Positions 1-20,971 of a stretch of DNA of 20,971 nucleotides are shown piece after piece (within the stretch, counting starts at the first letter, position 1; every line of letters starts with the position of its first letter). Under the pieces are notes generated by a model. It searched no databases and was not told the DNA's origin. It was given only the letters and a program-made list of their open reading frames with translations. This DNA is from a virus. Both the position numbers and the translations under genes were made by a program. The DNA lies in the IMG/VR virus record IMGVR_UViG_3300044675_004434, positions 1 through 20,971 of that record, one strand, 5' to 3'.

Positions 1-311
1 TGAACATCACCAAAAAGTTCAATTAGTGATTCAAGCACTGGATTTGGTTTATATTCCTTCGTTGCATTATCCCACTCACGTTCAACTTCTTCACCTTCTA
101 CTACAATCTTGAGATCTTCATATCCAATATAGAATGAGGTTGCGCCACCATCATTAAATTCGTGGTTATTAAGATACATCTCAATGCTGTCCAGTGTAGG
201 ATTATCAACAAAGATCTTCTTTAGTTCAGCCTTAAACTCCTTCTGGAGTTCTGACTTAACTGTGTTGAGTTGATTCTTTAGCTCTTCAATTTTCTTAAGT
301 GACTCTTTCAT
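1..311 (-). CDS. Partial coiled-coil hypothetical protein (3' end outside window)
   Basis: An open frame starts at the ATG at 309-311 and runs about 103 codons without a stop to the left edge, so the C-terminus is missing. The first 40 residues are rich in Lys, Glu and Leu with heptad-like spacing (start MKESLKKIEELKNQL), which suggests a coiled coil. The rest is acidic and mixed, including NNHEFNDGGATSFYIGYEDL. It lies 18 bp downstream of the stop of the gene at 330-806 and is probably co-transcribed with it from the promoter at 816-844. I do not recognise the family. Confidence 0.75.
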   Translation of the reverse strand, partial: MKESLKKIEELKNQLNTVKSELQKEFKAELKKIFVDNPTLDSIEMYLNNHEFNDGGATSFYIGYEDLKIVVEGEEVEREWDNATKEYKPNPVLESLIELFGDV

Positions 312-329
312 ATGTTTTGTTTTGTTTTA

Positions 330-806
330 TTAGTCTCCGATTACGTTCTTGATACTACCACCGAAAGTTTTAGAAGTCAAACCATTTTTAGCACGGATTT
401 TACGACCTTCATCAATCTTCACAAAGCTAGGAGGATGTGAAATACCATTCTGCATCCAACTCTTGAACTCCATTTCAGCCAGATAGTCTTGGGCTGAAGG
501 AATAAACTTATTAGCAAAGTCTTCCAAACAATGTTGTTCACCAATATCCCGCACACTTACACTACGTCCATCACTATTAATAATAGTAGGAAAACGATGG
601 TCACTGGTTTCTGGACCACTATTGGCAAACTTTACCCGTTCCAAAATATTACTAAGAAACCAACTATTGTGTGTTAAAGCACGATGGCGGTTATCCGCAA
701 TTGCACCCTTACTACAATCCATAAAGGCGTGAATAGGTTCATAATCCTGTGGCTGACCGCCGAATTTACGGACGGAACTTTGAGCGTGAATGTATGGTTT
801 TGACAT
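330..806 (-). CDS. Conserved phage/bacterial protein of unknown function (DUF6915-like)
   Basis: 158 residues. The N-terminal half (KPYIHAQSSVRKFGG, then HAFMDCSKGAIADNRHRALTH) and the central SVRDIGEQHCLEDF and IPSAQDYL segments match, from memory, a family found in large phages and some bacteria and known only as a domain of unknown function. The many His, Asp and Asn residues in the DNRHRALTHNSWF and DIGEQH segments could bind a metal, but that is inference. There is no signal peptide or membrane segment. It is the first gene after a clear sigma70-type promoter and is followed by the partial coiled-coil gene, so the two probably form an early operon. Confidence 0.8.
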   Translation of the reverse strand: MSKPYIHAQSSVRKFGGQPQDYEPIHAFMDCSKGAIADNRHRALTHNSWFLSNILERVKFANSGPETSDHRFPTIINSDGRSVSVRDIGEQHCLEDFANKFIPSAQDYLAEMEFKSWMQNGISHPPSFVKIDEGRKIRAKNGLTSKTFGGSIKNVIGD

Positions 807-815
807 AACAAACTC

Positions 816-844
816 AATCTACCACGGTTTTTATAACAAGTCAA
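816..844 (-). promoter_or_regulatory. Sigma70-type early promoter for the 806-to-1 operon
   Basis: On the minus strand the -35 TTGACT (839-844) is separated by 17 bp from the -10 TAGATT (816-821), and TGG directly precedes the -10 (extended -10). It sits 10 bp before the start codon at 806, so the leader is very short. Confidence 0.7.
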
Positions 845-876
845 CAAAAAATCCCCTCTTTTTACGGAGGGGATTT
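843..876 (-). terminator. Rho-independent terminator after the metallophosphoesterase gene
   Basis: A 10-bp perfect stem (849-858 with 867-876, AAATCCCCTC/GAGGGGATTT) and an 8-nt loop are followed on the minus strand by a T-run. It lies just below the stop of the gene at 883-1557 and just upstream of the next promoter. Confidence 0.85.
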
Positions 877-882
877 GTATAC

Positions 883-1557
883 TTAATGATGTTTATCATG
901 CTTGACATGATTTTTATTCATCATAATCTTCTGAATTTCTGGGAAAGACAATGGTTTGCCATGACCATCCCAACCAACATCCAGAATTTTATTGTCTGGA
1001 TATTCTACTTGAGTGGTTGGATTGGTGTAGTGACTATGACCACTCAACTGCCAAGCACCCTTTTGCATTTGATTGAAGATCTGGTGTGGGTAATGATGAA
1101 TAACAATCATATGACCATTTACAATCAGTTCCTTATAATAACCCAGATAAGTTAGTTTACCAATTGCATATGGATACACTTCAATGCCATCATTAGGACT
1201 GTTACCAGTGAATCTAACCATATTCAAATGGCCAGCAACAGCATCTTCATAATGCTTACGAATACAGCTGTTATGATTGCCCCAAATATAAGCAATGTTT
1301 TGACAATTGATTCGTGCTAGAATTTCTTTGAATTCAGGCGGGGTAATATTCAGACAAAAATCACCCAGATGAATTAGTGTATCTTGTGGACGCACTACTT
1401 CATTGATCTTTTCAATCAATGCATCATTGTGTTCATAACGGTTCTTATATCCACGGGATTCGTAGATAAAAGCTTTGTCATGGTTAAAATGAGTATCACT
1501 GGTGAAATATACACGGTGATCATCATTATGAATTAGTTTTAGCGGTCTTTCAAACAT
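883..1557 (-). CDS. Calcineurin-like metallophosphoesterase
   Basis: 224 residues with the full binuclear metallophosphoesterase signature: D21-x-H23 (SDTHF), GD66 (LIHLGDF), G93-N94-H95 (WGNHNS), the H154-H155 region (IVIHHYPH) and G173-H174-S175-H176, then LDVGWDGHG. The family hydrolyses phosphomonoesters or phosphodiesters using two metal ions. It is cytosolic, with no signal peptide. The start codon overlaps the end of the P-loop kinase gene by 8 bp, so the two are translationally coupled. In bacterial Pnkp a kinase and a metallophosphoesterase are fused in one polypeptide, so a role in trimming 3' or 2',3'-cyclic phosphate ends of broken RNA is attractive. The exact substrate is inferred; many phage members of this family are uncharacterised. 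Confidence 0.9.
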   Translation of the reverse strand: MFERPLKLIHNDDHRVYFTSDTHFNHDKAFIYESRGYKNRYEHNDALIEKINEVVRPQDTLIHLGDFCLNITPPEFKEILARINCQNIAYIWGNHNSCIRKHYEDAVAGHLNMVRFTGNSPNDGIEVYPYAIGKLTYLGYYKELIVNGHMIVIHHYPHQIFNQMQKGAWQLSGHSHYTNPTTQVEYPDNKILDVGWDGHGKPLSFPEIQKIMMNKNHVKHDKHH

Positions 1558-2005
1558 AAATTACCTCATCAATACCTTCACTGGTAGAAGGTTCTTCATA
1601 CTTTGCCAACATTTTGTCAATAACCCAATCAGGCACAACTCTGCCACCTTCTTGGCCTCTTTTTTGATTTCGTGCAATCAAACCAGCACGATCCATCTTG
1701 AAAACAAGAGCAATTACTTTTGCGCCATATTTCTTTGCTGTGTTGATATAATCAGATCGTTCTCTACGGTTTACACTGGTTGCATCAACCAATACATTTT
1801 TACCATCTTTTAGAAATTCGTCAACCTTTCTTTTGATGTGACCAAAAACAAGTGGAGTTACCGTTTGATCTTCTTCACTTTTACCAAATACAGCTCGTAA
1901 TTCATCACTACTTAGGTATTCAATGTCTTTTCCTTTAATAAAGTTCTTTGCGTATGTGGATTTACCGCTTCCAGGCAATCCAACAGCGATATAAATTGTA
2001 CTCAT
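1550..2005 (-). CDS. P-loop polynucleotide-kinase-like protein
   Basis: 151 residues. Walker A GLPGSGKS lies at residues 9-16, followed by SSDELRAVFG, the conserved VLVDATSVNRRERSDYI segment and a lid-like region with Arg residues (RNQKRGQEGGRVV). This is the architecture of the 5'-kinase domain of T4 Pnk and related AAA_33 proteins, which transfer phosphate from ATP to a 5'-OH end of RNA or DNA. The HAD 3'-phosphatase domain of T4 Pnk is absent; the protein ends after the kinase. The metallophosphoesterase directly downstream and the RNA ligase at 4741-5844 could supply the other repair activities. It has its own promoter at 2012-2039. A small-molecule kinase of the same fold cannot be excluded. 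Confidence 0.85.
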   Translation of the reverse strand: MSTIYIAVGLPGSGKSTYAKNFIKGKDIEYLSSDELRAVFGKSEEDQTVTPLVFGHIKRKVDEFLKDGKNVLVDATSVNRRERSDYINTAKKYGAKVIALVFKMDRAGLIARNQKRGQEGGRVVPDWVIDKMLAKYEEPSTSEGIDEVIYV

Positions 2006-2011
2006 GTTGTT

Positions 2012-2039
2012 ACTGTAACATAAGTTGTTATAAAGTCAA
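2012..2039 (-). promoter_or_regulatory. Sigma70-type promoter for the kinase-phosphoesterase operon
   Basis: Minus strand -35 TTGACT (2034-2039), 16-bp spacer ending in TGT, -10 TACAGT (2012-2017). It lies 7 bp upstream of the kinase start codon. Confidence 0.6.
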
Positions 2040-2070
2040 GAAAAAATTGTAAAGGAGGTGTAAAAGATGT

Positions 2071-2098
2071 TTGTTAGGTGTATATGATGTGGTATATA
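2071..2098 (+). promoter_or_regulatory. Sigma70-type promoter for the EF-hand gene
   Basis: Plus strand TTGTTA (2071-2076), 16-bp spacer ending in GTGG, -10 TATATA (2093-2098). The geometry and extended -10 are the same as in most other promoters in this window. It gives a leader of about 35 nt before the ATG at 2141. Confidence 0.55.
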
Positions 2099-2140
2099 TA
2101 GAGTGTAATCTATGGTGGTTACTAAACAAAAGGAAAATAT

Positions 2141-2461
2141 ATGTATAAGTATCTATTAGTGTTAGCCGCAGCATTTACCCTAAATGCTCAAGAAGGTCCA
2201 AAAGGTCCACCTCCAGGTGAAGGCCGTCCACCCCGTCCAAAGTTGACTGAGGAACAAAAGAAGCAACGTACTGAATTAATTACTAAATATGACGCAAACA
2301 AAGACGGTAAGTTGGACAAGGAAGAACGCACCAAGGTCAGTGATGATGATCGTAAGTTATTGAGAAGTTTTGGACCACCAGCAGGCGGTCCAAGAGGTCC
2401 AAAACATGACGGTCCACCAAAAGATGGTGAAAGACCAGGTAAACCAAAGAAGAAAGACTGA
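2141..2461 (+). CDS. Secreted Pro-rich protein with one EF-hand
   Basis: 106 residues. A short signal peptide (MYKYLLVLAAAFTLNAQ) is followed by a Pro/Gly-rich stretch. A single canonical EF-hand calcium loop lies at residues 51-62 (DANKDGKLDKEE, ligands D51, N53, D55, D59, E62). A second Pro/Gly/Lys-rich tail ends in KPKKKD. Proteins of this look (Pro/Gly tails around LTEEQ and one EF-hand) are common in Planctomycetes, Verrucomicrobia and some Proteobacteria, so this gene may have been taken from a bacterium. An AGGA-like ribosome site precedes the ATG. It has its own promoter and ends at a bidirectional terminator. A periplasmic or surface role is inferred from the signal peptide. Confidence 0.85.
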   Translation: MYKYLLVLAAAFTLNAQEGPKGPPPGEGRPPRPKLTEEQKKQRTELITKYDANKDGKLDKEERTKVSDDDRKLLRSFGPPAGGPRGPKHDGPPKDGERPGKPKKKD

Positions 2462-2465
2462 TAAA

Positions 2466-2498
2466 CAAAAACCCCACTTTTAACGGTGGGGTTTTTTA
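2466..2498. terminator. Bidirectional rho-independent terminator
   Basis: Hairpin AACCCCAC (2470-2477) with GTGGGGTT (2486-2493), flanked by A-run and T-run, placed between the convergent genes ending at 2461 and 2503. Confidence 0.9.
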
Positions 2499-2502
2499 TT
2501 AT

Positions 2503-3456
2503 TTATTTTTTAATCTTGAAAGTAAAATCTATTACTAAATCTTGATTTATTGACCACATTGTTAATTGTTCATGTATATCTTGTAGATTTTCTCTTACTG
2601 TTTTTGACATTAACTCATCAATTATATCAATAATGGTGAATGTGGTTTCAATTTGTTTGTCTTTATTTGGTAATATAGACATTTTTAATTTTTCTTCAAA
2701 CTGTACATCATTACCAAAATTAGCCGTTAAAACTCTATGTAATTCTAGTACATATTTTTTTAAATGGTCTACATCACTACCAGTTACAGTTGAAACTATG
2801 GTTAAATCTTGTGTTGGTCTAAAACCAGGTGCAAAATCTATTTCATTTAGTGATTGTTCATGAATGTTTAAATATTTAGATATTAGTCCAGTGATTGAAG
2901 ATGATAATGGAGCTAATGGACCTTTAGAAAATAAAGCTTCCCCTCCTTCACCATCTATATTGTCAAAATCAAAGTCATGTGTTGTTGCTTTTAATCCATC
3001 AAGAATTGATTGTTTTAAAGAATTAACAACGGTACCGTCAGCAGATAGTCCTTTTTTAATCAAGATTACTTTAATTACTTTGATTGCAAATCCTATAGTA
3101 ATAGTGTAATATATACCAACCGCAATCTTTTTTCTATCTGATTCATTTAAATTTTTATATTTTGGTATTGTTGATAAAATCTTTTGTATTCCTTTAATAT
3201 AAATGGATGCAAACTTACTTAAAAATTTTACAATGTATGTGGTAAAATTAAACAACTTATCAATTAAATTTATATTGTCTTTTTCAAATTTTATAAGTGA
3301 TTTTGGCAATACTGTGTGAATAAACAATTTACACATTGTAAAAATTAAAGAACTAAAAACAGGTATAGACAATAAAGCATATATTATTGTAGAAGCATCA
3401 GATATTATTGATGATAATGTTTCTTGTTGTAATTGACGAGAATCTTTCTTAGACAT
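2503..3456 (-). CDS. Membrane-associated protein of unknown function
   Basis: 317 residues; I do not recognise the family. A polar N-terminus is followed by a hydrophobic segment at about residues 17-50 (SIISDASTIIYALLSIPVF onward). An amphipathic Lys-rich region comes next, then a second hydrophobic segment at about 112-133 (VGIYYTITIGFAIKVIKVIL). The C-terminal 180 residues are soluble, with a region that reads like an alpha/beta domain (DLTIVSTVTGSDVDHLKKYV, then FTIIDIIDELMSK). The start ATG has no Shine-Dalgarno sequence and is preceded by a TATTTATA motif with only about 3 nt between. This suggests membership of a late or otherwise distinct expression class. The gene is preceded and followed by hairpin terminators, so it is its own transcription unit. 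Confidence 0.75.
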   Translation of the reverse strand: MSKKDSRQLQQETLSSIISDASTIIYALLSIPVFSSLIFTMCKLFIHTVLPKSLIKFEKDNINLIDKLFNFTTYIVKFLSKFASIYIKGIQKILSTIPKYKNLNESDRKKIAVGIYYTITIGFAIKVIKVILIKKGLSADGTVVNSLKQSILDGLKATTHDFDFDNIDGEGGEALFSKGPLAPLSSSITGLISKYLNIHEQSLNEIDFAPGFRPTQDLTIVSTVTGSDVDHLKKYVLELHRVLTANFGNDVQFEEKLKMSILPNKDKQIETTFTIIDIIDELMSKTVRENLQDIHEQLTMWSINQDLVIDFTFKIKK

Positions 3457-3458
3457 AA

Positions 3459-3471
3459 GTATAAATATTGA
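3459..3471 (-). promoter_or_regulatory. Candidate late promoter motif (TCAATATTTATA)
   Basis: Minus strand TCAATATTTATAC directly before the start codon at 3456. The same core recurs before the genes starting at 4370, 4681, 9498 and 11081. Its role as a promoter is inferred from recurrence and from lying just after a terminator. Confidence 0.45.
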
Positions 3472-3476
3472 CTTAA

Positions 3477-3507
3477 AATAAAAACCCCACTAAATTAATA
3501 GCGGGGT
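3477..3507 (-). terminator. Terminator hairpin, repeat copy 1
   Basis: ACCCC/GGGGT stem around a TAAATTAAT-type loop, followed on the minus strand by a T-run. It differs by one base in the stem (gcgggg) from the copies at 4395 and 4704. It ends transcription of the gene at 3527-4069. Confidence 0.85.
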
Positions 3508-3526
3508 CTTTGATTACTATTTTAAC

Positions 3527-4069
3527 TTATAGTTTATTATATGTCTTTTCAAATTCTACTTTGGCAATTCTATAATAACCAGTGTTGGCAGGATCTTTTA
3601 CCAAATAATCACCTGGTTTAATTACCATATCTTCTCCCCATGGCGCTTTGAATGTTATAGGTTCACCACTATATAAAGCAACTTGTCTTGGTGATTGTTC
3701 TGGATAAATATCACTACCTACATTACCAGTATATAGTTTAGGTAACTTAGCTGCTTTAACCACATAATTTTCTCCAGTAGCACCACTCATTATAATATCA
3801 CCAACTTCAGCAGTATTTTGTGTTTCTTTACCATCTGTTGTTGTGGTTACAACAGGTTGTTGAACTGTGGATTTGGTATATGTCATTGGAGACATAGAAC
3901 CAGGTTTACCGTTTTCAACATATTTGTATACTAATTTTTGTTTGGTTACGAGTTTAAATTGTAATGTAGATGCTACTTGATTGATATCAACACTTTCATT
4001 TAAATTCAACTTCTTGTGTAGAAGTTTAATGTGTCTTTGAAATGTTTCGTTTAAAATGTCTTTTTTCAT
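3527..4069 (-). CDS. Hypothetical phage protein with a PGDYL motif
   Basis: 180 residues, soluble. The N-terminus (MKKDILNETFQRHIKLLHKK) is a basic amphipathic helix. The C-terminal half reads as a small beta-rich domain: GDIIMSGATGENYVVKAAKL, then YSGEPITFKAPWGEDMVIK followed by PGDYLVKD and YRIAKVEFEKTY. From memory the PGDYL pentapeptide defines a small domain family found mainly in phages and bacteria and without a firm function. The gene has no Shine-Dalgarno sequence and follows the tiny ORF at 4073-4141 after 3 bp. It ends at a terminator hairpin. Function unknown. Confidence 0.75.
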   Translation of the reverse strand: MKKDILNETFQRHIKLLHKKLNLNESVDINQVASTLQFKLVTKQKLVYKYVENGKPGSMSPMTYTKSTVQQPVVTTTTDGKETQNTAEVGDIIMSGATGENYVVKAAKLPKLYTGNVGSDIYPEQSPRQVALYSGEPITFKAPWGEDMVIKPGDYLVKDPANTGYYRIAKVEFEKTYNKL

Positions 4070-4072
4070 AGT

Positions 4073-4141
4073 TTAAATATGATTTTCTGGCAAATGATTG
4101 GATAATTCAAAACTCAATTGTTTCAATTGTGTTTTGGTCAT
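4073..4141 (-). CDS. 22-residue small ORF sharing the MTKxxLKQL start
   Basis: ATG at 4139-4141, stop at 4073-4075. The peptide begins MTKTQLKQLSFELSNHL, close to the starts of the next two upstream genes (MTQSELKQLIKECL and MTKNELKDLIKECL). It occupies the whole gap between the stop at 4143 and the start at 4069. It may be a true micropeptide or the remnant of a shortened copy of the same module. There is no Shine-Dalgarno sequence. Confidence 0.45.
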   Translation of the reverse strand: MTKTQLKQLSFELSNHLPENHI

Positions 4142-4142
4142 A

Positions 4143-4370
4143 TTATTTGTTTTTGATTTCTTTTAATATTAATTCAACTGTAATAGATTCAATTTGAGTT
4201 GTTAAATCCACAATTAACTTACCACTAACCATTCTTGGATTTTTTACAATAGCATTATCTAAACGATTAAGAAAATTATCAACTTTTGAAGGATTTTTAT
4301 TTGTATCTGAATTAAAATTTATTTCACACAAACATTCTTTGATTAATTGCTTTAATTCTGATTGAGTCAT
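4143..4370 (-). CDS. Small hypothetical protein with N-terminal LKQLIKECL module
   Basis: 75 residues. The first 17 (MTQSELKQLIKECLCEI) form an amphipathic helix shared with the genes at 4445-4681 and 4073-4141. The rest (DNFLNRLDNAIVKNP, then MVSGKLIVDLTTQIESITVEL) has no recognised domain. Short Lys/Glu/Leu start helices of this kind are common on small proteins of marine and T4-like phages. The start lies right after a TATTTATA motif and has no ribosome binding site. Function unknown. Confidence 0.7.
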   Translation of the reverse strand: MTQSELKQLIKECLCEINFNSDTNKNPSKVDNFLNRLDNAIVKNPRMVSGKLIVDLTTQIESITVELILKEIKNK

Positions 4371-4373
4371 ATC

Positions 4374-4386
4374 AATATAAATATTG
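4374..4386 (-). promoter_or_regulatory. Candidate late promoter motif
   Basis: Minus strand TCAATATTTATATTG lies 3-4 nt from the ATG at 4370 and just downstream of the hairpin at 4395-4425. See the matching motifs before the starts at 3456 and 4681. Confidence 0.45.
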
Positions 4387-4394
4387 AATTGAAA

Positions 4395-4425
4395 TAAAAA
4401 ACCCCACTAAATTAATAGTGGGGTT
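4395..4425 (-). terminator. Terminator hairpin, repeat copy 2
   Basis: 10-bp perfect stem AACCCCACTA (4400-4409) with TAGTGGGGTT (4416-4425), loop AATTAA, T-run on the minus strand. It is identical through stem and loop to the copy at 4711-4736. It terminates the gene at 4445-4681. Confidence 0.9.
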
Positions 4426-4444
4426 GATAATTAATGTTTAAAAG

Positions 4445-4681
4445 TTATGGTATATGTTTTTTCAATTCGGATGCCAATTGCATTATTTGCATATTGTCTG
4501 TTTGACTTAACAATTCAATTAAATCTTCTGTTGATCCAATTGTGAGTATAAATTTAGATTCTGTTGGTGGTTTTGTTTTAAAATTATATCCACCAGAAAT
4601 TCTAAATGTTATAAAATTTTCTGATGTTGCTGCTTCTTGCAAACATTCTTTGATTAAATCTTTAAGTTCATTTTTAGTCAT
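4445..4681 (-). CDS. Small hypothetical protein with N-terminal LKDLIKECL module
   Basis: 78 residues. The start MTKNELKDLIKECLQEA is clearly related to the start of the 4143-4370 product, while the remainder (ENFITFRISGGYNFKTK, then KFILTIGSTEDLIELLSQ) is different. This looks like a shared targeting or binding helix attached to different bodies. The gene is a stand-alone cassette with the TATTTATA motif just before the ATG and a hairpin terminator on both sides. No Shine-Dalgarno sequence is visible. Function unknown. Confidence 0.7.
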   Translation of the reverse strand: MTKNELKDLIKECLQEAATSENFITFRISGGYNFKTKPPTESKFILTIGSTEDLIELLSQTDNMQIMQLASELKKHIP

Positions 4682-4685
4682 ATTA

Positions 4686-4698
4686 AATATAAATATAT
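4686..4698 (-). promoter_or_regulatory. Candidate late promoter motif
   Basis: Minus strand ATATATTTATATTT, 4-5 nt before the ATG at 4681 and directly after the terminator hairpin at 4704-4736. Confidence 0.4.
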
Positions 4699-4703
4699 GG
4701 AGA

Positions 4704-4736
4704 AAATAAAAACCCCACTAAATTAATAGTGGGGTT
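4704..4736 (-). terminator. Terminator hairpin, repeat copy 3
   Basis: Same stem and loop as copy 2 (4711-4720 with 4727-4736), with a T-run on the minus strand. It lies 5 bp after the stop of the RNA ligase gene. Confidence 0.9.
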
Positions 4737-4740
4737 AGTA

Positions 4741-5844
4741 TTAGTTCTTCAATACTTGAAATAGTAACTTCTTATATTCTTCCTTGCCTAACGACTTACC
4801 ATCAAGCAACTTGAACAAAAATGAAGCTCTATTAGTATTACCATAAGCTGAAATTACTTGTTCAGCCTGTAACTTACGAGTAGGTAGAGTCTTGAGTCGG
4901 TTATTCACAAACTCATTCATACCAATCACAATCATATCCACTTCCTTCTTAGCATCACAAATACGGCTAATCATACTTTTAACCTGTTCTGCTAACTCAT
5001 AATCAAAGGTGGTAAAGATATAGTTATAGAAAGTCTGATAGTCAGGCATACCCTGTTCCAACCATACATCTATAACTTTTTCTATATTGCTTAGCTCGCT
5101 CTTCATATGATGTAGAGCAAGATACCAAGCACCCTTTACCTTGTGAAGCATTTGGTCATTCTTTGAATAAACAACCACACCTTCCTTACCTCTCCATTGG
5201 TCAACATCCTTTAACAGATCTTGAACACTAGAAAAAGTATAAGTAGCAGGACGCTTTAAATCAGCCACTCTTGCAAATTCATTTAGTGTATCTTGCATTT
5301 GCAATGAATAATTGATGTGATTTACTACACCAACCAAATACCAATCTGGTTCATCACCATAGTTCAACACAATCTTGTTGATAGGACTAACCCACTCAAA
5401 CAACATTGAATAGTTCCAACTACCGGTAACATCAACTGGCAATTCATCCAGTTTCTTCAGAATGGCGTTCTTGAAAATTTCAAGTTCGTGACCATTAGCC
5501 ATAATAGAAGCATCAACAGTTCCACGGGTACGCAGAATATATTGACCATTATACTTGCTAACAATCAACAATGAACCATCAAGCTTTTCAACCACGGTGC
5601 AATGCTTCAATGAATTAGGAACAGGAAAGTGATCGGGATTCTCACCCCAGTTGGTAAACTTAGGAAAGCCTGCACTGATAACTTCACCAGCATAATTCAC
5701 AACCACACTACGCATGTGCTTGTTGTCTTGAGTCCACTTGGTGCCGATATGTTGTGGTTGAATCAAATAAACAATTTCACCATTAAGTGAATGTTCATGC
5801 ACCATAAATTGGGTGAGGTCAACCTTTTGAATGTCAATCTTCAT
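4741..5844 (-). CDS. RNA ligase, T4 Rnl1-like
   Basis: 367 residues, near the length of T4 RNA ligase 1 (374). Nucleotidyltransferase motifs are in order: motif I E86-K87-L88-D89-G90-S91 with K87 as the AMP-accepting lysine, RTRGT at 105-109, motif III LFEW at 148-151, motif IV EGVVV at 221-225 and motif V HKVKGAWY with K235 and K237. A helical C-terminal domain follows. The enzyme seals 5'-phosphate and 3'-OH RNA ends through ligase-AMP and RNA-AMP intermediates. In T4 it works with Pnk to repair tRNA cut by host anticodon nucleases. Here the kinase and a phosphoesterase are encoded nearby and a tRNA array is present, which supports the same role. It has its own early-type promoter and a terminator. 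Confidence 0.93.
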   Translation of the reverse strand: MKIDIQKVDLTQFMVHEHSLNGEIVYLIQPQHIGTKWTQDNKHMRSVVVNYAGEVISAGFPKFTNWGENPDHFPVPNSLKHCTVVEKLDGSLLIVSKYNGQYILRTRGTVDASIMANGHELEIFKNAILKKLDELPVDVTGSWNYSMLFEWVSPINKIVLNYGDEPDWYLVGVVNHINYSLQMQDTLNEFARVADLKRPATYTFSSVQDLLKDVDQWRGKEGVVVYSKNDQMLHKVKGAWYLALHHMKSELSNIEKVIDVWLEQGMPDYQTFYNYIFTTFDYELAEQVKSMISRICDAKKEVDMIVIGMNEFVNNRLKTLPTRKLQAEQVISAYGNTNRASFLFKLLDGKSLGKEEYKKLLFQVLKN

Positions 5845-5850
5845 ACAATC

Positions 5851-5878
5851 AATTTACCACGACTTTAAAGAAAGTCAA
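5851..5878 (-). promoter_or_regulatory. Sigma70-type promoter for RNA ligase
   Basis: Minus strand TTGACT (5873-5878), 16-bp spacer ending in GTGG, TAAATT (5851-5856), 6 bp before the ATG at 5844. Confidence 0.7.
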
Positions 5879-5885
5879 CTCAAAT

Positions 5886-6206
5886 TCATAAAAATTTAGA
5901 ACCAGAAGGTGGATTCGTCATGGGTTGAACTGAAACTAGTTGATCAATGGTCAACTCTGGCATCACTTTGTTGATAACTGGAAAAATGATCTTTGAGAAC
6001 GGAGGATTTTTCTTCCAATGTCGTTCAAGTTTTTCACGTTGTTTTTTGGTTGGTGGTCGCCACGTATCCCAAAGAACAGATTTACCATCTTTGGATATGG
6101 TTCCCCAACCCTTGATAAAATCGTGAATACGCTCATTTGCGTATGTAGAAGTTATACCAATAGTGCCGGCATTACACTTCTCACGATATCTACGAGTATT
6201 TTTCAT
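5886..6206 (-). CDS. Small basic hypothetical protein
   Basis: 106 residues, rich in Lys and Arg (RRYREKCNAGTIGITSTYAN; RPPTKKQREKLERHWKK). A Pro-rich C-terminal region includes ELTIDQLVSVQPM. No recognised domain or membrane segment. The start overlaps the upstream gene (6190-6543) by 17 bp. It is the last gene of a run that begins at the promoter at 7299-7326. Function unknown. Confidence 0.7.
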   Translation of the reverse strand: MKNTRRYREKCNAGTIGITSTYANERIHDFIKGWGTISKDGKSVLWDTWRPPTKKQREKLERHWKKNPPFSKIIFPVINKVMPELTIDQLVSVQPMTNPPSGSKFL

Positions 6207-6543
6207 ATTCAGTATTTACGCCACATTCTTTGCAACTATCAAATAGTAGAAACAAAGGCAGTTTATCTTCCATTTGTTCTTTGCTACCAAAGTGTTCTGT
6301 AAGAACTTCATCTGCTTTGTTATGATCTTCCCAACCCTTCCATTTTTCATCACCGGGAGTGCCACCCAATTCTAAATAATTACACCACGGAAATTCCACA
6401 CCATTGACATTTTTTACATCATAGTATGGGCATTGTTTTACCTTACCACGATAGTTGTTACTTTCACTAGGAACTTCTTTCCAAGTGTAACAATAATCTC
6501 CCTTGGGAATTATGGATGTATCCTTAACGCTCATTTTACCCAA
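6190..6543 (-). CDS. Cys-rich hypothetical protein
   Basis: 117 residues with Cys and Trp residues spaced as CYTWKEV, CPYYD, PWCNYLELGG and CKECGVN, so a structural zinc site is possible. No family is recognised. Two starts are possible: the ATG at 6543, which overlaps the upstream stop by 8 bp, and an in-frame ATG nine bases later (product beginning MSVKDTS). The latter leaves almost no overlap. It is part of the coupled early-type operon 7292-to-5886. Confidence 0.7.
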   Translation of the reverse strand: MGKMSVKDTSIIPKGDYCYTWKEVPSESNNYRGKVKQCPYYDVKNVNGVEFPWCNYLELGGTPGDEKWKGWEDHNKADEVLTEHFGSKEQMEDKLPLFLLFDSCKECGVNTEYEKYS

Positions 6544-6781
6544 TTCTCAATGCATCAACCGCAGTGGTCTTTAACTGTTCAGCGTTGTTGCCATAAAGAG
6601 ACTCAGCATCCTCATGTTTGCCATAATACCATTCTTCATGATAATTAAGCACAATCTTGAGATTTTCAAAAATGTCTACATCATTGTATCCACCTTCATA
6701 ACCATTAACAACTACCCGTAAATCTTGAGGGTAATTCTTTAATTGTTCAATTAATTGTCCTACATTCATATTAATCAACAA
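6536..6781 (-). CDS. Small conserved hypothetical protein (MxVGxLIxxLKxYPQD type)
   Basis: 81 residues. The start region VGQLIEQLKNYPQDLRVVV and the following NGYEGGYNDVD match a short family that is widespread in phages and bacteria and has no known function. The ATG at 6781 overlaps the previous gene by 11 bp. The internal ATG four codons later, just before NVGQLIEQL, would fit the family start better. No strong ribosome site favours either. Soluble and acidic. Confidence 0.75.
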   Translation of the reverse strand: MLINMNVGQLIEQLKNYPQDLRVVVNGYEGGYNDVDIFENLKIVLNYHEEWYYGKHEDAESLYGNNAEQLKTTAVDALRIG

Positions 6782-7292
6782 AAGTTACATTTTCAAATCC
6801 AACAATATAACCACCGTATTTCTTGGGATCATCACTAATGGTCACTTGATAAGTGTCTGGTCTAATTCCAGTAATGTAGAGATTCTCATACTTACGAATA
6901 CCCTGTTTAGCATTAACTTTCTTACCAACTACATCATCTGAAATAGTCAAAAAGTTTTCCTTAACCCATTGTTTCAACATTTCATCTTCTAAAGACTTCT
7001 TGACATAGATCATATCATCCAAAATATCTACAAGTCCAGCATCTGGCTCAAGATGAACCTTATCCCTTAGAAACTCTGCCAAATTATAACCATCCAAGTC
7101 ATATTCAAAGAGACAATTAAAAATGTCATCTTCATATGTCTCACGTAGCTCATCAGCAGTGATAGACTCATTCCATTTCTGGTAGCTATCAACCATCCTA
7201 ACAAATGCCTTGTTAGAACGGTTAACAGTCTTCTCACTGAGTACAGGACGCTTTACTGCATCTTTTAGGTTCATATATGTTTGTTCACTCAT
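6771..7292 (-). CDS. Hypothetical phage protein
   Basis: 173 residues, acidic. The N-terminal two thirds are helical (NRSNKAFVRMVDSYQKWN; ETYEDDIFNCLFEYDLDGYN). The C-terminal third reads like a small beta barrel of the SH3 or KOW type (VVGKKVNAKQGIRKYENLYI, then YGGYIVGFENVTFVD). The 70-residue product at 8098-8310 has a similar beta pattern. I do not recognise a family. It is the first gene after the promoter at 7299-7326 and leads a four-gene overlapping operon. Confidence 0.75.
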   Translation of the reverse strand: MSEQTYMNLKDAVKRPVLSEKTVNRSNKAFVRMVDSYQKWNESITADELRETYEDDIFNCLFEYDLDGYNLAEFLRDKVHLEPDAGLVDILDDMIYVKKSLEDEMLKQWVKENFLTISDDVVGKKVNAKQGIRKYENLYITGIRPDTYQVTISDDPKKYGGYIVGFENVTFVD

Positions 7293-7298
7293 AAGTCT

Positions 7299-7326
7299 AG
7301 ATTACCAAAGATTTATATTAAGTCAA
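7299..7326 (-). promoter_or_regulatory. Sigma70-type promoter for the 7292-to-5886 operon
   Basis: Minus strand TTGACT (7321-7326), 16-bp spacer ending in TGG, TAATCT (7299-7304). It lies 6 bp before the start codon and overlaps the end of the 7318-7524 gene. Confidence 0.65.
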
Positions 7327-7524
7327 GATACTTTTTGGAAGTTTGTAGTCTGGAATTTGACCGGGAAACCAAAAGAAATCCTCATCAAAGCTATAGAAAA
7401 AAGTCTGATTAGTTGCAGGATTGTATGCTTCAATCACAGTTCTATCGTTCATCTGACGTTGTTTACCCCTAAATTCCATGTGTGGATATTTAGATTTAAT
7501 TTCTTCCGGAACGTGGGCGTTCAT
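7318..7524 (-). CDS. Small hypothetical protein
   Basis: 68 residues if started at the ATG at 7522-7524, which overlaps the upstream stop as ATGA, the coupling used by its neighbours. The frame is open to an earlier ATG at 7551 (77 residues), which would overlap the previous gene by 31 bp. The product (NAHVPEEIKSKYPHMEFRG, then NPATNQTFFYSFDEDFFWFP) is aromatic-rich near the C-terminus. No family recognised. Confidence 0.65.
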   Translation of the reverse strand: MNAHVPEEIKSKYPHMEFRGKQRQMNDRTVIEAYNPATNQTFFYSFDEDFFWFPGQIPDYKLPKSILT

Positions 7525-7769
7525 AATCTGGGTTTGTTCTTGGTTTTCCATTTATCGTAATGACCGGGAAAATTACGTTCAATGTTTGATTCAATTATTT
7601 GTGACGCTTTTGAATCAATGATTTCAGCACCACAAGTATCACATCGTTGAATTGTAACATCTTTAGTTACAAGACTTCTTCCCCCACTTAATTGTGAGAA
7701 ATAATTGACAGTAACATCTATGTATGTACCTGTCTCGCATTCAAAACATTGTGAAGGTCTAATATTCAT
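7521..7769 (-). CDS. Zinc-finger protein, YgiT/MqsA N-domain type
   Basis: 82 residues. Two CxxC pairs (CFEC near residues 8-11 and CDTC near 43-46) flank the beta segment TYIDVTVNYFSQL, and IIDSKASQIIES follows. This is the layout of the small zinc domain found in YgiT-type proteins and the MqsA antitoxin N-terminus. The DNA-binding HTH domain of MqsA is missing, and no MqsR toxin gene lies next to it, so a toxin-antitoxin role is not supported. It overlaps both neighbours as ATGA, within the coupled operon 8310-to-7318. Confidence 0.75.
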   Translation of the reverse strand: MNIRPSQCFECETGTYIDVTVNYFSQLSGGRSLVTKDVTIQRCDTCGAEIIDSKASQIIESNIERNFPGHYDKWKTKNKPRL

Positions 7770-7936
7770 TTTTCAGCAATCCAATCGTGAAATCGTTGTG
7801 GTAAAAACATATACGCAACAATCAATCCAATAGAAATAATTGTAGGTGATACATCCACTTTAAATAACTTATAAAGCAATATACTTGCAAACAACGATAG
7901 TGCCAAATTAATAAAAAATGCTAAAAAGATTTTCAT
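7766..7936 (-). CDS. Small two-helix membrane protein
   Basis: 56 residues, ATG at 7934-7936 and stop at 7766-7768. Two hydrophobic segments (IFLAFFINLALSLFASILL and VSPTIISIGLIVAYMFL) are joined by the loop YKLFKVD, and the C-terminal tail is polar. Both ends overlap neighbouring genes by the ATGA arrangement, which strongly supports the reading. It could be a small inner-membrane or holin-like protein, but nothing more specific can be said. Confidence 0.75.
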   Translation of the reverse strand: MKIFLAFFINLALSLFASILLYKLFKVDVSPTIISIGLIVAYMFLPQRFHDWIAEK

Positions 7937-8094
7937 AGAAATAATGATTGAATACTCTTCAACTTACGATTCAACTCTTCATTGTGTTTCTCTAAATCTT
8001 CAATTTTCTGAAGCAACCTAGCATTTTCTTTGTGTAGTGTATGTAGTTGATTCATTAAATCTCTTAGAATATCTGCATTTGATTCAAATTCCAT
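7933..8094 (-). CDS. Small coiled-coil protein
   Basis: 53 residues, ATG at 8092-8094. Almost the whole product forms a leucine-rich heptad pattern (LRDLMNQLHTLHKENARLL, QKIEDLEKHNEELNRKL), which predicts a coiled coil. The stop overlaps the ATG of the membrane protein gene (ATGA), and the upstream gene ends 3 bp before its start. No known family, but gene position and overlap support it. Confidence 0.75.
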   Translation of the reverse strand: MEFESNADILRDLMNQLHTLHKENARLLQKIEDLEKHNEELNRKLKSIQSLFL

Positions 8095-8097
8095 AAC

Positions 8098-8310
8098 TTA
8101 TTCTACCTTTCCATATACAGTTTCAACATCAATATAATAATTAGGCAATCCATGTGGACGAATAGTAAACTTCCAAGTCTTTTCACGGTCCTTGAAATTA
8201 TAACCACTGATATAACCAATACCACGGTTAGTGTTTACCTTGTCACCAAAATGGTACGGAAGAGGATTATCAGCCAGTACCTTAGCGAACAGTTCGTTAT
8301 TATTGATCAT
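8098..8310 (-). CDS. Small hypothetical protein, SH3-like
   Basis: 70 residues. FGDKVNTNRGIGYISGYNF and the following beta-strand pattern suggest a small SH3/KOW-like barrel, like the C-terminus of the 6771-7292 product. It is the first gene of the coupled five-gene operon 8310-to-7318, directly after an excellent sigma70-type promoter. Function unknown. Confidence 0.7.
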   Translation of the reverse strand: MINNNELFAKVLADNPLPYHFGDKVNTNRGIGYISGYNFKDREKTWKFTIRPHGLPNYYIDVETVYGKVE

Positions 8311-8316
8311 ATGAAC

Positions 8317-8344
8317 AGACTACCACACTTTTTTTAAATGTCAA
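8317..8344 (-). promoter_or_regulatory. Sigma70-type promoter for the 8310-to-7318 operon
   Basis: Minus strand TTGACA (8339-8344), 16-bp spacer ending in GTGG, TAGTCT (8317-8322). The -35 lies inside the 3' end of the dCMP deaminase gene. Confidence 0.7.
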
Positions 8345-8852
8345 ACATTTTTCCGTCAAAATATGCTTTGCATCCTAAAATTCTATCAATGGTATGAATT
8401 TCCACCCCAGATTCATTGAACATCGTGAAAGTAGCATTGTCATGTCCCTTCCATTGTTCTCTTTGTGTTGCGTTACATAAATCATTGAATTGTTGATGTA
8501 TATAAACACATTTGATGCCGCTTTGAATGATTCCTCTAGCACAATCTGCGCATGGAAGCGCATTGGTATAAAGAATTGCGTCATCAGTGTTTATACCATA
8601 CTTGGCAGCAGCATAAATAGCATTGCGTTCACCATGTTCATACCATTTATATTTTTCTGGTCTTTCATGACGCAATTCATTTTTATCATCTACTCCAATA
8701 GGAATACCATTGTATCCTGTTGAAATGATTCGTTTATCTTTTACAATAAGAGCGCCAATTTTTGTCTTAGGATCTTTGGATTTACTTGCAACCCAATAAA
8801 CTCCTTGTAAAAACCATTCGTTCCAATCTGGCGGTGTATAATTTAATCCCAT
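8334..8852 (-). CDS. dCMP deaminase
   Basis: 172 residues, a normal length for phage deoxycytidylate deaminases. The zinc site is complete: H73-G-E75 with E75 as proton shuttle, and P100-C101-x-x-C104. Flanking family segments are SKDPKTKIGALIVKD near the N-terminus and STGYNGIPIGV. The enzyme converts dCMP to dUMP, feeding thymidylate synthesis, and acts in the cytosol. The gene overlaps the end of the 8843-9406 gene by 10 bp, so the two are coupled and driven by the promoter at 9415-9442. No thymidylate synthase is visible in this window. Confidence 0.93.
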   Translation of the reverse strand: MGLNYTPPDWNEWFLQGVYWVASKSKDPKTKIGALIVKDKRIISTGYNGIPIGVDDKNELRHERPEKYKWYEHGERNAIYAAAKYGINTDDAILYTNALPCADCARGIIQSGIKCVYIHQQFNDLCNATQREQWKGHDNATFTMFNESGVEIHTIDRILGCKAYFDGKMFDI

Positions 8853-9406
8853 AGTTGTTGATAGTATTTTACGAACAATTGCATTCCTTTTTTACGACGC
8901 TTTTCCAATTCTTTAGATTTCTTAAGATAGTCATTCCAAGCTTGTTTTTGTTCTGGTGTTTTTTCACGGTTAATATTTTTAAAGTAATCATCCATATTAT
9001 TACGGACATACATAATTGGAGGCATTGGATTGAACTTTTCTTCATCATGCATATATTCAAATGTCCAAATCAGTTCATCCAAGATTTGGTGCCACTGTTC
9101 ATATGTAATATCAGGTGGATGTGTATGAACATTGATCTTCTTGAAGTGTTTTAGTCTGGGAAGAATAAAATTCGTAAATGTATAATCCAAACTCCAACAT
9201 TCACTATCACTTACACCATAACGAATTCGTTGATAGGTACTAATAATCCATCTTTTTACATCATAATATCTGTAATAGATACGCCAACCATAGGTAAGGT
9301 GGTCTAATATCCAATCACCATACTTATTGGTTCTGTACCATGGTTCCAAAGAAGTAGCTTCTGCTTTTTCCAAGCTTTCGTTGATTTTTTTAACATTAAG
9401 ATCCAT
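8843..9406 (-). CDS. Conserved phage hypothetical protein
   Basis: 187 residues, Trp- and Tyr-rich, soluble. The central segment RIRYGVSDSECWSLDYTFT, followed by a LxxFK-type helix and the WHQILDELIWTFEYM helix, matches from memory a protein family common in T4-like and other large phages with no known role. The C-terminal 40 residues are strongly basic and helical (KSKELEKRRKKGMQLFVKY). First gene of a two-gene unit with the dCMP deaminase. Confidence 0.75.
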   Translation of the reverse strand: MDLNVKKINESLEKAEATSLEPWYRTNKYGDWILDHLTYGWRIYYRYYDVKRWIISTYQRIRYGVSDSECWSLDYTFTNFILPRLKHFKKINVHTHPPDITYEQWHQILDELIWTFEYMHDEEKFNPMPPIMYVRNNMDDYFKNINREKTPEQKQAWNDYLKKSKELEKRRKKGMQLFVKYYQQLWD

Positions 9407-9414
9407 ATATTTAG

Positions 9415-9442
9415 ACTATACTATAAAATATTAAAATGTCAA
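9415..9442 (-). promoter_or_regulatory. Sigma70-type promoter for 9406-to-8334
   Basis: Minus strand TTGACA (9437-9442), 16-bp spacer, TATAGT (9415-9420). No TGn before the -10 here. Confidence 0.7.
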
Positions 9443-9470
9443 ATTAAAAGAACTATTAAAGATTACATTT

Positions 9471-9481
9471 GATATTTATAT
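9471..9481 (+). promoter_or_regulatory. Candidate late promoter motif, plus strand
   Basis: GATATTTATAT, 17 nt before the ATG at 9498. It has the same coding-strand orientation as the motifs before the minus-strand genes. Confidence 0.4.
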
Positions 9482-9497
9482 AAGTGAACTAAAGCCT

Positions 9498-9704
9498 ATG
9501 AAAAAGCAAAAATCTAAAATTGTTGACGGAATATTTTATGGAATTGAAGTTACAATTGAAGATGAGAAGTTAATTAAGGTTCATAACAGAGACGGCACCA
9601 AATTCAAGGATATCAAACCTCAAATTGACAGAATTGCACAATACTTAATTGACGAAGGTTTTGTAAAAGATTTAATTCCAATGGTAAAAGTAATAATGTA
9701 TTAA
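9498..9704 (+). CDS. Small hypothetical protein
   Basis: 68 residues: a basic N-terminus, then two beta-like stretches (YGIEVTIEDEKLIKVHNRDG) and a C-terminal helix (IDRIAQYLIDEGFVKDLI). No family recognised. It is a single plus-strand gene between minus-strand genes. Its stop abuts the stop of the 9705-10106 gene with no terminator between, so the two genes would give convergent transcripts that can pair. Confidence 0.65.
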   Translation: MKKQKSKIVDGIFYGIEVTIEDEKLIKVHNRDGTKFKDIKPQIDRIAQYLIDEGFVKDLIPMVKVIMY

Positions 9705-10106
9705 TTACTTCTTACTATCTTCCCAATCACGAAACATCATATTTCCTAGGAGATATGCTTGTTTTTCAGCTTTTCTCAATTCAGTATCATTTTGTGCATA
9801 ATGAGTATCACCCGATTCATTTTCACCAATACCATACATATTGTTTTCATGTTGATACAAATGAATACATTCATGTGCAAATGATCTAAGTATATCTTTT
9901 GGATGACGATTTAGAATGAATAATGTAATACTTTTATCTGCTGGATTATAGTAAGCAGTTTTACCCAAGATATTGTTTGAATTATCTTGATCTTTTTTAA
10001 GAACAATCTTGGGTGTAGTTTGTAAATTCAATTTATTTTTTATTACCGCAAATAATTCGGGTAACAATGACATAAATTCTTTCTTTGTATCAGCATCCAT
10101 ATACAT
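9705..10106 (-). CDS. HExxH zinc metallopeptidase-like protein
   Basis: 133 residues. The motif H78-E79-C-I-H82 (SFAHECIHLYQHE) is typical of zinc metalloproteases. About 30 residues later AEKQAYLLG gives a Glu in an ExxA setting that could be the third zinc ligand, as in gluzincins. Small HExxH proteins of this type occur in many large phages; their substrates are mostly unknown. The length is too short for a secreted bacterial protease, and there is no signal peptide. The ATG has no Shine-Dalgarno sequence and lies next to a TATTTATA-type stretch at 10107-10119. An alternative start is Met3. Confidence 0.75.
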   Translation of the reverse strand: MYMDADTKKEFMSLLPELFAVIKNKLNLQTTPKIVLKKDQDNSNNILGKTAYYNPADKSITLFILNRHPKDILRSFAHECIHLYQHENNMYGIGENESGDTHYAQNDTELRKAEKQAYLLGNMMFRDWEDSKK

Positions 10107-10119
10107 AAATATAAATAAA
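10107..10119 (-). promoter_or_regulatory. Possible late promoter motif
   Basis: Minus strand TTTTATTTATATTTATG between the terminator hairpin at 10116-10149 and the ATG at 10106. It is the weakest match of the group. Confidence 0.3.
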
Positions 10120-10149
10120 AAACCCCACAGACATTAAAATCTGTAGGGT
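10116..10149 (-). terminator. Rho-independent terminator
   Basis: Stem ACCCCACAGA with TCTGTAGGGT (one C/A mismatch), about 10 bp, then a T-run on the minus strand. It terminates the run of genes ending at 10171. Confidence 0.85.
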
Positions 10150-10170
10150 CTTTGTTTTGTACATTTACAA

Positions 10171-10422
10171 TTAAATCAATTGAATCTTATTCTTCAATTC
10201 ATCTGGAATAAAACAATCATTAACCGTGTGACACTTGACACAATAAAAAGCATCAATAGGCAAATAAGAATCCTTTGGTTGTCCAGTAAGTAATGAACTT
10301 ACCTTACGCAAAAACATTCCTTGATTAAATACATTACCTTTACATGTATCACACACAACTTCACTTGTATCTTTTATACTTAGTTTCTGTTGTGGTCTGT
10401 GTCCTTCTGTTGATCCAAACAT
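10171..10422 (-). CDS. Zinc-ribbon protein
   Basis: 83 residues with two CxxC knuckles, CDTC near residues 24-27 and CVKC near 61-64, separated by FLRKVSSLLTGQPKDSYLP. The pattern with LRKxSxLL between the knuckles matches small zinc-ribbon proteins of cyanophages and other T4-like phages, whose function is not known. It may bind nucleic acid or a protein partner. Third gene of the operon starting at 10997; 9 bp follow the upstream stop. Confidence 0.8.
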   Translation of the reverse strand: MFGSTEGHRPQQKLSIKDTSEVVCDTCKGNVFNQGMFLRKVSSLLTGQPKDSYLPIDAFYCVKCHTVNDCFIPDELKNKIQLI

Positions 10423-10431
10423 ACTTGTAAA

Positions 10432-10761
10432 TTAGGCTACAGTAGTTGGATCGTTATCACTAGCAGCTTCCAAACGAGCAGCTTGTGAATTTACCAAATC
10501 AGCAGCAGCTTGTAGTGCTTCTTCAGTTGGATGTGGAGTGTTCAATACAGTTACTGCATTATCAGTTGCGGTAGTCAAACGATTCAATGCTTCTTGTAAA
10601 TTAGTTAGTGCTGACATAATATTATTTAACCTTTCAATTTGTTGTTTGTTACTCTCCAAAACAGCCATCAATAATTCTTCATTATGACACTCATCACAAC
10701 CAAATTTATCAATAACTGCTTTAAAAAACTTTTTTATCATACTCATATAAGTATAAGTCAT
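10432..10761 (-). CDS. Small helical hypothetical protein
   Basis: 109 residues. A short basic N-terminal helix (MIKKFFKAVIDKFGCDECHN) with a CxxCH pair is followed by a long coiled-coil region (VLESNKQQIERLNNIMSAL). The C-terminus is Ala- and Thr-rich (AAADLVNSQAARLEAASDN). The ATG at 10761 overlaps the stop of the upstream gene as ATGA; Met6 and Met8 are alternative starts. The family is not recognised. Confidence 0.7.
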   Translation of the reverse strand: MTYTYMSMIKKFFKAVIDKFGCDECHNEELLMAVLESNKQQIERLNNIMSALTNLQEALNRLTTATDNAVTVLNTPHPTEEALQAAADLVNSQAARLEAASDNDPTTVA

Positions 10762-10997
10762 CCATTCAAAACTTTATTACATCCCCGTGACAATGCAATT
10801 ATTTCATCCAAACTCTCCTTAACTCTAATTGGGTGTGTTGAATTATTCTTGGTGAAAATTAAACTGTGAACCTTAGACTGTTCTACATTAATTACCATAT
10901 CCAAGTTAATCAACTGTGGATTATACTTTCTATTGGTTGTATTTTCCATATCATCATGTCCAGGATCCAATACCGATAGTTTTACAAAGTGTGCCAT
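10758..10997 (-). CDS. Small hypothetical protein, FlbD-like beta protein
   Basis: 79 residues. The pattern INLDMVINVEQSKVHSLIF, then IRVKESLDEIIAL, resembles small phage proteins and the bacterial FlbD family (residues that set up a beta hairpin, then VKESxDEVI). Similarity is by eye only. First gene of the 10997-to-10171 operon, expressed from a sigma70-type promoter. Confidence 0.65.
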   Translation of the reverse strand: MAHFVKLSVLDPGHDDMENTTNRKYNPQLINLDMVINVEQSKVHSLIFTKNNSTHPIRVKESLDEIIALSRGCNKVLNG

Positions 10998-11020
10998 ATA
11001 TATTTTTTATTTATAAATAA

Positions 11021-11048
11021 ATACTAACACGATTGTGAATTTTGTCAA
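11021..11048 (-). promoter_or_regulatory. Sigma70-type promoter for the 10997-to-10171 operon
   Basis: Minus strand TTGACA (11043-11048), 16-bp spacer ending in TGT, TAGTAT (11021-11026). Its -35 overlaps the plus-strand motif at 11046-11057. Confidence 0.65.
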
Positions 11049-11057
11049 TATTTATAT
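11046..11057 (+). promoter_or_regulatory. Candidate late promoter motif, plus strand
   Basis: CAATATTTATAT, 24 nt before the ATG at 11081, with an AAAGGA ribosome-site candidate in between. It overlaps the opposite-strand -35 element, so the two promoters could not be occupied together. Confidence 0.45.
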
Positions 11058-11080
11058 GCCGAAAGGATTAAATATAATTT

Positions 11081-11464
11081 ATGGCAGTAACAATCAATTA
11101 CAATGTAGACAGTATACAATGTTATACTCAATACGATCAATATACAGATGTAGTAGTTAAAGTAGGATGGAGTTGTATCGGTTCTGGTATAGCTCAAGTA
11201 GGTCCACAAAGTGGAAGCGAAGTAAAAACATACTACCCAAATACTACACCATTAACAGTAAATAGTGGTTCGTGGGACAGTGGTAGCTTTGTTCCATTCA
11301 ACCAATTAACAAATCAAATTGTTATGGGATGGGTATTTGCAGAAATTGGCAATCAAAAAGATGCAATTGATAATTATGTTACCGAACAAGTTCAACAAAT
11401 GATCAATCCTACAATCGTAAATTTACCTCTACCATGGCAACCAACTGGTAGTTCACAACCTTAA
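11081..11464 (+). CDS. Paralogue A of a phage protein family (no Ig domain)
   Basis: 127 residues, no signal peptide. The order of conserved pieces matches the first 112 residues of the next gene: NYNVDSIQCYTQY, DVVVKVGWSCIGS, SGSFVPFNQLTNQIVMGW, then a helix and NPTIVNLPLPWQP. Short proteins of this type, with the ExxY..Y start and the LPLPW end, are familiar from cyanophage and other large-phage genomes, where they are uncharacterised; a virion role is plausible. It lacks the Ig domain of its neighbour. It forms a plus-strand unit with 11479-12111, 14 bp apart. Confidence 0.75.
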   Translation: MAVTINYNVDSIQCYTQYDQYTDVVVKVGWSCIGSGIAQVGPQSGSEVKTYYPNTTPLTVNSGSWDSGSFVPFNQLTNQIVMGWVFAEIGNQKDAIDNYVTEQVQQMINPTIVNLPLPWQPTGSSQP

Positions 11465-11478
11465 TTTAATAAAACAAC

Positions 11479-12111
11479 ATGAGCGCAATAATCAATTGGA
11501 GAGTGGGTACAATGGAATGTTATCCCACATACGAACAAAACATTGATGTAGTATTTACTGTTCATTGGGACTGCGTTGGTTCCGAAACAGTAAATAATAT
11601 CACATACAACGGTAGAGTTTATGGTGCAACAGGAGTAACATATCATTCTGGTTCACAATTCACTCCTTATAATCAATTAACTCAAGATCAAGTTATTAGT
11701 TGGGTCTGGGATTCAATCGGTACTGAACAAAAAAATAGTTACGAATCATCTGTACAAACTCAAATTGATAATCAAATCAATCCACCAGTAGTAATTCTAC
11801 CTCTACCTTGGACTCCACCAGCAATTGTACAACAACCAGCAAATCAAGCTGTTCCAACTGGTTCATCAGTAACATTTACTGTAGTTGCAAGTGGTCCATC
11901 CGATCTATCTTATCAATGGTCCAAAGATGGTTCCACTATTACCAATGCAATAAGTTCCAGTTATACAATTGAAAGTGTACAAGATAGTGATGTAGGTAAT
12001 TACACCGTACTCGTTTCTGGAAACAACGGACAAACAGTTAATAGCAATCCAGCAACATTAACTATTATGTCTCCTACACCTCCAGATCCAGAACCTACTG
12101 GTTCAATCTAA
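11479..12111 (+). CDS. Paralogue B fused to an Ig-like domain
   Basis: 210 residues. Residues 1-112 are homologous to the preceding gene product (ECYPTYEQNIDVVFTVHWDC; FTPYNQLTQDQVISWVW; ILPLPWTPP). Residues 114-198 form one Ig-like domain with W147 in LSYQWSKDG and the DSDVGNY turn (D171, Y175), but without the usual disulfide cysteines. A Pro/Thr/Glu-rich tail follows. Ig-like domains on phage proteins commonly decorate the virion surface and bind weakly to carbohydrates. The pairing suggests a tandem duplication followed by gain or loss of the Ig domain. A terminator follows at 12128-12157. Confidence 0.85.
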   Translation: MSAIINWRVGTMECYPTYEQNIDVVFTVHWDCVGSETVNNITYNGRVYGATGVTYHSGSQFTPYNQLTQDQVISWVWDSIGTEQKNSYESSVQTQIDNQINPPVVILPLPWTPPAIVQQPANQAVPTGSSVTFTVVASGPSDLSYQWSKDGSTITNAISSSYTIESVQDSDVGNYTVLVSGNNGQTVNSNPATLTIMSPTPPDPEPTGSI

Positions 12112-12127
12112 CAAACCAAAACAATTA

Positions 12128-12157
12128 AACCCCGTCAAATTAATGACGGGGTTTTTT
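12128..12157 (+). terminator. Rho-independent terminator
   Basis: 10-bp stem AACCCCGTCA (12128-12137) with TGACGGGGTT (12144-12153), loop AATTAA, followed by a T-run on the plus strand. It may also stop transcription from the tRNA array on the other strand. Confidence 0.9.
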
Positions 12158-12169
12158 ATTACTTTGAAA

Positions 12170-12245
12170 TGGTGGGTCAAACCGGACTTGAACCGATAAC
12201 CAAAGAATTATGAGTTCTACGCTCTAACCATTGAGCTATTGACCC
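12170..12245 (-). tRNA. tRNA with anticodon CAT, probably Ile2 (lysidine type)
   Basis: Complete class I cloverleaf, 76 nt, with encoded CCA. Acceptor GGGTCAA pairs with TTGACCC, discriminator A. The D-loop has GG, the anticodon loop is CTCATAA, and the T-loop is TTCAAGT. The D-arm, the TTGGTT variable region and the T-arm resemble tRNA-Ile2(CAU) more than elongator Met, so modification of C34 to lysidine and reading of AUA is likely. Elongator Met cannot be excluded by eye. Confidence 0.85.
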
Positions 12246-12269
12246 GTAAATACTTTTACTTTTCAAAAA

Positions 12270-12362
12270 TGGTGGCTCCGTAGGGAATTGAACCCTATCA
12301 GCACCCAAATCTAGGGATTATACAGATTATAAGTCTGCCCATGCACCATACATCACAGAGCC
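12270..12362 (-). tRNA. tRNA with long variable arm and anticodon TAT (copy 1)
   Basis: 93 nt with encoded CCA. Acceptor GGCTCTG pairs with CGGAGCC, T-arm TAGGG-TTCAATT-CCCTA. Anticodon stem GCAGA/TCTGT encloses CTTATAA, giving TAT at 34-36, which reads AUA. The D-arm is minimal (ATG/CAT around a loop with GG). About 24 nt lie between anticodon and T stems, with an AATC-GATT mini-stem, so it is class II. Normal Ile tRNAs are class I; class II shape belongs to Leu, Ser or Tyr. Amino-acid identity is unclear. A near-copy lies at 13831-13922. Confidence 0.75.
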
Positions 12363-12373
12363 ATTACTAAAAA

Positions 12374-12446
12374 TGGAGCGGGTCCGAACTTTGCATTTCG
12401 CCTTTTAGTCTGGTAGACTAACGTGCCCTCTTTACACTTGACCCGC
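12374..12446 (-). tRNA. Irregular Gly-like tRNA, anticodon ACC
   Basis: 73 nt. Acceptor GCGGGTC pairs perfectly with GACCCGC and is followed by T and CCA; a U discriminator is the Gly pattern. Anticodon stem TTAGT/ACTAA encloses CTACCAG (ACC, reads GGU). Irregular points: A8 instead of U8, a T-arm of only 4 bp (CGAA/TTCG) with loop ATGCAAAG instead of TTCRANN, and ACC instead of GCC or TCC. It may be a divergent functional tRNA or a decaying one. Confidence 0.6.
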
Positions 12447-12449
12447 ATT

Positions 12450-12759
12450 AAATTCAAATAGGAAGGACTAATGATTACCTCCAAGTTTCAGAATCACGAC
12501 TGGTTATTCATCCACAATCCACACGGGTAATTACTCCTTGTGTTAATGACTGATGGGATTTGTTTTCCCACAACGGGCTACGATTTATCATTTATATTTT
12601 AGCTACGATCCCGATACGCTCAAATCCAAGGTTGTACGACCTCAAATTCTCCATAGACTTACCCTCCATGATTCCTACTCCAACCAATATACAACGTTTT
12701 TCAACGCCATATATTGTGCGTTACAACTAAACTAATTGTTGTTCCGCCACTATCTTAAA
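12450..12759 (-). other. 310-bp structured stretch inside the tRNA array
   Basis: No convincing long ORF and no cloverleaf on either strand. A long hairpin pairs 12685-12691 (CAATATA) with 12710-12716 (TATATTG), with an inner CGTT/AACG stem. A TGGG/CCCA hairpin lies at 12554-12570, and TCGTAGC occurs twice on the minus strand. It follows a boxA and precedes tRNA genes, so it is probably transcribed with them. Confidence 0.45.
12592..12669 (-). CDS. Possible 25-residue micropeptide
   Basis: ATG at 12667-12669 with a GGAG ribosome-site candidate 8-11 nt upstream; stop at 12592-12594. Product starts MEGKSMENLRSYNLGF and ends IGIVAKI. It lies in the structured stretch within the tRNA array, so it may be chance. 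Confidence 0.2.
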   Translation of the reverse strand: MEGKSMENLRSYNLGFERIGIVAKI

Positions 12760-12771
12760 TTGTTAAAGAAC
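12760..12771 (-). promoter_or_regulatory. boxA antitermination site
   Basis: Minus strand GTTCTTTAACAA followed by TTTAAG. This matches the rRNA leader boxA (GCTCTTTAACAA in E. coli) at 11 of 12 positions. In this unit it lies internally, after the tRNA-like element at 12775-12902, as boxA also does in rRNA spacers. Confidence 0.6.
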
Positions 12772-12774
12772 TAT

Positions 12775-12902
12775 TGAAAAAGTTGATGGGACTTGAACCC
12801 ACATACATAACGTCTATTCGTAGTTATATCGTTAATCGGCGGTTTTCCCCGTGTCTACAACTTTGGGTACCGACCTCCTGCTGCGCCATTCGCTACAACC
12901 TT
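12775..12902 (-). tRNA. tRNA-like element with extra arms (about 128 nt, or 90 nt)
   Basis: A normal T-arm (GTGGG-TTCAAGT-CCCAT) is followed by acceptor strand CAACTTT and TTCA rather than CCA. Two 5' partners exist: AAGGTTG-TAGCG (12896-12902) and AAAGTTG-TAGAC (12858-12864), which look like a short direct duplication. With the outer partner there is a GCG/CGC D-like arm with loop AATGG and then two extra arms (TCGG/CCGA with inner CGGT/ACCG, and ATAAC/GTTAT). No normal anticodon arm could be assigned. It may be a decaying tRNA or an unusual RNA. Confidence 0.45.
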
Positions 12903-12914
12903 CTCAATTAAAAA

Positions 12915-13002
12915 TGGTAGGCAAGGTGGGATTCGAACCCACAGCGTTTCTAATGTAAGGGATTTTAAGTCCCTTGCGGTTCTCCAATTTCGCCACTTGC
13001 CC
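12915..13002 (-). tRNA. tRNA-Leu (TAA)
   Basis: 88-nt class II tRNA with encoded CCA and A discriminator. Acceptor GGGCAAG/CTTGCCT (G1-U72 wobble), Leu-type D-arm with AATTGG, anticodon loop CTTAAAA, 15-nt variable arm, T-loop TTCGAAT. First tRNA of the unit driven by the promoter at 13042-13069. Confidence 0.93.
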
Positions 13003-13010
13003 ACTAAAAG

Positions 13011-13022
13011 TTTTTAAAGAAC
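13011..13022 (-). promoter_or_regulatory. boxA-like antitermination site
   Basis: Minus strand GGTTCTTTAAAAA, between the promoter at 13042-13069 and tRNA-Leu. The GTTCTTTAAAAA variant resembles boxA of betaproteobacterial rRNA leaders, from memory. Confidence 0.6.
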
Positions 13023-13041
13023 CATCACTTACTACTCTTTC

Positions 13042-13069
13042 ATCTTATCACATCTTACTTACTTGTCAA
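13042..13069 (-). promoter_or_regulatory. Sigma70-type tRNA promoter
   Basis: TTGACA (13064-13069), 16-bp spacer ending TGA, TAAGAT (13042-13047). The leader contains GTAGTAAGT, shared with two other array promoters. A palindrome ACTTG-TCAAA-CAAGT (13061-13075) covers the -35. Confidence 0.8.
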
Positions 13070-13087
13070 ACAAGTTTTTCAGAAAAA

Positions 13088-13164
13088 TGGTAGCTAGGGT
13101 CAGATTCGAACTGACACTGGACACTTTTTGAGAGTGCTGCCTCCTGCCGTTGGGCTACCTAGCC
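13088..13164 (-). tRNA. Class I tRNA with anticodon CAA
   Basis: 77 nt, encoded CCA. Acceptor GGCTAGG/CCTAGCT with G1-U72, anticodon stem GCACT/AGTGT with loop CTCAAAA (CAA, reads UUG), variable loop only CCAGT, T-arm GTCAG-TTCGAAT-CTGAC. The anticodon is that of Leu, but the short variable loop is not that of a bacterial Leu tRNA, so charging identity is uncertain. Confidence 0.8.
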
Positions 13165-13182
13165 ATTTAATCTTATACAATA

Positions 13183-13210
13183 ACTATACCACAAACTTTT
13201 CAAAAGTCAA
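13183..13210 (-). promoter_or_regulatory. Sigma70-type promoter for the CAA tRNA
   Basis: TTGACT (13205-13210), 16-bp spacer ending GTGG, TATAGT (13183-13188). The transcript would start about 10-15 nt before the tRNA; no boxA. Confidence 0.7.
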
Positions 13211-13275
13211 CTGACTTATTTAAGATTTTTCTACTTTTTTTCTACTTTTAACAATCATTCATATATGTATTATAT

Positions 13276-13419
13276 ATGGGTAGAAAACAAAAATATAAAA
13301 CTGAAGAAGAAAAATTAAATGCTCGTCGTGAAAGACAAATGCGGTATTATTTCAAAAATCAAAAACTTAAACAATCACAATCACTTCAAAGATATTATGA
13401 CTACAAGGAGAATAAATGA
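13276..13419 (+). CDS. Small basic protein coupled to the HNH endonuclease
   Basis: 47 residues, very rich in Lys, Arg, Gln and Tyr (MGRKQKYKTEEEKLNARRER, then RYYFKNQKLKQ). Its stop overlaps the HNH start as ATGA, and a strong AAGGAG site for the HNH gene lies within its end. The pattern resembles short repeat-like DNA-binding segments seen at the N-terminus of homing endonucleases, so it may be a separated DNA-binding part. No tRNA or regulatory site lies between it and the promoter-rich region upstream. Confidence 0.65.
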   Translation: MGRKQKYKTEEEKLNARRERQMRYYFKNQKLKQSQSLQRYYDYKENK

Positions 13420-13820
13420 AAACATTTAATTCAATTTGTAAATGTTGTAATAAAAACTTTATCCATCATTCTTCATCTGGTGGTGTATATTGCACTAATA
13501 AGTGCCAACAAAAATATCAATCATCTATAATGAAAGAACAGATTAAATCAGGCACATATCCAAATATACCAACTAGACCATTTATATATTCAATGTTGTG
13601 TGAAGATTTTGGAAATAAATGTTCATTGTGTGGAGTAAATGGAAATAACTGGAATGGAAATCCTATTAGATTGTGGGTAGACCATATTGATGGTTATGCC
13701 AACAACAACAAATATTCTAATTTTAGATTAGTCTGTCCTAATTGTGATTCCCAACTTGATACTTGTAGAGCAAAAAATAAAGGAAAAGGACGAAAATCTT
13801 TGGGATTAAAAATCCATTGA
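13416..13820 (+). CDS. HNH endonuclease (homing type)
   Basis: 134 residues. An N-terminal zinc finger (CKCC, then YCTNKCQQKY) is followed by the HNH core: CSLCG, then DHIDGYANNNKYSNFRLVCPNC with the His-Asn-Asn series and a second CxxC. A basic tail follows (RAKNKGKGRKSLGLK). Such enzymes nick or cut DNA and often mobilise themselves. It lies on the plus strand within a minus-strand tRNA array, between the CAA tRNA and the second TAT tRNA. This is the usual picture of a free-standing homing endonuclease inserted in a phage intergenic region. A clear AAGGAG ribosome site precedes the ATG. Confidence 0.9.
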   Translation: MKTFNSICKCCNKNFIHHSSSGGVYCTNKCQQKYQSSIMKEQIKSGTYPNIPTRPFIYSMLCEDFGNKCSLCGVNGNNWNGNPIRLWVDHIDGYANNNKYSNFRLVCPNCDSQLDTCRAKNKGKGRKSLGLKIH

Positions 13821-13830
13821 TTTAATAAAA

Positions 13831-13922
13831 TGGTAGCCTCATGCAGAATCGAACTGCCCAGAACGCCAATCGAGCGATTATAGAGATTATAAGTCTCCCC
13901 ATGCACCTTACATCTTGAGGCC
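13831..13922 (-). tRNA. tRNA with long variable arm and anticodon TAT (copy 2)
   Basis: 92 nt, encoded CCA. Acceptor GGCCTCA/TGAGGCT (G1-U72), D-arm ATG/CAT with loop TAAGGTG, anticodon stem GGAGA/TCTCT around CTTATAA, AATC-GCTC-GATT in the long variable region, T-arm GGCAG-TTCGATT-CTGCA. The D and anticodon regions are nearly identical to the copy at 12270-12362, while acceptor and T stems differ with pairing kept. That is the mark of selection on a folded RNA. Confidence 0.75.
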
Positions 13923-13928
13923 ACTAAA

Positions 13929-14007
13929 TGGTAGCGGGGACAGGATTTGAACCTGTGACCTCCTGGTTATGAGCCAAGCGAGCTGATCCGGGCTGCTCCA
14001 CCCCGCA
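13929..14007 (-). tRNA. Initiator-like tRNA-fMet (CAT)
   Basis: 79 nt with encoded CCA. Initiator features: unpaired 1-72 (T1, T72), A11-U24 in the D-stem (GAGC/GCTC), an AGCCCGG-type D-loop, anticodon loop CTCATAA with G-C pairs next to the loop (CTTGG/CCAGG), AGGTC variable loop and T-loop TTCAAAT. It is strongly similar to bacterial tRNA-fMet. Confidence 0.88.
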
Positions 14008-14014
14008 AATTGTT

Positions 14015-14026
14015 TTGTTAAAGAAC
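14015..14026 (-). promoter_or_regulatory. boxA antitermination site
   Basis: Minus strand GTTCTTTAACAA, between the promoter at 14039-14066 and the initiator tRNA. Confidence 0.65.
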
Positions 14027-14038
14027 TAACTTAAATTT

Positions 14039-14066
14039 ATCTTATCACACATTGATGTTTTGTCAA
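14039..14066 (-). promoter_or_regulatory. Sigma70-type tRNA promoter
   Basis: TTGACA (14061-14066), 16-bp spacer ending TGA, TAAGAT (14039-14044). A 6-bp inverted repeat GATGTT/AACATC (14054-14070) overlaps the -35. Drives fMet and the second TAT tRNA. Confidence 0.8.
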
Positions 14067-14163
14067 CATCTAAAATTGTCGCCGGTCTTTTAATTGGCGC
14101 TTTAATCCTCTGGTGGGGAACCAACTCAAGTGTCCTATTAATCGGGTATTCTCCGGGCGTAAA

Positions 14164-14235
14164 TGGTTGGAACGGTGGGTGCTGCCCCCACTTAAACTGG
14201 CTTATGAAACCTGTTTCTTTGCTGAAAGCGCTCCA
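14164..14235 (-). tRNA. Aberrant tRNA-like gene, anticodon CAT
   Basis: 72 nt. Acceptor TGGAGCG pairs with CGTTCCA over all 7 positions (one G-U), then A and CCA. A T-stem GTGGG/CCCAC abuts it in exact register, but the T-loop is GGCAGCA instead of TTCRANN. The D-stem is TTTC/GAAA with loop AGCAAA, lacking GG. Anticodon arm CAGGT/GCCAG (one A-A mismatch) around TTCATAA gives CAT; variable loop TTTAA. The standard D-loop/T-loop contact cannot form. Confidence 0.55.
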
Positions 14236-14242
14236 ATTCAAA

Positions 14243-14318
14243 TGGTTGCTGAAGCGTAGGAATCGCACCTACTTAATGAGTGGTTATGAGCCACCCCCAG
14301 ATCTAACCTGCCGCCAGC
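14243..14318 (-). tRNA. Aberrant tRNA-like gene, anticodon CAT
   Basis: 76 nt. Acceptor GCTGGCG pairs with CTTCAGC with one C-T mismatch, with one extra base on each side before the T-stem and before ACCA. Anticodon arm GGTGG/CCACT around CTCATAA is good. T-stem GTAGG/CCTAC is good, but the loop is TGCGATT (G55). The D-arm is CAG/CTG with loop GTTAGAT, lacking GG. Eight bases from the similar gene at 14164-14235. Confidence 0.5.
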
Positions 14319-14653
14319 TATTAAATTGTGTTGGTTTCGATAATACACGGAGGTTTATTTCAACGAACTAGCGTTTTTTATTGACTCACAATTATCATTT
14401 TTTTCTCAGGTTTGTACGCTTTTCAGCGTTCCATCAATCTGATACTCTATTTTCCACCAACTAAAATTATCAAAAGAACAAATTAAAAATTGTGTTGGGT
14501 GTGTTTATTGAACACTCTATCCACCCAACAAACAGAGTATACCATGACTCATCCCCGCAACCAAGAAGTTTTTTAAGAGACTTCCAACTCTAGGGGCATT
14601 TTGGTTATTTACCCTCCACCAGAGTGTTTTTCTTGCTGATACACTCAAACAAT
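14319..14653 (-). other. Non-coding stretch with strong hairpins in the tRNA array
   Basis: No supported ORF. A 9-bp perfect stem TGTTGGGTG/CACCCAACA (14493-14501 with 14522-14530) would form at the 5' end of a transcript from the promoter at 14536-14564. A boxA-like GTTCTTTTGAT follows at 14469-14479 and an ACGC/GCGT hairpin near 14417-14430. It probably serves as a leader for the two aberrant CAT tRNAs. Confidence 0.45.
14536..14564 (-). promoter_or_regulatory. Probable promoter for the aberrant tRNA unit
   Basis: TTGGTT (14559-14564), 17-bp spacer ending ATGG, TATACT (14536-14541) on the minus strand. The geometry matches the other array promoters; the -35 is weaker. Confidence 0.5.
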
Positions 14654-14728
14654 TGGTAGTCTGTAGGGGAATCGAACCCCTCTTACCGGAGTGAAAGTCC
14701 AGTGTCCTAGCCGATAGACGAACAGACC
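14654..14728 (-). tRNA. tRNA-Glu (TTC)
   Basis: 75 nt, class I, encoded CCA. Acceptor GGTCTGT/ACAGACT (G1-U72), Glu-type D-arm, anticodon stem CTGGA/TCCGG around CTTTCAC, T-loop TTCGATT. Confidence 0.93.
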
Positions 14729-14735
14729 GTTAAAA

Positions 14736-14812
14736 TGGTGGCCCCGGTGGGACTCGAACCCACGACCAAAAGCTTAAAAGGCTTCTGCTACTACCAACTG
14801 AGCTACAAGGCC
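14736..14812 (-). tRNA. tRNA-Lys (TTT)
   Basis: 77 nt, class I, encoded CCA. Acceptor GGCCTTG/CGGGGCC, D-loop AGTTGG, anticodon stem GAAGC/GCTTT around CTTTTAA, T-arm GTGGG-TTCGAGT-CCCAC. First gene after the boxA at 14821-14832; shares a transcript with Glu. Confidence 0.93.
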
Positions 14813-14820
14813 ATTAAAAT

Positions 14821-14832
14821 TTGTTAAAGAAC
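14821..14832 (-). promoter_or_regulatory. boxA antitermination site
   Basis: Minus strand GTTCTTTAACAA, 8 nt before tRNA-Lys and after the promoter at 14846-14873. Confidence 0.65.
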
Positions 14833-14845
14833 TTACTACTTTTTT

Positions 14846-14873
14846 ATCTTACCACGATTTATTCTTTTGTCAA
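14846..14873 (-). promoter_or_regulatory. Sigma70-type tRNA promoter
   Basis: TTGACA (14868-14873), 16-bp spacer ending GTGG, TAAGAT (14846-14851). The leader carries GTAGTAAGT and then boxA. Confidence 0.85.
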
Positions 14874-14876
14874 CAG

Positions 14877-14986
14877 TAATTTGTTTCTTTCGTTGGTGAC
14901 TCCCTTTGATTAAAGGTCAAGGCAGTTCCGCCATACGAAGATGTTCTAGAGGAGTGCTTCTCCCACCATGCTGAAAGAACAAATTA
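14877..14986 (-). ncRNA. Structured non-coding RNA with its own promoter
   Basis: The ends pair in a roughly 14-bp stem (14973-14986 with 14877-14891, one bulge). Within it the minus strand offers an inner GGTG/CACC closing pair and three hairpins: GGAG-AAGCA-CTCC, GGC-GGAACT-GCC and CCTTT-AATC-AAAGG. The promoter at 15001-15028 would start a transcript about 7 nt upstream of the outer stem. No ORF and no anticodon or T-loop is seen. The RNA would be a compact multi-branched molecule of about 110-120 nt; role unknown. Confidence 0.6.
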
Positions 14987-15000
14987 CTTACTACTTCTTT

Positions 15001-15028
15001 ATCTTACCGCAAATTTTCAAAGAATCAA
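15001..15028 (-). promoter_or_regulatory. Sigma70-type promoter for the structured RNA
   Basis: TTGATT (15023-15028), 16-bp spacer, TAAGAT (15001-15006), followed by the shared GTAGTAAGT leader. A 7-bp inverted repeat AACTTCT/AGAAGTT (15027-15047) abuts the -35. Confidence 0.7.
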
Positions 15029-15091
15029 CTTCTTTTTTAGAGAAGTTTGAACATATAAATATATACAAATTTATAAATATGTTCAAAAAGA

Positions 15092-15167
15092 TGGTATCCC
15101 CACCAGAAATCGAATCTGGATCATCCGCTTAGAAGGCGGATGCTCTAACCATTTGAGCTATAGGGAC
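15092..15167 (-). tRNA. tRNA-Arg (TCT)
   Basis: 76 nt, class I, encoded CCA. Acceptor GTCCCTA/TGGGGAT (G1-U72), D-loop with TGG, anticodon stem TCCGC/GCGGA around CTTCTAA, T-arm CCAGA-TTCGATT-TCTGG. It reads AGA, frequent in this AT-rich genome. Confidence 0.93.
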
Positions 15168-15172
15168 ATTAT

Positions 15173-15184
15173 GATTTAAAGAAC
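15173..15184 (-). promoter_or_regulatory. boxA-like antitermination site
   Basis: Minus strand GTTCTTTAAATC, just before tRNA-Arg. Confidence 0.55.
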
Positions 15185-15190
15185 ATGATC

Positions 15191-15219
15191 AATTTACCAT
15201 TGAAACTGATCGTAGTCAA
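15191..15219 (-). promoter_or_regulatory. Sigma70-type promoter for tRNA-Arg
   Basis: TTGACT (15214-15219), 17-bp spacer ending ATGG, TAAATT (15191-15196). Confidence 0.65.
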
Positions 15220-15229
15220 CACTTTTGTT

Positions 15230-15433
15230 TTAGAAAACTGGAGTGAATGACTTGTTTGGTACTTCCAGTAGGACATCACCGTTGTCGAGTACCAGATTGA
15301 CTTTATCTTCGCAGATGGTTTCAATTTTGTCAACATTAAAAACATCATTGCGGTGGAGATATTTTGGCCAAACTTCGTGGAGTTTGGTTTTGTCAATGTC
15401 TACATCAATATTTTTCAATATTTTGATTTTCAT
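15230..15433 (-). CDS. Small hypothetical protein
   Basis: 67 residues (starts MKIKILKNIDVDIDKTKLHE; later DKVNLVLDNGDVLLEVPN). Charged, with alternating beta-strand pattern, no known family. Chosen over an overlapping frame because its ATG follows an excellent promoter by only a few bases. The downstream tRNA-Arg promoter begins 11 bp after its stop. Confidence 0.75.
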   Translation of the reverse strand: MKIKILKNIDVDIDKTKLHEVWPKYLHRNDVFNVDKIETICEDKVNLVLDNGDVLLEVPNKSFTPVF

Positions 15434-15439
15434 ATGTTT

Positions 15440-15467
15440 ATGATAGTTTGACGGTTAATTTTGTCAA
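15440..15467 (-). promoter_or_regulatory. Sigma70-type promoter for 15230-15433
   Basis: TTGACA (15462-15467), 16-bp spacer, TATCAT (15440-15445), 6 bp before the ATG. Confidence 0.75.
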
Positions 15468-15470
15468 TAA

Positions 15471-15506
15471 AAAAGTCTGAGTAAGTTTTATCCTACCCAG
15501 ACTTAT
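15471..15506 (-). terminator. Rho-independent terminator
   Basis: Long stem AAGTCTGGGTAGG paired with CTTACTCAGACTT (G-U pairs inside) and a T-run on the minus strand, after the stop of the gene at 15528-15890. Confidence 0.85.
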
Positions 15507-15527
15507 AAAGTGTTTATGTATTATTAC

Positions 15528-15890
15528 TTATTTTAGTGTGAGTAGGTATTTGAGTTTTTGCAATTCGCCTAACATTTCATCTCTTATGTTTAACAAGTTT
15601 GTATCTTTTTCATTTAGACCTTTAGGCAATTCAACTATTAAGTATTGTATATATTCTTCAATAAATTTCTCTGGATCTTTATCAGTGATATTGGATGATT
15701 CGGTTTTAAATCCTTCTTTATTCATTATTCTTGAATATTGTCCCATGAATTCTTCTACAAATTGATCAATATGTCCAGTGAATGCGTCATAAGCACCACC
15801 GAAAGCTTGATGTTGTGCATAGCTATCAGTTTGCCAATGATAAACCTTCAATTGGTTATGTAGAGTTAATAGTTTTGAGATTAAGTCCAT
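15528..15890 (-). CDS. Ferritin/Dps-like phage protein (DUF5856-like)
   Basis: 120 residues, helical. The N-terminal segment LHNQLKVYHWQTDSYAQHQA, followed by a FGGAYDAF turn and the HIDQFVEEFM helix, reproduces the H-W-x-x-D and H/D-x-x-x-E spacing of Dps ferroxidase centres. From memory, small proteins of this type in phages form a ferritin-like family without known function. The four-helix bundle would be incomplete at this length, so it may act as an oligomer. No clear sigma70 promoter is visible. It follows the 15900-16325 gene by 9 bp and ends at a terminator. Confidence 0.75.
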   Translation of the reverse strand: MDLISKLLTLHNQLKVYHWQTDSYAQHQAFGGAYDAFTGHIDQFVEEFMGQYSRIMNKEGFKTESSNITDKDPEKFIEEYIQYLIVELPKGLNEKDTNLLNIRDEMLGELQKLKYLLTLK

Positions 15891-15899
15891 ATACTATAA

Positions 15900-16325
15900 T
15901 TATCTATGATATAAGATTTCTTTCTTTTTTAATTCATCTTTTTTATTATTTACGAATTGTACTACTTCGTTTGATTGTTTAATCTTGAATTGTTCTATAT
16001 CGTTTAACTGTTCTTTTAATTCTTCTATTTTCTTACCTTTTTTCTCCATTACAACTTTATATAAATCTTCGTCGTCAATTTTGTTTAATTGTTTGGATGT
16101 TATTTGTAATTTACTATTCAATTCATTATGTAATATATCAAGAGAATTGATTGTTTTTATATCTTTGAATAAAAGATAACCAATAAAAATACCAATAGTT
16201 GGCAAACAAATGCTATATGAAACGAATGTAATCCATTCTTTTTTAGTAAGAACAGGCAACATTATTTTCTTTTTTACTGGTAACGGTTCTTCTACAATTT
16301 TATTACTTAAAGATACTTTGCCCAT
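15900..16325 (-). CDS. Single-pass membrane protein with coiled coil
   Basis: 141 residues. A cytoplasmic-like basic N-terminus (VKKKIMLPVLTKKEW) is followed by one transmembrane segment at about residues 32-53 (FVSYSICLPTIGIFIGYLLF). A long charged coiled coil follows (KVVMEKKGKKIEELKEQLND, then KKDELKKKEIL). The layout resembles phage membrane accessory or spanin-like proteins but without specific motifs. No Shine-Dalgarno sequence is obvious. Function unknown. Confidence 0.7.
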   Translation of the reverse strand: MGKVSLSNKIVEEPLPVKKKIMLPVLTKKEWITFVSYSICLPTIGIFIGYLLFKDIKTINSLDILHNELNSKLQITSKQLNKIDDEDLYKVVMEKKGKKIEELKEQLNDIEQFKIKQSNEVVQFVNNKKDELKKKEILYHR

Positions 16326-16348
16326 ATAACAGATACAATTTTAAAAAA

Positions 16349-16579
16349 TTAATATTTAACAGACCATCTTTTTGTTGCACCAGGATCAATTGGTTTCATT
16401 TGATTGGCTTGATGTTGTTGTGCCAATTTATCAACCAATGCGTCAACTCTGGCTTGTTGTTGTGCTTGTCTTTGTTCTGCTGCAAGTTGATTTGCTTCAA
16501 TTTGACCTGCACTCATGCCTGGGTTATTTGACATAATTCCGATTGGTTTTAAGCTTACGATTCCTCCAATTTGTCTCAT
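16349..16579 (-). CDS. Small Gln/Ala-rich protein
   Basis: 76 residues. A long helix is rich in Gln and Ala (IEANQLAAEQRQAQQQARVD, then LVDKLAQQHQANQ) and ends with a basic tail ATKRWSVKY. An AAGGA ribosome site precedes the ATG, and a TATTTATG stretch lies about 20 nt upstream, similar to the candidate late motif. A small structural or scaffolding role is possible but unsupported. Confidence 0.65.
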   Translation of the reverse strand: MRQIGGIVSLKPIGIMSNNPGMSAGQIEANQLAAEQRQAQQQARVDALVDKLAQQHQANQMKPIDPGATKRWSVKY

Positions 16580-16653
16580 ATAGTATTCCTTTGTTATACA
16601 TAAATAGGATTTATAATTGTTTTTATACTAAATTTAATATTATATATTTGTGT

Positions 16654-16923
16654 ATGGAAAATCAACCGTTACAACCCAAGAGTGTTAAAAAGACATATAG
16701 AATAGTGACTACATTTGAATTGGATGTACCAGATGAAAACTATATGATAGTAACCCATGAAAGAAATGGATTGAGCAGAGATCTAATAGGATATGCACTA
16801 TCTTGTCAACGATTGACTGTATATAGTAGTGAACATCCCAAATTGGGTAGATTCAGAAGAAAGCCCGAAAATATCAAATGTGTATTTGAAAGATGTGATG
16901 AAAATTTAGATTACATGATTTAA
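16654..16923 (+). CDS. Small hypothetical protein
   Basis: 89 residues from the ATG at 16654; the frame extends upstream but lacks coding character there. The product (TYRIVTTFELDVPDENYMI; LIGYALSCQRLTVYSSEHP) looks like a small alpha/beta protein with a Cys and several Arg. Its end overlaps the end of the HD gene by 18 bp, tail to tail, with no terminator between. Family unknown. Confidence 0.6.
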   Translation: MENQPLQPKSVKKTYRIVTTFELDVPDENYMIVTHERNGLSRDLIGYALSCQRLTVYSSEHPKLGRFRRKPENIKCVFERCDENLDYMI

Positions 16924-17682
16924 GTTATATTCTTTAACTAATCGGTTAATATTATTTTCAACCATTACTATGTAATTACTGGATGTATACTCATATAACG
17001 CATAAAATTTACTGTCAAGCAATGGTTTAACCAATTTATACCAAAATCCTGGTGTTTTGCCTATCAAATCTTGTAACCCATTGTACATATTCAAATTGTG
17101 ATACTTTTGAAATTCATCAAATTCTTGATACAACTTACTTAGTTTTTCTACATACTGTTCATCACCCATTTGACTCAACCAATCACCCAAAGCAACACAA
17201 GCACCAACATGATCTATTTCTAAATTTTCAACCTTTTTAAAATAATCCGTTACCATTATTAAATTGCAAATTTTACTCTTTTCATCATCAGTTAATATAT
17301 CATCAAAATTATTACCTATAAAGTGACATCCTCTTTCTACATGTGTATTAATATATTGTGCTCCCGTTCCATTTTCATCTTCTTTTAACTTTAAGAAACC
17401 TATGTCATGATACATTACCGCAACAACACCACAAAAGAAATCTTGTTCATTTAACTTAATTATACCTTTATTCACAATACTAGCATATACATCAAGAAAT
17501 ACAGATGTGCTTGTTAAAAAGTGATATAAATCGTGGTATTTTGTTTCTAATTTGTGATATTTATCGTCACCATAATTACAAATGTTAATTAAGTAATCAT
17601 AAAGCACTAATAATCTTTCATCATGTTTGTTGAATAGTTGTAAGTATACATTTTTAATACTTCTTGGTGTTGCGAATTTCAT
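16906..17682 (-). CDS. HD-domain phosphohydrolase, possible cyclic nucleotide phosphodiesterase
   Basis: 258 residues. Metal-binding residues typical of HD enzymes: H50-D-L-Y-H54 in KYHDLYHF, H92-D93 in MYHDIGF, H114 in THVERG and H120, then D146 in MVTDYF and D167 in LGDW. The YHxxxH followed by YHD arrangement resembles class I cyclic nucleotide phosphodiesterases (YHNWxHA, then HDxxH), with D instead of N after the first His. The gene starts 6 bp after the adenylate cyclase stop, so it is co-expressed. A cAMP-degrading role is the simplest idea from context; other HD substrates (dNTPs, ppGpp) are possible. No membrane segment or signal peptide. Confidence 0.8.
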   Translation of the reverse strand: MKFATPRSIKNVYLQLFNKHDERLLVLYDYLINICNYGDDKYHKLETKYHDLYHFLTSTSVFLDVYASIVNKGIIKLNEQDFFCGVVAVMYHDIGFLKLKEDENGTGAQYINTHVERGCHFIGNNFDDILTDDEKSKICNLIMVTDYFKKVENLEIDHVGACVALGDWLSQMGDEQYVEKLSKLYQEFDEFQKYHNLNMYNGLQDLIGKTPGFWYKLVKPLLDSKFYALYEYTSSNYIVMVENNINRLVKEYNLNHVI

Positions 17683-17688
17683 AATTTG

Positions 17689-19128
17689 TTACTTAAGTTT
17701 AACAGGTTGATATACTTTTACATACACTTCTTTTCCTTTTACCTTCACTGTATCTATATAATAGTAATCAATTAGATTGTTTGTTTTATTATATATACTT
17801 TCACTTACTAAAATTTTGGTATTATATTGTTTATTTGCTGCTTCTAATCTGGAGGCTAAATTAACTGGATCTCCAGTAACAGTATAATTGATACGATTGG
17901 TTGAACCAATATTACCCACAATAACTTCACCAGAATTGATACCTATTCTGGTTTTAAATATAAATTTCTTACCTTCAGATTTCCATTTTTGGTTTAAATT
18001 ATCTATTTCTTTGACTATTTCCATTGCAGTTTTGACCGAAACAAATTCATGGTTTTCAACTTTGTTTGGAGCATTCCAAAATGCCATTACAGCATCACCA
18101 ATAAATTTATCAACGGTTGCTCCACTTTCTTCTAAACATTTTACATAGATATCAAAATATTCATTTAATGATGTAACAACTTCATGTACATCATTATTTT
18201 CTGATATGGATGTAAATCCTTCAATGTCACTGAATAATATTGTTACATATTCTTTTTCCCCACCAATTTTTGCATCTTTACCTTGTGTAATCAGTTGTTT
18301 TACAACTTTATCTGGTACATACTTAGCAAATGATCTTAAACCCGTTTTAACTTTATCCGTTGCTTCAATCATATCATTCACCTCAGTAATATTACTCTTG
18401 AAGTCAATGTGTTCATTTACATCCAAATCTTTTAACTTGAGAATTTCATCTCTTACTTTATATAATGGTTTTCTAATTGTATTGGTTACCCAAAATACAA
18501 TGGGCAATATCACAGAAAACATACCAATGAATACAAATGTAAATTTGATTTTATAAACTCTTATATAATAATCAACATCAACAGACTTAATATCACTACA
18601 TACAGCATAAATTAACTTACCATTCTTAAATACAGGCTTATAAGCAGATAAAAATGTACCCCATTTATCTGTATAATAATCACTTTCAAAATGTATTTCA
18701 TCCTTTAGATTTTTAAACAACTCTTTTAATCCATCACCAGCATCATCATATACTTCTCCCAACTTAGCCTGTTCTGATACATCATCACCACAATCCATTA
18801 TATAAGTAATATTTGTGCCTGTTTGTCTTACTATATAAACAAACTTAATATTTTCTATTTGATTTTTAATACTTACTATTTGTTTTCTATAGTTAATAAA
18901 TATTTCACTTTGTTCTTGTTCATACTTAGTAAGACTATCAATTTCATCTGGGTCAAGAATACTACTGCAAACATTTACAGATGTATGTAGACTTCTTTTT
19001 AAACTACTTTTTGCAATATCTTCAATAGCAAATATTAACAGAAAGAAATATACTACACTTACCAATGCCAAAATGAATATGGTACTGGTAGATAATGCAA
19101 ATCTTAAATTGAATTTAAGTCTTTTCAT
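17689..19128 (-). CDS. Transmembrane class III adenylate cyclase with periplasmic sensor
   Basis: 479 residues: TM1 at about 11-36, extracytoplasmic sensor region 37-194 (PAS/CACHE-like by size), TM2 at about 195-217, HAMP-like linker 218-270 and cyclase domain 292-472. The catalytic set is complete: metal aspartates D301 (LFSDIEGFTS) and D345 (KFIGDAVMAFW), adenine-selecting K341 and T416, transition-state N423 and R427 (VNLASRLE). The Lys/Thr pair points to ATP, so the product should be cAMP. The enzyme acts as a dimer at the inner membrane. The start overlaps the end of the barrel gene by 4 bp (ATGA), and the HD hydrolase follows by 6 bp. Such a full-length sensor cyclase is unexpected in a phage-like region. 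Confidence 0.95.
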   Translation of the reverse strand: MKRLKFNLRFALSTSTIFILALVSVVYFFLLIFAIEDIAKSSLKRSLHTSVNVCSSILDPDEIDSLTKYEQEQSEIFINYRKQIVSIKNQIENIKFVYIVRQTGTNITYIMDCGDDVSEQAKLGEVYDDAGDGLKELFKNLKDEIHFESDYYTDKWGTFLSAYKPVFKNGKLIYAVCSDIKSVDVDYYIRVYKIKFTFVFIGMFSVILPIVFWVTNTIRKPLYKVRDEILKLKDLDVNEHIDFKSNITEVNDMIEATDKVKTGLRSFAKYVPDKVVKQLITQGKDAKIGGEKEYVTILFSDIEGFTSISENNDVHEVVTSLNEYFDIYVKCLEESGATVDKFIGDAVMAFWNAPNKVENHEFVSVKTAMEIVKEIDNLNQKWKSEGKKFIFKTRIGINSGEVIVGNIGSTNRINYTVTGDPVNLASRLEAANKQYNTKILVSESIYNKTNNLIDYYYIDTVKVKGKEVYVKVYQPVKLK

Positions 19129-19766
19129 AGTGATATCCTTAATCCAAATGAATAAGTGTATACAATACTATTGTCTGGAGAACTAAATGGTTTATCAACT
19201 TCTGTAATAGAAAACAATGTAAAGTTCTTATATATATTGTAATCCAAACCAAATACTATACCATAATAACCATATCTATTATCATAATCTGCAGTACCAA
19301 TTACTGGTCTTACATTCAAATGTAGTTTTTCATTAAAATCTTTGTTATAATCAAAACTAACTGTTGCTCTTGGTGTATTATTGTATGTTATCATACTAAC
19401 ATACAATGTTGGCGATACTATCCAATCATAAGTTAATGACACATATGGTTCAAAGTAATGATCACCTGCACTGTAATAATAGTAATACCAACTACCTACA
19501 TCCAAATTTAGTTTATCTGTTAGTTTATATTCACTACCCAAACCAAAGTCACTTTCTTTATATTTATCCAAACCTTGGTATTGTACATAGTCAAGGTGTG
19601 GCGTAAAATCACCTAGTTGATGGCTAAGTGTGTTTTCGGATACAAAAGTATTGACGGAATATATTTGAGCGTCAAATAGGTAATTCTTTGAATAATAGTT
19701 TACCGATTCAAATTCCGCTGCAAATATTGTTGTAGTTAATAGTAGTGATAATAATGATTTTAACAT
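19125..19766 (-). CDS. Predicted outer-membrane beta-barrel protein
   Basis: 213 residues. A signal peptide (MLKSLLSLLLTTTIFAA) is probably cleaved near residue 17. The mature part alternates hydrophobic and polar residues in Tyr-rich strands (LNLDVGSWYYYYYSAG; FEPYVSLTYDWIV; TLYVSMITYNN; FGLDYNIYKNFTLFSI) and ends in SFGLRISL, as in small 8- to 10-strand porin-like barrels. It should sit in the outer membrane of a Gram-negative cell. It is translationally coupled to the adenylate cyclase, so it may feed or mark the periplasmic signal the cyclase senses. It could instead alter the surface of the infected cell (superinfection exclusion). Function is inferred. Confidence 0.8.
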   Translation of the reverse strand: MLKSLLSLLLTTTIFAAEFESVNYYSKNYLFDAQIYSVNTFVSENTLSHQLGDFTPHLDYVQYQGLDKYKESDFGLGSEYKLTDKLNLDVGSWYYYYYSAGDHYFEPYVSLTYDWIVSPTLYVSMITYNNTPRATVSFDYNKDFNEKLHLNVRPVIGTADYDNRYGYYGIVFGLDYNIYKNFTLFSITEVDKPFSSPDNSIVYTYSFGLRISL

Positions 19767-19768
19767 TG

Positions 19769-20149
19769 TTAGTCGTTTTTCTTGAACCTACTTAGGTCCA
19801 AGTTAGGTAAAGGTTTTTCAATATTAAGACCTGCGAGTCTTTCGTTTTGAACTACCAATTTATTACCACTAACAACCTTGCCATCTACGACATCATAAAT
19901 AAAGAAAACTGTTTTAGTTAGTCCTACACGAATAATTCTGCCAGGCTTGCCGTCAACATACACAACATCATCTTCTTTATAGTCAGAACCTATAAACATA
20001 AACAATGCTGCAGCTAACTTTTCAATGCTTGATTTGAACATCAATACAACTAAACCAGCCAAGAACATCCAGACATATTTGCCTGTCATATCTTGAGCAG
20101 TGTTTTCCAAAACTTGTTGCGAAATAGTGTGTACAGTATTAGTATCCAT
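19769..20149 (-). CDS. Mini MscS-like membrane protein
   Basis: 126 residues. One hydrophobic segment lies at about 24-53 (KYVWMFLAGLVVLMFKSSIE). It is followed by the small beta domain typical of MscS channels: GSDYKEDDVVYVDGKPGRII, then VGLTKTVFFIYD and LVVQNERL, where MscS has PNxxL. The pore helix plus beta domain alone are present; the other MscS helices and the C-terminal cage are missing. It may form a small oligomeric membrane assembly or channel. Spacing is 2 bp to the barrel gene and 3 bp from the upstream gene, so it is tightly co-expressed. Confidence 0.7.
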   Translation of the reverse strand: MDTNTVHTISQQVLENTAQDMTGKYVWMFLAGLVVLMFKSSIEKLAAALFMFIGSDYKEDDVVYVDGKPGRIIRVGLTKTVFFIYDVVDGKVVSGNKLVVQNERLAGLNIEKPLPNLDLSRFKKND

Positions 20150-20152
20150 AAA

Positions 20153-20971
20153 TTATTTAATCCATTTTTGTTCTTTTAGAATATCATCAATCAAGTCTTT
20201 TTCTGTGCTATCCATTTCTTTATCAAATCTTTTCAATACTTCATTCAATGGATATATCTTGTCAGGAGATTCTTTTTGTTTTTCCTTGAGTTCTTGAATT
20301 ACATCAACTATCTTAGTAAGTGGTGACTTGTATTCATCCACTTTATCTTTTGATGCAAAATTAGCCAATTCAAATGCTTTTGGTGTTAATCCTTTAACCA
20401 AACTCAAAATTCCAGAACCAATCATATTGAATATACTAAATGCTGCACCAGCTGCTGGATGTACACTTGCTAATATTCTTAATAAAGCAAATACTACAAC
20501 AAATATAATAATTGCGGTTAAACAACTAAAGAAAAACTTTTTAAGACCCCAGAAAACTGCATTAAGACCAAACATACCACTCATACTATCAATAGTAGCT
20601 TGTTTTGCATCAGATTCTTTTGCAACTTCTTTGGCTTTATCAGTCATTTGCCAAAGTTGGTCATCATATTTGTCTTTTAATTCGCTTTTTTCCTTCTGTA
20701 ACTTATCAATTACAGTATCTCTTTGACCCAATAGTTCTTCACCCTTCTTTCTTTCTTCTGCCAATGATGAATTCAATAAATCAATTGTGGCTTTGATTCT
20801 TTTGATTTCATCCAAATGTGGTGAACCAACTATACTAATAACTCTTTCATTAAGATTCTTAGCAGTTTCTACTTGAATTGGAGCATTAGTTACTTGTTGT
20901 AACGAATATTGAATACCTTGTGCCAATACAGATGTTTGTACTCTTTTATGCTTATCATTCTTGACCAAATC
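20153..20971 (-). CDS. Coiled-coil membrane protein (5' end outside window)
   Basis: At least 272 codons. The frame stays open to the right edge and the first in-frame start there is only a TTG, so the true start is probably outside. Residues about 54-125 form a coiled coil (DEIKRIKATIDLLNSSLAEE; DKLQKEKSELKDKYDDQL). Two hydrophobic segments follow at about 143-166 (FFFSCLTAIIIFVVVFALLR) and 170-195, and a charged soluble tail ends in EQKWIK. First visible gene of the five-gene operon. Family not recognised; a membrane scaffold or holin-like role is conceivable but unsupported. Confidence 0.75.
   Translation of the reverse strand, partial: DLVKNDKHKRVQTSVLAQGIQYSLQQVTNAPIQVETAKNLNERVISIVGSPHLDEIKRIKATIDLLNSSLAEERKKGEELLGQRDTVIDKLQKEKSELKDKYDDQLWQMTDKAKEVAKESDAKQATIDSMSGMFGLNAVFWGLKKFFFSCLTAIIIFVVVFALLRILASVHPAAGAAFSIFNMIGSGILSLVKGLTPKAFELANFASKDKVDEYKSPLTKIVDVIQELKEKQKESPDKIYPLNEVLKRFDKEMDSTEKDLIDDILKEQKWIK

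Follow-up and report, generated by a model that had tools for sequence, protein, structure and literature searches.

Phage tRNAs with a very probably compensated elbow, including a CAT tRNA of a 20,971-base virus record

Few features of any RNA are as conserved as the GG/TPsiC elbow, on which gene finders depend. Suppressor tRNAs selected in the laboratory (Zagryadskaya et al. 2003, 2004; cited in PMC7912444) reportedly carried altered 54:58 or D/T contacts, and some nonstandard elbows are said to work; those molecules were artificial, whereas the phage variants described here are natural. The staphylococcal tRNA-Gly(UCC) has UGC in place of TPsiC. This tRNA, which serves pentaglycine bridges (PMC8007984), is a natural precedent for one isotype only. 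Like the phage variants, it is a natural tRNA in which the D- and T-loops are altered and which scores low in database searches, but it is a single isotype with a cell wall role, whereas the variants comprise nearly all isotypes and swap a greater variety of pairs. tRNA-Pyl (PMC7609411) likewise has a small D-loop with neither GG nor TPsiC. However, it differs in stem geometry, is one amber-decoding tRNA with its own synthetase, and has no compensated A18:G55 elbow. Among mitochondrial tRNAs, the metazoan types II and III (PMC7609411) also do without the standard GG or TPsiC letters, but they lose the D/T contact or the D-arm, whereas the phage variants retain the D-stem and their contact pairs covary.

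Phage tRNAs are known to counter tRNA-targeting defenses, namely, anticodon nucleases and retron effectors, through changes to the anticodon loop or through dosage (PMC10264068, PMC11555353). These too are phage genes altered or supplied against such a defense, but neither of the two papers mentions the elbow. T-loop nucleotides and modification sites have been reviewed (PMC7912444), and the word phage is absent from that review and from the review of noncanonical tRNAs (PMC7609411). A search of the full-text literature, with subscription journals and preprints largely outside its coverage, returned no paper on an A18/G55 D-loop/T-loop elbow. Compared with canonical bacterial and phage tRNAs (RF00005), the variants share the four stems, an anticodon loop with U33, an encoded CCA, identity bases, and a location in phage arrays, but they replace G18G19 and T54-Psi55-C56 with covarying alternatives. 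A large natural set of tRNAs across isotypes, in which the elbow has been replaced in matching pairs, indicates which elbow chemistries remain functional, and its members can be used as they are to test what T54, Psi55, and Gm18 do.

CAT tRNA genes of the window

The window is a whole IMG/VR virus record of 20,971 bases, in which ARAGORN called nine tRNAs, all on the minus strand. A sequence-only reading had described two adjacent CAT tRNAs without normal elbow sequences; both lie inside this array. The first of these, tB (positions 14164 to 14235, minus strand), is a real CAT tRNA; the second, tA (14243 to 14318, minus strand), is the weaker case because of an irregular acceptor end. A canonical, initiator-like tRNA-Met(CAT) at 13929 to 14007 (minus strand; ARAGORN and Rfam, 56 bits) is the next gene downstream of tB. 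Canonical tRNA-Lys(TTT) and tRNA-Glu(TTC) genes, found by ARAGORN and Rfam, lie upstream of the pair in the same orientation (14654 to 14812, minus strand).

In tB, all seven acceptor pairs form, one of them G-U (TGGAGCG/CGTTCCA, 14235 to 14229 with 14174 to 14168). The D-stem of 4 bp (14228 to 14225 with 14220 to 14217) directly abuts the acceptor stem and closes on a 4-base loop, two further departures from canonical tRNA. The anticodon arm (14213 to 14197) has strands CAGGT and GCCAG with one A-A mismatch around the 7-base loop TTCATAA, which includes U33. The T-arm (14191 to 14175) has strands GTGGG and CCCAC, and the 3' end consists of A73 at 14167 and an encoded CCA at 14166 to 14164. 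The D-loop CAGC (14221 to 14224, minus strand), placed by orthologue alignment, provides A18 and G19, and the T-loop GGCAGCA (14180 to 14186, minus strand), read from the sequence, provides G54, G55, C56, A57, and G58. Because A18G19 faces G55C56 in place of G18G19 with T54-U55-C56, tB is a variant and not a member of the standard tRNAs. Phages, related or otherwise, have the same T-loop on tRNAs for Ser, His, Glu, Asp, Thr, and Pro. Met and Ile2 are the candidate amino acid identities of tB. A structure for tB without a D-arm was tried and rejected on account of the 4-base loop and a covarying D-stem (CTTT/AAAG, GTTT/AAAC, and CCTT/AAGG).

Neither tB nor tA was called by ARAGORN, and tB had no match to the Rfam tRNA model even at permissive thresholds. 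A stem-only finder, blind to the base identities of the D- and T-loops, scores the acceptor, anticodon, and T-stems together with loop lengths, position 33, and CCA and adds slightly for a D-stem. With this finder tB scored 43.5, the normal tRNAs of the window scoring 35 to 47.5, and 60 shuffled windows gave no hit. With a covariance model built from 16 other variant tRNAs, none of them CAT, tB scored 23.0 bits (E 4e-5).

In L048, a close relative with 82% identity across the region, the acceptor, D, and anticodon stems of tB have changed in sequence yet still pair. Copies of two tB types are present in eight further contigs, several with different neighbors, and identical tB sequences stand in different genomic contexts; a third type is found in G002, a 303-kb relative, and a loose search with the CGGC-type pattern gave no tB orthologue besides this one. 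We aligned the four distinct sequences over the acceptor stem (7 pairs), D-stem (4 pairs with a 4-base loop), anticodon stem (5 pairs), and T-stem (5 pairs). Pairing held in 96.4% of the pair cells, against 38 to 54% in slid controls, and 10/21 pairs had changed on both sides; neither the pairing nor the double-change value was reached in any of 500 shuffles. Related phages thus show the compensatory stem changes that the sequence-only reading had proposed to look for, and for tB the random stem decay that it had named as counting against selection was the opposite of what was seen, with stems kept through double changes. The elbow moves in the same way: CAGC and GGCAGCA, the D- and T-loops of the other orthologues, are CGGC and ATCGACA in G002, so that positions 18 and 55 have changed together and G18 is restored with U55.

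The anticodon arm of tA (strands GGTGG and CCACT, 7-base loop CTCATAA with U33) and its T-arm (strands GTAGG and CCTAC, T-loop TGCGATT at 14267 to 14261) are both sound, and its D-loop, TTAGA, holds A18 and G19. The acceptor end is off the normal register: it has one C-U mismatch, a single surplus base in the 3' strand, and an additional A ahead of CCA, giving a 3' end of AACCA where tB has ACCA. Because of this irregular end, tA was missed by the stem-only finder. The Rfam tRNA model gave no match, with only chance-level matches (tRNA-Sec included) at permissive thresholds, and the covariance model from 16 variant tRNAs gave a weak score of 10.8 bits (E 0.27). Near-identical copies of tA exist in L056 and L058/L195. 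A normal CAT tRNA occupies its slot in L048 and L059. tA fits the compensated-elbow class less well than tB does; it is probably a member, and we put the chance that it is a genuine tRNA with such an elbow at even. The CAT loops, the encoded CCA, the altered T-loops, and the lack of GG in the D-loop were thus read correctly for both genes, and the tRNA register of the acceptor and T-stems holds for tB throughout and for the T-stem, not the acceptor, of tA.

A probable third nonstandard tRNA, Gly(ACC)-like, lies at 12374 to 12446 (minus strand). It was found only with the covariance model from the 16 variant tRNAs (R1; 29.7 bits, E 3e-7) and was called by neither ARAGORN nor Rfam. It has the acceptor GCGGGTC/GACCCGC followed by T and CCA, with TGC within an 8-base T-loop. 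Many viral contigs (L240, L246, L259, L270, L275, L410, and others) and one alphaproteobacterial metagenome-assembled genome (MAG) contig also have one Gly tRNA each in which the anticodon is ACC and the T-loop AGCGTTA; an A34 glycine anticodon is unusual in itself.

The elbow pairing rule and the spread of the variants

We compiled elbow statistics from 383 non-redundant tRNA-like genes of related and other viral contigs, with D-loops classed by a mechanical rule (GG or AG within the loop), not by structural alignment. At 18:55, GG occurred with U55 in 262 genes and with G55 in 8, and a D-loop without GG occurred with U55 in 13 and with G55 in 96 (Fisher 6e-65); nearly all of the GG-less loops hold AG. 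Concordance was 358/383, and the maximum in 5000 within-anticodon shuffles was 281. Some contigs had been retrieved by a tRNA pattern, which was handled by excluding the tRNAs that match the retrieval patterns; the counts then became 167/6/14/72 (p 4e-42). The association was significant in each of eight records taken singly, related tRNAs being nonindependent. Among the eight genes with GG and G55, several have AG at the expected place and their GG at another point of the loop. Of the thirteen with U55 and no GG, most also lack C56 and have position 19 changed to match.

The other two contacts follow suit. Pairs at 19:56 covary among G:C, A:U, U:A, and C:G, with GA accompanying U56, GT accompanying A56, and GC accompanying G56; loss of C56 was associated with loss of GG (p 2e-9), and 11/13 tRNAs with U55 and a base other than C56 carry the matching D-loop dinucleotide. 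At 54:58, the 383 genes divide into U:A (295), A:U (53), G:G (20), C:A (7), and other (8), so that 368/383 have one of the first three. In sixteen variant tRNAs of several isotypes that align without gaps, 20/21 stem pairs show double changes, and A18, G19, G55, and C56 are invariant.

Going by these sequences, the elbow contact is re-paired and not lost, with 18:55 changed from G:U to A:G and 19:56 usually still G:C. AG replaces GG exactly where G55 replaces U55, which contradicts the earlier claim that both partners of the contact had gone, and the comparison with mitochondrial loss of contact is not supported, since 18:55, 19:56, and 54:58 covary as compensating pairs. The view that these are selected, nonstandard molecules is upheld by covariation in the stems and elbow, recurrence across most isotypes, and retention of identity bases. 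We have high confidence that the class, with tB, consists of genuine tRNAs with a compensated elbow.

Variants made up 23/53 tRNAs in G001, 17/41 in G002, and 10/27 in G003. Most records mix canonical and variant tRNAs, and a limited set of elbow solutions recurs over many isotypes. In G021 (202,882 bases), 37/38 tRNAs are variant and cover almost every amino acid. The array of this record (L313 and L429) has additional T-loops that belong to none of the main classes (CACGCAA, CAGTCAA, CTCCCAA, TCCCCAA, TCGTCAA, and GTGCCAG, with C at 58) and the 4-base D-loops CAGC, AAGT, AAGA, and AAGG on Thr, CAT, Trp, and Ala tRNAs.

A search for the D-loop AAAAGTA with the T-loop AGCRTTA returned 96 viral stretches, and in 63 of these the stem-only finder located a tRNA whose T-loop has AGC; in 257 billion bacterial and archaeal bases it returned 87 stretches and only two clear tRNAs. 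A second pattern, TTTCAGCA..GGCAGCAC, gave mostly chance matches in coding sequence, and we reused those contigs as controls; their 1.06 Mb held six canonical tRNAs and one spurious call. Among four cultured tRNA-rich phages used as controls, XacN1 (0/25) and Wakanda (0/22) had no variants; phage ET08 has one and ZPAH1 two, all three of which obey the same pair rules. Because a blastn search of cultured phages with one variant tRNA gave no match, the class was traced in uncultured contigs. ARAGORN found 162/164 canonical genes and 53/122 variant genes, which makes the tRNA counts of some phages too low.

One His tRNA with A18/G55, A54:U58, and C73 was observed in a Candidatus Doudnabacteria MAG contig (L413, G030:C16:29217-29288). 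It lies in a three-tRNA cluster on a chromosome-like contig, and the pattern occurs in 1/49 genomes of its class.

Function of the variant tRNAs

The bases used for charging are kept in the variants: G3:U70 in 5/5 Ala tRNAs, C73 in 5/6 His tRNAs, U73 in 10/10 Cys tRNAs, and G73 in 12/12 Asp and 6/6 Asn tRNAs as well as in Trp and Ser tRNAs. In several records an isotype exists only as a variant (Phe and Asn in G002; Tyr and Phe in G001). These two observations favor a use of the variant tRNAs in translation, and the anticodon loops, CCA, and range of isotypes likewise suggest that they would be charged. The elbow itself has very probably been rebuilt with matching bases, A18:G55 replacing G18:U55, A54:U58 or G54:G58 replacing U54:A58, and, in some variants, other Watson-Crick pairs replacing G19:C56, and the covariation indicates that the L-shape is most likely kept.

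Formation of T54, Psi55, and Gm18 requires U54, U55, and G18. Variants without U54, U55, and GG would thus have none of these modifications at those positions, and host proteins would not meet the customary letters at their elbow. The likeliest benefit would be escape from elbow-reading host factors, with tRNA-cutting defense enzymes first and modification or quality control enzymes second. We know of no elbow-reading nuclease for the hosts of these phages. Escape is rated likeliest because phage tRNAs already defeat tRNA-targeting defenses, a bacterial toxin cuts the T-loop between T and Psi (PMC9086364), and the modification sites are absent from the variants. The most likely reading is that the variants function as tRNAs while evading the host proteins that recognize the universal elbow, evasion being the part that we infer. 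We give an even chance to the whole chain, from translation tRNAs with a compensated elbow to escape from elbow-reading host factors; escape considered on its own we would place somewhat short of even. Resistance to tRNA-recognizing enzymes, which the sequence-only reading had raised, would be our best guess. More tentative still is the proposal that several phage lineages carry a nearly complete adaptor set with a nonuniversal elbow, beyond TrmA, TruB, and TPsiC-reading host factors, that would resist tRNA-targeting immunity. If true, this would be a second tRNA elbow alphabet, not modifiable by TrmA or TruB, with the 37/38 tRNAs of G021 as its example. The variant set also suggests that phage and host may contend over recognition of the elbow and not of the anticodon.

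The main rival to escape is compensated drift. Phage tRNAs are needed only briefly, which could relax the constraints on the elbow (T54/Psi55 modification and long-term fidelity) and let it wander among the few combinations that fold, with variants that translate normally and are adapted to no enemy. A limited solution set that recurs over many isotypes is what drift would give. TruB was encoded in none of the 7 records tested, so that the phages bring no pseudouridine synthase of their own for this site, which also agrees with drift. So does a comparison of same-anticodon copies, which differed in their elbows no more than expected by chance (42/66, P 0.41), a result on which we rejected the idea that duplicate tRNAs hedge through different elbows. 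However, relaxation should act in XacN1 and Wakanda too, where no tRNA is variant, and drift does not readily account for the 37/38 of G021. We regard drift as a possible but rather unlikely explanation.

Altered elbows can lower use in translation, since the staphylococcal tRNA-Gly is charged but poorly used by EF-Tu and goes to the cell wall bridge (PMC8007984). On this model, charged phage variants with weakened EF-Tu binding could feed another pathway or bait tRNA-binding proteins. Coverage of nearly all amino acids, the presence of variants as the sole copy of an isotype, and normal-looking anticodon loops all speak against it, and the compensating pairs suggest that the L-shape is under selection; we consider such a nontranslational role improbable. 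Decoys for anticodon nucleases, as the sequence-only reading had suggested, appear less likely because almost every amino acid is represented among the variants and charging identity is retained, and the spread of isotypes argues against a decoy for one nuclease. It is highly improbable that the variants are tuned to a translation machine (ribosome or elongation factor) altered by the phage late in infection, which would suit the almost complete set of G021 but not the mixture of canonical and variant tRNAs in most records. Equally remote is decay into pseudogenes with stems and CCA kept by chance, which the acceptor end of tA and the normal CAT tRNA in its slot elsewhere might recall, but which is refuted for tB and the class by the doubly changed pairs of stems and elbow, by identical tB copies in different contexts, and by recurrence over many contigs.

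Other features of the window

A promoter-like TTGACA-16-TAAGAT, found by consensus scan only, lies at 14846 to 14873 (minus strand), upstream of the Lys, Glu, tA, and tB genes, and two near-identical sites lie at 14066 to 14039 and 13069 to 13042 (minus strand). The region held 14 promoter-like sites where 9.7 (SD 3.0) were expected, which is not clearly more than chance. A boxA-like TTCTTTAACAAA is present in the stretch after the site at 14066 at least. The inter-tRNA stretches 14330 to 14640 and 14880 to 14960 are nearly identical to those of L048, although the adjacent tRNAs differ or have been replaced, and may be RNA leaders or processing signals. Two tRNAs with a TAT anticodon, at 12270 to 12362 and 13831 to 13922 (minus strand), have a long variable arm (23 to 24 bases) and a very small D-loop; they differ from ordinary tRNA-Ile, and similar TAT genes are present in relatives.

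An RNA ligase relative at 4741 to 5844 (minus strand) has a weak Pfam match and, by tblastn, hits many annotated phage RNA ligases. With an AAA_33 kinase at 1550 to 2005 (minus strand), it resembles the tRNA repair pairs of other phages. A homologue of this ligase was found in only 1 of the 7 records in which TruB was sought, so it is not a constant companion of the variant tRNAs. The window also encodes, at 17689 to 19128 (minus strand), a 479-amino-acid protein in which hydrophobic segments precede a class III adenylate/guanylate cyclase domain, which is odd for a phage.
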